DNA from: Nitrospirota bacterium
GTDB lineage: Bacteria > Nitrospirota > Thermodesulfovibrionia > Thermodesulfovibrionales > SM23-35
Direction of reading: 5' to 3'
Length of the DNA: 59,026 nt
Assembly (NCBI GenBank): GCA_013388435.1
Contig: JACAFE010000069.1
Location: 1-59,026 of the forward strand
A program made the translations under genes and the position numbers. Shown here one piece after another: positions 1 through 59,026 of the stretch (position 1 is its first letter; the number at the start of each line of letters is the position of its first letter). The notes beneath the pieces were generated by a model. The model saw only the letters and a program-made list of their open reading frames with translations. It did not search any database and had not been told where the DNA came from.

Positions 1-264
1 AATGTAGAGGTTGTAAATAAAGTTACAGAAGGCAGACCGCATATTGTTGACAAAATAAAAAATAAGGAGATAAATTTTGTAATCAATACAGTTACAGGCG
101 CACAGGCGCAGAAAGATTCCTTCTCGATAAGAAGAAGTGCTTTACAATACAGGGTTCCTTTTACAACTACAATTACAGGGGCAAAAGCAGCAGTAAAAGC
201 CATTGAGATATTGAAAAAGAAAAAGATGAAAATTAAATCTTTGCAGGAATATCATAGCAAGTAA
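1..264 (+). CDS. carB: Carbamoyl-phosphate synthase large subunit, C-terminal end (partial)
   Basis: The reading frame is open from base 1 and ends with TAA at 262-264, giving the last 87 residues of a protein whose body lies outside the window. The fragment contains EGRPHIVD, a VINT strand and an IRR..AL.Y pattern, which mark the MGS-like allosteric domain at the C-terminus of CarB. CarB makes carbamoyl phosphate from bicarbonate, ammonia and ATP for arginine and pyrimidine synthesis; the MGS domain binds regulators such as UMP or ornithine in known enzymes. The end sequence SLQEYHSK is matched by a decayed second copy at 11481-11726. The family is clear from this domain, although catalytic residues are not in view. 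Confidence 0.85.
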   Translation, partial: NVEVVNKVTEGRPHIVDKIKNKEINFVINTVTGAQAQKDSFSIRRSALQYRVPFTTTITGAKAAVKAIEILKKKKMKIKSLQEYHSK

Positions 265-301
265 TGTTGAATTAGAATATATAATTTGATTTAACTTGAA
301 A

Positions 302-853
302 ATGCGCTATATTAAAACAAAAGAGAAAACCGGGCTTGTTTTAGTCTTTACTGGAAATGGCAAGGGGAAAACAACCGCTGCTCTGGGCACGGTTCTGAGA
401 GCTGCTGGATATAACATGAAGGTATGCATTATTCAGTTCATAAAGGGAGATATATATTCCGGGGAAATTGACGGGATAAAAAAACTTGGTAAGGATATCG
501 AACTTCATATTATGGGTAAAGGCTTTTATATTAGTAAAGATAACCCTGAAGTTTATAATGAACACCGGGAAAAAGCTCAATCTGCAATCAGACTTGCTAA
601 AGAGAAAATGTTAAGTGGAAAATACGATATATTGGTTCTTGATGAAGTTAACAATGCTGTATTTTTAAATCTGATTAATATTTTGCAGGTGATTGAATTG
701 ATAGATGTTAAACCACCTTTTATGCATTTAATATTAACCGGTAGAGATGCACATTCCGATATAATCAAAAGAGCCAATATTGTGACCGAAATGAAAGAAA
801 TAAAACACTCTTATCATCAGAATATTGAGCCCCAGAAAGGAATTGATTATTAG
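302..853 (+). CDS. cobO: ATP:corrinoid adenosyltransferase (CobA/CobO/BtuR family)
   Basis: This enzyme transfers the adenosyl group of ATP to cob(I)alamin or its precursors, making adenosylcobalamin in the cytoplasm. The N-terminal FTGNGKGKTTAALG is the family's modified P-loop (Walker A), followed by the conserved VCIIQFIKG strand and later a VLDEVNNA segment and a HLILTGR segment in the right order. The usual length is about 180-200 residues. I chose ATG 302 (183 aa); an in-frame TTG two codons upstream is also possible, and no strong ribosome binding site favours either. The gene stands alone between carB and an opposite-strand gene; no cobalamin riboswitch was evident in the 37 bases upstream. 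The residue just before the C-terminus is less typical, but the family call is firm. Confidence 0.9.
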   Translation: MRYIKTKEKTGLVLVFTGNGKGKTTAALGTVLRAAGYNMKVCIIQFIKGDIYSGEIDGIKKLGKDIELHIMGKGFYISKDNPEVYNEHREKAQSAIRLAKEKMLSGKYDILVLDEVNNAVFLNLINILQVIELIDVKPPFMHLILTGRDAHSDIIKRANIVTEMKEIKHSYHQNIEPQKGIDY

Positions 854-863
854 CATAAATATT

Positions 864-1958
864 TTATTTCCATGAACCTCTTTTTAAAATATCCTGCGCC
901 TGTCCCTGTGTTACGCAAACATCGTCCCAGCACCATGTATCTCCAAGGCTTCCTTTATAACAATAGCTGAAAGTATAACATTTGTTTTTTTCATCATACT
1001 GCCATGGTTTACTGTAAGTAAGTTTCCCGTCTTTTGAAAATTGCGCTTCAAAAATATTTTGCAGTTTCCTGAGTTTTTCATCTTTCTGTTCGGAATTATA
1101 TGACTCCATTGAATTTTGCTTTTTTTCAATATCTTCTTTGTGTTTTTCTTTCACTTCTTTTATTTCCTGAATTTTACTCGCTGCAACCTTTATGGCATTT
1201 ATTTGTTTTGAGGAATTTTTCCAGACAGAATTAATTATTTCCTTTCGGCCTTTTTTTATAAGTTCATGATTTAAACGTGCTTCCATCCGATTCATCCAGA
1301 ATTCGTCAATCTGTTTCCATAAATGCAAACCAAGTTTTTCATCAGTTCCTATTAATTTAGGATTATATCCCTTAGCTTTAATAATATCTTCAAACATCTT
1401 GTTCTTTACCACATAATAACCTCTATCAGGGAATAACGAGCCTGATGATTTATCTATGGTGGCAGCGGAAAAAGCATATTGTTTTGCTTCAAGACTCATG
1501 TCACCCTGTTTGATTTGTTCAAGGCGTGTTTCAAAATAACGGGAATACATTTTTTCGTCAAATGCTGGAATAACCATATAATCTCTTACCATTTCAAGAG
1601 AAGTCTTGTATGCTCTAACTGCGGTAAGAAAAAAAGTCATTTGAGGCGGCAGACTTTTTGTTAATACCTTATCAAGAGAATACTCATATAAATCCTCAAA
1701 AGCTTCAACGTCTTTAGCTTCAGCGAATAAGTTTATTATTTTTACAGTGAAAACCGAGTCTCCAATGTCATCAAGCAATTTTGGATTTTCACTTAAAACA
1801 AGACTTACAATATCTGTTGTAAGACCTGTAACAGTAGAAACTTCTTCAATAATTTCCGACCTGTCTGGTTTAGAAATTTGAGAAGCATAAGTTTTGGAAC
1901 AAATTAGTAAAAATGAAAATAAGATAAAAGCAAATAACAAGACATTTATTTTTCTCAT
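864..1958 (-). CDS. Secreted hypothetical protein with central coiled-coil region
   Basis: I do not recognise this 364-residue protein. It begins with a basic MRK, a hydrophobic stretch through about residue 20 and a TYAS site, so it looks like a type I signal peptide with cleavage near residue 25 and export to the periplasm or outside. The middle (about residues 245-310) is rich in Lys, Glu and Gln in a heptad-like pattern that suggests a coiled coil. The C-terminus holds four cysteines and several Trp/Tyr residues (KCYTFSYC, TWCWDDVC) that could form disulfides after export. It is transcribed away from trkA and ends 10 bases from the stop codon of cobO, so the two genes are convergent. Function unknown. 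Confidence 0.7.
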   Translation of the reverse strand: MRKINVLLFAFILFSFLLICSKTYASQISKPDRSEIIEEVSTVTGLTTDIVSLVLSENPKLLDDIGDSVFTVKIINLFAEAKDVEAFEDLYEYSLDKVLTKSLPPQMTFFLTAVRAYKTSLEMVRDYMVIPAFDEKMYSRYFETRLEQIKQGDMSLEAKQYAFSAATIDKSSGSLFPDRGYYVVKNKMFEDIIKAKGYNPKLIGTDEKLGLHLWKQIDEFWMNRMEARLNHELIKKGRKEIINSVWKNSSKQINAIKVAASKIQEIKEVKEKHKEDIEKKQNSMESYNSEQKDEKLRKLQNIFEAQFSKDGKLTYSKPWQYDEKNKCYTFSYCYKGSLGDTWCWDDVCVTQGQAQDILKRGSWK

Positions 1959-2041
1959 AAAAACCTCTTTTAATTTTTATTTTAAAACATTGATTATTTT
2001 AGTTGTACAAATATTTTTCTCGTATTGTATTATAATTTTCT

Positions 2042-3373
2042 ATGCGCGTAATAATTATAGGAGCAGGAGAAGTTGGTTATCAGATTGCCAGGTTTTTATC
2101 CTATGAGCAAATAGATTGTGTTGTAATAGATAAGGATAGAAATAAAATAAAACGCATTTCTGAAGAAATAGACGTGGCTGTTATCGAAGGTGAAGGAGGG
2201 TCTTCTGCGTCTTTACGTGAAGCAGAAGCAGATAAAGCCGATATTCTTCTTGCTGTGACTGACAAAGATGAAACTAACATGATTGCCTGCCTTCTTGCTA
2301 AGGCAATGTTCAAAATTCCAAGAAAGATTGCGAGGATAAGAAATCCAGAATATTTTTTCAATGAAAGTTTGCTTAAGAATTTAGATATTGATCCAGCAAT
2401 CAATCCAGAACTTGAAATAGCAAAAGCAATATCAAGAATACTTGAAGCTCCTTTTGCAACCGATATAGAAGATTTTGAAGGTGGAATAATAAAAGTAATA
2501 GGTTTCAAGATTCCTGAGAACTCTCCTATAATCGGAAAATCTTTAAAAAGTTTCAATGCTGAAATAAACAAAAAATTTCTTATCGGGCTTATTTTAAGAG
2601 ATGAAAAAACAATTATTCCAACCGGGGATGATGTTGTAAAGAACGGTGATATTATTTATATTCCTGTAAGAGCGGGTGAAATACAGGATATTATCTCTAT
2701 TTTAGGAATTGTTCGGACGCCTGCTAAAAGAATAATGATTCTCGGAGGAGGAAAAGTTGGTTTCAATGTGGCTTCTTATATGGAATCAAAAGCTGATATA
2801 AAAATTGTTGAAAAAAATCTGGACAGATGCAAATATTTAAGCAAAAACCTTAAACGCTCGCTTATTCTAAACGCTGACGGCACAGAGCAAAAAGTGCTTA
2901 TTGAAGAGAATATCGGAGACATGGATGCGTTTGTTGCTGTTTCAAATAATGATGAATTAAATATCATGGTATCATTGCTCGCTAAAAAACTTGGAGCAAA
3001 GAAAAACATAGCCCTCGTAAATAAGACTGAATATATTTTTCTCGCACACAGTCTCGGTCTTCAGGCAGTATTAAGTCCAAGACTTTTAACTGCAAGCACA
3101 ATCCTTCGTTATGTAAGAAAGGGTGACATACTTTCTTTGACATCCATTGCAGAGGGAAGAGCAGAAATTCTTGAAGGAAGAATCGGCAGGACATCACCTT
3201 TAATAAACAAGACTCTTGATAAAGCTCAAACAAAGGCATCAATCATAGGAGCAATAATCAGGGGAAATGATGTTATAATCCCTTCAGGTTCTGACAGGTT
3301 TTTTGAAAACGATAAACTCATAATATTCACATTGAGAGAATCAATCAAAAGTGTTGAAAAGATCCTGATGTAA
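2042..3373 (+). CDS. trkA: Trk potassium uptake system, NAD-binding regulatory subunit TrkA
   Basis: TrkA is the peripheral cytoplasmic gating subunit of the Trk/Ktr potassium channel. The 443 residues hold two RCK modules in tandem: the first starts MRVIIIGAGEVGYQIARF, a Rossmann GxGxxG nucleotide site ending with an acidic residue (VIDKD), and the second starts near residue 227 with IMILGGGKVGFNVAS. Each is followed by a TrkA_C-type domain (for example the KVIGFKIPENSPIIGKSL segment). The length matches the E. coli protein (458 aa). The ATG at 2042 has no Shine-Dalgarno sequence and lies only six bases after a TATAAT hexamer. The gene is followed 12 bases later by trkH, forming the expected two-gene operon. 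Confidence 0.95.
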   Translation: MRVIIIGAGEVGYQIARFLSYEQIDCVVIDKDRNKIKRISEEIDVAVIEGEGGSSASLREAEADKADILLAVTDKDETNMIACLLAKAMFKIPRKIARIRNPEYFFNESLLKNLDIDPAINPELEIAKAISRILEAPFATDIEDFEGGIIKVIGFKIPENSPIIGKSLKSFNAEINKKFLIGLILRDEKTIIPTGDDVVKNGDIIYIPVRAGEIQDIISILGIVRTPAKRIMILGGGKVGFNVASYMESKADIKIVEKNLDRCKYLSKNLKRSLILNADGTEQKVLIEENIGDMDAFVAVSNNDELNIMVSLLAKKLGAKKNIALVNKTEYIFLAHSLGLQAVLSPRLLTASTILRYVRKGDILSLTSIAEGRAEILEGRIGRTSPLINKTLDKAQTKASIIGAIIRGNDVIIPSGSDRFFENDKLIIFTLRESIKSVEKILM

Positions 3374-3385
3374 GAAAAAATCTAT

Positions 3386-4834
3386 ATGAACACCCGGGTC
3401 ATAATAAATTTTAATGGTTTAGTCCTTTTATATCTTTCTTTTTTCATGATTCCTCCAATTTTAGTTTCTTTTTTAAATCATGGCAAGGAATTGCTTTCAC
3501 TTATATATTCTTTCTTAATAACCTTACTGATTGGATTTTCATTATTTGTTTTTACCACCAAAAACAAAAAAGAAGATATTAAACACAGAGAAGCTTTTAT
3601 TATTGTTACACTCGCATGGTTGCTGATGTCTTTATTCGGCTCTTTGCCTTTTCTCTTATCGGGAACATTGAACTCTTTCACAGACGCTTATTTTGAATCA
3701 ATGGCAGGATTCACTACAACAGGTGCCTCTGTTATAAAAAATGTCGAAATAATTCCTGAAGGAATTTTATTCTGGAGAAGCATGACTCAATGGATAGGAG
3801 GCATGGGAATAATAGTTTTTGCGCTTGCAATTCTTCCGTTCCTCGGCACAGGCGGTATGCAGCTTTTTAAGGCTGAAGTTCCTGAAATTAGTGTTGATAA
3901 GCTCAGACCCAGAATTGTAGATACTGCCAAGGCATTATGGATTATTTATTTTTCCCTTACAATTGTTAATGCTATTCTGCTCTATTTTGCCGGCATGAAT
4001 ATGTTTGACGCACTGTGTCATGCTTTTACAACAATGGCAACCGGTGGATTCTCAACAAAAAATGCGAGTTTGGCGTACTTTGATAATCCTGCAATTGAAT
4101 ACATATCAAGTATTTTTATGTTTTTTGCAGGTATTAATTATTCCCTTTATTTTTATTTATTCAAAGGTCATTATTCAATTCTCTGGAAAAGCGGAGAATT
4201 TAGATTTTATATAAGTATTACTTTAGCAGCAACTATTATAGTCATGTTTACATTATGGGGATTTTCTTATAATTCTCTAACCGAAGCTTTCAGATATGCT
4301 TTATTTCAAGTTACTTCAATAATGACAACAACAGGATATGCTACTGCTGATTATGAAAAATGGCATCCTCTGGCTCAAATTTTGCTCATATTGCTTATGT
4401 TTTTTGGCGGTATGATTGGTTCTACAGGTGGTGGAATCAAACAGGTGAGGATGCTTTTATCATTGAAACAGGGCTACAGAGAATTGTATCAGCTTATTCA
4501 TCCGCGTGCAATAACCTCTGTTAAACTCGATAATAAATTTCTTGATAAAGAGGTTCTCGGAAGCATATGGGGAATGATTTTTTTGTTTCTGGTCACATGC
4601 GCTATCGCAATAATTGGAGTTTCAGCAACTGGAATTGATATCGTAACATCAACAACAACAGTTATTTCGGCTATGTGTAATGTTGGCCCTGCTTTCGGAA
4701 TCGCAGGACCGACAGAAAACTATGCTGAAATTACTTTAATTGGAAAATGGATACTTATTTTTTGTATGCTGACTGGAAGGCTCGAAGTTTATACTGTTCT
4801 CATACTTTTTATCCCTCAATTCTGGAAAAAATAG
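3386..4834 (+). CDS. trkH: Trk potassium uptake system, membrane channel subunit TrkH
   Basis: TrkH is the potassium-conducting inner-membrane subunit. The 482-residue product is strongly hydrophobic and shows the repeated M1-P-M2 pattern of the SKT superfamily: pore-loop segments carry TTTGAS near residue 110, TMATGGFST near 215, MTTTGYAT near 315 and CNVGPAFG near 430, the glycine of each loop being the selectivity filter residue. The FRSMTQWIGGMGIIVFALAILP-type region downstream of the first loop is also typical. It lies directly after trkA, and the two are presumably co-transcribed. The 147-base gap that follows contains only AT-rich sequence starting with TTAACCCTGAA, similar to other gene-end motifs in this window. 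Confidence 0.95.
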   Translation: MNTRVIINFNGLVLLYLSFFMIPPILVSFLNHGKELLSLIYSFLITLLIGFSLFVFTTKNKKEDIKHREAFIIVTLAWLLMSLFGSLPFLLSGTLNSFTDAYFESMAGFTTTGASVIKNVEIIPEGILFWRSMTQWIGGMGIIVFALAILPFLGTGGMQLFKAEVPEISVDKLRPRIVDTAKALWIIYFSLTIVNAILLYFAGMNMFDALCHAFTTMATGGFSTKNASLAYFDNPAIEYISSIFMFFAGINYSLYFYLFKGHYSILWKSGEFRFYISITLAATIIVMFTLWGFSYNSLTEAFRYALFQVTSIMTTTGYATADYEKWHPLAQILLILLMFFGGMIGSTGGGIKQVRMLLSLKQGYRELYQLIHPRAITSVKLDNKFLDKEVLGSIWGMIFLFLVTCAIAIIGVSATGIDIVTSTTTVISAMCNVGPAFGIAGPTENYAEITLIGKWILIFCMLTGRLEVYTVLILFIPQFWKK

Positions 4835-4981
4835 TTAACCCTGAATCTATTTTTGGATAGATATAGTTTTTCGTGTTAAAATTAAATAAAAAGTAAATAT
4901 AAAAATACCAGTCTTACTATTAGCTAACTTAACCGTGGAATATAATCATGGATGCCGAAACTAATTTAAAGGATAGATAAA

Positions 4982-6454
4982 ATGGATAAGGAAATGATTA
5001 AAAATGTTGTGCCTTCTCATACCGAAACTTTTTGCTTTTTGATAGATATAGATGAAATTGAAGGGCAAACAACCAGGATATTTCAGCATCATTTTTGTTG
5101 CAGATTCCTGGACTCCCTGCCGCAGGAAATTGCTTATGAATTTATAAAGAAAATGAGTCTTAAAAAATTTGCAAAAGGAGATAGAATAATTCATCAGGGT
5201 AAAAAGTTAGAAAATTTTTATCTCATACTCAAGGGTATATGTGGCGTGAATGTAGAAAGAGCGGATATTTTCTATGATATAGACAAACTTGGTTCCGGTG
5301 AAATTATTGGAGCAGAAGCGTTATTTAATGAAAAGGTTTCAACCGCACATGTGCATGCAGAAACAGATGTTGAGTTGCTTTGTATGAGCGGAAAACAATT
5401 TGAAAAACTTGCTCTGGAAATGCCTGATCTAAAGAGTTTTATGACCTCGGTTTTGGTCCATATTTTAAGTTCATCAAAATTGCCTGATAACAGAATGATA
5501 GGTAAATATTCTGTAACAAATGAGATAGGGCATGGAGGAGCAGGCATTGTATTCAAAGGCGCCCACAGTGTATTAAACATGCCTGTTGCAATAAAAATGC
5601 TTACTCATGAAATGTCTATGGACCCTGATTTTATTGAACTTTTCCGTAACGAAGCAAAAACAATAGCTCTTATGAATCATCCTAACATTGTAAAAGTATA
5701 TGACATTGAGGAAGCATATAAAACTATTTTCATTATAATGGAATATCTTGAAGGCGCCACACTTGATAATGTGCTTGAAAATGTAGAGAAACTTTCCCTT
5801 GAACGCATTATTGATATAACAATACAGGTGTGCAATGGTCTGGAATATGCTCATAATCTTGGCATTATTCATCAGGACATAAATCCGAGAAATATTTTTC
5901 TTCAGTCTGACGGAAGAGTTAAGATTATTGATTTTGGACTTGCCTGCCGAAGAGGCAGTGTTGACAGTAATTTTCTTTTCCCGGGTTCTCTCCACTATAT
6001 TTCTCCAGAGCAGATTCAAGGGAATCCTGTAGATGAGCGTTCTGATATTTATTCACTTGGCATAACAGTATATGAGATGTTGACAGGGGAGAAACCATAT
6101 AAGGTCACAGAAGGAAAAGATATACTCAAATGGCATCTTGAGGAAGATTTTGATAGTGCAAATATTTATATGGAAAACCTTCCTGTGGAGCTGAGAAACT
6201 TTTTTATGAAAACTATAATGAAAGAACCTTCAGAGCGTTATGCCAGAGTTTCTGAAATTCTGAAGGAACTTGACCCCATAGCAAAACGTCTAAAAATTGA
6301 AAGACCCTGTTTTTGCAGGCAGAATCAAATGATGGGAATGTTTCTTGTTTTTCAGGAGGAACAACAACTTTTATTAAAAAAGTATATTGAAGAATTTAGC
6401 AGGAAAATCAGTGAGACAGGAGCCTCATTAAAAGTCATGAGATTTGAAGATTAG
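4982..6454 (+). CDS. Cyclic-nucleotide-binding-domain Ser/Thr protein kinase, atypical catalytic loop
   Basis: Residues about 45-165 form a cNMP-binding (CRP-like) domain; residues about 173-432 form a Hanks-type Ser/Thr kinase. Visible kinase elements are the glycine loop GHGGAG (183-188), VAIK with K205, DFG (317-319) and SPE (341-343). The catalytic loop reads HQDINPRN (297-304) where HRDLKPEN is usual: the metal-binding D299 and N304 are kept, but the Arg of the HRD motif is Gln and the catalytic-loop Lys is Asn. No transmembrane segment or PASTA domain is present, so it is cytosolic. A phosphatase gene follows after 7 bases. The family suggests nucleotide-gated phosphorylation of unknown targets; activity with this loop is uncertain. 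SD AAAGGA precedes ATG 4982. Confidence 0.88.
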   Translation: MDKEMIKNVVPSHTETFCFLIDIDEIEGQTTRIFQHHFCCRFLDSLPQEIAYEFIKKMSLKKFAKGDRIIHQGKKLENFYLILKGICGVNVERADIFYDIDKLGSGEIIGAEALFNEKVSTAHVHAETDVELLCMSGKQFEKLALEMPDLKSFMTSVLVHILSSSKLPDNRMIGKYSVTNEIGHGGAGIVFKGAHSVLNMPVAIKMLTHEMSMDPDFIELFRNEAKTIALMNHPNIVKVYDIEEAYKTIFIIMEYLEGATLDNVLENVEKLSLERIIDITIQVCNGLEYAHNLGIIHQDINPRNIFLQSDGRVKIIDFGLACRRGSVDSNFLFPGSLHYISPEQIQGNPVDERSDIYSLGITVYEMLTGEKPYKVTEGKDILKWHLEEDFDSANIYMENLPVELRNFFMKTIMKEPSERYARVSEILKELDPIAKRLKIERPCFCRQNQMMGMFLVFQEEQQLLLKKYIEEFSRKISETGASLKVMRFED

Positions 6455-6461
6455 ATAACAA

Positions 6462-7226
6462 ATGGTTAGTCTGGATAAAATAAGAGATATATTCCTATAT
6501 GATGGAAAACTAATAAAGCTCCCTTCAAAAGGCAAAGCGGTTTTTGTAGGTGATACCCACGGAGATTTCGATGCCACACAGGTTGTATTCGATAATTATT
6601 TTAAAGCCGGGTATATTATTATTCTGCTCGGAGACTATATTGACCGCGGACCGGAATCCAGAGAAAATGTTGAGTTTCTATTAAATAAAAAGTATGAATC
6701 ACCCGAGCAGGTTTATTTACTTTCAGGAAATCATGAAGCTTACTGTTCTTTCCAGTTTCAACCTGCTGATTTCTGGGAGAGTCTTTCAGACCATGAGATG
6801 AAGTATTATTCCGAGGTATTCAAATTGCTTCCATATGCAGCAATTACGAGTAGCGGACTTTTAGCAGTTCATGGAGTCCCTCCAGATTTGACGGATTTAG
6901 AACATATAAAAAAAATTGAGATATGTGATGAAAAATGGTTTCAGCTTACATGGGGTGATTTAAGCGAAGAATCAGGAGAATTACTCAGCAAACCAAACGA
7001 AAGGCCGAAATATGGATTTGATTATTTTAAGAGAGTTATGAAACAACTCGGGATGAATGTTTGTGTGCGCTCTCATCAAAATGGAATTAACAGAATTATA
7101 TATAATAAACGCTGTTTAACTTTAATGACTTCTTATGCGTATCTGATAGAGCGTACTATAGCAGTTATTGATCTTGAAAAGTCTTTTATCAATTCAACGG
7201 ACGATATTGAAGTGCTGGAGATTTAA
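6462..7226 (+). CDS. PPP-family serine/threonine protein phosphatase
   Basis: This 254-residue protein has the metallophosphatase signature of the PPP family in order: GDTHGD (30-35), GDYIDRGPE (58-66) and GNHEAY (89-94), followed by downstream metal-binding histidines in AVHGV (H137) and RSHQ (H205). The spacing matches the PP1/PP2A-like and bacterial lambda/PrpA-type fold with two bound metals. It begins 7 bases after the stop codon of the cyclic-nucleotide-domain kinase, so the pair is almost certainly co-transcribed and could set and remove the same phosphorylations. A diadenosine tetraphosphatase (ApaH-like) function is the main alternative within this fold; the GDYIDRGPES spelling and the kinase neighbour favour protein phosphatase. 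Confidence 0.88.
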   Translation: MVSLDKIRDIFLYDGKLIKLPSKGKAVFVGDTHGDFDATQVVFDNYFKAGYIIILLGDYIDRGPESRENVEFLLNKKYESPEQVYLLSGNHEAYCSFQFQPADFWESLSDHEMKYYSEVFKLLPYAAITSSGLLAVHGVPPDLTDLEHIKKIEICDEKWFQLTWGDLSEESGELLSKPNERPKYGFDYFKRVMKQLGMNVCVRSHQNGINRIIYNKRCLTLMTSYAYLIERTIAVIDLEKSFINSTDDIEVLEI

Positions 7227-7227
7227 T

Positions 7228-8094
7228 TTATAAACGTACAGGGATTCCTTTATTTCTCAGAAATTTTTTTGCTTCTTCGATTGTATATTCTCTGTAATGA
7301 AAAATAGAGGCAGCAAGCGCGGCATCAGCTTTCCCAAACGCAAACGCTTCATAAAGATGTTCAAGATTTCCTGCTCCACCCGAAGCAATAACAGGTATTG
7401 TTGTTGACTCAGAAATTATTCTGGTTAGTTCTATGTCGTATCCGTCTTTTGTCCCGTCTTTGTCCATGCTTGTAAGCATAATTTCACCTGCACCGAGCTC
7501 TTCCATTTTTATTGCCCACTTCACTGCATCTATCAATTTCATCTGTCTTCCGCCATGTGTTGAAATAGCCCAAATTCCATTTCTGTTCCAGTCCTGTATA
7601 GGAAACTTTAAACCAGAAATATCAAGACAGACTTCTTTTAATTCAGGTTGATCAAACCATGGTTCTGCACTTGCATTTATAATATTAGCATCAATTCTTT
7701 TTGCATCTATTGCTACAACAATACATTGGCTGCCAAAACGCTCTGCTGCTTTTCTTATAAAGTAAGGATCCTTTACAGCGGTTGTATTTATTGAAACCTT
7801 ATCGCAACCTGCATTCAGTAAATCTCTTATATCCTCAAGAGTCTTTATCCCGCCGCCAACAGTCAATGGCATAAATACATCTTCAGCAGTTCTTGCTACA
7901 ACATCAAGGATAATCTTTCTTTTTTCATGCGATGCAGTTATATCAAGAAATACCAGCTCATCTGCTCCCTGCTGATCGTAGAATTTTGCGTTTTCAACAG
8001 GGTCTCCTGCATCTCTGAGGTTAATAAAACTTATTCCTTTCACAACTCTTCCATCTTTTACATCAAGACATGGTATTATTCGTTTGGCGAGCAA
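7228..8094 (-). CDS. hisF: Imidazole glycerol phosphate synthase cyclase subunit HisF, with internal insert
   Basis: HisF converts PRFAR plus ammonia (from HisH) to imidazole glycerol phosphate and AICAR in histidine synthesis. The (beta-alpha)8 barrel starts [20 protein letters not shown] with catalytic D11; the second catalytic Asp is D130 in VVAIDAKR; phosphate-binding segments TVGGGI (78-83) and ASGGAG (237-242) are intact. The protein is 288 residues, about 30 longer than the usual 250-258. The extra length sits between AKR (133) and ISTHGGR (177-183), where ordinary HisF has only about a dozen residues. hisA lies 3 bases upstream, so the two are co-transcribed; hisH is not in the window. 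The gene ends one base away from the convergent phosphatase gene. Confidence 0.95.
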
Positions 8095-8097
8095 ATC

Positions 8098-8820
8098 CTA
8101 TTTTCCTCCTGCGATTCTGATCGCTTCTTTCAAGTCGAGCGAGCCAGTATATATTGCCTTTCCAGTAATTACCCCCCAGAGATTTTTAATTTTCATTAAA
8201 TTTTTGATATCATCAAGGCTGGATACTCCTCCAGATGCAATAACAGGTATTTTAACTGATTCAACCATATCTCTGGTTGCTTCAAGATTAGGGCCTGTCA
8301 TCATTCCATCCTTGCTGATGTCAGTGTAAATTATACCGGCAGCTCCCACCATTTCGAGACGTTTTGCTAAATCTTTCGCTGAAACCTGTGTAATTTCCTC
8401 CCATCCTTTAATTGCGACCATGCCATTTTTAGCATCAATTCCTATTAGGATTTTGCCGGGGTATTTATTGCATAAATATGTTAGAAATTCAGGGTCTTCA
8501 ATCGCTTTTGTGCCAATAATAATTCTGTTGATGCCCAATGAAAATAAGTTCAAAACATTACCAATATCTCTAATTCCACCGCCAACCTGTATCTGAATTT
8601 TAATAGCTTTTCTGATTCTTGATATAGCTTCAAAATTTTTCTGATTTCCAGTAAAAGCTCCGTCAAGGTCAATGATATGCAATAAGCGGGCGCCGCAGGA
8701 TTCCCACTTTCTCGCTGTAGTAACAGGATCATGTGAATATATAGTCTGGGCGTCTTTTTTACCCTGAACAAGCCTTACACAATTACCATCTTTGAGATCT
8801 ATTGCTGGAATTATTATCAT
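8098..8820 (-). CDS. hisA: ProFAR isomerase HisA
   Basis: HisA isomerises ProFAR to PRFAR in the fourth step of histidine synthesis. The product begins [20 protein letters not shown], with the catalytic Asp in PAIDLKDG and the partner Asp in IYTDISKDG; phosphate-binding glycine motifs QVGGGIRD and IASGGVSS are where expected. I place the start at the ATG ending at 8820 because the family starts immediately before IIPAIDL; an upstream in-frame start at 8835 would add five unusual residues. The protein is 240 residues, normal for the family. It is directly upstream of hisF, the enzyme that uses its product. The start is only 24 bases from the divergent DUF3108 gene, so the two promoters must lie inside coding sequence or overlap. 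Confidence 0.94.
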
Positions 8821-8844
8821 GAGATAATATACCATAAAAATAAT

Positions 8845-9591
8845 ATGAAAAGAGTTTTCAAATTATTCATCTCAAATGTCTTAATTATTTTTTGGGTGTT
8901 TTCTTCCATAAATGTTTTTGCCGAACCCTTCAAATTGCCGGAAAAATTTGTTTACGAACTTACATGGACAGGAATAAAAGCTGGAACAGCAACCCTCGGT
9001 ATTACAAAAGACGGAGAAAAATATAAAATTGTTTCAACGGCAGAATCTGCTGATTGGGTCTCTTTTTTCTATACTGTTGAAGACAGAGCAGAAAGCATAA
9101 TAATTAAATCTGATAACAAAGAATGGGCAAGGCCTGTAAATTATAAACTAAAAATCAGAGAGGGAAAACACAGAAAAAACAAGGAAGTTATTTTTAACAC
9201 AAACAATAAAAAAGCGACTTATATAGATCATTTAAGCAATGAAAAAAAGGAATACGATATTCCTGAGTCTGTATATGATCCGATATCAAGTTTTTATTAT
9301 GTAAGGACTTTGCCCCTGCTTGTTGGAGAATCGGTATATGTAACAGTTTTTGATAGTAAAAAAATATGGAACGTTGAGGTACAGGTTCTAAGAAAAGAAA
9401 AAGTGATACTTCCAGCAGGAACATTCAATACCATATTGATAAAACCAATTTTAAAGTCTGAGGGTATTTTTTCACGTAAAGGAGATATATTTATCTGGCT
9501 TACTGATGATAACAAGCGTTTGCCTGTAAAAATGCAGACCAGAGTTGCAGTGGGTTCGGTTATAGCAACAATGAAAGAAGGTTATTATTAA
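8845..9591 (+). CDS. DUF3108 domain secreted protein
   Basis: The 248-residue product has an N-terminal basic/hydrophobic segment (MKRVFKLFISNVLIIFWVF) ending at NVFAEP, a plausible signal peptide cleaved near residue 27. The mature part opens with FVYELTWTGIKAGTATLGI, the recognisable start of DUF3108, a beta-rich domain of periplasmic or outer-membrane-associated proteins, and continues with YDPISSFYYVR and a VPAGTF-like LPAGTFNT segment. The molecular function of the family is not established. It is followed 55 bases later by msbA, so a link to envelope or LPS export is possible but is inference. A near-palindrome around TTAATGCAaataaTGCATTTAA sits in the gap between the two genes. Confidence 0.85.
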   Translation: MKRVFKLFISNVLIIFWVFSSINVFAEPFKLPEKFVYELTWTGIKAGTATLGITKDGEKYKIVSTAESADWVSFFYTVEDRAESIIIKSDNKEWARPVNYKLKIREGKHRKNKEVIFNTNNKKATYIDHLSNEKKEYDIPESVYDPISSFYYVRTLPLLVGESVYVTVFDSKKIWNVEVQVLRKEKVILPAGTFNTILIKPILKSEGIFSRKGDIFIWLTDDNKRLPVKMQTRVAVGSVIATMKEGYY

Positions 9592-9646
9592 TGCAAATAA
9601 TGCATTTAATCTTTTAAGGAAAGTTTAATAAAATTTTTATATTGAC

Positions 9647-11356
9647 ATGCAAATCATAAAAAAACTGATTGAACTTATAAAGCCATACTGGCGAAGAATT
9701 TTTGCTGGAATTATCTTGAGTCTCTGTGTTTCAGGAATCACAGGTGCAATCGCATGGTCTGTTAAACCAGCAGTGGATGAAATTATAGTAGGTAAGAAAT
9801 ATGAATATTTTATTTTCCTGCCAGTAGGTGTATTTATTCTTTTTGCTGTAAAAGGGCTTTTAAGTTTTGGTCAAATATATCTAATGAAATCATCCGGTAT
9901 GAAATTAGTGAGAGACACGAGAAACAGACTTTATAATCATATTTTATATTTACCTTTAAGCCATTTTCAGAGGGAATCATCAGGCATGATTATATCAAGG
10001 GTAATGAATGATGTGGAAAACTTAAATGGATTAGTATCAGAAGTCATAAAAACATTTGTAATTGAAGTGCCTACAGTAATTTTCCTTCTCGGAATTGCAC
10101 TTTATAGAAAATGGGAACTTACTTTAATGACTTTATTACTTTTACCTTTACTTGCTTACAGCACGAAAAAATTTGGTAAAGGCGTTAAGAGAAAAAGAAA
10201 AGAAGCCCAGAGAAAATTGTCTTTTTTAACACATAGATTAAATGAAAGCATCCAGGGTGCAAGAATAATAAAAGTTTTTAACCGTGAAAATATAATGGGG
10301 ATGAAATTTATTAAAGAAAACCAGAGATATTACAGAGAATTAAGCCGTGTAATTAAGCTCAAAGAATTTACAAAACTTATAATTGATATTGTAACCGGTC
10401 TTGGAATAGCGTTTGCTCTTGGATACGGAGGTTATATGATTAAGAATGGAGTAATAACATCTGGTGACTTTTTCTCAATACTTGCAGCTGTTTATATGAT
10501 GTTTTCTCCTGTTAAAAAACTCGGGGAAGCTTATGGTGTTTTACAGGAATCAAGAGCATCTCTGGAAAGAATTGATACATTGTTAAATACTCCATATGAG
10601 CATAAAGGCAATTTAAAAATTGACGGGTTCAAGGATTCTATATGCTTTGAAAATGTATCCTTTGCATTCTCTGGAAATCCAACTCCGGTTTTAATTGATA
10701 TTAACCTTGTGATAAAACGTGGAGAAATGATAGCAATTGTTGGAAGAAGCGGGGTCGGCAAATCAACACTCGTTGATTTGATACCAAGATTTTATATTCC
10801 TACATCAGGGAGAATTCTTTTAGACAACCATCCTTTAAATGACATTGAACTTCAATCTTTAAGAGAACAGATAGCTATAGTAAGTCAGGATATAATTCTT
10901 TTCAATGACACGGTATCTGAAAATATAGCATTTGGAAGACCGGGTGCAATAGAAAGTGAGATAATAAATGCTGCAAAACTCGCTTATGCTGATGAATTCA
11001 TCCAGCAAATGCCCGAGGGTTATAATACTATCATAGGTGAAAGAGGGATGAAGCTTTCAGGTGGGCAACGTCAAAGAATTGCGATAGCAAGAGCAATACT
11101 TAAAAACCCGCCAATTTTAATTCTTGATGAGGCAACATCCTCTCTTGATTCAGTATCCGAAGCAATTGTGCAGAAAGCTCTTGATGAACTCATGAAAGGG
11201 CGTACAACAATAGTTATTGCTCACAGGCTTTCAACTATAAAAAACGCTGACCGAATTCTGATAATTGAAAAGGGAAGAATCACAGACATCGGCAGACATG
11301 AAGAACTTATAGAAAGAAGCATGTCTTACAGGGAGTTATATCAGGCATTTTCCTGA
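9647..11356 (+). CDS. msbA: Lipid A export ABC transporter, permease/ATPase MsbA-like
   Basis: A 569-residue half-transporter: residues 1-310 form a six-helix type IV exporter domain, and residues about 330-569 the nucleotide-binding domain. Walker A GRSGVGKST (366-374), Q-loop Q414, signature LSGGQ (470-474), Walker B LILDEA (491-496) and H-loop H526 are intact. The Gly-rich VSQDIILFNDTV segment and overall length match MsbA, which flips lipid A-core across the inner membrane of Gram-negative bacteria; other lipid or peptide exporters of the same class cannot be excluded. Elsewhere in the window LptE and the LapAB protein also belong to the LPS pathway, which supports the MsbA reading. No lpxK neighbour is present. 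Confidence 0.85.
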   Translation: MQIIKKLIELIKPYWRRIFAGIILSLCVSGITGAIAWSVKPAVDEIIVGKKYEYFIFLPVGVFILFAVKGLLSFGQIYLMKSSGMKLVRDTRNRLYNHILYLPLSHFQRESSGMIISRVMNDVENLNGLVSEVIKTFVIEVPTVIFLLGIALYRKWELTLMTLLLLPLLAYSTKKFGKGVKRKRKEAQRKLSFLTHRLNESIQGARIIKVFNRENIMGMKFIKENQRYYRELSRVIKLKEFTKLIIDIVTGLGIAFALGYGGYMIKNGVITSGDFFSILAAVYMMFSPVKKLGEAYGVLQESRASLERIDTLLNTPYEHKGNLKIDGFKDSICFENVSFAFSGNPTPVLIDINLVIKRGEMIAIVGRSGVGKSTLVDLIPRFYIPTSGRILLDNHPLNDIELQSLREQIAIVSQDIILFNDTVSENIAFGRPGAIESEIINAAKLAYADEFIQQMPEGYNTIIGERGMKLSGGQRQRIAIARAILKNPPILILDEATSSLDSVSEAIVQKALDELMKGRTTIVIAHRLSTIKNADRILIIEKGRITDIGRHEELIERSMSYRELYQAFS

Positions 11357-11480
11357 ATATGTTTTAAAATTTTTTCTATAATAACCTCGCGACAATCCAT
11401 TTTAAAGAAATTTTGAATTCCCCCGGACAATGTTTTAAACTTGATGTAACTTTAATGGTTTATTCTTCAAGTTATTCGGG

Positions 11481-11726
11481 TTAAATTATATCAGCATGAT
11501 ATTCCTGTAAAGACTTAATTTCACTCGTCTTGTTTTTATAAGCTTCAGTTCCACGACTTGCAGCTATGCCAGCAGCTAATGTAGTTATGTATAGAATTTT
11601 GTATTTAACCGCTGATTTGCGTATATAAGAATCATCATGCTTGCCGAGTTTTCCGCTCGGAGTATTAATTATCAGATGTATTTCTTTATTTTTTATTGCA
11701 TCAACTATATTTGGCCTGCCTTCATT
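11481..11726 (-). pseudogene. Remnant of a second carB (C-terminal MGS domain)
   Basis: On the minus strand, codons from 11726 down to TAA at 11481-11483 read NEGRPNIVDAIKNKEIH, then LIINTPSGK, YIRKSAVKY, YITTLAAG and finally SLQEYHADII, which is the C-terminal MGS domain of CarB. A TAG codon sits immediately upstream in frame, and the sequence KFLKDN, which belongs to the same domain, appears just upstream in another frame with the connecting part lost. There is no start codon or room for the other ~990 residues. The copy differs at many positions from the carB end at 1-264, so it is an old paralogue or transferred copy rather than a recent duplication. It occupies the only long gene-free gap here (11357-11844); I see no other gene in the rest of that gap. 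Confidence 0.85.
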
Positions 11727-11844
11727 CTATTGTCTTTTAAAAATTTATAGTTCTGCTTTTCCCGAGCATTATTAAGAAATTTCTCGATTAAAATAAGTAT
11801 ATCTTAATCGTAAATTCAAAAAATTTTAAGATTAATGACAAATT

Positions 11845-14484
11845 TTAGTGTGCTTCAGCCCAATTTTTGCCAGTATGAATATCAACAATAAGTGGAACAT
11901 TCAGACTTACAACATTTTCCATTTCTTCTTTAATAATGTCAATAACTGTATTTAATTCATGAGGAGGTGATTCAAATAAAAGTTCATCATGGACCTGTAA
12001 AATCATTTTTGTTTTAAATCCCTCTTTATTGAATTTATCATGTATTTTTATCATGGCGAGTTTGATAATATCTGCGGCAGTGCCCTGAACAGGTGTGTTT
12101 ATAGCAAGCCTTTCACCCTGTTGCCTGATGCTGTTGTTTGTGCTAAAAATTTCAGGAATAGCTCTTTTTCTGCCAAAAAGAGTCGAAACAAATCCATTAC
12201 ATCTTGCATCACTTATGCAATTATCCATATAGATTTTTACTCCTGGATGTCTCTTGAAATATTTCTCAATATAATCTCTTGCCTCTTCAGTTGATATTCC
12301 GAGAGATTGTGACAATCCGAATGGAGATATGCCATAAATAATTCCAAAATTAACTGTTTTTGCCATTCTACGCGCATCAGGACTTATTTTCTCTATAGGT
12401 ATATTGAATATCTCTGATGCTGTTCTTGCATGAATATCAATTTTATCTTTAAATGCATTTATTAGACCTTCATCTCCGCTTAAATGTGCAAGAATTCTTA
12501 ACTCAACCTGAGAATAATCTGCTGATATAAGAAGATTTTCTCCTTCGGAAATAAAAGCTTCCCTGATTCGTTTTCCCCAATCTCCTTTTACAGGAATATT
12601 CTGGAGATTGGGCTCGCTGCTGCTTAACCTGCCGGTTGCGGTAACTGTTTGATTAAATGAGGTGTGAATCCTTCCGGTAATTGGATTAATAAGACCCGGA
12701 AGAACATCTATATAAGTAGTTTTTATTTTGCTCAGGCTTCGATAATCGAGAATTTCGCGCGGTAGTTCATGATAATTAGCAAGCTCCTCAAGCACGCTCA
12801 TCTCTGTTGAATAACCGGTTTTTTTCTTTTTGCCCGGTTGAAGTCCGAGGTTTTCAAATAATATCCTGCTCAGTTGTTTTGGAGAATTTATATTAAACTC
12901 CTCTCCAGCAATAAAATATATTCTTCTTTTTATAGACTCCATTTCTGATTCAATTTCTTTTGAAAATCCATTAAGTATAACAGGATTAATCTTAATCCCT
13001 GTCATCTCCATATCAGCAAGCACCTTTATCAAAGGCATTTCAATGGTCTTATAAAGAGGCTCGATATTCTGTTTACGTATTTCTTCAAAAAGAATTTCTT
13101 TAAGTTCAAAACTCAATAAAGCGTCATTACAGGCGTAAGAAGCTGCTTCAGCCAGAGATACTTCTGCGAATGTTTTTTTATTTCCAAGCACTTCTGTAAA
13201 AGGTTTTTTCTGTTTTGAGAGATATAAATTTGCCGTATCTTCAAGATTGTGTCCGGATTTATTGGGATTAAGCAGGTATGAAGCCAGCATGGTGTCATAT
13301 AATACGCCTTTTGTGGTTATATCTTCTTTTTGTAATATTTCAATGTCATATTTAAGATTGTGTCCTGTTTTGGGTATATCTTTATCTTCGAGCAAAGGTC
13401 TTAGAATTTCAAAAACTGATTTTTTATCAAGCTGTTTCGGGACTTCAGGATATGAATGACCGAGAGGGATATAGTATCCTTTGTCTTTATTAAAACAAAG
13501 AGCAATCCCGACAATATCCGCAGAAATCGGATTTCTATCTGTTGCTTCTATATCAAAAGCAAAACCATTTTTTAATTCTATAATCAGGTCCAGAAGTTTT
13601 TCTGTTTCAAGTATAATCTCATAATTAATCAAATCTGTTTTTGAAGGGATGTGTTTCATAAGACTGCTGAATTCAAATTCAACAAAAAGATTTCTGAGCG
13701 AATCCCATTCAGGTTCTGACAGACCGAGGTCCTTCAAATCATCTTCAATGGGAACAGATGTGTCAATGGTAGCAAGCTGCAAACTTAATGTGATAAGATT
13801 GGTATTTTCAGAAATTAATCTTCTTAATTTCTCCTTTTTAATCTTTTCCGGATATTTTAAAAGCTCGCCGATATTTTTAAATTGCTGAAGCAATTCTTTT
13901 GCTGTTTTTTCGCCAATCCCCTTAACTCCAGGTATATTGTCAACTGCATCTCCTGTAAGAGCCATAAATTCAGGTATTCTTTCAGGTGTTATACCATAAC
14001 GTTCAATAGTATATGATTTATCAAGTACTCTGTCTTTCATGGGGTCGTATATTTTGATTTTATCATCAACGAGCTGGAGCATGTCCTTATCTCCTGTGAC
14101 TATATAAACTTCTTTGCCCGAATCTGCTGCTTTTTTTGCAATAGTGCCGATTATATCATCGGCTTCATATCCGGGAATTTCAAAAGTCTTTATTTTTAGA
14201 GCTGAAATAATTCTTCTAATATGTGGTAGCTGCTGTATAAGATCAGAAGGAGCTTCAGGTCTATTTGCTTTATATTCAATAAAAAGTCTGTGTCTTTCAG
14301 TTGGTATGGGAGAATCAAATGAAATAGCTATTTCATCAGGCTTTTTCTCACGAATAATCTTAAGAAGCATATTGGTAAAGCCGAAAATAGCATTTGTTGG
14401 AAAGCCTTTGGAATTTGTGAGCTCCCTGATGGCATAATATGCTCTGTACACATAAGAATTCCCGTCAATTAGATAAAGTTTCAC
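11845..14484 (-). CDS. polA: DNA polymerase I
   Basis: PolA fills gaps and removes RNA primers during replication and repair. The 879-residue protein has all three domains. The 5'-3' exonuclease spans about 1-290, starting MKLYLIDGNSYVYRAYYAI with metal-binding acids in EADD (107-110) and TGDKDML (130-136). The 3'-5' proofreading domain spans about 300-470; it looks active because DIE (D311, E313), D380 in HNLKYD and D454 in YACND are all present. The polymerase domain follows, with motif A ADYSQVELR and motif C QVHDELLFE near the C-terminus. The start ATG at 14484 gives the canonical N-terminus. The gene stands alone; a short repeat copy at 14507-14547 lies just upstream. Confidence 0.97.
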   Translation of the reverse strand: MKLYLIDGNSYVYRAYYAIRELTNSKGFPTNAIFGFTNMLLKIIREKKPDEIAISFDSPIPTERHRLFIEYKANRPEAPSDLIQQLPHIRRIISALKIKTFEIPGYEADDIIGTIAKKAADSGKEVYIVTGDKDMLQLVDDKIKIYDPMKDRVLDKSYTIERYGITPERIPEFMALTGDAVDNIPGVKGIGEKTAKELLQQFKNIGELLKYPEKIKKEKLRRLISENTNLITLSLQLATIDTSVPIEDDLKDLGLSEPEWDSLRNLFVEFEFSSLMKHIPSKTDLINYEIILETEKLLDLIIELKNGFAFDIEATDRNPISADIVGIALCFNKDKGYYIPLGHSYPEVPKQLDKKSVFEILRPLLEDKDIPKTGHNLKYDIEILQKEDITTKGVLYDTMLASYLLNPNKSGHNLEDTANLYLSKQKKPFTEVLGNKKTFAEVSLAEAASYACNDALLSFELKEILFEEIRKQNIEPLYKTIEMPLIKVLADMEMTGIKINPVILNGFSKEIESEMESIKRRIYFIAGEEFNINSPKQLSRILFENLGLQPGKKKKTGYSTEMSVLEELANYHELPREILDYRSLSKIKTTYIDVLPGLINPITGRIHTSFNQTVTATGRLSSSEPNLQNIPVKGDWGKRIREAFISEGENLLISADYSQVELRILAHLSGDEGLINAFKDKIDIHARTASEIFNIPIEKISPDARRMAKTVNFGIIYGISPFGLSQSLGISTEEARDYIEKYFKRHPGVKIYMDNCISDARCNGFVSTLFGRKRAIPEIFSTNNSIRQQGERLAINTPVQGTAADIIKLAMIKIHDKFNKEGFKTKMILQVHDELLFESPPHELNTVIDIIKEEMENVVSLNVPLIVDIHTGKNWAEAH

Positions 14485-14506
14485 GACAGAAGATTATAAC
14501 TTATTT

Positions 14507-14547
14507 GACCCTGATAATACAGACCTCGGAAAAATTTTATTTTTCGT
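14507..14547 (+). repeat. Intergenic repeat copy related to the element at 33849-33922
   Basis: The segment beginning GACCCTGATAATACAGAC matches AACCCAGATAATGCAGAC at 33851-33868 at 15 of 18 positions, and both continue into an AT-rich block of the type AAAAATTTATTTT followed by CG. Here the AT block also forms a small inverted repeat (CGGAAAAAT against ATTTTTCG). It lies between purL and polA, both on the minus strand, and could help end purL transcription. The call rests on alignment by eye. Confidence 0.4.
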
Positions 14548-14575
14548 AACACCTTGTATTGTTTCAGATGCCTTT

Positions 14576-17500
14576 TTAGCTCATACACCATTTTAATGCA
14601 TTCTGGAACATTTTTAGCCAGGGTGAAGCTTTGAGGTTTTTCCATTCTTCAGGCATATATGCCCACTGCCATTTAAGGAATACTCTCTCGGGGTGGGGCA
14701 TCATGGCAAGGTGTCTTCCATCCTGTGAACATAAGGCAGTTATCCCATAAGGTGAACCATTAGGATTAAAAGGATAAATTTCTGTTTCTTTGTTTTTGTC
14801 ATCAACATATCTTATTGGAGCAAGTTTTTGTTGTACTACTTCCTTTAACATTTTTTCGTCAGGGAAATAAAGTCTTCCTTCTCCATGAGCAATCCATATG
14901 CCAAGAACAGAGCCTGCCATATCTTTAAGCATAATTGAAGGGCTTTCGAGTATTTTAACAGTCGAAAATCTTGATTCAAACCTGCCTGATTTATTCCTGA
15001 TAAATCTTGGCTGTATTCTGTCAGAAATGCCTTTCCATGGCACCCATCCAAGAAGTGCCATTAACTGACATCCATTGCATACCCCGAGGCTAAAAGTGTC
15101 TTTTCTTTCATAAAAATCTACAAATTGTTCGTAAAGTTTTTGATTGAACCTTATAGTTCCAGCCCAACCCTTAGCAGAATCGAGAACATCAGCATAACTG
15201 AATCCCCCAACAAAAACAATTCCCCTGAACTCATTAAGATTTATTCTTTCTTCAAGCAAATCTGTCATGGTAACATCCCAGACATCGAACCCTGCTGCAA
15301 AGAAAGCAGATGTCATTTCCCTGTCACCGTTACTTCCCTCTTCCCTTAAAATAGCAACCTTTGGTTTGATATATTTTCCTGAAAAAATATCAGATGTCTC
15401 CTCAGGAACAAATGAAATATTGTAACAGGGTCCTTCTCTATCAAAAATAGCTTTTTTCTCGATTTCAACGCATTCAGGATTTGCCTGCAATTTATCGAGC
15501 TGATAACTTGTTTCTTCCCATATGTTTCTTAGAATACGCATGTCTTCATTTAATACAATTTCATTGTTGACAGATATCGAGATATTTTTATCTTTAACAG
15601 TTTCACCTATTATCTGATAAGGTATATTGTTTGAATTTAAGATTGAAACTATTTCATTCTCATTTTCAGGCATATACTCAATGACCATCCCTGTTTCTTC
15701 AGAAAATAAAACTGATAGGAAGTTATTGGCTGAAGGTGTATAAATCCCTGATTTTTTACCCTCTTGCATTCTGCATTTTTTGTTTTGTATCTGAATTTTT
15801 ATCCCGCAATTGCCACCAAAAGCCATCTCAAGCAATGTGACAACCAGTCCACCATCACTTCTGTCATGACCTGCAAGAATTAAATCCATATCAATCATTT
15901 TCTGAACAGAATTAAAAGCATTCTTTAATACCACAATGTTATCAACATCAGGACATTCATTCCCGATTTGTTTATAACATTGGGCTAATGCTGAGCCGCC
16001 AGCTCTGCATTTGCCTTCAGCAATATCTATAAAAATAAGCTTGCTCAAACCGGGTCTCTTTATATCCGGTGTTATAACTTTCGAAATATCAGGACAAGTC
16101 GCATAAGCTGAAATAACAAGTGTGCCAGGAGATTTTACAATTTCGGTCTTTCCATCTTTATCAACAACTTTTGCAGCCATTGAAAGACTGTCTTTTCCTC
16201 CATCTATTGCAATACCGAGTTCGCATAAAATATTTTTCAATGCTTCTGCAGCGTCATATATATTAGCTCCTTCTCCAGGAAGTTTTGCTGCCCACATCCA
16301 GTTTCCAGAACATTTAATATCCTGAAGTGAGCTTATTTTTGCCCATACTATGTTTGTAAGTGCTTCAGCAACGCACATTCTTGCCATAGCAGAAGGATTT
16401 ATCAATCCTTTTATGGGCTGCTCTCCAATAGATATTGCTATTCCTGTTTTAGAAAAATGACTTTGGGCAACAACAGCAACATCCGATAAGGTTAACTGCA
16501 ACGGACCAGTGCACTGCTGTCTTGCAATAAGTCCTGTTACCGAGCGATCAACCTTGTTTGTAAGAAATCTTTTTGATCCAACTGAAACCAGTCTGAGTAC
16601 TCTATCAAGAGCTTCTCTTACTTTCAGGTTCTGTGGAAATTCAAGAGGTTTATTATTTCCGTCAATGCGTTTTATATCAAAAGTTTTTTGTGGCATGTCT
16701 CCAAGTATTTTCGAAAGTTCAAGATTTACCGGAGTGCTCCCGTCAAGCTCGTCGTAAAGAACTATAAAACCATCACCTGTAATTTCACCAATAACAGCAC
16801 AGGGGACTTTTTCTCTTGAACATATTTCAGTAAAAAAATTCAGGTCTTCTTTCCTTAATAGTAAAGCATCCTGCTCCTGATATTCAGCACCCCAGATTTC
16901 AAGAACCGATAATGTATTATCTCCAAGATGTATCTTTCTTATATTAATTTTTGCGCCTTCTGGATAAATAATCTCCTTAATGACATTGCAATTCCCACCC
17001 GCTCCCTGATCATGAATACTTATAATGGGATTATTATTCCCCATTTCTACACATGCCCTTATTACGCGGTTCACTTTCTGCTCCATTTCAGCATCCCCGC
17101 GTTGCACAGCGCTAAAATCAAGTTCAGCTATATTTTCACCCTGAATCATGCTTGAAGCTGCTCCTCCACCTATGCCTATCCTGTAAGCCGGTCCACCAAT
17201 TTTTATAACAAGCATGCCTTTTTCAGGATGACCTTTCTCACAATGTCTCTCATCAATCTGCCCTACTCCTCCAGTGAACATAATTGGTTTTATCCATTCT
17301 CTTCTTTCTCCGTCAGGCATTTTTAGTCCAAATGATCTTGTGAAACCCTGAATGATGGGTTCTCCAAACTTGTTTCCGTAATCAGAAGCACCATTGCTTG
17401 CTTCAATTTCAATCTGTAAAGGGGAGGCAAGGTTTGAAGGATAATTAAAAGAAGAATCTTCCCATGGCATACTGTATCCAGGAATTAAAAGATTGCCAAC

Positions 17501-18556
17501 ACAATAAGCAGCAGTTCCCGCGATGACAAGACTGCCCCTTCCAGTTGCGTGTACATCTCTAATTCTACCTCCTGTCCCTGTTTCAGCTCCTGGAAATGGT
17601 GCGACCCCTGTCGGAAAATTGTGAGTTTCCGCAGTAAATATAGGATAGTAACAAAGCTCTGTCATTTTTAGACATGATGGCTTGCCCGGACTCGATGGAA
17701 TAATAGTAAAAACCGAATAGCCTTTAATAGCGCTTGAATTATCTTTGAAGGCTATAACGCTGTTTGATGGATTTTTTTCCAGAGGCTCTTTAATTATTTC
17801 CATCAATGTGTAAGGCATTTCCTTTCCATCAATAATCAGTTTGCCTTTGAAAAACCAATGGCGTGAATGTTCACTATTTGACTGACCGAGATCAAAACAT
17901 TCGACATTCGTAGGATTTCTTCCTATATGTTTAACGAACAGATTGTAATAATAATCTATATCCCATTCATCAAGTCCGAGTCCCATATCAATGTTTATTT
18001 TTCTTAAAGCATCCTTGCCCTCCTCAATAAGCGGCACAGTGCAAACTTTTTCAGGTTTTAACCCGGTTTCAAAGGTTTGTAGAGGTTCAAAATACTCGCA
18101 TTCTGTCATCCTATCATGAATTAAATTCAGAAAAGTTTGAATCAAATAAGTCCTAAAAATATCTTCAAAGGTATTCAGGATGAGTTTATATCTTCTTGAA
18201 CGCTCAATTCTTTTTATTTTGTGAAGTCCGCAAGCGCGGCAGATTGAAACAGCATTTGTTGACCATGCTGTAGTGAAATTCATACGGGGACCAACTTCAA
18301 TAATATGGGAATTAACCATTTCTTTTGTAAGAAAACTTTTGTCGCTAAAATTATCAGGTTCAAATGTTTCTGATAAAAGCCATTTTAATTTCAGAAACTC
18401 TTCATCTGTAAGGTATTCGGAAATTTCAATATTAAAACAGTATTCTGTCTCAATCTCCTGCACATTGAAGAAACCTTTAGACTTTAAAGAAGACAACAAG
18501 GAATTTTTCCCTGAAGTGTTTAAAATTGGTTTACGGTAATAGTGAAGTAATTTCAT
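14576..18556 (-). CDS. purL: Phosphoribosylformylglycinamidine synthase, large fused form (PurL with glutaminase domain)
   Basis: This enzyme makes FGAM from FGAR, glutamine and ATP in purine synthesis. At 1326 residues it is the proteobacterial/eukaryotic single-chain type: an N-terminal PurS-like region, two AIR-synthase-like ATP domains (for example ETHNFPTGVAPFPGAETGTG and the DRSVTGLIARQQCTGP region) and a C-terminal class I glutamine amidotransferase. The glutaminase triad is visible as Cys in GVCNGCQLM and His/Glu in MMPHPERVF. The start codon directly abuts the purB stop codon (TAAATG), so purB and purL are translationally coupled. Having the fused form means separate purQ and purS genes are not required. 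Confidence 0.96.
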   Translation of the reverse strand: MKLLHYYRKPILNTSGKNSLLSSLKSKGFFNVQEIETEYCFNIEISEYLTDEEFLKLKWLLSETFEPDNFSDKSFLTKEMVNSHIIEVGPRMNFTTAWSTNAVSICRACGLHKIKRIERSRRYKLILNTFEDIFRTYLIQTFLNLIHDRMTECEYFEPLQTFETGLKPEKVCTVPLIEEGKDALRKINIDMGLGLDEWDIDYYYNLFVKHIGRNPTNVECFDLGQSNSEHSRHWFFKGKLIIDGKEMPYTLMEIIKEPLEKNPSNSVIAFKDNSSAIKGYSVFTIIPSSPGKPSCLKMTELCYYPIFTAETHNFPTGVAPFPGAETGTGGRIRDVHATGRGSLVIAGTAAYCVGNLLIPGYSMPWEDSSFNYPSNLASPLQIEIEASNGASDYGNKFGEPIIQGFTRSFGLKMPDGERREWIKPIMFTGGVGQIDERHCEKGHPEKGMLVIKIGGPAYRIGIGGGAASSMIQGENIAELDFSAVQRGDAEMEQKVNRVIRACVEMGNNNPIISIHDQGAGGNCNVIKEIIYPEGAKINIRKIHLGDNTLSVLEIWGAEYQEQDALLLRKEDLNFFTEICSREKVPCAVIGEITGDGFIVLYDELDGSTPVNLELSKILGDMPQKTFDIKRIDGNNKPLEFPQNLKVREALDRVLRLVSVGSKRFLTNKVDRSVTGLIARQQCTGPLQLTLSDVAVVAQSHFSKTGIAISIGEQPIKGLINPSAMARMCVAEALTNIVWAKISSLQDIKCSGNWMWAAKLPGEGANIYDAAEALKNILCELGIAIDGGKDSLSMAAKVVDKDGKTEIVKSPGTLVISAYATCPDISKVITPDIKRPGLSKLIFIDIAEGKCRAGGSALAQCYKQIGNECPDVDNIVVLKNAFNSVQKMIDMDLILAGHDRSDGGLVVTLLEMAFGGNCGIKIQIQNKKCRMQEGKKSGIYTPSANNFLSVLFSEETGMVIEYMPENENEIVSILNSNNIPYQIIGETVKDKNISISVNNEIVLNEDMRILRNIWEETSYQLDKLQANPECVEIEKKAIFDREGPCYNISFVPEETSDIFSGKYIKPKVAILREEGSNGDREMTSAFFAAGFDVWDVTMTDLLEERINLNEFRGIVFVGGFSYADVLDSAKGWAGTIRFNQKLYEQFVDFYERKDTFSLGVCNGCQLMALLGWVPWKGISDRIQPRFIRNKSGRFESRFSTVKILESPSIMLKDMAGSVLGIWIAHGEGRLYFPDEKMLKEVVQQKLAPIRYVDDKNKETEIYPFNPNGSPYGITALCSQDGRHLAMMPHPERVFLKWQWAYMPEEWKNLKASPWLKMFQNALKWCMS

Positions 18557-19858
18557 TTAGCCTGCCTTTTTGAAAACCCTGTCAAAAATATAATCAATAT
18601 TCTTAAGATAATATTTCAGGTCAAAAATTTCTTCTATTTCTTTTGGAGTAAGAAACTTTTTAATCTCCTTATCTTTTTTGAGAAGCATTTTGAACTGTTT
18701 CCCTGTCTTCCAGCTATTCATAGCATTCTTTTGAATAAGCTCATATGCTTTTTCACGTGTAACACCTTTTTCAATTAGCGCAAGAAGAACTCTCTGGGAA
18801 TTGAACAATCCATAGCTTTTTGCCATATTCCTTTTCATGTTTTTTTCATATACCTGCAGGCCCGAAAGAATTCCCTTCATTCTTTGAAGCATATAATCAA
18901 CAAGTATTGTACTATCAGGTATTATTATTCGTTCAACCGATGAATGTGAAATATCACGCTCATGCCACAGAGCTATATTTTCAAGCGCTGCGATTGAATT
19001 TGCTCTTACTATTCTTGCGAGTCCGGAAAGATTTTCAGAACCTACCGGATTTCTTTTATGAGGCATTGCGGATGAGCCTTTCTGTCCTTTCATGAAAGGT
19101 TCTTCTGCCTCGCGGACTTCTGTGCGTTGAAGGTGTCTTATCTCAACAGCAATTTTTTCTATTGATGCAGCAATCAATGAAAGTACTGTCAGGTATTCAG
19201 CATGTCTGTCTCTCTGTACAATCTGGGTAGCAACAGGCTCTGGTTTAAGACCGAGTCTAATACATACTTTTTCTTCAATTATTGGCGGGATATTTGAAAA
19301 AGTCCCGACAGCTCCTGAAAGTTTACCAACACTGATAATGTCTTTTGCCCTTTTTATTCTGATTAAATTTCGTTTCATGTCTTCATACCATAGAGCAAAC
19401 TTGAGACCAAAAGTCATGGGTTCTGCATGCACTCCATGACTTCTTCCAATTACAGGTACATCTTTATATTTATAAGCCTGATGTTTTAAGACTTCCATAA
19501 GTTCTTTAATATCTTTGATTATTATATCGGAAGCTTCACGGAGTAAAAGGGCAAGAGATGTGTCGAGGATATCAGAAGAAGTAAGCCCTTTATGAACAAA
19601 TCTTGATTCATTTCCGAGACTATGTGCGACAGAAGTCAAAAAAGCTATTACATCATGTTTGACCACCTTTTCTATTTTATCAATCTCGCATAAGTCGAAT
19701 TTTGCTTTTTCTTTTATTGATTGGACAGCATCAACGGGAATTTCTCCAATTTCAGCCCATGCTTCACACACTGCTATTTCAACATCAAGCCATTTTCTGT
19801 ATTTATTTTCAAGTTTCCATAAATCTCCCATTTCTTTCAGGGTATAACGCTCTATCAT
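18557..19858 (-). CDS. purB: Adenylosuccinate lyase
   Basis: PurB acts twice in purine synthesis, splitting fumarate from SAICAR and from adenylosuccinate. The 433-residue product shows the superfamily signature GSSAMPHKRNP (the mobile catalytic loop with its serine), the TSSDILDT segment near residue 92 and the HGVHAEP segment with the general-acid His region. The start is well supported: GAGGTGAT, a near-perfect Shine-Dalgarno sequence, lies four bases before ATG 19858. purL begins immediately at its stop codon, so the two purine genes form an operon. The 221-base region between purB and the divergent rpsB presumably holds both promoters; I could not fix a purine riboswitch or PurR-type site there. 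Confidence 0.96.
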   Translation of the reverse strand: MIERYTLKEMGDLWKLENKYRKWLDVEIAVCEAWAEIGEIPVDAVQSIKEKAKFDLCEIDKIEKVVKHDVIAFLTSVAHSLGNESRFVHKGLTSSDILDTSLALLLREASDIIIKDIKELMEVLKHQAYKYKDVPVIGRSHGVHAEPMTFGLKFALWYEDMKRNLIRIKRAKDIISVGKLSGAVGTFSNIPPIIEEKVCIRLGLKPEPVATQIVQRDRHAEYLTVLSLIAASIEKIAVEIRHLQRTEVREAEEPFMKGQKGSSAMPHKRNPVGSENLSGLARIVRANSIAALENIALWHERDISHSSVERIIIPDSTILVDYMLQRMKGILSGLQVYEKNMKRNMAKSYGLFNSQRVLLALIEKGVTREKAYELIQKNAMNSWKTGKQFKMLLKKDKEIKKFLTPKEIEEIFDLKYYLKNIDYIFDRVFKKAG

Positions 19859-20079
19859 AATATCACCTCAAAATAAAATTGTTTAGTAATTATTATTACA
19901 TATCCCTTGAAAAAATTGCCTTTTTTATGTTACCCTTAGTTTTCTGAAATGAAGTTTTTTCCTTTTTAAGGAAATCCATATTTTCACATCTTGAACAGAG
20001 GATTTCAGGAGACTGAGTAAAATCAGGAAACTGAATGAGACTGTGATTTTTGTAAGGAAACAGGAGGAGAAAAAATAAT

Positions 20080-20836
20080 ATGGTTGCAGCAATGAAAGAA
20101 TTGCTTGAGGCAGGTGTACATTTCGGTCATCAGGTAAAAAGATGGCACCCGAAGATGAAAAAATACATTTTTGGAGAAAGAAATGGCATCTATATCATTG
20201 ACCTTCAAAAAACAGTAAAAGGACTTGAGGATGCTTATAATTTTGTTAAGGAAATCTCTATCGCTGGATTGCCTGTTCTTTTTGTTGGAACAAAAAAACA
20301 ATCCCAGGATGCTATCCGTGAAGAAGCAGAGAGAGCAGGAGCTTTTTACGTTAACCAGCGATGGCTCGGAGGAATGTTAACAAATTTTTCTACAATTAAA
20401 AAGAGCATCGAAAAACTCAAAAAAATAGAGACAATGAAACAGGATGGCACTTATGAATTATTGCCTAAAAAAGAAGTCTCTGCTTACGAAAAAGAAAGGG
20501 AAAAACTCGAAAAAACCTTTCCGGTATAAAGGAAATGAACACATTGCCCGGAGCCATTTTCATTGTTGATCCAAAAAAGGAAAGAATCGCTATAGCAGAA
20601 GCAAAAAAATTAAAAATACCCGTTATTGCGATTGTTGATACAAACTGCGACCCTGATGAGGTTGACTATGTTATTCCGGGTAATGATGATGCTATAAGAG
20701 CGATAAAGCTGATAAGCTCCAAAATAGCTGACGCTATTATTGAAGGGAAAGAAACTTTGTCAAAAGCCCGGGCTGAAGAAGCCGAAAAAGCAAAAATTGA
20801 AGAAAAAATACAACAGGAAGAATCAGAGGTAAAAGA

Positions 20837-20840
<4 letters not shown>
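20080..20840 (+). CDS. rpsB: 30S ribosomal protein S2, reading frame broken by a one-base shift
   Basis: S2 is an essential small-subunit protein. Frame one runs from ATG 20080 (SD AGGAGG) through [20 protein letters not shown] and [14 protein letters not shown], then ends early at TAA 20527-20529 after EKTFPV. The second half (20535-20840) continues in the -1 frame with [20 protein letters not shown] and the [16 protein letters not shown] segment. Reading the A6 run at 20510-20515 one base back gives [15 protein letters not shown], the expected S2 sequence, so the two parts are one gene of about 253 residues. Either one A is missing from the assembly, the gene is mutated, or ribosomes/RNA polymerase slip on the A run. 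tsf overlaps the end by 4 bases. Confidence 0.9.
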
Positions 20841-22705
<1,865 letters not shown>

Positions 22706-22706
22706 G

Positions 22707-22862
22707 ATGACGAACAGCAATTTTATTCTTAAAGTTACCGATGCGAAGCTTATTGACATACAAAAGGCTCTTAAGACAGCAGGAATAAATGTGAGAAGCA
22801 TAATAGAGATTTTTAAAGAAGAAATAAAAACAGAAAAAAGTTCAGAGGAAAAAACACAGTAA
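22707..22862 (+). CDS. Small hypothetical protein (51 aa)
   Basis: An open frame of 51 codons starts with ATG 22707, one base after the frr stop codon, and its TAA (22860-22862) overlaps the ATG of the next gene (TAATG). GGAAG lies about seven bases before the start. The translation MTNSNFILKVTDAKLIDIQK continues as an amphipathic, charged helix-rich chain ending in a Lys/Glu/Ser/Thr tail. I do not recognise a family. Its tight placement between frr and the DksA-like gene, with stop-start overlap, is the main reason to regard it as real. Confidence 0.6.
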   Translation: MTNSNFILKVTDAKLIDIQKALKTAGINVRSIIEIFKEEIKTEKSSEEKTQ

Positions 22863-23410
22863 TGCCGGGAAGAAAAACACAGGACAAAAAAAAGAAAGCA
22901 ACAGGCAAATCCTTTGCAATCAAGGATAGAAAAAGCCTGAAGAAATCTGTTTTAAAAAGTAACAGGCAGGATGTCAGAAAAGTACGTCATCCGCGTCCTG
23001 TCAAACAAGAAGTAAAAGAAACCGAAGAAGAAAGAAAAATTAGATTAAAAAAATTGCTTCTATCAAAACGCAAGGAAATTCTCAAAGAAATTAAGGAAGA
23101 TATATCTAAATATATAAAAGGTGAATCCAAGCAACTCGTTGATACCGCGCTCGACGACGGAGACTGGTCTATAGTTGATCTTTCCGAAGATATAAATCTC
23201 AAGCACATGAATACCCATAGGGAAGATTTGCAGAAAATAGATGAGGCATTAAGAAAACTTGATGAAGGCACATACGGAATATGTGAAGACTGCGGAGAGG
23301 AAATAAGCGAACAGAGACTTAAAATTCTTCCATATGCTATATATTGTATAGACTGCAAAGAAAAAAGAGAAAAAATAGAAGAGATGGAGAAAAAGGAAGG
23401 CCTGCTGTAA
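22862..23410 (+). CDS. DksA/TraR-family C4 zinc-finger protein
   Basis: The C-terminal half has the DksA/TraR layout: a coiled-coil hairpin (about residues 55-135) followed by a four-cysteine zinc finger, CEDC...CIDC, near residues 142-163, with the family sentence YGICEDCGEEISEQRLKILP. DksA proteins enter the RNA polymerase secondary channel and adjust initiation with ppGpp. The acidic pair at the coiled-coil tip is less clear here (DDGDWSIVDLSED), and the first 60 residues are a Lys/Arg-rich extension not found in DksA, so a different role such as RNA or DNA binding is possible. It starts on the stop codon of the 51-aa gene and ends next to the convergent aminopropyltransferase. Confidence 0.85.
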   Translation: MPGRKTQDKKKKATGKSFAIKDRKSLKKSVLKSNRQDVRKVRHPRPVKQEVKETEEERKIRLKKLLLSKRKEILKEIKEDISKYIKGESKQLVDTALDDGDWSIVDLSEDINLKHMNTHREDLQKIDEALRKLDEGTYGICEDCGEEISEQRLKILPYAIYCIDCKEKREKIEEMEKKEGLL

Positions 23411-24331
23411 TTATGGATTTCTTTGTCTTAATTTTTCTTTAAGAATGTTGGGCAAACCAAACAAAGCATTGTAAGAATCCCGATTCAGATATTTTAGCTT
23501 CCCGGTTAACTCCATATTTTCAATTATCTTCTGAAACTTATTTTCGGGAAAATTACATGGATTGATGGAATCATCATCTGTTGATAGTATAAAACTCCAG
23601 TAATTTCCAAAAAAAGGCACAAATACCCGCGAGCTGAAAGATTTTCTAAAGACTTTATTTAAAGTGAAAAGCATTTTTCTGTGTTCACAAAAACTGAGTT
23701 CATTAAGAAAATAAGCATGGGAAACAAAAATCCCATTTCTGTTTAAAGCTTTCTTAATCAGCTTATAAAAAGTGATTTCTGATTTATTTTTATCTGAAGC
23801 TAAATTAAAACAGCCGGGGTCGCTAATATCGGAAAAAATGAAATCAAATTTTTCTTGTGATTGCCTGAGATAATCAATCGCGCTTATAAAATATATTTTA
23901 ACACGAGGATCTTCATAAGTATTCAGGTGCATCGAGGGAAAATGTTTTCTCAGAAGCATTACTGCTTTTTCATCAATATCAATAGCTACTATACGCTTTA
24001 AATTTTTATATTTAACAAGTTCTCTTACAGTTGCGCCTTCTCCGTATCCAAGAACTAAAGCTGATATTGATTCATTATTGCTTCTCTGAAACAGTGCCGG
24101 ATGAATCAAGCATTCATGATAAATAAATTCATCGGCTTCAGAACTCTGTGTGATGCCATCGATGATGAGACATTTGCCAAACCCTTTAATCTCGACTATT
24201 AATATTTCCTGAAGAGGTGTTTTCTTGTATTTAACAACTTTATCAACTCTGAACATGATTTTCATGTCAGGATCATAACCGTCAATAAACCAGATACCAT
24301 CTTTTCTTTTTAAAACTTTAGCCATTCTCAT
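23411..24331 (-). CDS. Polyamine aminopropyltransferase (spermidine/thermospermine synthase-like)
   Basis: The 306-residue protein has the spermidine-synthase fold: an N-terminal beta domain with CLIIDGITQSSEADEFIYHE, then the Rossmann-like binding site ALVLGYGEGATVREL (about 91-105), AIDIDEKAV for the adenosyl ribose, and the DISDPG segment that carries the catalytic-type Asp. GEGATVRE in place of the common GGGDGGVLRE resembles the sequence known from thermospermine/agmatine aminopropyltransferases of thermophiles, so the product could be a longer polyamine; the true substrate cannot be told. No speA/speD/speH gene is adjacent. GAGG nine bases before ATG 24331 supports the start. Confidence 0.8.
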   Translation of the reverse strand: MRMAKVLKRKDGIWFIDGYDPDMKIMFRVDKVVKYKKTPLQEILIVEIKGFGKCLIIDGITQSSEADEFIYHECLIHPALFQRSNNESISALVLGYGEGATVRELVKYKNLKRIVAIDIDEKAVMLLRKHFPSMHLNTYEDPRVKIYFISAIDYLRQSQEKFDFIFSDISDPGCFNLASDKNKSEITFYKLIKKALNRNGIFVSHAYFLNELSFCEHRKMLFTLNKVFRKSFSSRVFVPFFGNYWSFILSTDDDSINPCNFPENKFQKIIENMELTGKLKYLNRDSYNALFGLPNILKEKLRQRNP

Positions 24332-24493
24332 TTTAAAAACCTCAGGAGTTAATTTGCAGGTTTCGATAATTTCAGGGTTGAAGATAATCTAATTTTTTGA
24401 TTCTGAGAATTCTGATAGAAAGGTTAACATAAGGCGATATTTATGTGCAAGTCAGTATTTAATTCGAAATTGCCTGAACTGTATTTATTCAAT

Positions 24494-25288
24494 TTAATCT
24501 TCTGTTTTTGAAACTTCTGCCATTTTTAAAGCGCCTATTCCAATTAAAAAATAACCCGCGTTCCATGAAGCATCAATAAATTCTGAGGTATTGTACGTAC
24601 CTCTCCACGTCATATATGAATAGATTATATCCGCGAGTGTGATAAAAATAAAACCCGATGCAATGTATTTCCATGACGATAACAGGTTTTTATCATGTGA
24701 AAATCTCGCAATATAAAAAATTAGAAATGAACATGCAATTAAAAAGAGGTCTCCTATCGGGTAAAAGAGATAAACAAATTTTGCAAGAAATGTGGTTTTC
24801 GGGTCTTCAATAATTGGCATCAGAAAAATATATATGAATCCTGCAAGAAAAGGTATTAATAATATAATAAATATATATTTTAAACTTTTTATCGCTCTGA
24901 TACTGGTTTTTTCTTTATAAAGTTTTATTGTTATTACCATCCCTGAAAATAAAGGAATATAACCAGTAACCCAGAAAAAATCGGGTAAGGCTGGAAAAGC
25001 CTCATTCATATTTATTTTCATTATGAGATCCATTATTGCATAAGTACATTCACCTAAAAAATAAAAAAACATTCCTGATAGCAGCAACAGATAAATTAAT
25101 TTGATCTGTTTTTCCTTCATAACTTTAAGAGCGAATATCAGACCAGCAACAGAGGAAAAGCTACTGATGATCGCAAAAATATAGCCTGTGATGTTTGAGA
25201 ATAACCCGCCAGGGCTTGTGATTATAATAACGAGATTTAGAAAAACAATTATACATCCCGTTATAAGCATTAATGTTGATTTTTTCAT
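24494..25288 (-). CDS. Hypothetical multi-pass membrane protein
   Basis: I do not recognise this 264-residue protein. It consists almost wholly of hydrophobic helices, about seven or eight transmembrane segments, with short loops and a small charged C-terminus (EVSKTED). Acidic and Trp residues recur in the loops (ECTYAIMD, PDFFWVTGY, DASWNAGYF). Its layout recalls the membrane sensor modules that precede GGDEF or histidine kinase domains, but no output domain is attached here. It is flanked by 162 gene-free bases on the aminopropyltransferase side and by a long AT-rich gap on the hydrogenase side. Confidence 0.7.
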   Translation of the reverse strand: MKKSTLMLITGCIIVFLNLVIIITSPGGLFSNITGYIFAIISSFSSVAGLIFALKVMKEKQIKLIYLLLLSGMFFYFLGECTYAIMDLIMKINMNEAFPALPDFFWVTGYIPLFSGMVITIKLYKEKTSIRAIKSLKYIFIILLIPFLAGFIYIFLMPIIEDPKTTFLAKFVYLFYPIGDLFLIACSFLIFYIARFSHDKNLLSSWKYIASGFIFITLADIIYSYMTWRGTYNTSEFIDASWNAGYFLIGIGALKMAEVSKTED

Positions 25289-25493
25289 AAACTAAATTGA
25301 CTGTTTTTAGAAATATAATAAGAGATTAAATAATGAATTTTTCGCATTATATTTCATATTTTAGAATTATTTAAGTATTAAAGTTAATTTAACAAAAAAT
25401 AAAGATTTATTCAGCCCCATGCTTAAATAAACTCTACTTGACTTATTATTTTGAATATATCTACAGTAAAATAGTACAGTTAATAAAGGTAGT

Positions 25494-25578
25494 GTCAAAA
25501 GCTTCATGAAAAAAGAAAAGAATATGAAACCACAGAGGCACAGAGTTTTTCTCTTTGTCCTCTGTGATTAGTTTTGAC
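25494..25578. repeat. Nested inverted-repeat element (CACAGAGG/CCTCTGTG)
   Basis: An outer inverted repeat GTCAAAA (25494-25500) and TTTTGAC (25572-25578) encloses an inner one, CACAGAGG (25531-25538) and CCTCTGTG (25559-25566), with CACAGAG/CTCTTTG extending the inner stem imperfectly. The ~85-base unit is less AT-rich than its surroundings and lies 30 bases before the hydrogenase start codon. CACAGAGGCACAGAG-type sequences are known as recurrent intergenic elements in many bacterial genomes. The gap of 319 bases (25289-25607) otherwise holds only AT-rich sequence in which I see no gene. Confidence 0.55.
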
Positions 25579-25607
25579 TATACTTTAATAAAATTAAAGA
25601 GGCGGTT

Positions 25608-26675
25608 ATGGAAGAAAATCAATATGTTGTGCTCAAAAAAGAACTTTTCAATGATTTTATAACACGACTTGCTGGAATAAAAAAACTTGTAGCACCTGTT
25701 TCAAAAGGTTTTAAAAATTTTGCTTATGAAGAAGTATCCTCGGGCGAACAAATAGCATTAAAATATATTCCTACTATACTACCTGCCAAAAAATATTTCA
25801 TGCCGCAAAATGAAACCTTGCTTGAATTTAATACAGGTAAAAAATCGAATGTTGAAGCATTTGTTGAGTATGAACCTGTAACTTTGTTCGGGCTTCATAC
25901 CTGTGATATTGCGGGTATTCAATGCCTGAATATGGCTTTATCCGAGAGACCGAAAGATTACAATTATTTGTCGAGGAAGAATTTTATAACAATTATCGGG
26001 CTTGAATGCAATGAATACTGTGATGAATTTGCAAGCTGTCATCTTGTAAATGCAGATTTTCCGTCTGGTGGTTATGACCTTATGTTTACCGATGCCGGAG
26101 AGTATTTTATTGTTCATATTAACACTGAATCTGGTGAAGAAATTGTAACTAATACAGAAATATTTAATAAGGCTGAGACATTCCATCTTAATGAACTGAT
26201 AAAAATCAGAGAAAATAAAAGAAAGATTTTTAGCAATGAAGTGCCAATTGAGAGAAGACACATACCAGAATTATTTGATAGATCTTTCAGATCAAATGTC
26301 TGGAAAGAGGTAGGAGAAAGATGTCTTTCATGCGGAAATTGTACAAATGTTTGTCCAACTTGTTATTGTTTTGACATAAGAGATGAACTGGATCTTGATA
26401 TGAAACATGGCAGAAGATACCGTGTTTGGGATTCCTGTCAGCTTGAACCATTTGCCAAAGTAGCAGGCGGTTTTAACTTCAGAAAGGAAAGATTCGTAAG
26501 ACAGCGCCACAGATATTATCGCAAATTCCGTTATCCTGTTGACAAATTTTCCCGTTTCTTTTGTACAGGCTGTGGAAGATGTACCCGCACATGCATGGCA
26601 AATATAAGTCTCAAAGAAACTCTCAGCCAACTTGTTAGAGAGAGCGAGGATAGAGTATGGAAAAGATGGCTTTAA
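25608..26675 (+). CDS. hydB: Group 3b [NiFe] hydrogenase / sulfhydrogenase, beta (iron-sulfur) subunit
   Basis: The 355-residue protein resembles HydB of archaeal-type sulfhydrogenase and AsrA of anaerobic sulfite reductase. The N-terminal two-thirds contains the family segment LFGLHTCDIAGIQCLNMAL; the C-terminal third carries two [4Fe-4S] ferredoxin motifs, CLSCGNCTNVCPTC (about 240-253) and CTGCGRCTRTC (about 322-332). It passes electrons between the NAD(P)/FAD subunit and the hydrogenase dimer in the cytoplasm. It is the first gene of hydBGDA and overlaps hydG by 19 bases. SD GAGG precedes the ATG. The palindromic element just upstream may lie in its leader or promoter. Confidence 0.9.
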   Translation: MEENQYVVLKKELFNDFITRLAGIKKLVAPVSKGFKNFAYEEVSSGEQIALKYIPTILPAKKYFMPQNETLLEFNTGKKSNVEAFVEYEPVTLFGLHTCDIAGIQCLNMALSERPKDYNYLSRKNFITIIGLECNEYCDEFASCHLVNADFPSGGYDLMFTDAGEYFIVHINTESGEEIVTNTEIFNKAETFHLNELIKIRENKRKIFSNEVPIERRHIPELFDRSFRSNVWKEVGERCLSCGNCTNVCPTCYCFDIRDELDLDMKHGRRYRVWDSCQLEPFAKVAGGFNFRKERFVRQRHRYYRKFRYPVDKFSRFFCTGCGRCTRTCMANISLKETLSQLVRESEDRVWKRWL

Positions 26676-27493
26676 AATATTCATCATATAAGTCAGAAAA
26701 AGCCGAAATAGTGGATATAAAGAAACTTACAGAAAATGAAAAATTGTTCAGAGTAGTACTGAAAAATAAAGGTAGCCTTGATCATGAACCCGGGCAGTTT
26801 GTTATGGTATCTCTTTACGGAATCGGAGAAATACCAATCTCGGTATGCTCCTCTCCAATGATTTCCGATTATTTTGAATTATGTGTTAGAGCTGTCGGAA
26901 AAGTAACAAGAAGTATGCATAAACTCAAAAAAGGTGATGAAATAGGCATCAGAGGACCATACGGGAAAGGGTTCCCTGTAAGGATTCTCGAAGGAAATGA
27001 TCTTCTTATTATTGCAGGTGGATTGGGACTTGCACCTTTAAGGTCATTGATTACCTATGTGCTCGATAACCGCCGCGATTTTGGCAAGGTACATCTGCTT
27101 TTTGGTTGCAAAGAACCAAAAGATATGCTTTTTAGCGATGAACTTGAACAATGGAATAAACGTACTGATATGCATTATTCATGTACAGTTGACAGAGCCT
27201 CGCCTGATTGGGCAGGCAATGTAGGCGTAATTACAACTCTTATTCCCGGTGTTGATATAGAGCCTTCTAAAACTTTTGCTGCAATCGTAGGTCCTCCTGT
27301 TATGTATAATTTTGTGATAAAAGAACTGATTGCCAAAGGAATTCCCGAACAGAATATATTGCTTTCTTTTGAGAGGAATATGAAATGTGGAAATGGTAAG
27401 TGCGGCCGCTGTCAGATACAGAATCTATATTGTTGTCAGGACGGACCTGTTTTTAATTACGAACAGATTAAAAATTTGAGCGAGGCTATTTAA
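26657..27493 (+). CDS. hydG: Group 3b [NiFe] hydrogenase / sulfhydrogenase, gamma (FAD/NAD(P)) subunit
   Basis: This 278-residue flavoprotein belongs to the dihydroorotate dehydrogenase electron-transfer/AsrB family. The FAD part carries the RxxS-equivalent PISVCSSP and EPGQFVMV segments, GIRGPYGKGFP precedes the NAD(P) part with IIAGGLGLAPLRSL, and the C-terminus has a [2Fe-2S] cysteine set, MKCGNGKCGRCQ with CCQDGP. It exchanges electrons with NADP(H) or NAD(H). The start ATG 26657 with GAGG six bases upstream lies within the end of hydB, so the two are translationally coupled. hydD follows after one base. Confidence 0.92.
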   Translation: MEKMALKYSSYKSEKAEIVDIKKLTENEKLFRVVLKNKGSLDHEPGQFVMVSLYGIGEIPISVCSSPMISDYFELCVRAVGKVTRSMHKLKKGDEIGIRGPYGKGFPVRILEGNDLLIIAGGLGLAPLRSLITYVLDNRRDFGKVHLLFGCKEPKDMLFSDELEQWNKRTDMHYSCTVDRASPDWAGNVGVITTLIPGVDIEPSKTFAAIVGPPVMYNFVIKELIAKGIPEQNILLSFERNMKCGNGKCGRCQIQNLYCCQDGPVFNYEQIKNLSEAI

Positions 27494-27494
27494 T

Positions 27495-28235
27495 ATGAAA
27501 AAGCCAAAGATAGCATTTTTTGATTTTGCATGTTGTGAAGGCTGTCAGTTACAGGTTGCCAATATGGGCGAAGGTGTTCTTGATGTTCTCGCTGCATTTG
27601 ATGTTGTTGAATGGCGGGAAGTAATGTCAGAAAAATGGGATAAAAAATATGATGTAGCAATCATTGAAGGCAGTATCACAGATAACCACGCTGTCGAAAG
27701 AATAACGAAAATCAGGAAGAAGGCGAATATACTTATAGCTTACGGTTCATGTGCCACGATCGGCGGGGTGAATGGGATGAAAAACAATTTTGAGCTTGAT
27801 GATATAAGAAAGTATGTATATGGAGAAAGTTATAAATTTTTCCCAACAGAACTTACAAAAGCAGTGCATCAGGTAGTAAAAGTTGATTATTTTGTAAATG
27901 GTTGTCCTGTATATATTCCCGAGTTTGTAGCTATACTTAAAGCCGTTCTTCAGGGGATACCTTATTATGTGCCTGATTATGCTGTTTGCGTTGAATGCAA
28001 ACTCAATGAAAATATTTGTATGTATGACAAAGGAGTAACATGTCTTGGTCCTGTTACAAGAGCCGGATGCAATTCGTGGTGTATTAATAATGGAAATATT
28101 TGTTATGGTTGCAGAGGAATGCTGAGCAATCCCAATGAAAAAAGCGCCAGGGATGTTCTGGCAAAATATAACATTCCGATTGAGTTGATCATAAATAAAA
28201 TGAATATGTATAACAAATGCAGGGAGATCATTTAA
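27495..28235 (+). CDS. hydD: Group 3b [NiFe] hydrogenase, small (delta) subunit
   Basis: The small subunit wires the [NiFe] site to the other subunits through iron-sulfur clusters. The N-terminus KIAFFDFACCEGCQLQVANM gives the proximal cluster CxxC, followed by AYGSCATIGG and VNGCPVYIPE, completing the proximal cluster ligands. A cysteine-rich second half (CVECKLNENIC, GVTCLGPVTRAGC, CINNGNICYGCRG) can hold the medial and distal clusters. There is no twin-arginine signal, so the complex stays in the cytoplasm, as expected for group 3. It is 246 residues, normal for HydD, and is followed one base later by the large subunit. Confidence 0.93.
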   Translation: MKKPKIAFFDFACCEGCQLQVANMGEGVLDVLAAFDVVEWREVMSEKWDKKYDVAIIEGSITDNHAVERITKIRKKANILIAYGSCATIGGVNGMKNNFELDDIRKYVYGESYKFFPTELTKAVHQVVKVDYFVNGCPVYIPEFVAILKAVLQGIPYYVPDYAVCVECKLNENICMYDKGVTCLGPVTRAGCNSWCINNGNICYGCRGMLSNPNEKSARDVLAKYNIPIELIINKMNMYNKCREII

Positions 28236-28236
28236 G

Positions 28237-29559
28237 ATGGCAATTCAGAATCTTAATATAAATGTTGAATATCTTACAAGGGTTGAAGGTCATGGCAATA
28301 TTGTCATAAATGTTAAAGAAGGAAAGATTGAGACCTGCAAACTTGAAATAGTTGAAGCTCCAAGATTTTTTGAAGGCATGCTTCGCGGAAGATCCATATT
28401 TGAAGCACAGCATATTACAAGCAGGATTTGCGGCATTTGCGCCTGTGGACATACACTTGCCTCAATCCAAGCAGCAGAGGATGCTCTCGGAATAATTCCT
28501 ACCAGCCAGACAATAAAGTTAAGAAAACTCTTGCTTGATCTTGAAATGCTTGACAGTCATTTATTACATATATATTTACTCGTCGCACCTGACCTGCTTG
28601 GTGTTAAAAGTTTTGTGCCTTTAATAAACAGTCATAATGAAGTTGTCCGCAGAGCTTTGAGAATGAAAAAAAAATGTAATGATGTTTGTGATATTCTTGT
28701 TGGCAGGCATGTTCATCCAATATCAGCCATTGTGGGGGGATTCACAAAATTACCGGAAGAAAAAGATATAGAAAATATGCTCGGTCTTTTGCAGGGAATG
28801 AGACCTGACATGGAAGCAACAGTTGAACTTTTCTCTAAATTAAAATTCCCTGATTTTGAAAGAGATACAGAATATGTAGGTCTTGTCAGCGATGACGATG
28901 AATATCCTCTGCTTTCAGGAGATATTGGTTCTACGGATAACATTAGATTAAGTAAACATGATTATAGAAAAATCACAAATGAATTTATTGTGCCGCACTC
29001 AACTGCCAAACGAACGAAACTTAGTAGAGAATCTTATGCTGTTGGCGCGCTTGCAAGGTTCAATCTTAATTATGACAAACTTCTGTCAGAAGCCAGAAGG
29101 GTTGCAGAGATGATAGGTTTAAAGCCTAAATGTATAAACCCGTTCTTAAATACTGCTGCACAACTTGTCGAGTGTGTACATTGTCTTGAGCATGCAATCG
29201 GGATACTCGAAGAATTCAAAAAATCAAAAATTAACTATGATGAAGAGATAGTCGTTGGATTAAATGAAAACAGAAAAATCCCTGTAATAGAAGGAAATGG
29301 AGTCGGTGCAGTAGAAGTGCCGAGAGGCATACTTTTTCACAATTATCAGACTGATGAAAAAGGCTGTATCAGTTATGCAAACTGCGTAATTCCAACAAAT
29401 CAAAATACCGGTAATATAGAATATGATTTAAAAAAATTGATACCCGAAATACTCGACAGAAATGAAGAAGAAATAACACTTCTTTCTGAAATGCTTGTCA
29501 GAGCATATGATCCGTGCATATCCTGTTCGACACATTTATTGAACATTAAATTTATGTAA
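28237..29559 (+). CDS. hydA: Group 3b [NiFe] hydrogenase, large (alpha) subunit
   Basis: This 440-residue subunit holds the [NiFe] centre. The L0-type start NVEYLTRVEGHGNIVINV and the first nickel-binding motif RICGICACGHTLAS (L1) are intact, as is the second motif DPCISCSTH (L2) at the C-terminus, followed by a short tail (LLNIKFM) expected to be cut off by a maturation protease. All four nickel cysteines are therefore present. Group 3b enzymes oxidise H2 with NADP+ or release H2 from NADPH, and some reduce sulfur. No hyp maturation genes or protease gene lie in the window, so maturation must be supplied from elsewhere. Confidence 0.94.
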   Translation: MAIQNLNINVEYLTRVEGHGNIVINVKEGKIETCKLEIVEAPRFFEGMLRGRSIFEAQHITSRICGICACGHTLASIQAAEDALGIIPTSQTIKLRKLLLDLEMLDSHLLHIYLLVAPDLLGVKSFVPLINSHNEVVRRALRMKKKCNDVCDILVGRHVHPISAIVGGFTKLPEEKDIENMLGLLQGMRPDMEATVELFSKLKFPDFERDTEYVGLVSDDDEYPLLSGDIGSTDNIRLSKHDYRKITNEFIVPHSTAKRTKLSRESYAVGALARFNLNYDKLLSEARRVAEMIGLKPKCINPFLNTAAQLVECVHCLEHAIGILEEFKKSKINYDEEIVVGLNENRKIPVIEGNGVGAVEVPRGILFHNYQTDEKGCISYANCVIPTNQNTGNIEYDLKKLIPEILDRNEEEITLLSEMLVRAYDPCISCSTHLLNIKFM

Positions 29560-29561
29560 TT

Positions 29562-29996
29562 ATGAAAAATCAGATTAAATATCTCCAGACATTATTTTAT
29601 GATTTGCTGAATGATTATGGTAGGGTATATTTGATTGTCAAATACTCGGAAAAAACGATTATAGGCAAAAGAGGGTTTACTGAAGAAGAAAAAAAACAAG
29701 GTCTTATTTTAGTCTTCAACCAGAAAAATCACAGAAATCTTGAATGGACAGATAGAGGAGATATTATCACAACTCTCGGATTTGGCGCAGGTAACAGACC
29801 TGAAAATTGTTTTATATATTCTGATGATATTATTTCTGTTTTTTCACCAGATGCGCGAATTAAGCTCGACAGATGGGACATACTTGAACAACGGGATGAA
29901 AACCAAAAAGATGAGAAATCCAAATCTGAGGAATCAGAAATCAAAGCAGATGAAAAAGTTGTGCTGCTTGATAAGTTCAGGAGTATTAAAAAATAA
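29562..29996 (+). CDS. SspB-like small protein (possible ClpXP adaptor)
   Basis: The 144-residue protein starts 2 bases after hydA. Residues 1-105 look like one small folded domain containing LILVFNQKN, ITTLGFGAG and IYSDDIISVFSPDARIKLD, a pattern similar to the end of the SspB fold (a PF.AI..F.DP motif). A flexible Lys/Glu tail then ends in VVLLDKFRSIKK, which resembles the short C-terminal ClpX-binding tail of alpha-type SspB (VVSLD.FRKK). This would make it an adaptor delivering tagged substrates to ClpXP. The resemblance is from memory of the family, without a search, so the name is tentative; the gene itself looks real from its tight spacing on both sides. Confidence 0.5.
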   Translation: MKNQIKYLQTLFYDLLNDYGRVYLIVKYSEKTIIGKRGFTEEEKKQGLILVFNQKNHRNLEWTDRGDIITTLGFGAGNRPENCFIYSDDIISVFSPDARIKLDRWDILEQRDENQKDEKSKSEESEIKADEKVVLLDKFRSIKK

Positions 29997-30791
29997 TTGA
30001 AAGCAGGTTTTTATCAATTTAATCCTGAATTCGGGGAAAAAGACAGGAATCTTCAGAAAGTGCTGGAAACTTTAACCAGGGCTACTTTTGATCTTATTGT
30101 ACTACCGGAATTTTTTGCAACTGGCTATCAATTTACTACAAAAGACGAGGTAGCCGAACTTTCAGAAACAATAATGGATGGCAAAACCGTCAAAGCCCTG
30201 TCAGATTTATCGAACGAAAAATCATGTTATATTGTGGCAGGTCTTCCCGAACGCGATAAGGATTTATTTTATAACAGTGCTGTTTTAACTGGTCCGCAGG
30301 GTTACATCGGAACATACAGAAAAACACATCTTTTTTTCGAGGAAAAACTTTTTTTTCAGCCAGGTGATACAGGCTTTAAAGTATGGGATACGAATATCGG
30401 CTGTATAGGTATTATGATATGTTTTGACTGGTTTTTTCCTGAAGCAATGAGAACTCTTGCTCTGAAAGGTGCAGAAATTATTGCACACCCTGCAAATCTG
30501 GTTCTTCCATATTGTCCTCAATCCATGCCTGTTAGATGTCTTGAAAACAGAGTTTTTGCTATAACTTCAAACAGAATCGGAATTGAGAACAGAAAATCAG
30601 GAGAATTGCTAAAATATATCGGGCAAAGTCAAATTACAGGACATGATGGTCAGATACTCGTTCGTGCCTCTGAAGATGAGGAAGCGTTTTCAATAATTGA
30701 AATTGAGATAGAAAAAGCAAGAGATAAACAATTAAACAAATATAACAACCTCTTTACTGATAGAAGACCGGATATGTATAATCTATCCTAA
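29997..30791 (+). CDS. Carbon-nitrogen hydrolase (nitrilase superfamily, omega-amidase-like)
   Basis: The 264-residue protein has the Glu-Lys-Cys triad of the nitrilase superfamily: Glu in LPEFFATGY, Lys in YRKTHLFFEE and the nucleophile Cys in IMICFDWFFPEA. These enzymes hydrolyse amides or nitriles; the omega-amidase and aliphatic-amidase branches are the best general match, and the substrate is unknown. It begins with TTG directly on the stop codon of the SspB-like gene (TAATTG), with AGGAG upstream, so it is translated as part of the same transcript as the hydrogenase genes or their tail. Whether it works with the hydrogenase is unclear. Confidence 0.85.
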   Translation: MKAGFYQFNPEFGEKDRNLQKVLETLTRATFDLIVLPEFFATGYQFTTKDEVAELSETIMDGKTVKALSDLSNEKSCYIVAGLPERDKDLFYNSAVLTGPQGYIGTYRKTHLFFEEKLFFQPGDTGFKVWDTNIGCIGIMICFDWFFPEAMRTLALKGAEIIAHPANLVLPYCPQSMPVRCLENRVFAITSNRIGIENRKSGELLKYIGQSQITGHDGQILVRASEDEEAFSIIEIEIEKARDKQLNKYNNLFTDRRPDMYNLS

Positions 30792-30812
30792 ATCAGTTTG
30801 GAGAAATTAAAT

Positions 30813-31715
30813 ATGAATATTTCAATTCTTGGAGCACCAGGATGTGTTGGGGTAAATCTTATCCGCTGTCTTCTTGAGAAAAAAGATTTAATTATTACAG
30901 GTTCTTATCGTTCAGAAAATGAGATACCAGAGAATATAAAAGACAAAAGACTTCTCTGGAAAAAGGTTGATCTTTTTTCGCAAGAATCTACGGAAAATTT
31001 TATGAAAGATACTGATATTCTTATCTATCTAATACATTCACTTGGTGCAAAGGATTTTGAAAAACTTGATATAAAACTCGCAAATGCTACTGGAAATGCT
31101 GCTAAAAAAATGGGAGTGAAAAAAATTATTTATCTCGGTGGGATTGTTCCAGAAAATGAGAATGCTTCGCATCATCTAACAAGCAGAATGAAAACAGGAC
31201 AGGCGCTTGCTTCATACGGAATTCCAGTCGCAGAAGTCAGGGCAAGTATTCTTTTAGAGACATGCAGCGCCTCATTTCAAATAATTTATTATCTTGCAAA
31301 AAGATTGCCTATTATGATTACCCCAGGATGGTTGAATTCTTACTGTGCGCCGATTGCACTAAAAGATGCGGTGAGTTTCATTTCTTCTCTTATCGAAAAA
31401 GAAATTTACGGGCACGAAATTTTTGAGATTGGCTCAGATATAATGAGATACAAAGACCTGTTATCTTTATGCGGAAAATCTATTAGAGGTTTCAGAAATA
31501 TAATTATTACGATGCCATTGTTTGCAATAAAGCTTTCTGCACTATGGATAGAATTGATAACAGGGGTTAAAAATACGGTAGCTATAGCACTTGCGGAAGG
31601 ACTTCGCACAAACACAATACCATCCAGAAATAGATTTAAAGAAATAACCGGCAGAGATCCATCTCCTGTGGAATCAGTTTTGAACGAGCTTGCTGAAAAG
31701 ATGAAAAAATTCTGA
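30813..31715 (+). CDS. Atypical SDR-family NAD(P)-binding protein
   Basis: The N-terminus MNISILGAPGCVGVNLIRCL is a Rossmann GxxGxxG site of the atypical short-chain dehydrogenase (NmrA/complex I NDUFA9-like) type; KIIYLGGIVPE follows at the position where classical SDRs have the catalytic Tyr region, and no YxxxK is present. A hydrophobic stretch near residues 230-250 (FRNIIITMPLFAIKL) may associate with the membrane. I chose ATG 30813, which has GGAG nine bases upstream; the TTG five codons earlier includes that ribosome site and is unlikely. Related proteins act on sugars, quinones or as electron-complex chaperones; the role here is unknown. Confidence 0.8.
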   Translation: MNISILGAPGCVGVNLIRCLLEKKDLIITGSYRSENEIPENIKDKRLLWKKVDLFSQESTENFMKDTDILIYLIHSLGAKDFEKLDIKLANATGNAAKKMGVKKIIYLGGIVPENENASHHLTSRMKTGQALASYGIPVAEVRASILLETCSASFQIIYYLAKRLPIMITPGWLNSYCAPIALKDAVSFISSLIEKEIYGHEIFEIGSDIMRYKDLLSLCGKSIRGFRNIIITMPLFAIKLSALWIELITGVKNTVAIALAEGLRTNTIPSRNRFKEITGRDPSPVESVLNELAEKMKKF

Positions 31716-31791
31716 TATGAATTTTCGATATTTTCTTTAATTTTCTACGAATACTGATAGATATGTAGTAGAATTATCTAACGATGAATTA

Positions 31792-33132
31792 CTAAATCTT
31801 CCACTTTCCTTTTCTTTTTCTGTATTCGTAAACTTCTTTTTTCTTGTCTTCAAAACCTTTTTTACCCATCATTCCATAAGTTAAATTCTTGCCTTCTTCA
31901 ACGCCCGGCTGGTCAAAAGGATTTACTCCGAGTAAAGCACCGGCAAAAGCTGTTGCCATTTCAAAAAAGAAAAAAAGCTGTCCGAGATAATATGCGTTTA
32001 TCTCAGGAACATTTATTGTAAAATTCGGTCTTCCTGCTTTAGTTAATGCAAGTTCAGTAGCTTCCTGTTCAGAGTTAATCAGCTCTTTCAAGGTATGTCC
32101 CGGAAGATAATTATAGCCTTCAATATTTCTGAATACCGCCGGGATTTTTATATCTGTGCCGAAATTATTAACTTTTATGAAAAAGACGACTTTATCCTGT
32201 GGTCCTTCCATCCATAGCTGTAGTTGAGAATGCTGATCAGTTGTCCCGAGCGAAGGATACGGGGTAAGACCTTTGTTTCCTTTGCCAAGACTTTCTGCCC
32301 ATAATTGACAGAACCATTCTGATAAAAATTTTAAACTGTCCATATAAGGCACCATTACATTAATATGTCTGTTTTTCTCTTTATCCATTAAAAAAAGAAG
32401 CACGGCAAAAAGAAGAGCAGGATTTTTATATACATCATTCTTTAAGCAAATTGATTTTATACTGGAAGCGCCTTCTAAAAGCTCATTGCAATTGATCCCG
32501 ATAACTTCAGTGGTTAGAAGACCAACAGGGCTCAGAACCGAATATCTACCGCCAACATTGGGCGGAACAGGCAATGAAAGTATTTTTTCGTCATTTGCAA
32601 TTTTTCTTAGATTTCCTTTTTCTGGGTCAGTTGTAATTATAAATCGTCTAAAAGCTTCTTTACCAAGAGCCCTTTTCATTTTGTCCCAGAGGATAAGAAA
32701 AGATGCAGCGGTTTCAGCGGTGCTTCCTGATTTTGAAATTACATTAATAAAAGTCTTTTTTAAATCAATTACAGTAAAGATACTTTTAAGTGTACGTGGA
32801 TCAACATTGTCATAAATAAAAACCCGGGGTTTTTTCTTGAGATTGTGAAAGGGGCTTAATGCCTCAATAATTGCTCTCGGCCCAAGAGCCGAGCCACCTA
32901 TTCCAAGCAATAAGAAATTATCAGCAGACTTTCTAATATATCTCGCTATTTTTTTAATTTCAGCGGTATCTTGAGAAGGAAGGTCAATAAATTCGAGTTG
33001 CTTCCATTCTCTATTTGCTATCATATTATAAGCGTTTTCTATCTGTGATGAAATGTTTTTGATTGAAAGGTCTGAAATTCCATTTATCCCGATAACTTCT
33101 TCCATCATGTTTGAATAATCAATGCCTATCAT
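31792..33132 (-). CDS. pgi: Glucose-6-phosphate isomerase
   Basis: Pgi interconverts glucose-6-phosphate and fructose-6-phosphate in glycolysis/gluconeogenesis. The 446-residue protein is the short bacterial form. Visible signatures are LLGIGGSALGPRAI, INVISKSGSTAETAASF (phosphate binding, family signature region) and the C-terminal VNPFDQPGVEEGK. The glutamate and histidine catalytic residues lie in the expected middle segments (LWAESLGKGNKG, TDQHSQLQ). It lies 30 bases downstream of atpI on the same strand and probably shares its transcript, an unusual partnership. A 76-base AT-rich gap separates it from the convergent SDR gene. Confidence 0.96.
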   Translation of the reverse strand: MIGIDYSNMMEEVIGINGISDLSIKNISSQIENAYNMIANREWKQLEFIDLPSQDTAEIKKIARYIRKSADNFLLLGIGGSALGPRAIIEALSPFHNLKKKPRVFIYDNVDPRTLKSIFTVIDLKKTFINVISKSGSTAETAASFLILWDKMKRALGKEAFRRFIITTDPEKGNLRKIANDEKILSLPVPPNVGGRYSVLSPVGLLTTEVIGINCNELLEGASSIKSICLKNDVYKNPALLFAVLLFLMDKEKNRHINVMVPYMDSLKFLSEWFCQLWAESLGKGNKGLTPYPSLGTTDQHSQLQLWMEGPQDKVVFFIKVNNFGTDIKIPAVFRNIEGYNYLPGHTLKELINSEQEATELALTKAGRPNFTINVPEINAYYLGQLFFFFEMATAFAGALLGVNPFDQPGVEEGKNLTYGMMGKKGFEDKKKEVYEYRKRKGKWKI

Positions 33133-33162
33133 TTGTTACCTCATATTTTTGGGTTAAGTGTT

Positions 33163-33540
33163 TTAAGATGATTGTTTAACTTGCCGATAACCTTCTTTTA
33201 TGATTAATGCAAAAACAATGGTTAAGCCGATTAGAATTCCTATAAAATTTATCAATTTAAGCAAAGCAAAAACTACAAGTATAGCAGCAAGAATAGAGAA
33301 TCTTATCATACTCCAGAAGATTAGTTTGCCTGTTGGTCTTTGTTGTATGGCAAAATCTTTAAGCCCCCATGCAAGCCCCTTGAAGTTTGCTAAACCAAGC
33401 AGACCCCCAATTAATACACTATGAGGCATTTTTCTCCAGTCACCGAGAGAAGCAAAAGCAGTAACGAATGTTGAAATTGCTGCAAATATAATCAGAAAGA
33501 TTAATGCCTGTCTATGAACTTTTTTTATTAGATTGATCAT
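33163..33540 (-). CDS. atpI: ATP synthase subunit I family protein (AtpI-like)
   Basis: The 125-residue protein has four transmembrane helices (about residues 12-32, 40-60, 70-90 and 95-115), with a Gly-rich second helix region and a basic C-terminus (KEGYRQVKQSS). This is the layout of the AtpI/ATP synthase I chain, which helps assemble the c-ring of F1Fo ATP synthase. It overlaps the upstream AtpZ-like gene by 29 bases. In most genomes atpB and atpE follow directly; here pgi follows instead, so the assembly factors are split from the enzyme's structural genes. The function is assigned on topology and on its partner. Confidence 0.75.
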   Translation of the reverse strand: MINLIKKVHRQALIFLIIFAAISTFVTAFASLGDWRKMPHSVLIGGLLGLANFKGLAWGLKDFAIQQRPTGKLIFWSMIRFSILAAILVVFALLKLINFIGILIGLTIVFALIIKEGYRQVKQSS

Positions 33541-33754
33541 TTGCTTTTTTAGCCATCATATAAAGATCTTTAAATCCTGCTATGATACCAAAAATCAAGA
33601 AAATTACAGTTAGCCATGGTTTTGTATTCCATCCAAACCATTTTGCCATTAGATAATCGAGGCCTATTCCCATAGCAAGTCCAACAACTGTGGAAATTAC
33701 AAGGTTTAGCCCTACAACCCATGCCTGCATGAATTCTTTATTAAAAAATGCCAT
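33512..33754 (-). CDS. atpZ: AtpZ/AtpI-family small membrane protein
   Basis: This 80-residue protein has two transmembrane helices: one with the pattern GLNLVISTVVGLAMGIGLDYL (residues about 15-35) and one with PWLTVIFLIFGIIAGFKDLY (46-65), joined by a loop KWFGWNTKP. The G...G..lD motif at the end of helix one and the GF.d.y motif at the end of helix two are typical of AtpZ (putative F0F1-ATPase subunit). It is the first gene of an atpZ-atpI-pgi group and overlaps atpI by 29 bases. No ATP synthase structural genes are in the window. Confidence 0.78.
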   Translation of the reverse strand: MAFFNKEFMQAWVVGLNLVISTVVGLAMGIGLDYLMAKWFGWNTKPWLTVIFLIFGIIAGFKDLYMMAKKANDQSNKKSS

Positions 33755-33848
33755 GAATTTCCTTTAATAAATTGTAGCATATAAAGCCAAAAAAAGCAGA
33801 TATCTGTTCCGTATGGATTCTTACGTAAGGTAACGGAGATATTGGACT

Positions 33849-33922
33849 TTAACCCAGATAATGCAGACATTGCTCAAAAATTTATTTTATCCGAATTATT
33901 TCAGTTGCATTTTCCGGGTTAA
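33849..33922. repeat. 74-bp imperfect inverted repeat at the end of the response regulator gene
   Basis: The left arm TTAACCCAGATAATGCA (33849-33865) and right arm TGCATTTTCCGGGTTAA (33906-33922) pair at 15 of 17 positions. The right arm includes the stop codon of the sigma-54 response regulator gene. The middle is AT-rich. The left half recurs at 14507-14547, and TTAACC-ended repeats are also seen at 56413-56476 and, as single ends, near 4835 and 11481. It may be a small dispersed element that also serves as a terminator hairpin. Confidence 0.55.
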
Positions 33923-35280
33923 TCAGATTCAAGTCCGTACTTTTTTAATTTTCTCCATAGAGAGACACGGTCTATGCCGAGCATTTGAGCTGCGAGAGTT
34001 TTGCTATTATTGACCTCTTTAAGCACCCACTGTATATATGCTTTTTCCTGTTCATCCAGAGAAGGAATTTTACCATCTTTTTTTCTGAAAGTTTTTATAC
34101 TGATTACCTTAAGATCCTCCGGTAAATGTTCGATACTTAATATGTTGCCAGTACATAGGGCAACTCCTCTTTCAATAATATTTTCCAGTTCTCTAACATT
34201 TCCCGGGAAATCATACTCCTGCAAGATTGCTATTACATCGGATGAAATTTCCTTTATATCTTTTTTCATCACAGCATTATATTTTTTTAAAAAATGATAA
34301 CAGAGTATTGGTATATCATCTCTTCGTTCTGATAAAGGAGGTATATTCAATGATACAACATTTATTCTGAAGTACAAATCTTCTCTAAAATCTCCATTTT
34401 TTATAGATTTGCTAATATCTCTGTTTGTTGCGGCTATAAATCTGACATCAACTTTAATGGGTATTGTGCCACCTACTCTTAAAACTTCTTTTTCCTGAAT
34501 TACCCTTAAAAGTTTTACCTGCATCGAAGGTGGCATTTCAGTTATTTCATCAAGAAAAAGGGTGCCGCCTGATGCCATTTCTACCAACCCTTTTTTCATT
34601 GTCAATGCACCAGTAAATGCACCTCTTTCATGGCCGAACAATTCGCTTGATAAAAGTTCTTCTGTGAAAGCCCCACAATTTACAGCAAAAAAAGGACCTT
34701 CGGCACGCTTGCTGTTAAAGTGCACATATTTTGCAAAAAGTTCTTTTCCTGTCCCGCTTTCTCCTGTTAGTAAGATATTGCAGTCTGTTGGCGAGATCTG
34801 TTTTGCTGTTTCCATTAATCTCTGCATTGCCATGTTCTGGGTTATTATTTTTACCTTTCCCTGAAAACTTTCAATCTGCTCTCTTAATTCTTTGTTTTCT
34901 TTTTTTAGCTTTACCTTTTCAACAGCCTCTTTAACTATATTTCTAACCAGGTCGAGTTTAAAAGGTTTGGCGATATAATGGAAAGCTCCTTTTTTCATTG
35001 CATCAACAGCGGATTCTAATGTTGCATATCCTGTAATAAGAATTACCTCAGAATCAGGATGTTCGTTACGGCATTTTTCAAGTATTTGAAGTCCGTCAAC
35101 TTTTTCCATTCTTAGGTCAGTCAAAATAACATCGAATTTCTGCTCTTCGAGCAATCTAAGAGCAGAAATTCCACTACTTGTCCCAGTGACATCATAACCT
35201 TCTTTTTTCAGAATGTGCTCGAGATTTTTTACCGCAATTTTTTCATCATCAACTACCAGTATTTTAATTTCATTCAGCAT
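33919..35280 (-). CDS. Sigma-54-dependent response regulator (NtrC type)
   Basis: The 453-residue activator has a receiver domain (1-120; acidic pocket D11-D12, phosphoacceptor D55, Lys in IAKPF), a sigma-54 AAA+ domain (about 145-380) with LLTGESGTGKE (Walker A), the sigma-54-contact loop GAFTGA and GGTLFLDEI (Walker B), and a C-terminal Fis-type helix-turn-helix ending AAQMLGIDRVSLWRKLKKYG. When phosphorylated it should bind enhancer-like sites and drive sigma-54 RNA polymerase. Its start codon overlaps the kinase stop (TAATG). Its receiver is about 60% identical by eye to the receiver inside the neighbouring Lon protein, so the same kinase probably serves both. Likely targets are the promoters at 38.8-39.2 kb. 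Confidence 0.95.
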   Translation of the reverse strand: MLNEIKILVVDDEKIAVKNLEHILKKEGYDVTGTSSGISALRLLEEQKFDVILTDLRMEKVDGLQILEKCRNEHPDSEVILITGYATLESAVDAMKKGAFHYIAKPFKLDLVRNIVKEAVEKVKLKKENKELREQIESFQGKVKIITQNMAMQRLMETAKQISPTDCNILLTGESGTGKELFAKYVHFNSKRAEGPFFAVNCGAFTEELLSSELFGHERGAFTGALTMKKGLVEMASGGTLFLDEITEMPPSMQVKLLRVIQEKEVLRVGGTIPIKVDVRFIAATNRDISKSIKNGDFREDLYFRINVVSLNIPPLSERRDDIPILCYHFLKKYNAVMKKDIKEISSDVIAILQEYDFPGNVRELENIIERGVALCTGNILSIEHLPEDLKVISIKTFRKKDGKIPSLDEQEKAYIQWVLKEVNNSKTLAAQMLGIDRVSLWRKLKKYGLESD

Positions 35281-36791
35281 TAGATTTGCTCCCTTACAGG
35301 AAACCTTATTAGAAAGGTTGTTCCTTTCCCGATTTCACTACAAACTCCTATACAGCCATCATGTTCATGTATAATTTCCTGAACAATATAGAGGCCGAGA
35401 CCAACTCCTTTCCCGACTTCCTTTGTAGTAAAGAAAGGGTCGAAAATTTTCGGTAATATGTCAGGTGAGATTCCGTTTCCTGTATCCCTAATTTCTATAT
35501 TGATTGTGTCGGTTTTTATTGGACATTCACCTGTACAATTACCCTGTTCTTTTGTATAGTCACAAAGTTCATCAATATTGCTTTTTAAAATATGTTTATA
35601 TGCTTTTATTGAAACAGTACCTTCATTATCAATAGATTCTATTGCATTTTTAATCAGGTTTAAAAATGCCTGCTGAATTCTCTGTTTATCAGCGAAAACA
35701 GTGATTTCATCCGGCACATCTATATTAACTGTGATTCTTGTAGGTATTTCTCCTTTTAATAATTGTTTTGTTTCTTCTATGATTTTACTTAATTGTAAAT
35801 ATTCCCTTTTGAATTTTTTATCCCTTGAAAATTCAAGTAAAGATTTCACAATATTTTTGGCCTTGTCTGTTTGTTCATCAATCTGGGATAATAGTTCTTT
35901 TTTGAATTTATCGTCAATATCATCAAACTCTTCAATTAATATCTGACAGGATGAAGATATGTTTGATAAGGGATTATTTAACTCATGTGCAACACCGGAT
36001 ATAAGTGTACCGAGTGAGGCAAGTTTTTCACTCTGTACAAGATGTTTTTGTCGTAAATCAAGCTCATAAAGCATTTTGTTGAAAGCCTGTGTCAGGGATA
36101 TAAGCTCTCTATCCTTCGAAATATTTGTTATTTTTTTTAATTTTCCTTTAGAAATTTCATCCATCATTGTTTCAATATTCTTTAATGGTTTAACAATCAT
36201 TCTTGATAGTATCTGTCCGACGACTATACCGATTATCGAAAATGATAGTATAGAGATAATAATAAATTTTCTGATTGTGTTGAGCATAACCTGAATTCTG
36301 AGTCGCTCAACTTTTGAGATGTTTTCAGCAAAATTTATTATTTCTTTGCCTTTCTCCCTTATAGCATTTTCGACTAAACTCAATCTTTTATCGTCTTCTG
36401 TGTTTCTCAGTATGGAAAATTGTTTCATCAATAAACGATATTGATTTAGATTATCTTTTAATTTATCTACATCAACCGAGATAGTAAGATTTTTATAGTC
36501 TTTTGAATTTTTGTTTAAAATGTCCAGGGCTTTTTCTAAGTACAAAATAGTTTCATTGTAGTCTTCAATCTTTTTGTATAAAAAGAAATTCTTTTCAAAC
36601 CTTCTCATTTCGAGGGTTGCATCAAAAAATTCTGTTACAATTTCTCCAAAGTGTATTTTTTTTTCAATATACCAGAGTTCAACTAAAGTGAAAATAGAAA
36701 GGCCAATGATAGCTATTATTCCTAAAAAATAGCCCAATGTAATTTTTCGTCTTATGCTTGGATAATATAAAAACATGAATTTAAATATCAC
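35280..36791 (-). CDS. Membrane sensor histidine kinase with cysteine-rich ATPase domain
   Basis: Order of parts in 503 residues: transmembrane helix 1 (about 19-41), an extracytoplasmic all-helical sensor region (42-172), helix 2 (174-193), HAMP (194-247), HisKA with H269 in SGVAHELNNPLSN, and HATPase with N-box NLIKNAIES, G1 DTGNGI and G2 GKGVGLGLYIV. The ATPase domain carries a short insert with C410, C419 and C423 (C-x8-C-x3-C) plus C480 and C484 near the end, which is unusual and could bind a metal or sense redox state. It lies between the Lon-receiver gene (6-base gap) and the response regulator (1-base overlap). The first codon is GTG; ATG five codons later is an alternative start. Confidence 0.93.
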   Translation of the reverse strand: MIFKFMFLYYPSIRRKITLGYFLGIIAIIGLSIFTLVELWYIEKKIHFGEIVTEFFDATLEMRRFEKNFFLYKKIEDYNETILYLEKALDILNKNSKDYKNLTISVDVDKLKDNLNQYRLLMKQFSILRNTEDDKRLSLVENAIREKGKEIINFAENISKVERLRIQVMLNTIRKFIIISILSFSIIGIVVGQILSRMIVKPLKNIETMMDEISKGKLKKITNISKDRELISLTQAFNKMLYELDLRQKHLVQSEKLASLGTLISGVAHELNNPLSNISSSCQILIEEFDDIDDKFKKELLSQIDEQTDKAKNIVKSLLEFSRDKKFKREYLQLSKIIEETKQLLKGEIPTRITVNIDVPDEITVFADKQRIQQAFLNLIKNAIESIDNEGTVSIKAYKHILKSNIDELCDYTKEQGNCTGECPIKTDTINIEIRDTGNGISPDILPKIFDPFFTTKEVGKGVGLGLYIVQEIIHEHDGCIGVCSEIGKGTTFLIRFPVREQI

Positions 36792-36797
36792 GATTCA

Positions 36798-38807
36798 CTA
36801 TACAAACAGTTTGCTAATTATATCTTCAATTCTATCAGTTAAGATTATTTCAAGTCCTTTAATTACCTCAGGACCCAGGTTTTCAATATCTACCTTATTC
36901 TTAGATGGTAATATAATTGTTTTCACTCCAGCCCTGCGGGCAGCGAGTATTTTTTCTTTTATTCCTCCAACCGGTAAAATTCTACCGCTTAAAGTTAATT
37001 CTCCAGAAACCGCTACATCTCTTTTGGCTGGTCTGCCTGTGAAGAGCGATATAAGAGAAGCAGCTATGGTTACCCCTGCAGAAGGCCCGTCTTTAGGTAT
37101 TGCACCAGCAGGGATATGAATGTGAATATCATAGCCTTCAAGAATATTTTCGCTAATATTGAATGATGATGCATTACTTCTGATATAGCTTAACGCAGCT
37201 TGTGCTGATTCTCTCATTATATTTCCAAGTGAACCTGTAAGTATTAAATTGCCCTGTCCTTTCATGCGGGCAGATTCTATAAAAATAATTTCTCCGCCTG
37301 TTTCCATCCAAACAAGTCCGGTAACTACCCCTATCCTGTTATTTTCGTCAGCAACTTCGATAAAATATTTTCTTGGACCGAGATATCTTTCTACTAATTC
37401 CGGAGTAATATTAATAAGCCTGATAGATTCTTTATGATATACAAATTCAGTAGCTATCTTTCTGCATATATTGGATATCTGTCTTTCAAGGTTTCTTGTC
37501 CCGGCTTCCCTTGTATAATCATTTATTATCTTAGATACGGCTTCAGCAGAAAAAGTTGGTGGGTAGTCAGATAATCCCTGTTCCCTTATTTGTTTGGGTA
37601 TTAAATGAAAAAGTGCGATATTGATTTTTTCGTCTTCTGTATATCCTGAAAATTCTATAATTTCCATGCGATCTTTTAAAGGTCCTTGAATGTTTTCGGC
37701 AATATTTGCGGTAGCTATAAACATTACATTGGATAAGTCAAATGGGACATCAAGGTAATGATCAAGAAAATTCTGATTCTGTTCAGGATCGAGAACTTCA
37801 AGAAGTGCTGATTCCGGGTCGCCTTTAAAATCCTGCCCTCCAATTTTATCAACTTCATCAAGCATAATTACAGGATTTAAAGATTCTGCTCTGCGGATTT
37901 CTTCTATAATACGTCCAGGCATAGCGCCTGCATATGTTCTTCTATGTCCTCTGATTTCAGCCTCGTCTTTCATTCCGCCAACAGAAATTCTGGCAAATTT
38001 TCTTGCGAGAGCGTCTGCAATAGATTTGCCAATAGATGTTTTTCCTGTGCCTGGTGGCCCTGTAAAACAAAGAACAGAACCTTTTGTAGATATTGTTGAT
38101 AATTTTTTATTAAGTGCCTGTCTTACAATTGAGCGAACTTCATCGAGTCTGAAGGGCTTCGCAATATAATGAAAAGCGCCTCTTTTTATAGCCTGAATAG
38201 CCGAATCTACTGCAGCATAAGCAGTTATCATTATTACCTGTATGTCAGGATATTTGTTTTTTACTTTTTCAAGAAGAACAAGACCATCAATCTTTTCCAT
38301 CTTTAGATCAGTAAGCACTACATCAAATGAGCTAATATTTAGTTTTTCAATAGCTTCAACCCCGTTTGATGCTGTGATAACATCATAATTTTCCTTCTTA
38401 AGAATATGTTCAATATTATTGCGTGCAATCTCTTCATCGTCGACAACGAGTATCCGGGGTTTTTTATTCATGACAAGTACCTTAACAGCAAGATGTTCTA
38501 ATATTCTTTCTTTAACGTCATTTAAACCATAATGTCTCTCATTCAGGATTTTCCTGGCCTGATTTAAATCAAGGTTATCAGGAGTTTTTCTGTCCCACGG
38601 AAGACTGACAAGATAATCTATATATGAAAGGCTTATAGTATATTCAGCAGATGCAGGACTCATTTTGGACATTATTTCGAGTTCTCTTTCAGCGATTCGT
38701 TTTACGTTCTCGGGCATATTCGCTGAATTTATTTTTTGCCTGAAGTCATTTAGGATTGTAATTTGCTGATTGTCTTCAGTTTTTTTAAATATATTCATTA
38801 TCGGCAT
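36798..38807 (-). CDS. Lon-type ATP-dependent protease with an inserted response-regulator receiver domain
   Basis: The 669-residue protein lacks the Lon N-terminal substrate domain and begins at the helical region (MPENVKRIAERELEIM, SPASAEYT, YIDYLVSLPW). After HYGLNDVKERILEHLAV (93-108) a full receiver domain is inserted (about 116-235; D123-D124, phosphoacceptor D167, T195, K217), and Lon then resumes at GPPGTGKTS (250-258) with Walker B IMLDEVD, sensor N368 and the Ser-Lys protease dyad S576 (PKDGPSAG) and K619 (GGIKEK). All catalytic residues are intact, so phosphorylation may switch a working protease. It heads an operon with the kinase and sigma-54 regulator, behind a sigma-54-type promoter. 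ATG 38798 has the better-spaced AAGG and may be the true start. Confidence 0.93.
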   Translation of the reverse strand: MPIMNIFKKTEDNQQITILNDFRQKINSANMPENVKRIAERELEIMSKMSPASAEYTISLSYIDYLVSLPWDRKTPDNLDLNQARKILNERHYGLNDVKERILEHLAVKVLVMNKKPRILVVDDEEIARNNIEHILKKENYDVITASNGVEAIEKLNISSFDVVLTDLKMEKIDGLVLLEKVKNKYPDIQVIMITAYAAVDSAIQAIKRGAFHYIAKPFRLDEVRSIVRQALNKKLSTISTKGSVLCFTGPPGTGKTSIGKSIADALARKFARISVGGMKDEAEIRGHRRTYAGAMPGRIIEEIRRAESLNPVIMLDEVDKIGGQDFKGDPESALLEVLDPEQNQNFLDHYLDVPFDLSNVMFIATANIAENIQGPLKDRMEIIEFSGYTEDEKINIALFHLIPKQIREQGLSDYPPTFSAEAVSKIINDYTREAGTRNLERQISNICRKIATEFVYHKESIRLINITPELVERYLGPRKYFIEVADENNRIGVVTGLVWMETGGEIIFIESARMKGQGNLILTGSLGNIMRESAQAALSYIRSNASSFNISENILEGYDIHIHIPAGAIPKDGPSAGVTIAASLISLFTGRPAKRDVAVSGELTLSGRILPVGGIKEKILAARRAGVKTIILPSKNKVDIENLGPEVIKGLEIILTDRIEDIISKLFV

Positions 38808-38852
38808 ACCTTATTTATAATTGTCTCTACAATACTATCGAAAATAATACTC

Positions 38853-38867
38853 GCAAATATTATACCA
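38853..38867 (-). promoter_or_regulatory. Sigma-54-type promoter (-24/-12) for the Lon-receiver operon
   Basis: On the minus strand the sequence TGGTATAATATTTGC gives the -24 TGG and -12 TTGC elements with exactly 10 bases between GG and GC, close to the consensus TGGCAYRN4TTGC. Transcription would start about 12 bases on, near 38842, leaving a leader of roughly 35-45 bases before the Lon start codon. The operon it would drive contains its own sigma-54 activator, suggesting autoregulation. Confidence 0.65.
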
Positions 38868-39001
38868 TCCATAAAAATAGTGCTTTTTTAAGCAGATGAT
38901 TACTATCTATATATAATTCGTCATTAATAAATAAAAAAAATAAAAGGTTTGAACGAAATTTGATTACATATATAAATTAACATTATTCCAGGGAACATGC
39001 T

Positions 39002-39020
39002 TTGTTGCATTATACAACAA
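39002..39020. promoter_or_regulatory. Palindromic activator site 1 (enhancer-like)
   Basis: TTGTTGCATTATACAACAA is a 19-bp palindrome with 8 of 9 pairs matched. Its 15-bp core GTTGCATTATACAAC has the same form as site 2 at 39091-39105. The centre is about 145 bases upstream of the leftward -24 element and 170 bases upstream of the rightward candidate, distances typical of NtrC-type enhancers. Confidence 0.6.
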
Positions 39021-39090
39021 AAACAATATTTTATGTAACATTCCAGAAGTCTATGATAAAACTTAATATTTTTCTCCCTCATAATTCATA

Positions 39091-39105
39091 GTTGCATATT
39101 GCAAC
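39091..39105. promoter_or_regulatory. Palindromic activator site 2 (enhancer-like)
   Basis: GTTGCATATTGCAAC has two perfect 6-base arms around TAT. It shares GTTGCAT at the left and CAAC at the right with site 1, 87 bases away. It is about 230 bases from the leftward -24 element and about 85 bases from the rightward candidate promoter, so one pair of sites could serve both operons. Confidence 0.62.
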
Positions 39106-39182
39106 AGTGTTAATAATAACATTTCAGTTTCTAAAACAATTTTTATTTGATAAATCAACAAGTTATTACTGTTTTACATCCA

Positions 39183-39196
39183 GGCATGATAATTGA
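39183..39196 (+). promoter_or_regulatory. Weak candidate sigma-54 promoter for the stress/permease operon
   Basis: GGCATGATAATTGA keeps the -24 GG and a -12 TTG with the correct 10-base spacing, but the -12 position reads GA instead of GC and the base before GG is A instead of T. Transcription would start near 39207, leaving about 33 bases before ATG 39240 with its ribosome site in between. It is the only GG-containing candidate between site 2 and the gene. Confidence 0.35.
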
Positions 39197-39239
39197 GATA
39201 AAGATTTCGTACAAAAGAAAATTACGGAGACTTTCAGAA

Positions 39240-40073
39240 ATGGAAATAAAGAAATTAGTACAGCAATTTGAGGATTTAATGTCAACTTCATTTCTTGAAG
39301 AAGGCAAACTGGAAACTCTGAAAAGAATGGTGAATAACCGTCACAGAATTCTTCTTGTTTTAACCGGAATGGAAGTTGATATGGATGCAGTAAACTATTC
39401 GTTAAACCTTAGCAGACGTATTGGAGCTGGAATTAAAATTTTATATCTAACCAGAGATATCTCAGAACTCCCATATATAGATAATTCTCTTAACAAATTA
39501 AAATCGGCAGGAATAAGTTATCAAATTAAAGTTTGTAACAGTTCTGTAAAAGAAGAAATTGTTAGTTACATTAATAATGATGAAAAAGAAACAGATATTA
39601 GTTTTGTAGTAATAGATTCGAGGGATCTGGGAATTCGCTCGCTGAGGAGTCAGAAAGCAGATTATCATGATTGGGAAAAATTGAGATGCCCTCTGGTTCT
39701 GGTATCTAAAACACCCAAATTTATTTCACTAAAGAGGAGGATGGTTATGACACAAAATTATGTTAGTATGAGGAAAAAGCCGATCGGCAAAATGGTAATT
39801 TATGGGTTGGCTTCTGTTGCAATGTACGCAGCATTACTTATGAATCAAGCAACTATTACATCTCTATTTACAAGAGGAGCATGGTATGCGTTATTTCCTA
39901 TAGCGACAGCTTTTGCTATTTCTTTTGTACACGGACATTTCACAGGGTATTTCTGGTCTGTCTTAGGTGTAGAAGCAACTAAAAAGGCTTTGCGTACAGG
40001 AACACAAGAGCAAAAACATACCGAAAAAAGAGAACGTCCACAGCCTCAACCACGGTTGAGAGCAAAATTATAA
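39240..40073 (+). CDS. Universal-stress-like domain fused to a two-helix membrane segment
   Basis: The 277-residue product begins with about 165 residues of USP-like alpha/beta fold (HRILLVLTGMEVDMDAVNYS; ISFVVIDSRDLG; RCPLVLVSKTP) lacking the GxxGx9GS ATP motif, followed by a membrane part: GKMVIYGLASVAMYAALLMN (about 184-203) and a second helix around WYALFPIATAFAISFV. The tail is basic and Pro/Gln-rich. I start at ATG 39240 because GGAGA lies nine bases upstream; an earlier TTG at 39147 would overlap the candidate promoter. A strong internal ribosome site in frame at 39734 may also yield the membrane part alone. It precedes the permease by 17 bases and is likely its partner. Confidence 0.75.
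   Translation: MEIKKLVQQFEDLMSTSFLEEGKLETLKRMVNNRHRILLVLTGMEVDMDAVNYSLNLSRRIGAGIKILYLTRDISELPYIDNSLNKLKSAGISYQIKVCNSSVKEEIVSYINNDEKETDISFVVIDSRDLGIRSLRSQKADYHDWEKLRCPLVLVSKTPKFISLKRRMVMTQNYVSMRKKPIGKMVIYGLASVAMYAALLMNQATITSLFTRGAWYALFPIATAFAISFVHGHFTGYFWSVLGVEATKKALRTGTQEQKHTEKRERPQPQPRLRAKL
39734..39749 (+). promoter_or_regulatory. Internal in-frame Shine-Dalgarno and start codon
   Basis: GAGGAGG at 39734-39740 is followed by ATG 39747 six bases later, in the same frame as the fused gene. The site stands exactly at the junction between the USP-like and membrane parts, and would produce a membrane protein of 108 residues starting MTQNYVSMRKKPIGK. A ribosome site this strong inside a coding region suggests a second product or a recent fusion of two genes. 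Confidence 0.55.
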
Positions 40074-40090
40074 AAAAGGAGGATTTAATT

Positions 40091-41179
40091 ATGCAAAATA
40101 TAGCATTAGAAGCATCAAATTTTATAGATTTAAACTCTATGAATATACTTTATCTTTTTATTGTTGGGTTTATTGGCGGACTCGTTAGCGGTTTTATAGG
40201 TTCCGGTGGTGCATTTGTACTTACACCCGGTATGATGAGTCTTGGAGTACCGGGACTTGTTGCTGTAGCCAGCAATATGTGCCATAAATTTCCCAAGGCT
40301 TTAGTTGGAGCTATTAAACGTGCGAAGTACGGTCAGGTTGATGTTAAACTCGGTATAATTTTTGGCATATTTGCTGAAGCAGGTGTATTCTATGGAGCTC
40401 ATATTCAGGAAAGAATCAAGTCTGCCTTTGGCGATGCAGGTTCTAATTTGTATGTAAGCGTTGCATTTGTAGTAGTTCTCGCTATAGTGGGCGGTTTTGT
40501 ATTACGAGATGCAATAAAAACTTATAGATCAGGTAATACAAGTGCAGAAGAAAAAACAGCAAAATTAGCAAAATGGGTACAATCAATCAATATACCAGGT
40601 ACAATGGTTTACTTTAAGAGTTTGAATGCAAGAGTTTCCATACTTTTCCTGATACCGCTTGGTTTTGGAACTGGTATGCTTGCGGCAACCATTGCAGTTG
40701 GAGGTTTTCTTGGTGTTCCTTCAATGATTTATGTTCTTGGGGCCCCCAGCCTTATGGCTTCAGCATCAGAATTGGTTGTTGCTTTTGTAATGGGTCTTGG
40801 CGGTTCATTTAAATATGCTCTCCACGGGCTTGTTGATATCAGATTGTCAGCAATTATACTTGCGGGTTCACTTTTCGGAATTCAATTGGGCGCAATTGGT
40901 ACAACTTATGTAAAACCATTTATGATAAAATTAGTTATGGGTGTTATAATGGTTATAGTACTTTTTAGCAGAGCATTGATGGTACCTGTATATCTTTCAC
41001 AACTTGGTATAATCCAGACACTTACGGAGACAACCATAAAAATTCTAAAGAATAGCAGTTTTGCCATAATGGCATTTGCACTATTGTCAGGCGCTTTTAT
41101 TATATTAAGAGCTATGTGGATTGGTAAAAAGGCTGAACGTGCAATCGAAGAAAAAGAAGAAGCAATTGAAAATGTTTAA
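40091..41179 (+). CDS. TauE/SafE-family permease (sulfite exporter-like)
   Basis: The 362-residue membrane protein has about eight or nine helices in two homologous halves; each half opens with the family signature: GFIGGLVSGFIGSGGAFVLTP near residue 30 and GFGTGMLAATIAVGGFLGVP near residue 197. TauE/SafE proteins move sulfite, sulfoacetate, other small organic anions or thiosulfate; the substrate here cannot be told. SD AGGAGG precedes the ATG. The gene sits between the USP-membrane fusion and a tandem UspA, in an operon opposite the Lon-receiver/kinase operon. A charged loop (about 150-175) and a Glu-rich tail face the cytoplasm and could meet the stress proteins. Confidence 0.88.
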   Translation: MQNIALEASNFIDLNSMNILYLFIVGFIGGLVSGFIGSGGAFVLTPGMMSLGVPGLVAVASNMCHKFPKALVGAIKRAKYGQVDVKLGIIFGIFAEAGVFYGAHIQERIKSAFGDAGSNLYVSVAFVVVLAIVGGFVLRDAIKTYRSGNTSAEEKTAKLAKWVQSINIPGTMVYFKSLNARVSILFLIPLGFGTGMLAATIAVGGFLGVPSMIYVLGAPSLMASASELVVAFVMGLGGSFKYALHGLVDIRLSAIILAGSLFGIQLGAIGTTYVKPFMIKLVMGVIMVIVLFSRALMVPVYLSQLGIIQTLTETTIKILKNSSFAIMAFALLSGAFIILRAMWIGKKAERAIEEKEEAIENV

Positions 41180-41198
41180 TTAAAGAGGATGGAGCACA

Positions 41199-42053
41199 AT
41201 GAATATTTATAGAAAAATACTCATAGCAATTGATGGTTCTAAAACGAGTATGCATGCCTTGAAGGAGTTTGTTAATTTCTCAAAGTCGTATAACCCTGAT
41301 ATTACTATTATTTCTGTCATTCCTCCTTATGATGGAGACCTCAATGCATTGTGGGTTGACAATATAGATAGTTCTATAAAAAGACAATGTGATACAGCAC
41401 TTTCGGATGCTTTAAAAATAGCTAAAGATGCAGATGTATCTGTCAGTGCAGTTTGTGAAGAAGGAGAAATACACGAAAGAATTGTTGATTTTGCAGATTC
41501 AGGGAATTATGACCTGATTGTAATGGGCAAAAAAGGAATGAGCTTGATCGAGAAAGCTTTTGTTGGTAGTGTTACTTCAAGAGTAATTGGCTATAGCAGG
41601 CAGGATGTTCTTGTTATACCTTTTGAATCAAAACTTTCATGGGATAATATACTTATAGCAACAGACGGGTCGGCATATAGTGAAGTTGCTGCGATGAGGG
41701 CAATAGAGATTGCCAGGAAATATAAAAGTAAAATTAAAATTCTATCTGTTGTTGATGTAACTGTGGAATTTATGATACGCGCCCAGGAAGTATATAATAG
41801 CCTTGTAGAAAAGGCGAAAGATATTACTAACGATATAAAAGCCCGGGCTTTTTCACTTGGTGTTGGCGCTGAACCAGTTGTTAGGGATGGTGAAGTACAT
41901 AGAGTAATTCTCGATGTTGCCAATGAATATAAGATAAACATGATTGTTATGGGACGTCTTGGAAAATCAGGCATTAAACGATTATTGATGGGTAGCACTA
42001 CCGAAAGAGTTCTCGGACACACCACTTGCCCGGTTTTAATTGTTAAGCCATAG
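41199..42053 (+). CDS. Tandem universal stress protein (UspA family)
   Basis: Two UspA domains make up the 284 residues. The first (about 1-145) starts YRKILIAIDGSKTSMHALKE and contains GKKGMSLIEKAFVGSVT; the second (about 148-284) starts WDNILIATDGSAYSEVAAMR and contains GRLGKSGIKRLLMGSTT. Both have the G-x2-G-x9-G-[ST] ATP-binding pattern, so both halves probably bind ATP, unlike the USP part of the upstream fusion. E. coli-type USPs respond to starvation and oxidative or respiratory stress. The gene closes the operon; GAGGATGG precedes the start, and a strong hairpin follows the stop. Confidence 0.93.
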   Translation: MNIYRKILIAIDGSKTSMHALKEFVNFSKSYNPDITIISVIPPYDGDLNALWVDNIDSSIKRQCDTALSDALKIAKDADVSVSAVCEEGEIHERIVDFADSGNYDLIVMGKKGMSLIEKAFVGSVTSRVIGYSRQDVLVIPFESKLSWDNILIATDGSAYSEVAAMRAIEIARKYKSKIKILSVVDVTVEFMIRAQEVYNSLVEKAKDITNDIKARAFSLGVGAEPVVRDGEVHRVILDVANEYKINMIVMGRLGKSGIKRLLMGSTTERVLGHTTCPVLIVKP

Positions 42054-42073
42054 CGCTCTGTCTGATACTACAC

Positions 42074-42099
42074 GGGGGATTTATTTATAAAAATCCCCC
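42074..42099 (+). terminator. Hairpin after the UspA gene
   Basis: GGGGGATTT and AAATCCCCC form a 9-bp stem around an 8-base AT loop, 20 bases after the uspA stop codon. The downstream side lacks a clear T run, so it may act as a weak intrinsic terminator, as an mRNA 3' stabiliser, or for both convergent genes, since asnS ends 29 bases further on. Confidence 0.5.
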
Positions 42100-42127
42100 A
42101 CCTCCTTGATTCAAAAATGATTAGAAT

Positions 42128-43513
42128 CTAAAATCCAATTTCTCCGGGTGCTCTCGGGCATGGAATAACATCTCTTATATTGATCATGCCGGTAATATAT
42201 TGCACGAGCCTTTCAAAACCCAATCCAAAGCCGGCATGAGGCACCGTCCCAAACCTCCTCAGGTCGAGATACCATTGAAGGTTCTCGATAGAAATACCGA
42301 TTTCTTCCATCCTGTTTTCAAGAATTTCGAGTCTTTCTTCGCGCTGGCTTCCACCTATTATTTCTCCAACTTTTGGGACAAGAACATCCATTGCAGCAAC
42401 TGTTATCCCATCGTTGTTAAGCCGCATATAAAAGGCTTTGACGCCTTTTGGATAATCAGTTACTATTACTGGTCCACCTATGACTTTATCTGTTAAATAC
42501 TTTTCATGTTCAGATTGTAGATCCTTTCCCCAATCAACCGTGAACTGAAAATTTTCTTTTGATTTTTTTAACTCGGAAATTGCCTCAGTATAAGTTATAT
42601 GGTTGAAGTTTGTATCCGAAAGTTTTGAAATTTCATCCAGAGAAATTCTTTTATATTGATTTTGAAGGAATAAAAGTTCCTTTTCACACTTTATAATAAC
42701 TTCCTTGAATAAATAGCGTAAAAAATCTTCCGCCAGTTTCATGTCATCCTTTAAATCTGCAAATGCCATTTCAGGCTCTATCATCCAGAATTCTGAAAGA
42801 TGCCTTGTTGTATTGGAATTTTCAGCCCTGAAAGTAGGGCCGAATGTATAAACTTTCCCGAGAGATAAAGCAAGGAACTCAGCCTCGAGTTGACCGCTTA
42901 CGGTTAAATATGCAGGTTTTCCAAAAAAATCACGGGAATAATCTACCATGTCATCTTTTTTGGGAATATTCTTGAAATCAAGGGTTGTAACAGAGAAAAG
43001 TTCTCCAGCTCCTTCGCAGTCACTTGATGTAATGATCGGAGTATGTACCCATAAAAACCCTCTGTCCTGGAAAAAATTGTGGATTGCATTTGCAAGAACA
43101 TTCCTGATTCTAAATATAGCTCCAAAGGTATTTGTGCGGGCTCTGAGATGGCTTATCTCCCTCAGAAATTCGAGGGTATGACCTTTTTTCTGTAATGGAT
43201 ATTTTTCAGGATCCGATTCTCCAATAACTTCAATTTCCTGTGCTTCAACTTCATATCTCTGTCCCTTTGCAGGGGATTCCCTCAGAAATCCTTTTATTTT
43301 TACAGAGGCTCCGGTATTGCATTTCTGGATTTGCTCAAAACAATTAGCTTCATTTGAAACAACAACCTGAAGGGTATCCTGTGATGAGCCATCACTGATT
43401 ATCAGGAAAGCAAAACCTTTTGATTCCCTCCTCGTTCGTACCCAGCCGCAAACTATAACCTGTCTGCCTATATATTCATCAGACAATAATTCTTTAATTA
43501 ATACTCTTTCCAT
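42128..43513 (-). CDS. asnS: Asparaginyl-tRNA synthetase
   Basis: AsnS charges tRNA-Asn. The 461-residue class IIb enzyme starts MERVLIKELLSDEYIGRQVI with an OB-fold anticodon-binding domain (VCGWVRTRRESKGFAFL), then motif 2 FRAENSNTTRHLSEFWMIEPE and motif 3 GFGLGFERLVQYITG. I place the start at ATG 43513, preceded by AAGGA with good spacing; an upstream in-frame ATG at 43546 would add eleven atypical residues. The motif 2 residues and absence of the AspRS insertion domain separate it from aspartyl-tRNA synthetase. It is followed at its 3' side by the convergent uspA hairpin. Confidence 0.96.
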   Translation of the reverse strand: MERVLIKELLSDEYIGRQVIVCGWVRTRRESKGFAFLIISDGSSQDTLQVVVSNEANCFEQIQKCNTGASVKIKGFLRESPAKGQRYEVEAQEIEVIGESDPEKYPLQKKGHTLEFLREISHLRARTNTFGAIFRIRNVLANAIHNFFQDRGFLWVHTPIITSSDCEGAGELFSVTTLDFKNIPKKDDMVDYSRDFFGKPAYLTVSGQLEAEFLALSLGKVYTFGPTFRAENSNTTRHLSEFWMIEPEMAFADLKDDMKLAEDFLRYLFKEVIIKCEKELLFLQNQYKRISLDEISKLSDTNFNHITYTEAISELKKSKENFQFTVDWGKDLQSEHEKYLTDKVIGGPVIVTDYPKGVKAFYMRLNNDGITVAAMDVLVPKVGEIIGGSQREERLEILENRMEEIGISIENLQWYLDLRRFGTVPHAGFGLGFERLVQYITGMINIRDVIPCPRAPGEIGF

Positions 43514-43576
43514 GGTGTTTCCTTCTAAAAATTGGAATTCATTCAAAGTGATTGTGTAAATTATATCAAATATTTT

Positions 43577-44020
43577 TCATAAATATTCTTTATTAATTTT
43601 TTTCTTGTTGCGTTTATTGAGAATCCATTTTAGAAGAAAATAAGAGAATGATGAAACAGTAATGCCGAGAATGATGCTTCCAGTGACAATAGGCCAGAGA
43701 TAATGTGATAATAAATTAATATCTTTTGAAAATGTGATTTCAAGAAAATATCCTTTCAGAATTATATTGCCTATTTCAGCACATATGAGTAATTGAAACG
43801 GATAAGTGATGGGATTGGAAACCTGAGTGGCTAATAGAACAATTATTGGATTAAGTCTAAATATAGCTGAAAGACTTATGGCTATAATAGTATGCGTACC
43901 AAAAATAGGCACAAAAGCTACAAGTATGCCAACAGCAAACCCGATTGAGATTTCATGAGGGGTCATACCCTTTTTTGTAAAGTTTATTACAAGTGTTTTT
44001 AATTTCTGGAAATATTTCAT
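43577..44020 (-). CDS. DUF2062 membrane protein
   Basis: The 147-residue product carries the DUF2062 pattern TPHEISIGFAVGILVAFVPI, followed by a loop with FGTHT and the hydrophobic LNPIIVLLATQVSNPITYP segment; NP..P-type motifs are typical of this family of small inner-membrane proteins with three to four helices. The function of the family is unknown. It lies 23 bases downstream of the unknown gene at 44044-45006 and 63 bases upstream of asnS on the same strand, so all three may be co-transcribed. Confidence 0.85.
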   Translation of the reverse strand: MKYFQKLKTLVINFTKKGMTPHEISIGFAVGILVAFVPIFGTHTIIAISLSAIFRLNPIIVLLATQVSNPITYPFQLLICAEIGNIILKGYFLEITFSKDINLLSHYLWPIVTGSIILGITVSSFSYFLLKWILNKRNKKKINKEYL

Positions 44021-44043
44021 GGATTAAAGCATAGGGAGATAAC

Positions 44044-45006
44044 TCAGCCTATTCTTTCAATAACAGCGGCTGCAAGAAGAGGAAACATTATTTCATGATG
44101 TCCTGTTAATGCGTATGAATTACCTTTATTCAATGTAGGTCTATGTAATACATTCATGGATGGTCTATAGTGCTGAATGAAATCCATATTTACTGTTGTT
44201 ATGTTTTCGACCTTGTAGCCGAGATTTCTTGCTAAAGTCAGAGCTTTCAGAAAAACTTCAGGGAGAATGACCGCAGAGCCGAAATTTATGTAAACACCTC
44301 CTTCAAGGTCAGCAACAACAGAAGCGAGTATTTTAAAATCTGTAAAACTTCCAGCACCTATTGCCTGACCATCTGTTCCAGAATGCATATGTATTATGTC
44401 AGTGCCAATTGCAACATGCACGGTTGCAGGGATATTCATGTTGAAAGCATTGGCAAAAAGACTTTTTTCTTTAAACCTAAAATTACTTTTATAAATCATT
44501 TCACCTACTGATTCACCTATGCCTTTGCCATCTTTGATGCCTTTTTTTATTGCCCTGTTAAGGTAAACACCTGTTTCTTTAGCCATACCGAATGAACCCG
44601 ATAAAATCTCCTTTGCAACATCTTCTGAAGTTCTGCCTATAAAAGACAATTCAAAGTCATGGATTATACATGCTCCGTTTGTTGCCAGTGCAGTAATAAC
44701 TCCTTTTTTCATTAAATCAATAATTATAGGTGAAAGGCCAACTTTTATAGGATGCGCTCCCATTCCCAGAACTACATGTTTATTCTTATTCCTTGCAGAA
44801 ACTATAGAAGCTACTACGGATTTAAAATCCCTTGCTGCAAGAATGTCGGGTAGTTTTTCGATAAATGCCCTGAATGTCTGTCCTTTATTAAAAACAGAAG
44901 CCTGTGACATCAGAGAAACCTTGCTTTTTCTATTCTTAATTGAAAATGTCTTAACATTATTTAAGGAAATAGGCTTTATTTTGTTCATAGTCATACATAT
45001 TAACAT
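44044..45006 (-). CDS. Conserved hypothetical protein, possibly with a deoxyhypusine-synthase-like fold
   Basis: The 320-residue protein contains glycine-rich conserved-looking segments: HVVLGMGAHPIKVGLSPIII, ATNGACIIHDFELSFIGRTS and HVAIGTDIIHMHSGTDG, together with INFGSAVILPEVFL. The alternation of ATNGA/IHDFE and GTD..H motifs suggests a Rossmann-like NAD-binding fold similar to bacterial deoxyhypusine-synthase-like proteins, but the catalytic lysine loop of true deoxyhypusine synthase was not identified. Several Met codons near the N-terminus (45006, 44994, 44988) are possible starts and none has a clear ribosome site. Function not assigned. Confidence 0.6.
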   Translation of the reverse strand: MLICMTMNKIKPISLNNVKTFSIKNRKSKVSLMSQASVFNKGQTFRAFIEKLPDILAARDFKSVVASIVSARNKNKHVVLGMGAHPIKVGLSPIIIDLMKKGVITALATNGACIIHDFELSFIGRTSEDVAKEILSGSFGMAKETGVYLNRAIKKGIKDGKGIGESVGEMIYKSNFRFKEKSLFANAFNMNIPATVHVAIGTDIIHMHSGTDGQAIGAGSFTDFKILASVVADLEGGVYINFGSAVILPEVFLKALTLARNLGYKVENITTVNMDFIQHYRPSMNVLHRPTLNKGNSYALTGHHEIMFPLLAAAVIERIG

Positions 45007-45159
45007 AATACGGTTGTATTCTTCAGCCTTCAGCCTTTTTTTAATTTCGCAACATATGTATTATTTCAATTTCATTTTTAACTTGTTTTATATATGTTTT
45101 GTCCTAAGATGTAACTTTAAAGAAAATTATCGGCTTTTTAATATAAAATATTGAAAGAA

Positions 45160-45648
45160 ATGAAAACGCATGATATTTTATCGAGAGAGCTTGATCTCGG
45201 GAAATCAAGATATTATCATGAGATTCTTGTAAAAGGCATTGACTTTCAGTCAGCAAAAAATAGGGTTTTGATTTTTTTTGAGCGTTATCAACTTGTCCGT
45301 TATTCTAATATTAATATAAAGGAATTTTCTGCTATTACAGCAACAGATAGGAAATTTAATGAAAAGCTGCAGGCGGCTATTTCTAAAAACCGTCAGATAA
45401 TTTATGAGCTATCAGAGGAAATAAAATCTGAAAATATTGCGAGTCTTGATGATATAATAGCTTTGCCACAGGGTTATAAAACCAAAATGTTGCATGTAAT
45501 CACACATTTTATGGATGGTTTTTTTGGAATAGATACTTATTTCTACAATCTTGAAGAAGATTCTCACTGGGTTTCAGAGAACATGCTAAAAAAGATAAAG
45601 AATAACCCATCGAATTACTGGATACTTGAAATAGAAGCAGAAATATGA
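45160..45648 (+). CDS. Hypothetical protein (162 aa)
   Basis: I do not recognise this protein. It is soluble, mixed alpha/beta by appearance, with no signal peptide or membrane segment; segments such as MKTHDILSRELDLGKSRYYH and LHVITHFMDGFFGIDTYFYN stand out, the latter with aromatic and acidic residues that could line a small-molecule site. I chose ATG 45160; a TTG three codons earlier is possible. It is followed 88 bases later by rpsT, in the same direction. Upstream is a 153-base AT-rich gap shared with the divergent unknown gene at 44044-45006. Confidence 0.6.
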   Translation: MKTHDILSRELDLGKSRYYHEILVKGIDFQSAKNRVLIFFERYQLVRYSNINIKEFSAITATDRKFNEKLQAAISKNRQIIYELSEEIKSENIASLDDIIALPQGYKTKMLHVITHFMDGFFGIDTYFYNLEEDSHWVSENMLKKIKNNPSNYWILEIEAEI

Positions 45649-45736
45649 TTCCAGATGTCTGACTTTTAAAAAAATATTGATTTTACTACCATATTTTATG
45701 TTATTATTTATTTTTAAATAAAAAGGAGGATTAGAG

Positions 45737-46051
45737 TTGCCACCAAAAGCAAGACCAAAGAAAAATCTGTCTGCAATGAAAAGAGCGAGACAGGCTGAAA
45801 AAAGAAATCTTAAAAACAGATCTGTTAAAACATCTATCAGGAATATTGTAAAAAAAGTAGAGGCGGCTATATCAGCAAAAAACATTGAGGAATCAATAAA
45901 AGAGCTTAAAATTGCAATAAAGGCTATAAGCAAAGCAGCATCAAAGGGTGTTCTTCATAAAAACACTGCTTCAAGAAAGATATCACGTCTTTCAAAGAAG
46001 GTTAATGCTATTTTACAGAAACCTGATCTCCCTGAAGCTGGAGCAGCTTAA
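45737..46051 (+). CDS. rpsT: 30S ribosomal protein S20
   Basis: S20 binds 16S rRNA in the body of the 30S subunit. The 104-residue, highly basic product (KARPKKNLSAMKRARQAEKR; SKAASKGVLHKNTASRKISR) is a clear match, slightly longer at the C-terminus than the usual 87-90. The start codon is TTG at 45737 with AAGGAGG ten bases upstream, giving TTGCCACC. A UUG start is also used by E. coli rpsT, where it is linked to autoregulation. The last 44 bases overlap the end of the convergent holA gene. Confidence 0.95.
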   Translation: MPPKARPKKNLSAMKRARQAEKRNLKNRSVKTSIRNIVKKVEAAISAKNIEESIKELKIAIKAISKAASKGVLHKNTASRKISRLSKKVNAILQKPDLPEAGAA

Positions 46052-46922
46052 TTAGAAGATATTCAATAGGGAAATTTCTTCCCGAGCTTTTTATATCAAT
46101 ATCAACTTTGTTTAAGAGTTCAAATATTTTCAATAAATGGCTGCTTCCTTCTCTATTTCTTTTACTGAGAAAGCTTCTGCCGTATTGCCAGTTAAGCGCT
46201 CCTATAAGGCTGTAATCGTCGATTGTTTCTTTGAGGTTTTTGTAAATTTTGAATACTTTGTCAGGATTTTTTGCGCTTATAGCATAAACGAGATCAAAAA
46301 CATTATATAATCTGCCTCCAGCAAGAATATCTGAAATATCATTAAAAGTTATCTTCTTTTTCCCCAGCATGGAAATTTTTTCTATTTCGGATGCGAGGAG
46401 TCCCAGATCTGTTCCCGAGCTTGCTATTAAACAACTGACCGCATCGTCAGTAATTTCGAGCCCCTTCATTTTTATGCGTTTTTTAATCCATTCAGGTATA
46501 TCCGGTTCTTTTATATCGAGGGATATAAGTTTTTTAACCCCGAACTTTTCTAAAGCATCTTTTTTTGCAACTCCATTATGAAGCAATATTAAAACCGATG
46601 AAGGCGCTGGAGATAAAATATAGTTATGAAGTTTTTCAAAATCTTTTTTTGAAATTTTCAAGAGATTGCCGCTTAACAATGTAAATCTGCGGCTTCCAAA
46701 AAAACAGAATGTATTTGTAACATCTAATATTTGCTGGATTGAAGGAACTTCTTCATCGGAAAGATTGAACACATGGAAATTAAAGTCCCTGTCATTTTCA
46801 GGAACAATTTTCTTGATAACTTCTATCGCTTCTCTGATAAGAAATGAATCTGAAGAATAAAATAAGTAAACTTCTGAAGGCAGACCCTTTTCTATCTCAT
46901 TCAGTAAAGCCTGATAACTCAT
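46008..46922 (-). CDS. holA: DNA polymerase III, delta subunit
   Basis: HolA is the clamp-loader subunit that opens the beta clamp. The 304-residue protein follows the family layout: N-terminal EKGLPSEVYLFYSSDSFLIREA, FFGSRRFTLLSGN, then domain III with IASSGTDLGLLASEIEKISM and a C-terminal helical region ending ANWQYGRSF-like (LNWQYGRSFLSKR). It overlaps the lptE stop codon by 4 bases and is the last gene of the long leftward operon that begins at proA. Its 3' end runs antisense into rpsT for 44 bases. Confidence 0.92.
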   Translation of the reverse strand: MSYQALLNEIEKGLPSEVYLFYSSDSFLIREAIEVIKKIVPENDRDFNFHVFNLSDEEVPSIQQILDVTNTFCFFGSRRFTLLSGNLLKISKKDFEKLHNYILSPAPSSVLILLHNGVAKKDALEKFGVKKLISLDIKEPDIPEWIKKRIKMKGLEITDDAVSCLIASSGTDLGLLASEIEKISMLGKKKITFNDISDILAGGRLYNVFDLVYAISAKNPDKVFKIYKNLKETIDDYSLIGALNWQYGRSFLSKRNREGSSHLLKIFELLNKVDIDIKSSGRNFPIEYLLIKLLQLQGDQVSVK

Positions 46923-47464
46923 CTGTATATAATAGCTGCAACAACATCTGCTGCCATATCTTTTACTGCTTTTTCTGTAATACTCTCTTTATTTGCTATT
47001 AACTCATTCAACAATCCTGTGCCAGAAAAGGAAACAATAAAAGGAGACCCAATGTTTTTGAACTCTTTTGTCTTTCCATCAGGGTCAATAAGCTTAAAAT
47101 CGCCTATGATAGTGACTTCATACTCAACAGCTACATCAGATTTCTCTGAAAGGACTTTTAAATCAAACTTTTTAACTGTTCCATCGAGTTTATAACCAGC
47201 ATTTTTTTGTACTGATATCCCCTGTTTAAGAAATTCCGAAGTTATTGCATTATAGAGTCTGTCCTGAAGTTTCGGTTCGAGAGTCTTATTTTCAATCTTT
47301 GTTATATGAATCGTATCGAATGGCAATTCGGATTTTTTATGTATTGCATATCCGCAACCCGAAAACAGTGAAAATATAAAAATTATTAAAATCAGGAATA
47401 AAAAGTGAAAACATTTTTGTGGATAATTACCAATCGCATTGTCAACCAAATTTTTCATTTTCAT
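46919..47464 (-). CDS. lptE: LPS-assembly lipoprotein LptE
   Basis: The 181-residue protein has a hydrophobic N-terminal segment ending in the lipobox LFSGCGY, with the acylated Cys near residue 37, and a mature part beginning YAIHKKSELPFDTIHI with KIENKTLEPKLQDRLYNAI, typical of LptE/RlpB. LptE plugs the LptD barrel that inserts LPS in the outer membrane. In E. coli lptE lies between leuS and holA, and the same order leuS-lptE-holA is seen here, which strengthens the call. Its ATG could be codon 1 or codon 3. Confidence 0.92.
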   Translation of the reverse strand: MKMKNLVDNAIGNYPQKCFHFLFLILIIFIFSLFSGCGYAIHKKSELPFDTIHITKIENKTLEPKLQDRLYNAITSEFLKQGISVQKNAGYKLDGTVKKFDLKVLSEKSDVAVEYEVTIIGDFKLIDPDGKTKEFKNIGSPFIVSFSGTGLLNELIANKESITEKAVKDMAADVVAAIIYR

Positions 47465-47476
47465 ATTATACCTTAA

Positions 47477-49948
47477 TTAGATTACTATATTTACGAGTTT
47501 TCCCTTTACGATTACAATCTTTTTTATCGCTTTGCTCCCTGCTATCTCCTTTATCTTTCGGTCTTCAAGTGCTATTTTTTCAATTTCATCATCTGATATG
47601 CCTGCATTAATCATAATCTTTGAACGAACTTTTCCATTAACCTGAACAACAAGTTCTATCTGTTCCTCTTTAGCAGCTGCCTCATCCCATTCTGGCCATC
47701 TCTGTTCGAATATACTCGGATTATTCCCTATAGCTTCCCAGAGTTCTTCCGCAATATGGGGAGAAAATGGAGACAGAAGCAAAAGAAGAGTTTCAATAGC
47801 AAAACGTAAAACCTCGAGTTTTTCCTCAGAATCAGGCTCGAAGGTATATATTTCATTTACAAGTTCCATCAATGATGCGATGGCAGTATTAAAGTGATAT
47901 TCTCTTTCAATATCTGTTGTAACTTTTTTTATGGTTTGATGTGCTTTCCTGTATAATGGAACAGAAGAAGGCTGAAGGTCGGAAATGCTCTTTATTTGTA
48001 ATCTTGGTTGAGTTTGGAATTTCTGGTGATATTTGAAAACAATATTCCATAATCTATTTAAAAACCTGTATGCTCCGTCAACACCCTTATCAGACCATTC
48101 AAGGTCTTTTTCAGGAGGAGCAGCAAATAGAGAAAAAAGTCTTGATGTATCAGCGCCATATTTTTCTATGAGATAGTTAGGATCAACCACATTCCCTTTT
48201 GATTTGGACATCTTTGCGCCATCTTTTATGACCATTCCTTGAGTCAGAAGATTCTGAAAAGGCTCGCTTATATTAATGAGTCCCAGGTCTCTGATAACCC
48301 GTGTAAAGAATCTTGAATAAAGAAGATGCAGGACAGCATGTTCAACGCCCCCTATATACTGGTCAACAGGCATCCATCTGTTAAGTTCAGAATCCCGGGA
48401 TTTAAGTTCAGAATATAAATCAATATCTCCTTTCTTAAAGCAATATCTTATGAAATACCATGATGAATCCACAAATGTATCCATTGTATCGGTTTCACGC
48501 CTTGCATTTGCTTTGCATTTCGGGCATTTAGTATTCAAAAATTCTTCGGATTCGAGCAAAGGGGAACTGCCTTTGCCTGTTATTTTTATGTCTTCAGGAA
48601 GTATTACAGGCAAATCTTTTTCAGGAACAGGAACAACCCCGCAGTTATCACAATAAATTATGGGTATCGGCGTCCCCCAGTATCTCTGTCTGGATATGCC
48701 CCAATCACGAAGTTTATAATTGACGACTCTCCTGCCGAGATTCTTCTCCTCAATGTATTTCATAATTTCCTGTTTTGCTTTTCTGCTGTCCATACCGGTA
48801 AATTGACCTGAATCAACAAGAATTCCTTCTTCTTCATAAGCTTCATTTAAGAGCACAGAGTTAACATTACTTATATCAGATTTTTCTTCAGGGATTATCA
48901 CTACCTTAACAGGAAGATTATATTTTTCTGCAAATTCAAAATCACGCTGGTCGTGTGCAGGCACGGACATAATCGCGCCTGTTCCGTATTCCATAAGTAC
49001 AAAATTTGCGGCATAAATTGGAACTCTATCACCATTCATGGGATTAATTGCGTAATAGCCTGTATGAAAACCGATTTTCTCTGTTTCTTTACCATATTTT
49101 GATTTAAGTGATTCAAGAATACCTGTATCTAAAAGCATTTTTTCGAGAACAGGATGTTCAGGTGCCACACACATAAATGTTACTCCAAACAGAGTGTCAG
49201 GTCTTGTTGTGAAAATCCTTAGTTTTTCTTCCATACCTTCAATTTCAAAATCAACTTCTACCCCTTCACCTTTACCAATCCAGTTTTTTTGCATGAGAAC
49301 GACTCTTTCAGGCCATCCGGTAAGTTCCTCGCAACCGAGTAAAAGTTCTTCAGCATATTGTGTTATCTTAAAGAACCATTGCTCAAGTTTTTTCTGTATT
49401 ACAGGGCTGTCGCAACGCCAGCATTTTTCATCTATTACCTGTTCATTGGCAAGAACCGTTGCACAGGAAGGGCACCAGTTAACATGAGAATATTTACGAT
49501 ATGCAAGACCTTTTTCGAGCATTTTTAGGAAAAACCACTGATTCCACTTATAATATTCAGGGTTACATGTTGTTACTTCTCTTTCCCAGTCATAACTAAA
49601 CCCCATTCTGTTAAGCTGGTTCTTCATCTTTTCTATATTCTTATAAGTCCAGTCTGAAGGATGAACATTATGTTTAATTGCGGCATTTTCAGCAGGAAGA
49701 CCAAAAGAGTCCCAGCCCATTGGATGCAATACATTAAAGCCTCTCATTTTTTTATAACGGGCTATAACATCTCCTATAGAATAATTCCTTACATGACCCA
49801 TGTGTATCTCGCCTGATGGGTAAGGAAACATTTCAAGGCAATAAAAATTTTGTTTTCTCGCAGATAGTTCTGTTTTATAAAGATTTTTTTCTGCCCAGTA
49901 TTTCTGCCATTTTAACTCTACTGGTTGAGGGTTATACTTTTCTTCCAA
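47477..49948 (-). CDS. leuS: Leucyl-tRNA synthetase
   Basis: LeuS charges tRNA-Leu and edits misactivated amino acids. The 823-residue class Ia enzyme contains the HIGH-type motif [15 protein letters not shown], the KMSKS loop [13 protein letters not shown], a CP1 editing domain ([25 protein letters not shown]) and the C-terminal [11 protein letters not shown] segment. I start at TTG 49948 ([19 protein letters not shown] follows); the frame stays open further upstream to 50110, but that part is the shadow of the neighbouring lapAB gene. GGGAG lies ten bases before the TTG. It overlaps lapAB by 17 bases. Confidence 0.95.
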
Positions 49949-51269
49949 TTTCAGGTAACTCCCTTGTAAAAAGATTAAGGTAATAAGTGTTCCACCTTTT
50001 GCAATTAGAACATCTTCCATCCCAGCTGGATGATATGTTCCCGCATTCATGGCATATATATAAGAGATTAGTTGCACATTCATCTGATTCAAGTGCCTGT
50101 TTAAACTCATGGACAGCTTTTTCTATCTGGTTTCTTTTCAGGTAAATATTTCCTTTGAGTTGATAAATCGCTGAATTTGAAACCCCTGACATATCCGCGG
50201 ATGTTATTAGATCAAATGCGTCATCGATCATTTCAAGCCTGTAATAAAGTCTTGCAAGAAGGAATTTATACGCGATTTCACCAGGACTTTTTGATATATT
50301 GTTTTTGTATATTCTGATTAACTTCAAAGGTTCACCAATACTTATTAAAAGATCTTCAAGTCTTAGAAGTATAATCATTGAAGAGGTTTGTTCATATGTT
50401 TTTTCGAGAAGATTTACAGCTTCAGCAGAATTTCCTTTTCTGTGAAGAGTTTCAGCAAGTCCAAGTATTGCAGGAATAAAATTCCTTTCAAGTCTCAACA
50501 CAGTCCTGAAAGCTTTCTGAGCTTTATCAATTTCATTATTCTCGAGATTATTTCTGCCTTGCTCATATTTATATCCAACAAGATTAGATCTTTCTCGCAT
50601 TTTTAATTTTGGGTCATTCTCATTTTTAAAGATTATCTTTTGAACCGGAACAATCTCATCCCATCTTTCGAGTCTTTCAAGAAATTCCCGCTTCTTGTAG
50701 AGTGCCTCGAGATTTTCACCATCTATATCGAGTATTTCATCCAGAAACCTGATAGCATCAATCAGCCTTCCTGTCTTTTCCATTAGCTGAACCATAGAAA
50801 ACAATACATCCAGATTATTAGGGCTTATTTCTTTTGCTCTCTGAAAATATTCTTTCGCAAGATTGAAATCTTCTTCAGCAATAGAAATATTACCCAGCTG
50901 GAGTAAAGCATTCAGGTGTTCAGGGTTTTCATTCAATATCTCTTTCAATAATGATTTTGCTTCAGTTCTGTTGTGATGCGCGAGATTGTAATTCAAAGCC
51001 TTAGAGTATAATTCCTGTATCTTTACATCTTTTCTATGTTTTTTTTGATATTGATATGTATCTACGAATTTTTTTGTGTCCCGTATAATAAAAATCAGAA
51101 GCATTGCAAATGAACCTGCCGCGACCGACATAAGTATAAGCGCAATGGTAGGGGTTTCATAAACATTGCCAAAAGGGATTTTGACAATTGTTATGTTCTG
51201 ATTATAAATCGCGAATAGGGCAAGAATTGCCAGAAACAGGATAAATAAAAAAACCCCAAATTTACTCAT
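49932..51269 (-). CDS. LapA-LapB fusion: membrane-anchored TPR protein with rubredoxin-type zinc ribbon
   Basis: Residues 1-75 form a LapA/DUF1049-like unit: two transmembrane helices (about 4-22 and 41-62) separated by [18 protein letters not shown]. Residues about 85-395 are TPR repeats ([37 protein letters not shown]), and residues 404-426 form a zinc ribbon with C406, C409, C420 and C423. E. coli has separate, adjacent lapA and lapB (yciM); LapB guides FtsH-mediated turnover of LpxC and thereby controls LPS synthesis. Here both are one chain, next to lptE. The start ATG 51269 lies 11 bases after the rsfS stop. Confidence 0.85.
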
Positions 51270-51280
51270 GGATTTATTTT

Positions 51281-51622
51281 TTACTCCAATGGTATTTTTT
51301 TTGCGTCAATCCAGAGCTTTTCAAGTTCATAAAAAGATCTTGTTTCTTCCTCAAAAATATGTATTATAACATCTCCATAATCCATAAGCACCCAGTGAGC
51401 ATATCTCAAACCTTCAATACCCTGCGGTCTTATTCCTGATTCTTTCAGTTTTTCTTCTATTTGCTCCTGAATTGCTTTAACCTGAGTGATGCTATCTCCT
51501 GAACAGATTAAAAAATAATCTGTAATTGTGGTCAGGCTCTGTAAATCGAGGATTTGAATATCTTTTGCCTTTTTCCCGGATGCTGCTTTCGCAGCTATTA
51601 AAACTTTATCTTTGCTTTCTAA
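51281..51622 (-). CDS. rsfS: Ribosomal silencing factor RsfS, start codon unclear
   Basis: The minus-strand frame ending at TAA 51281-51283 encodes KKAKDIQILDLQSLTTITDY, ICSGDSITQVKAIQEQIEEK, GIEGLRYAHWVLMDYGDVII and HIFEEETRSFYELEKLW, which is RsfS (YbeB/Iojap), a protein that binds L14 and blocks 50S-30S joining in starvation. The frame is open up to 51640, but no ATG, GTG or TTG occurs before the conserved domain. The codon TTA at 51622, eight bases after GGGAGG, sits where the start should be. nadD lies just upstream, as in many genomes. The gene would be 113 residues. Either TTA (or a nearby ATA) is used, or one base differs from the true sequence. Confidence 0.85.
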   Translation of the reverse strand, partial: LESKDKVLIAAKAASGKKAKDIQILDLQSLTTITDYFLICSGDSITQVKAIQEQIEEKLKESGIRPQGIEGLRYAHWVLMDYGDVIIHIFEEETRSFYELEKLWIDAKKIPLE

Positions 51623-51684
51623 AGTCCTTCCCTCCCTTCTTTATATAAAATAAAATACGGATTTCTCAAAATTATTTTTGTTTC

Positions 51685-52338
51685 TCACCTGTAAAGCTTA
51701 TTTTTAATTATATAGGATTGCACATATTGAGGCAATAGATATTTTATGCTTCTTCCCGACCTTATATGTCTCCGTATTTCAGTAGAGGATATTTGAAAGG
51801 GTGTAATCTTAAGAATAATAGACCGCCTTCCATTCTTTAGTTTGATTTCGAGATGTCTTTCCGATGATTTTTCGAACTCTTTCAATTTTTTCAGGTTTGT
51901 ATCTAAAAAAGGAGAGTTTTTCAGAAAAGAAATGCCGAATCCAGGCCTGAGAAGAATTACAAAGTCGATTAGATTGATAAGTTCTTCAGAGTGCCACCAG
52001 TTTTTTATATCAAGGAAAGCATCTGTACCGAGTATAAAAGAGAATTCAGTATCCGGATTTTCCTTCTTGAGCGCATTGACGGTCCTTACAGTATAGGATT
52101 TACCGGGAATTTTATATTCTATGTCTGAAAGCTTGAAAAATGAATTATCTGAAACAGCAAGCCTGACCATCTCAAAACGGTGTTCGGGATCAGCAATATC
52201 TTTTGATTTTAAAGGAGGCTTCTTGGATGGAACAAAAAATATTTTCTTGAATCCGAGATATTCCCTGACTTCTTCAGCAGCTCTTAAATGACCATAATGT
52301 ACAGGATTAAATGTTCCGCCGAAAATGCCGACTTTCAT
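51685..52338 (-). CDS. nadD: Nicotinate-nucleotide adenylyltransferase
   Basis: NadD joins nicotinate mononucleotide and ATP in NAD synthesis. The 217-residue protein has the nucleotidyltransferase signature IFGGTFNPVHYGHLRAAEEV (GGTFdPiHxGH), FVPSKKPPLK, the FILGTDAFLDIKNWW segment and the C-terminal ISSTEIRRHIRSG motif. The length is normal. It lies between proA (33 bases upstream) and rsfS (62 bases downstream) in the leftward operon; the nadD-rsfS pairing is widespread. Confidence 0.95.
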   Translation of the reverse strand: MKVGIFGGTFNPVHYGHLRAAEEVREYLGFKKIFFVPSKKPPLKSKDIADPEHRFEMVRLAVSDNSFFKLSDIEYKIPGKSYTVRTVNALKKENPDTEFSFILGTDAFLDIKNWWHSEELINLIDFVILLRPGFGISFLKNSPFLDTNLKKLKEFEKSSERHLEIKLKNGRRSIILKITPFQISSTEIRRHIRSGRSIKYLLPQYVQSYIIKNKLYR

Positions 52339-52371
52339 GGACTCCTTATAAATATTCCTTCTGTTGCCTTT

Positions 52372-53628
52372 TTATTCTCTTAACTGTCCGCTTCCGAAAA
52401 CAATGAATTTCGTACATGTCAATTCCTCAAGCCCCATAGGACCTCTTGCATGTATTTTATCGGTAGATATGCCAATTTCAGCGCCGAGACCAAATTGAAA
52501 GCCATCATTCAATCTTGTAGAAGCATTAACAAAAACAGCGGATGAATCTACTTCTTTTAAAAATCTCATTGCTTTAGAATAATCATTTGTCACAATAGCA
52601 TCTGAATGCGCTGAGCTGTAATAGGAAATATGCTCCATGGCTTCCTCGATTCCATCAACAATTTTTACATTAAGAATGAGGTCAAGGTACTCTTTATAGA
52701 AATCTTCATCCTCAACTTTTTCGATTGAAGGGACTATTTTTCTTGATAAATTACAACCTTTCATTAAAACTCCTGCATCTTTAAATCTTTTAAACATAAC
52801 AGGCAGAAATGTCTTTGCTATTTTTTTATCCACGAGCATTGTTTCCATGGCATTGCATGTGCCCGGTCTTTGCACTTTTGCATTAAAGCATATTTCTTCT
52901 GCCATTTTAAGATCAGCGTCCCTGTCAACGAAAACATGACACACGCCTTTATAATGTTTAAGCACAGGAATCCTTGAATTCTCTGTGACCGCTCTTATTA
53001 GAGCTTCTCCGCCTCTCGGTATTATTAAATCTACAATTCCTTCGAGTTTAAGCATTTCCATAACAGCATCTCTATCAGGTGTGTCAATAAAGGTTATAAC
53101 ACCTTCATGCAATCCCTCTTTCCCTGCAACATCTCTTAAGACTTTTACAATCGCTCTGTTTGAGTTGATTGCTTCAGAGCCGCCTCTAAGCAGAACTGCA
53201 TTGCCTGCTTTCATACACAGGCTTGCAGCGTCTGCGGTAACATTTGGTCTTGACTCATAAATTATTCCGATAACACCTATAGGGACCCTCATTTTGCCGA
53301 CAGTCATGCCATTTGGTCTTTGCCACATTTTTACTATTTCACCAACAGGGTCTGGCAATGCTGCTACTTCTCTTAATCCCTGAGCCATTTCAATTATTCT
53401 TTTATCAGTCAGTGTAAGTCTATCAATTAAAGCTTTTGAAAGACCTTTATCCTGTGCAAAATTAATATCTTTCTTATTTTCAGCAATAAGTTCTTTGGTT
53501 CTCTTTAATAAAGCATCTGCCATAGAAATTAAGACAGAATTTTTCTGTTTAGAGGATGCTTTTGCAAGAACTTTTGCACCTTCCTTGGCTTCTACTGCTT
53601 TTTTGTGAACAAATGATTTTATATCCAT
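52372..53628 (-). CDS. proA: Gamma-glutamyl phosphate reductase
   Basis: ProA reduces gamma-glutamyl phosphate to glutamate semialdehyde in proline synthesis using NADPH. The 418-residue protein has VPIGVIGIIYESRPNVTADAA, the VLLRGGSEAINSN segment, the catalytic cysteine in CFNAKVQRPGTCNAMETMLV and the C-terminal RGPMGLEELTC. It is the first gene of the leftward operon proA-nadD-rsfS-lapAB-leuS-lptE-holA; proB is not adjacent in the window. The 146-base gap to the divergent mutL must hold both promoters. Confidence 0.96.
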   Translation of the reverse strand: MDIKSFVHKKAVEAKEGAKVLAKASSKQKNSVLISMADALLKRTKELIAENKKDINFAQDKGLSKALIDRLTLTDKRIIEMAQGLREVAALPDPVGEIVKMWQRPNGMTVGKMRVPIGVIGIIYESRPNVTADAASLCMKAGNAVLLRGGSEAINSNRAIVKVLRDVAGKEGLHEGVITFIDTPDRDAVMEMLKLEGIVDLIIPRGGEALIRAVTENSRIPVLKHYKGVCHVFVDRDADLKMAEEICFNAKVQRPGTCNAMETMLVDKKIAKTFLPVMFKRFKDAGVLMKGCNLSRKIVPSIEKVEDEDFYKEYLDLILNVKIVDGIEEAMEHISYYSSAHSDAIVTNDYSKAMRFLKEVDSSAVFVNASTRLNDGFQFGLGAEIGISTDKIHARGPMGLEELTCTKFIVFGSGQLRE

Positions 53629-53774
53629 AAATACCTCCGTAATTGAATCTGTTTAAATTATACAAAAAATAACTATTTTCAGATAGAAGCTAATTTTATC
53701 ATGTTTAAGAATATTTTTTTCACTTTTAGTATTCAAAAGCTGACAGTTTGGAAACTTTTAAGTTAAAATGTTTT

Positions 53775-55451
53775 ATGCCGCAAATTAAAATTCTTCCGCC
53801 AGAGTTGAGAAATAAAATAGCTGCAGGTGAAGTCATTGAAAGACCTTCATCTGTTGTCAAGGAGCTTATAGAGAATTCAATAGACGCTGAAAGCACAGAT
53901 ATAAATATTGATATTCTACATGCTGGAAAACGTCTTATCAGGGTTTCTGATAATGGAAAAGGTATGGATAAAGATGACGCTATGCTGTGTTTCAAGAGAC
54001 ACGCAACAAGTAAAATCTCTTCTGAAAAAGATTTGTTCAATATAATAACTATGGGATTCAGGGGAGAGGCATTGCCATCAATAGCTTCTGTATCAAAAGT
54101 AAAGCTTATTACAGGCATAAAAGATAATCCTGCAGGAATTTCAATTGAAATAGATGCTGGTGAAATTAAAGAGATAAAAGATTCTCAGGCTATCGGGACA
54201 ATTATTGAAGTAAGAGATTTATTTTACAATCTGCCAGCGAGAAAAAAATTTCTCAAATCAAATAGTACAGAATTGCTTCATATAATTGATATTATTACGA
54301 GAGAGGCTTTGTCACACCCGAAAATTGGCTTTAAATTAACTGTGGATGGTAAAAATACAATAATCTTGCCATCAGCTTCAGGATTTAAAGAAAGAATCAT
54401 GCAGACATATGGAGAGGAGTTTGTAAATGGCTTATTAGAAATTCAGGCGGGTGAAAATGGTTTAAGTATGATTTCTTTTGTTTCAAAAAGCAATTTCTTC
54501 AGAAACTCAAAATCACATCAGAATATATTCATAAACAAAAGACCTGTTAAAGATAGTTCCATTTCTTCTGCTGTCTATAGAGCTTACGAGGGCATACTCC
54601 CTAATGATAAGCATCCTGTTTTTATTATTTTTCTTGATATAGAGCCTTCAAAAATTGATTTTAATGTTCATCCAGCCAAACGTGAGGTAAGATTTGAAAA
54701 TAAAGAAATCATTTACAGATTTATTTTTAACAGCATAAGAGACTCTATCAGGGGAGAAAGGATTGAATATTCAAGACCATTTACCGAACTGCCTGAAATG
54801 ACGTCATTTATCAAAGGACAGGATGTTTCATTTTCTGGTGCGCCTGCAAATCCATCAGAAATAATTTCAGAACCTGCCTGTATTCCTTATGTGCCTTCCT
54901 TACCTTTTATTTTTCTTGGAGATACCTTTATCGCTGTATCTGGCAAAGGCGGTCTTACTCTGATAGACCATCATGCAGCACATGAAAGAATACTTTATGA
55001 AAAGCTTCTTAAAAAAATAAACCTGAATTGTTATCAACTGCTTTTTCCCAAACAGGTGGTTCTTTCTCATAAAGAGTATCGGGTTTTAATTGATAATCTT
55101 GATTTGTTAAGGGATTTTGGCATAGATATTGACGATTTCGGCCATGATACCGTGATTGTGCGTTCTTTGCCCGAAGAATTGGAAGAATCTGATTTAAGAG
55201 GCATTCTTTCTGATGCAGCAGCATGTTTGATTAAAGGAACTGCTGCGGATAAATCTTTAAAGGAAGAAATTGCTGCAAGAATTGCATGTCATAACTCTAT
55301 AAGGGGAAGAAAGATATTAAATCAGGAACGGGTATCACAGTTGCTCAAAGAGCTTGAAAAAACAGAATTCCCAGACCAATGCCCTCATGGCAGGCCAACA
55401 AGAATATTTTATTCTCTCGATGACCTGAAAAAGCTTTTCAAAAGAAAATGA
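53775..55451 (+). CDS. mutL: DNA mismatch repair protein MutL (endonuclease type)
   Basis: MutL links MutS recognition to repair. The GHKL ATPase half (about 1-330) has ELIENSIDAES, SDNGKGMD, the GFRGEALPSIASVS loop and the VHPAKREVRF segment. The C-terminal half carries the endonuclease motif DHHAAHERILYE (DxHAx2Ex4E with His replacing the usual Gln), ACHNSIRG and CPHGRPT, so it should nick DNA itself, as in bacteria without MutH. I start at ATG 53775 (MPQIKILPPELRNKIAAGEV); a TTG nine codons upstream is possible. Its last four bases overlap the miaA start. Confidence 0.95.
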   Translation: MPQIKILPPELRNKIAAGEVIERPSSVVKELIENSIDAESTDINIDILHAGKRLIRVSDNGKGMDKDDAMLCFKRHATSKISSEKDLFNIITMGFRGEALPSIASVSKVKLITGIKDNPAGISIEIDAGEIKEIKDSQAIGTIIEVRDLFYNLPARKKFLKSNSTELLHIIDIITREALSHPKIGFKLTVDGKNTIILPSASGFKERIMQTYGEEFVNGLLEIQAGENGLSMISFVSKSNFFRNSKSHQNIFINKRPVKDSSISSAVYRAYEGILPNDKHPVFIIFLDIEPSKIDFNVHPAKREVRFENKEIIYRFIFNSIRDSIRGERIEYSRPFTELPEMTSFIKGQDVSFSGAPANPSEIISEPACIPYVPSLPFIFLGDTFIAVSGKGGLTLIDHHAAHERILYEKLLKKINLNCYQLLFPKQVVLSHKEYRVLIDNLDLLRDFGIDIDDFGHDTVIVRSLPEELEESDLRGILSDAAACLIKGTAADKSLKEEIAARIACHNSIRGRKILNQERVSQLLKELEKTEFPDQCPHGRPTRIFYSLDDLKKLFKRK

Positions 55452-56416
55452 ACAAAATTATTATTCTGCTCGGACCAACCTGTGCTGGTAAAACAGAAGT
55501 CTCGATATCTCTCGCAAAAATATTGGGCACAGAAATAATCAGCGCTGACTCGATGCAGATATACAGGTTCATGGATATCGGAACTGCAAAACCTGACAGG
55601 AGTCAGCTTTCGGATATAAAACACCATATGATTGATATTGTCAATCCATGGGAAACTTTCAGCGCAGGAAAATATATAAAAACCATTGTGCCGATAATCG
55701 AAAACCTTCATGTTGAGAATAAAATACCTATTATTGTTGGAGGGACAGGGCTTTATATAAAAGCAATGACACGTGGTATATTCAAAGGACCTTCAGCTGA
55801 CTGGTCAGTTAGAGAGTCACTTCTCGAGATGGAAAAAAACCATGGTGGAATTTTATATGATTATCTTAGAAAATTAGACCCTGAAGCAGCATCGAAAATC
55901 ACATCAAATGACATAAGAAGAATTATTCGTGCAATCGAAGTTTTTATTAAAAGTAATATTAAAATTTCAGAAATTCAAAAAAACATGACACATCCATTGC
56001 CTTATGAATTTATCAAAATAGGACTAACGAGAGACCGAAAGGAACTCTATCAGCTTATTGAAAAACGTGTTGACAAAATGATTGTATCAGGACTTGTTGA
56101 AGAGGTTAAAAAGATAGTTTCTCTAATCGATAATTATTTGTATTCTTCCTCTACCACCGATGATAAACCACAGCCCCCCTTCCCTTCTCTTCAGGCATTG
56201 GGTTACAAAGAAATAATAATGTATCTTCAGAAAAAAATTTCTCTTAGTGAGGCTATAAGATTAATCAAAAGAAATACTAAAAGATACGCTAAAAGACAGT
56301 TTACATGGTTTAAAAAAGAAGAAGGCATTTCATGGATTGACATAACAGGAATAAATGATATTAATATGATTTCAAATCTTGCAGTTGAAGTTATAAAAAA
56401 CAAAATAGAAAGTTAA
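55448..56416 (+). CDS. miaA: tRNA dimethylallyltransferase
   Basis: MiaA adds a dimethylallyl group to A37 of tRNAs that read UNN codons. The 322-residue protein has the P-loop LLGPTCAGKTEVSISLA, ISADSMQIYRFMDIGTAKP, IVGGTGLYIKA, and the tRNA-binding KRNTKRYAKRQFTWFKKE near the C-terminus. It overlaps mutL by 4 bases and precedes hfq; mutL-miaA-hfq is the same order as in enterobacteria. Its stop codon lies within the TTAACC end of an inverted repeat at 56413-56476. Confidence 0.96.
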   Translation: MNKIIILLGPTCAGKTEVSISLAKILGTEIISADSMQIYRFMDIGTAKPDRSQLSDIKHHMIDIVNPWETFSAGKYIKTIVPIIENLHVENKIPIIVGGTGLYIKAMTRGIFKGPSADWSVRESLLEMEKNHGGILYDYLRKLDPEAASKITSNDIRRIIRAIEVFIKSNIKISEIQKNMTHPLPYEFIKIGLTRDRKELYQLIEKRVDKMIVSGLVEEVKKIVSLIDNYLYSSSTTDDKPQPPFPSLQALGYKEIIMYLQKKISLSEAIRLIKRNTKRYAKRQFTWFKKEEGISWIDITGINDINMISNLAVEVIKNKIES

Positions 56417-56476
56417 CCTGAAAATCCAAAATAACAAAAATAGATTTTTAAGAAATATCTGAATTGTTTTGGTTAA
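56413..56476. repeat. TTAACC-ended inverted repeat between miaA and hfq
   Basis: TTAACCTGAAAA at 56413-56424 faces TTTTGGTTAA at 56467-56476 in inverted orientation with an AT-rich middle. The left end includes the miaA stop codon, the same placement as the TTAACCC repeat at 33849-33922 relative to its gene. It may belong to the same dispersed family or be part of the hfq upstream region. Confidence 0.35.
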
Positions 56477-56548
56477 TAAAAATCTAAAACTTGCAATATT
56501 TATAGGAAATCATTTATTTTAAATAAAAAAAATCTAAGGAGAAACATT

Positions 56549-56788
56549 ATGAGCACTCCCAGCAAAGGATTAAACCTGCAGGATACTTATCTGAACCAGC
56601 TCAGGAAAGAAAAGACTCCTGTTGTTATTTATTTAACTAATGGGGTGAGACTAAAGGGCATGATTAAAGGCTTTGATAACTTCGTAATTTTATTGCGAGA
56701 GAGCACTCAAGCACTTATTTATAAGCATGCAGTTTCAACCATTGTTCCTGAAAAGGATATAGAGTTAGAATTTGAGAATCAAAGATAA
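56549..56788 (+). CDS. hfq: RNA chaperone Hfq
   Basis: Hfq forms a hexameric ring that pairs small RNAs with mRNAs. The 79-residue product contains the Sm1 region ([40 protein letters not shown]) and the Sm2 motif IYKHAVSTI, close to the canonical YKHAIST. It has no long C-terminal tail. AAGGAG precedes the ATG by eight bases. The gene follows miaA after 132 gene-free AT-rich bases and overlaps the NUDIX gene by 17 bases. Confidence 0.97.
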
Positions 56789-57179
56789 CCGCAGAAATCC
56801 CTTGCCCACAGTTGATATAATAATTGAAATCAATGATGGTATTGTTTTAATAAAAAGAAAAAATCCACCTGAAGGATGGGCATTGCCCGGTGGTTTTGTT
56901 GATTATGGAGAAAGTCTTGAAACTGCGGCAATAAGAGAGGCGAAAGAAGAAACAGGCCTTGACATTCAGATTATAAGACAGTTTCATACTTACTCAGACC
57001 CTTCGAGAGACCCGAGACATCATACAATATCAACTGTTTTTATTGCAAAGGCAAATGGATTGCCTGTTGCAGGAGATGACGCAGCAAACGCAAAGATTTT
57101 TAATAAATCTAATTTGCCCGGAAAAATTGCTTTTGATCATAGAAATATCTTAGAAGATTATTTTCAACGGAGGTACTGA
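56772..57179 (+). CDS. NUDIX hydrolase
   Basis: The 135-residue protein has a complete Nudix box, [25 protein letters not shown] (G-x5-E-x7-REUxEExGU), about residues 38-60. Such enzymes hydrolyse nucleoside diphosphate linkages; the pattern with [10 protein letters not shown] is common in ADP-ribose pyrophosphatase-like or 8-oxo-dGTPase-like members, and the substrate cannot be told. The likely start is TTG 56772, inside hfq in another frame. The ppiD-like gene follows three bases after the stop codon. Confidence 0.87.
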
Positions 57180-57182
57180 TAG

Positions 57183-57854
57183 ATGCTTAAAATTATGCGG
57201 AAACATGCAAAATATTTTTATGTTTTATTCTTTATTGTAATAATTACTTTTGTTTTCTGGGGAGTGGGCACTGTTGATAAAACAGGGGTTATAGAAATTG
57301 TTGCAGAGGTTGGTCCTTATAAAATTCTTGCAGATGATTATGTAAGTACATATGAAAGGATGACAAAATTTTACAGAGAAATTTATAAGGATAAATTTAC
57401 AGAAGAAATGCAAAAAGAACTTAAGAAAAAAGTTCTTGAATCAATGGTTAATGATAAGGTACTTCTTATTGCTGCAAAAGATGCTGGCATCACAGTTAGC
57501 GACGAGGAACTTCAGGATTCAATAGCAAAAGAGCCAGCTTTCCAGAAAAATGGTGTTTTTGACCATGATATTTATATTAACAGGCTAATGCTCAACAGGA
57601 TAACTCCAGAATATTTTGAAAATATGAAAAGACAGGAATTAATAACAGAAAAGATGAGAAGACTTATTGAATCCTCTATTGATGTAAATGTTTTTGCAGT
57701 GGATATGCCGCAGATATCAGGAGATGAGAAATCTGCTGATATGATTCGTCAAGCTCTGGCAAGAGATATAAAAGGAAAAGCTGTTCAATCTTTCATTGAA
57801 GGATACAAAAAAAATATTAAGAAAATAAAAATTAATCAAAAATTTGTTGAATAA
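57183..57854 (+). CDS. Membrane-anchored SurA/PpiD-type chaperone without a PPIase domain
   Basis: The 223-residue protein starts MLKIMRKHAKYFYVLFFIVI with one transmembrane helix (about 11-28), then a SurA_N-like helical domain: YKILADDYVSTYERMTKFYR, VLESMVNDKVLLIAAKDAGI, VSDEELQDSIAKEPAFQKNG and the FDHDIYINRLMLNRITPEYF segment. This is the layout of the first third of PpiD. The parvulin PPIase domain that follows in PpiD (about 620 residues in E. coli) is missing, so it would act only as a holdase-type chaperone at the periplasmic face. GGAGG precedes ATG 57183. The gene looks complete, not truncated by a frameshift. Confidence 0.8.
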   Translation: MLKIMRKHAKYFYVLFFIVIITFVFWGVGTVDKTGVIEIVAEVGPYKILADDYVSTYERMTKFYREIYKDKFTEEMQKELKKKVLESMVNDKVLLIAAKDAGITVSDEELQDSIAKEPAFQKNGVFDHDIYINRLMLNRITPEYFENMKRQELITEKMRRLIESSIDVNVFAVDMPQISGDEKSADMIRQALARDIKGKAVQSFIEGYKKNIKKIKINQKFVE

Positions 57855-57896
57855 AAGTCGCTTCTTTGAATAAAGTCTATTATATTTTTTCTTCGC

Positions 57897-57926
57897 TTGA
57901 AGACCAGAGAGTTTTTATAGTATCAT
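57897..57926 (+). promoter_or_regulatory. Likely sigma-70 promoter for tRNA-Leu
   Basis: TTGAAG (57897-57902) and TATCAT (57921-57926) are separated by 18 bases, and the tRNA begins 10 bases after the -10 element, which fits a start close to 57933 with a very short leader. The match to consensus is moderate (4 and 5 of 6 positions). Confidence 0.4.
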
Positions 57927-57936
57927 ATTCAATTAC

Positions 57937-58022
57937 GCCGAAGTGGTGGAACCTGGTAGACACGCACGTTTGAGGGGCGTGTGGGGTAACCCGTGCGGGT
58001 TCAAATCCCGCCTTCGGCACCA
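57937..58022 (+). tRNA. tRNA-Leu (anticodon GAG)
   Basis: The acceptor stem GCCGAAG/CTTCGGC pairs perfectly and encodes the 3' ACCA. The anticodon stem CACGT/GCGTG closes the loop TTGAGGG, giving anticodon GAG for CUU/CUC codons. A long variable arm (TGGGGTAACCCGTG) makes it a class II tRNA, as expected for Leu, and the T arm CGGG/CCCG with TTCAAAT is regular. Total length is 86 bases. Confidence 0.97.
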
Positions 58023-58032
58023 AATCTCTCAG

Positions 58033-58686
58033 TTATTTTTCCACCTTTCCGTTTTTCATATATATAATTCTTCCGGCCATTGAAGCAACTGAAGGGTTAT
58101 GTGTTGTTATCAGTAATGTAATTGATTCCTTTTTGCAGAGATTGAGCAGATAATTCATTACCATTTCACCATTATCAATATCAAGATTACCAGTGGGTTC
58201 ATCAGCAAGAATAATTTTTGGATCATTTGCGATAGCTCTTGCGATAGCAGCTCGCTGACGCTCACCGCCTGATACTTTTGTGGGGAAAAAGTTTGCTCTA
58301 TCTGAAAGCCCCATACAATCAAGTATATGCTTTGCCTTTTCGCGCCTTAAATTTTTTGGAATAGATAGAGAATACATTGGTAATTCCACATTTTCAATCA
58401 AAGTCATAGTAGGGATAAGATAATGAAACTGAAACACAAAACCAATTGTTTTTGCTCTGAAATTATATTGAGAATAATATTTCGAGATATTCTCACCTTC
58501 AATAAAAACTTCTCCTGATGTTGGAACTTCAAGGGTGCCAATAATATTTAAAAGTGTGCTCTTGCCACATCCTGAAGGGCCGGAAATAGCCACTACTTCA
58601 CCTTTGCTTATTTGAAGAGATACCCCGTTGAGAGCAACTGTTAGACCATTGTCGAAAAATTTTTTAACATCTTTAACTATTATCAT
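58033..58686 (-). CDS. ABC transporter ATP-binding protein, LolD/MacB type
   Basis: The 217-residue ATPase has Walker A GPSGCGKST (about 36-44), Q-loop in FVFQFHYLIPTMT, signature VSGGERQRAAIARAI, Walker B IILADEPTGNLD and the H-loop TTHN. The FQFH.L.P.mT..ENV pattern and length are typical of LolD, the ATPase of the lipoprotein-releasing complex, or of MacB/FtsE-like transporters. The permease gene (LolC/E) expected next to it is not in the window: downstream is the tRNA, and upstream a 172-base gap followed by an unknown gene. Its partner must be elsewhere. Confidence 0.85.
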   Translation of the reverse strand: MIIVKDVKKFFDNGLTVALNGVSLQISKGEVVAISGPSGCGKSTLLNIIGTLEVPTSGEVFIEGENISKYYSQYNFRAKTIGFVFQFHYLIPTMTLIENVELPMYSLSIPKNLRREKAKHILDCMGLSDRANFFPTKVSGGERQRAAIARAIANDPKIILADEPTGNLDIDNGEMVMNYLLNLCKKESITLLITTHNPSVASMAGRIIYMKNGKVEK

Positions 58687-58858
58687 AATTTTTAAATTGG
58701 TAGCTTTCCTGTCTTATAATCTTGCTTAATGGACCTGTTCTTAAATTTTTAAGTAAATTATATAAAAGAATAGCTAATATACTTGCAAAGATATAGTAAT
58801 ATTTAAGAATTTTATTTCCATGTATTAAACCGAAAATCTTTCAATATATCAATTATAA

Positions 58859-59026
58859 TTAAACCCAATCTTCTTCTTTCCATCTCTTTTTGTATTTTTC
58901 AAGCATAACAAAAGCAAGCCATAGTTTTTCCATACTGTCAAAATTATCAAAGTATGATGTTTTGTCGCCCATCAAAACATTACTGAATCCTATGGCTAAA
59001 TCCCAATATGTTGCATATTTTTCTAT
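58859..59026 (-). CDS. Hypothetical protein, C-terminal part (partial)
   Basis: A minus-strand frame is open from the window edge to TAA at 58859-58861, giving the last 55 residues of a protein: YWDLAIGFSNVLMGDKTSYF, then a Trp-rich and basic end (LEKYKKRWKEEDWV). It is not recognised. The 172 bases between it and the ABC ATPase gene are AT-rich and hold no visible gene. Confidence 0.5.
   Translation of the reverse strand: MEKYATYWDLAIGFSNVLMGDKTSYFDNFDSMEKLWLAFVMLEKYKKRWKEEDWV

Follow-up and report, generated by a model that had tools for sequence, protein, structure and literature searches.

Our analysis shows that the gene at positions 36798..38807 (minus strand, ATG at 38807) of the 59,026-nucleotide stretch of DNA studied here (the window) encodes a 669-residue Lon-derived protein, REC-Lon, in which a response-regulator receiver domain is inserted just ahead of the ATPase. 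Conservation and gene context lend good support both to this architecture and to the idea of a protease controlled by phosphorylation. We consider it likely that REC-Lon is one arm of a branched two-component (three-protein) system, in which a single kinase would serve two receivers with transcription and proteolysis as their outputs, and phosphorylation of D167 would gate Lon. The receiver-Lon architecture and the main hypothesis have already been published, and the window protein is a further member of that family. What we add is the kinship of the Lon receiver with that of its partner regulator, the docking helix common to the two, and a geometry of dyads and sigma54-like elements that recurs in two phyla.

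A Lon protease with a receiver domain inserted before its ATPase

Pfam recognised four domains in REC-Lon, namely Response_reg (PF00072) at residues 119-228 (E 2e-29), AAA at 246-387, Lon_lid at 409-459 and Lon_C at 467-668 (E 9e-80), and the NCBIfam model TIGR00763 'lon' scored 734 bits (cut-off 608) in a match split in two stretches. Comparison with LonA structures in the PDB by phmmer assigned residues 22-112 (38472..38744, minus strand) to the N-terminal helical region and residues 238-668 (36804..38096, minus strand) to the AAA+ ATPase, lid and S16 protease, this second match starting just before the Walker A motif (250-257). The receiver and its linker, with the phospho-acceptor D167, occupy residues 116-238 (38094..38462, minus strand). 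In an AlphaFold2 model built with the family alignment (pLDDT 82, pTM 0.70), residues 118-236 fold into the clean five-fold beta-alpha unit of a receiver, preceded by the final helix of the helical region (96-114) and followed by the strand that opens the ATPase (245). Foldseek matched this model to LonA chains through the parts before and after the insert; for several chains the TM score, by target length, was 0.86-0.90.

The residues on which both activities depend are intact. REC-Lon has the features of a LonA protease (MEROPS S16), with Walker A and B (DE317/318), an aromatic pore loop (Tyr292), Arg380 and Arg438 at the arginine-finger and sensor-2 positions and the S576/K619 Ser-Lys dyad, and it has those of a response regulator, with two acidic residues, the phospho-acceptor Asp, T/S and K. 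The original prediction, made from the sequence of the window, was correct in coordinates, strand and length; its helical region (residues 30-108) turned out to be slightly longer, and the five receiver residues it listed (D123, D124, D167, T195 and K217) were all verified, as were those behind its statement that Lon resumes at Walker A with an intact dyad. It had also noted the absence of the N-terminal substrate-binding domain. Indeed, Pfam found no LON N-domain (PF02190) in REC-Lon, and the open frame has only 670 codons, which makes an N-domain in frame upstream impossible. A profile search of the genome for PF02190 found no stand-alone N-domain; its sole match was a separate canonical Lon of 818 residues. 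Since the substrate-binding LON domain is missing, REC-Lon is best called a Lon-derived protein and not a full LonA.

A family of apparently single origin in two phyla

Full-length receiver-Lon matches were found in 37 of 296 Nitrospirota genomes, at 880-1460 bits and separated by a clear gap from the ordinary Lons of these genomes, which score at most 602 bits, and in 13 of 118 genomes of a second, Desulfobacterota-type phylum. Because every complete member in the two phyla carries the same ungapped 120-residue insert at the same position, REC-Lon is the product of neither chance nor an assembly fusion. The receiver signature DDD-(T/S)-K is conserved in all complete members, position 195 being T or S, and so are Walker A and B, the pore-loop Tyr, the arginine-finger and sensor-2 arginines and the Ser-Lys dyad, S576 and K619 being invariant in 46 sequences; members of different phyla are 53-60% identical. 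In a tree built on the Lon columns only, with the receiver excluded and a small outgroup of 11 canonical Lons, a branch supported at 99% has the receiver-Lons on one side, where they divide by phylum. The simplest reading of this topology is one fusion event followed by long and stable inheritance, and the family thus appears to have a single origin.

Matches of about 525 residues in Desulfuromonadales, considered as short Lons without a receiver, proved to be full-length canonical Lons and were rejected as such. Four receiver-Lon genes look damaged, either as pseudogenes or through sequencing errors: a stretch including Walker A is missing from one (L053), and the frames of the others (L054, L078 and L081) are truncated or split. 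We also rejected a link to sulfate reduction based on co-occurrence. About 33 of the 37 receiver-Lon Nitrospirota genomes have dsrA (split in one of them), but the gene is also present in many genomes without a receiver-Lon, the distribution tracks phylogeny, and in the genome of the window itself no dsrA match exceeds the cut-off. That genome's closest relative, of the same genus, has a full copy, which points to a loss or an assembly gap.

Linkage to a histidine kinase and an NtrC-family regulator

A membrane histidine kinase (35280..36791, minus strand; HAMP-HisKA-HATPase by Pfam) is encoded 6 bp downstream of Lon on the same strand and is a conserved neighbour. The end of its gene is overlapped by 1 bp by the gene for an NtrC-family regulator (33919..35280, minus strand; REC-sigma54 activation-Fis by Pfam) in which the GAFTGA loop is present. 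The linkage of Lon with such a pair occurs in many members of both phyla in varied arrangements: the pair is downstream of Lon at nine loci, divergent from it at three and convergent with it at ten, and in some relatives it lies farther away, beyond a transporter operon. That the linkage has been kept despite repeated rearrangement argues that Lon, kinase and regulator are a functional unit. While the original prediction was right about the architecture of REC-Lon, it omitted this pair and the promoter architecture described below, which hold most of the functional information.

The receiver of the partner regulator is the closest to that of Lon among the 58 receiver matches in the genome, with 59-61% identity compared to 48% for the next. 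Lon and partner receivers also cluster in a receiver tree, with 16 further receivers from the genome (the best non-partner matches) falling outside; the support is modest, on few columns, at 86/83 (98/86 with two further rows). The alpha-1 helix of response regulators docks on the kinase. It is in this helix that the contrast is larger than elsewhere in the domain, Lon and partner receivers being 57% identical here compared to 20% with the 16 others; the corresponding values are 64% and 47% for the core strands, and, against unrelated receivers, 49% and 23% for alpha-5 and 54% and 46% for alpha-4, which forms part of the usual dimer face. This close kinship and the unusually similar docking helix suggest that a single kinase probably serves both receivers. 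Among 14 genomes picked mainly because the regulator does not adjoin Lon, its orthologue is clear in 11 and partial in one, and in two (L032 and L040) none stands out; the latter two count against a branched system.

Predicted regulatory DNA in front of the Usp/permease operon

Divergent from Lon, on the plus strand, is an operon encoding a Usp-like protein fused to a small membrane segment (39240..40073), a TauE/SafE-family anion permease (40091..41179; PF01925) and a tandem universal stress protein (41199..42053; two stretches of PF00582). The intergenic region common to Lon and this operon contains two GTTGCAnnnTGCAAC-like dyads, GTTGCATTATACAAC at 39004..39018 and GTTGCATATTGCAAC at 39091..39105, which are predicted binding sites of the regulator and lie 178 and 91 bp upstream of the -24 element of a sigma54-like -24/-12 element (AGGCATGATAATTGAG, 39182..39197, plus strand) directed to the operon. 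Its orientation and its spacing from the dyads are the same in relatives. The pattern GTTGYANNNTRCAAC has only one further occurrence in the 2.15-Mb genome, within an apparent formate dehydrogenase coding region. The 93 regions upstream of receiver-Lons, some of which are duplicate records, contain a looser form of the dyad, GTTG-N7-CAAC, 30 times against 0.38 expected, and none of 26 regions preceding canonical lon genes contains it; this form also came first when all 4- and 5-base dyads were searched without guidance.

The strict sigma54 consensus TGGCAC-N5-TTGCW, with up to two mismatches, had no match in the window's intergenic region, where a weight-matrix scan was likewise not significant, and the element became recognisable only once a -12 box of the variant form TTGA/TTGT had been seen in relatives. 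Of 80 regions, 33 have a sigma54-like element directed away from Lon, where 0.18 would be expected, a ratio that is optimistic in that the variant -12 box was picked after the relatives had been inspected; only one element is directed towards Lon. In the window, as in most loci having both, the dyads stand about 91 and 178-184 bp upstream of the element; these distances recur in both phyla and are as expected if the dyads are binding sites for a sigma54 activator. Dyads and element in front of the operon lead us to predict that the NtrC-family regulator controls it via sigma54.

The open reading frame of the Usp-like gene was called from a TTG at 39147, and its true start is probably the ATG at 39240, which is downstream of the sigma54-like element and suits the promoter better. 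The Usp-like domain and the small membrane segment, together in one gene in the window (39147-40073, plus strand), are encoded by two genes in relatives, three other loci being examples. In Desulfobacterota, the permease of the target operon is often a CitMHS/SLC13-type protein. Nine Nitrospirota loci have TTGA or TTGT in place of TTGC in the -12 box and differ in this from most Desulfobacterota loci. On the minus strand, TGGTATAAT at about 38850-38875 may be an extended -10 (sigma70) promoter facing the Lon operon, in which case Lon, kinase and regulator could be transcribed independently of sigma54.

Relation to known systems

The DVU3303-DVU3304-DVU3305 three-component system of Desulfovibrio vulgaris was reported in 2011 (PMC3333781). 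The original prediction had held that, to its knowledge, the function of such architectures is not described; it was overtaken by this report, in which the authors already suggested that protease activity may need phosphorylation, and by a mutant phenotype published in 2023 (PMC10102598). The targets of DVU3305 are its own operon and DVU3302-3298 (PMC3333781), and a 2015 study of sigma54 lists the same targets (PMC4641369). Orthologues of the DVU3305-type regulator were found in other species, including Thermodesulfovibrio yellowstonii, mostly with a lon-type partner (PMC3333781). In the 2023 mutant screen, cofitness among DVU3303, DVU3304 and DVU3305 was above 0.9 and all three were detrimental in chlorate; the putative anion transporter DVU3299 is a target of the system, and the chlorate phenotype of this target permease gene is opposite to that of the signalling genes (PMC10102598), indicating that the logic in D. 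vulgaris is more than simple activation. The gene for lon is apparently the first of the D. vulgaris operon, so that the cofitness may be polar and is weak evidence.

The window resembles this system closely, the orthology of DVU3303 to REC-Lon resting on the papers' descriptions (PMC3333781, PMC10102598). In both, a Lon-containing response regulator, a histidine kinase and an NtrC-type regulator are encoded together (33919-38807 in the window). Each set has beside it an operon, known to be regulated in D. vulgaris and predicted to be so in the window, whose products are UspA-domain proteins and membrane proteins with a putative anion transporter among them. The window differs in having a TauE/SafE permease, Usp and small membrane segment in one gene, and TTGA as the -12 box. 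Our literature searches on receiver plus Lon found no biochemical study of any receiver-Lon member.

Compared to canonical LonA (E. coli and B. subtilis Lon; TIGR00763), REC-Lon has the same helical region, AAA+ module, lid and S16 Ser-Lys protease with all catalytic residues, but lacks the N-terminal substrate-binding domain and has a receiver before the first ATPase strand. RssB and CpdR are receiver proteins that act as separate adaptors controlling ClpXP. They too govern an AAA+ protease, whereas in REC-Lon receiver and protease form one chain, and that protease is Lon, not ClpXP. The placing of a receiver directly before an AAA+ ring recalls sigma54 activators of the NtrC/NtrC1 type, whose type of receiver Lon shares, but the output of REC-Lon would be proteolysis and its AAA+ module is that of Lon, not a sigma54-activation domain.

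Proposed mechanism and alternatives

We propose that two related receivers, one in the NtrC-type regulator and the other in Lon, take their phosphoryl groups from the membrane histidine kinase. The phosphorylated regulator would turn on the divergent Usp/anion-permease operon through sigma54, while phosphorylation of D167 would alter the receiver, placed as it is in the short link from the helical region to the ATPase's opening strand, and this would change the assembly or the ATPase and proteolytic activity of the Lon ring. The original prediction had likewise suggested that phosphorylation could gate hexamer assembly, ATPase or substrate entry, with the receiver taking over from the lost N domain as control point. 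The sequence basis of this model is the anatomy of REC-Lon, its intact catalytic and phosphorylation residues, the single origin, the linkage, the receiver kinship and the operator and promoter geometry, from which we infer phosphotransfer to Lon and gating. That phosphorylation activates the protease, and that the receiver is placed on the entry side of the ring, are guesses to which we lean slightly in each case. We know of no biochemically characterised protease that is switched in cis by phosphorylation of a built-in receiver. On balance, we favour the reading that REC-Lon is such a case, a processive AAA+ protease switched directly by Asp phosphorylation, with one sensor kinase driving transcription and proteolysis in parallel.

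The receiver could instead be a docking site or a phosphate sink. As a docking site, the phosphorylated Lon receiver would pair with that of the NtrC partner and bring the regulator for degradation or processing, standing in as a recruiter of substrate for the lost N-domain. That the two are sister domains alike on alpha-5, and that the N-domain, which normally aids substrate recognition, is absent from REC-Lon with no stand-alone copy in the genome, would fit this idea, but alpha-4, part of the dimer face, is barely more alike than in unrelated receivers. Under such feedback, lon and regulator mutants should also have opposite phenotypes; the phenotypes seen in D. vulgaris are alike, although polarity could explain this; we regard it as unlikely. 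A Lon receiver that merely competes for phosphoryl groups and so tunes the regulator, beside a constitutive protease part, seems quite improbable to us: the common docking helix would permit the competition, but a stand-alone receiver would suffice for it, and the ungapped receiver-protease fusion in all complete members of two phyla would be left unexplained. The like phenotypes of the three D. vulgaris mutants weakly favour a Lon acting in the direction of the regulator over negative feedback or a sink. Hardly credible is a vestigial or purely structural receiver in a constitutive second Lon; the canonical 818-residue Lon of the same genome could leave the REC-Lon copy free to drift, yet members of different phyla, at 53-60% identity, all retain the five phosphorylation positions (T/S at 195).

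If the receiver gates Lon, as in the branched system that we prefer, a housekeeping protease would have been converted into a dedicated signalling output, placing transcription and protein destruction under one kinase. It would provide a natural phospho-switched AAA+ protease as a model for engineering one, and a function for a system of many sulfur-cycle bacteria that is linked with universal stress proteins and anion permeases and, in its D. vulgaris version, with chlorate sensitivity. The ATP-binding domain of the window's kinase (35280-36791) has a cysteine-rich insert, CDYTKEQGNCTGECP, between its N and G1 boxes, which is absent in the Desulfobacterota loci, partly lost at three other loci and kept in three close relatives, and which is possibly a metal or redox sensor.
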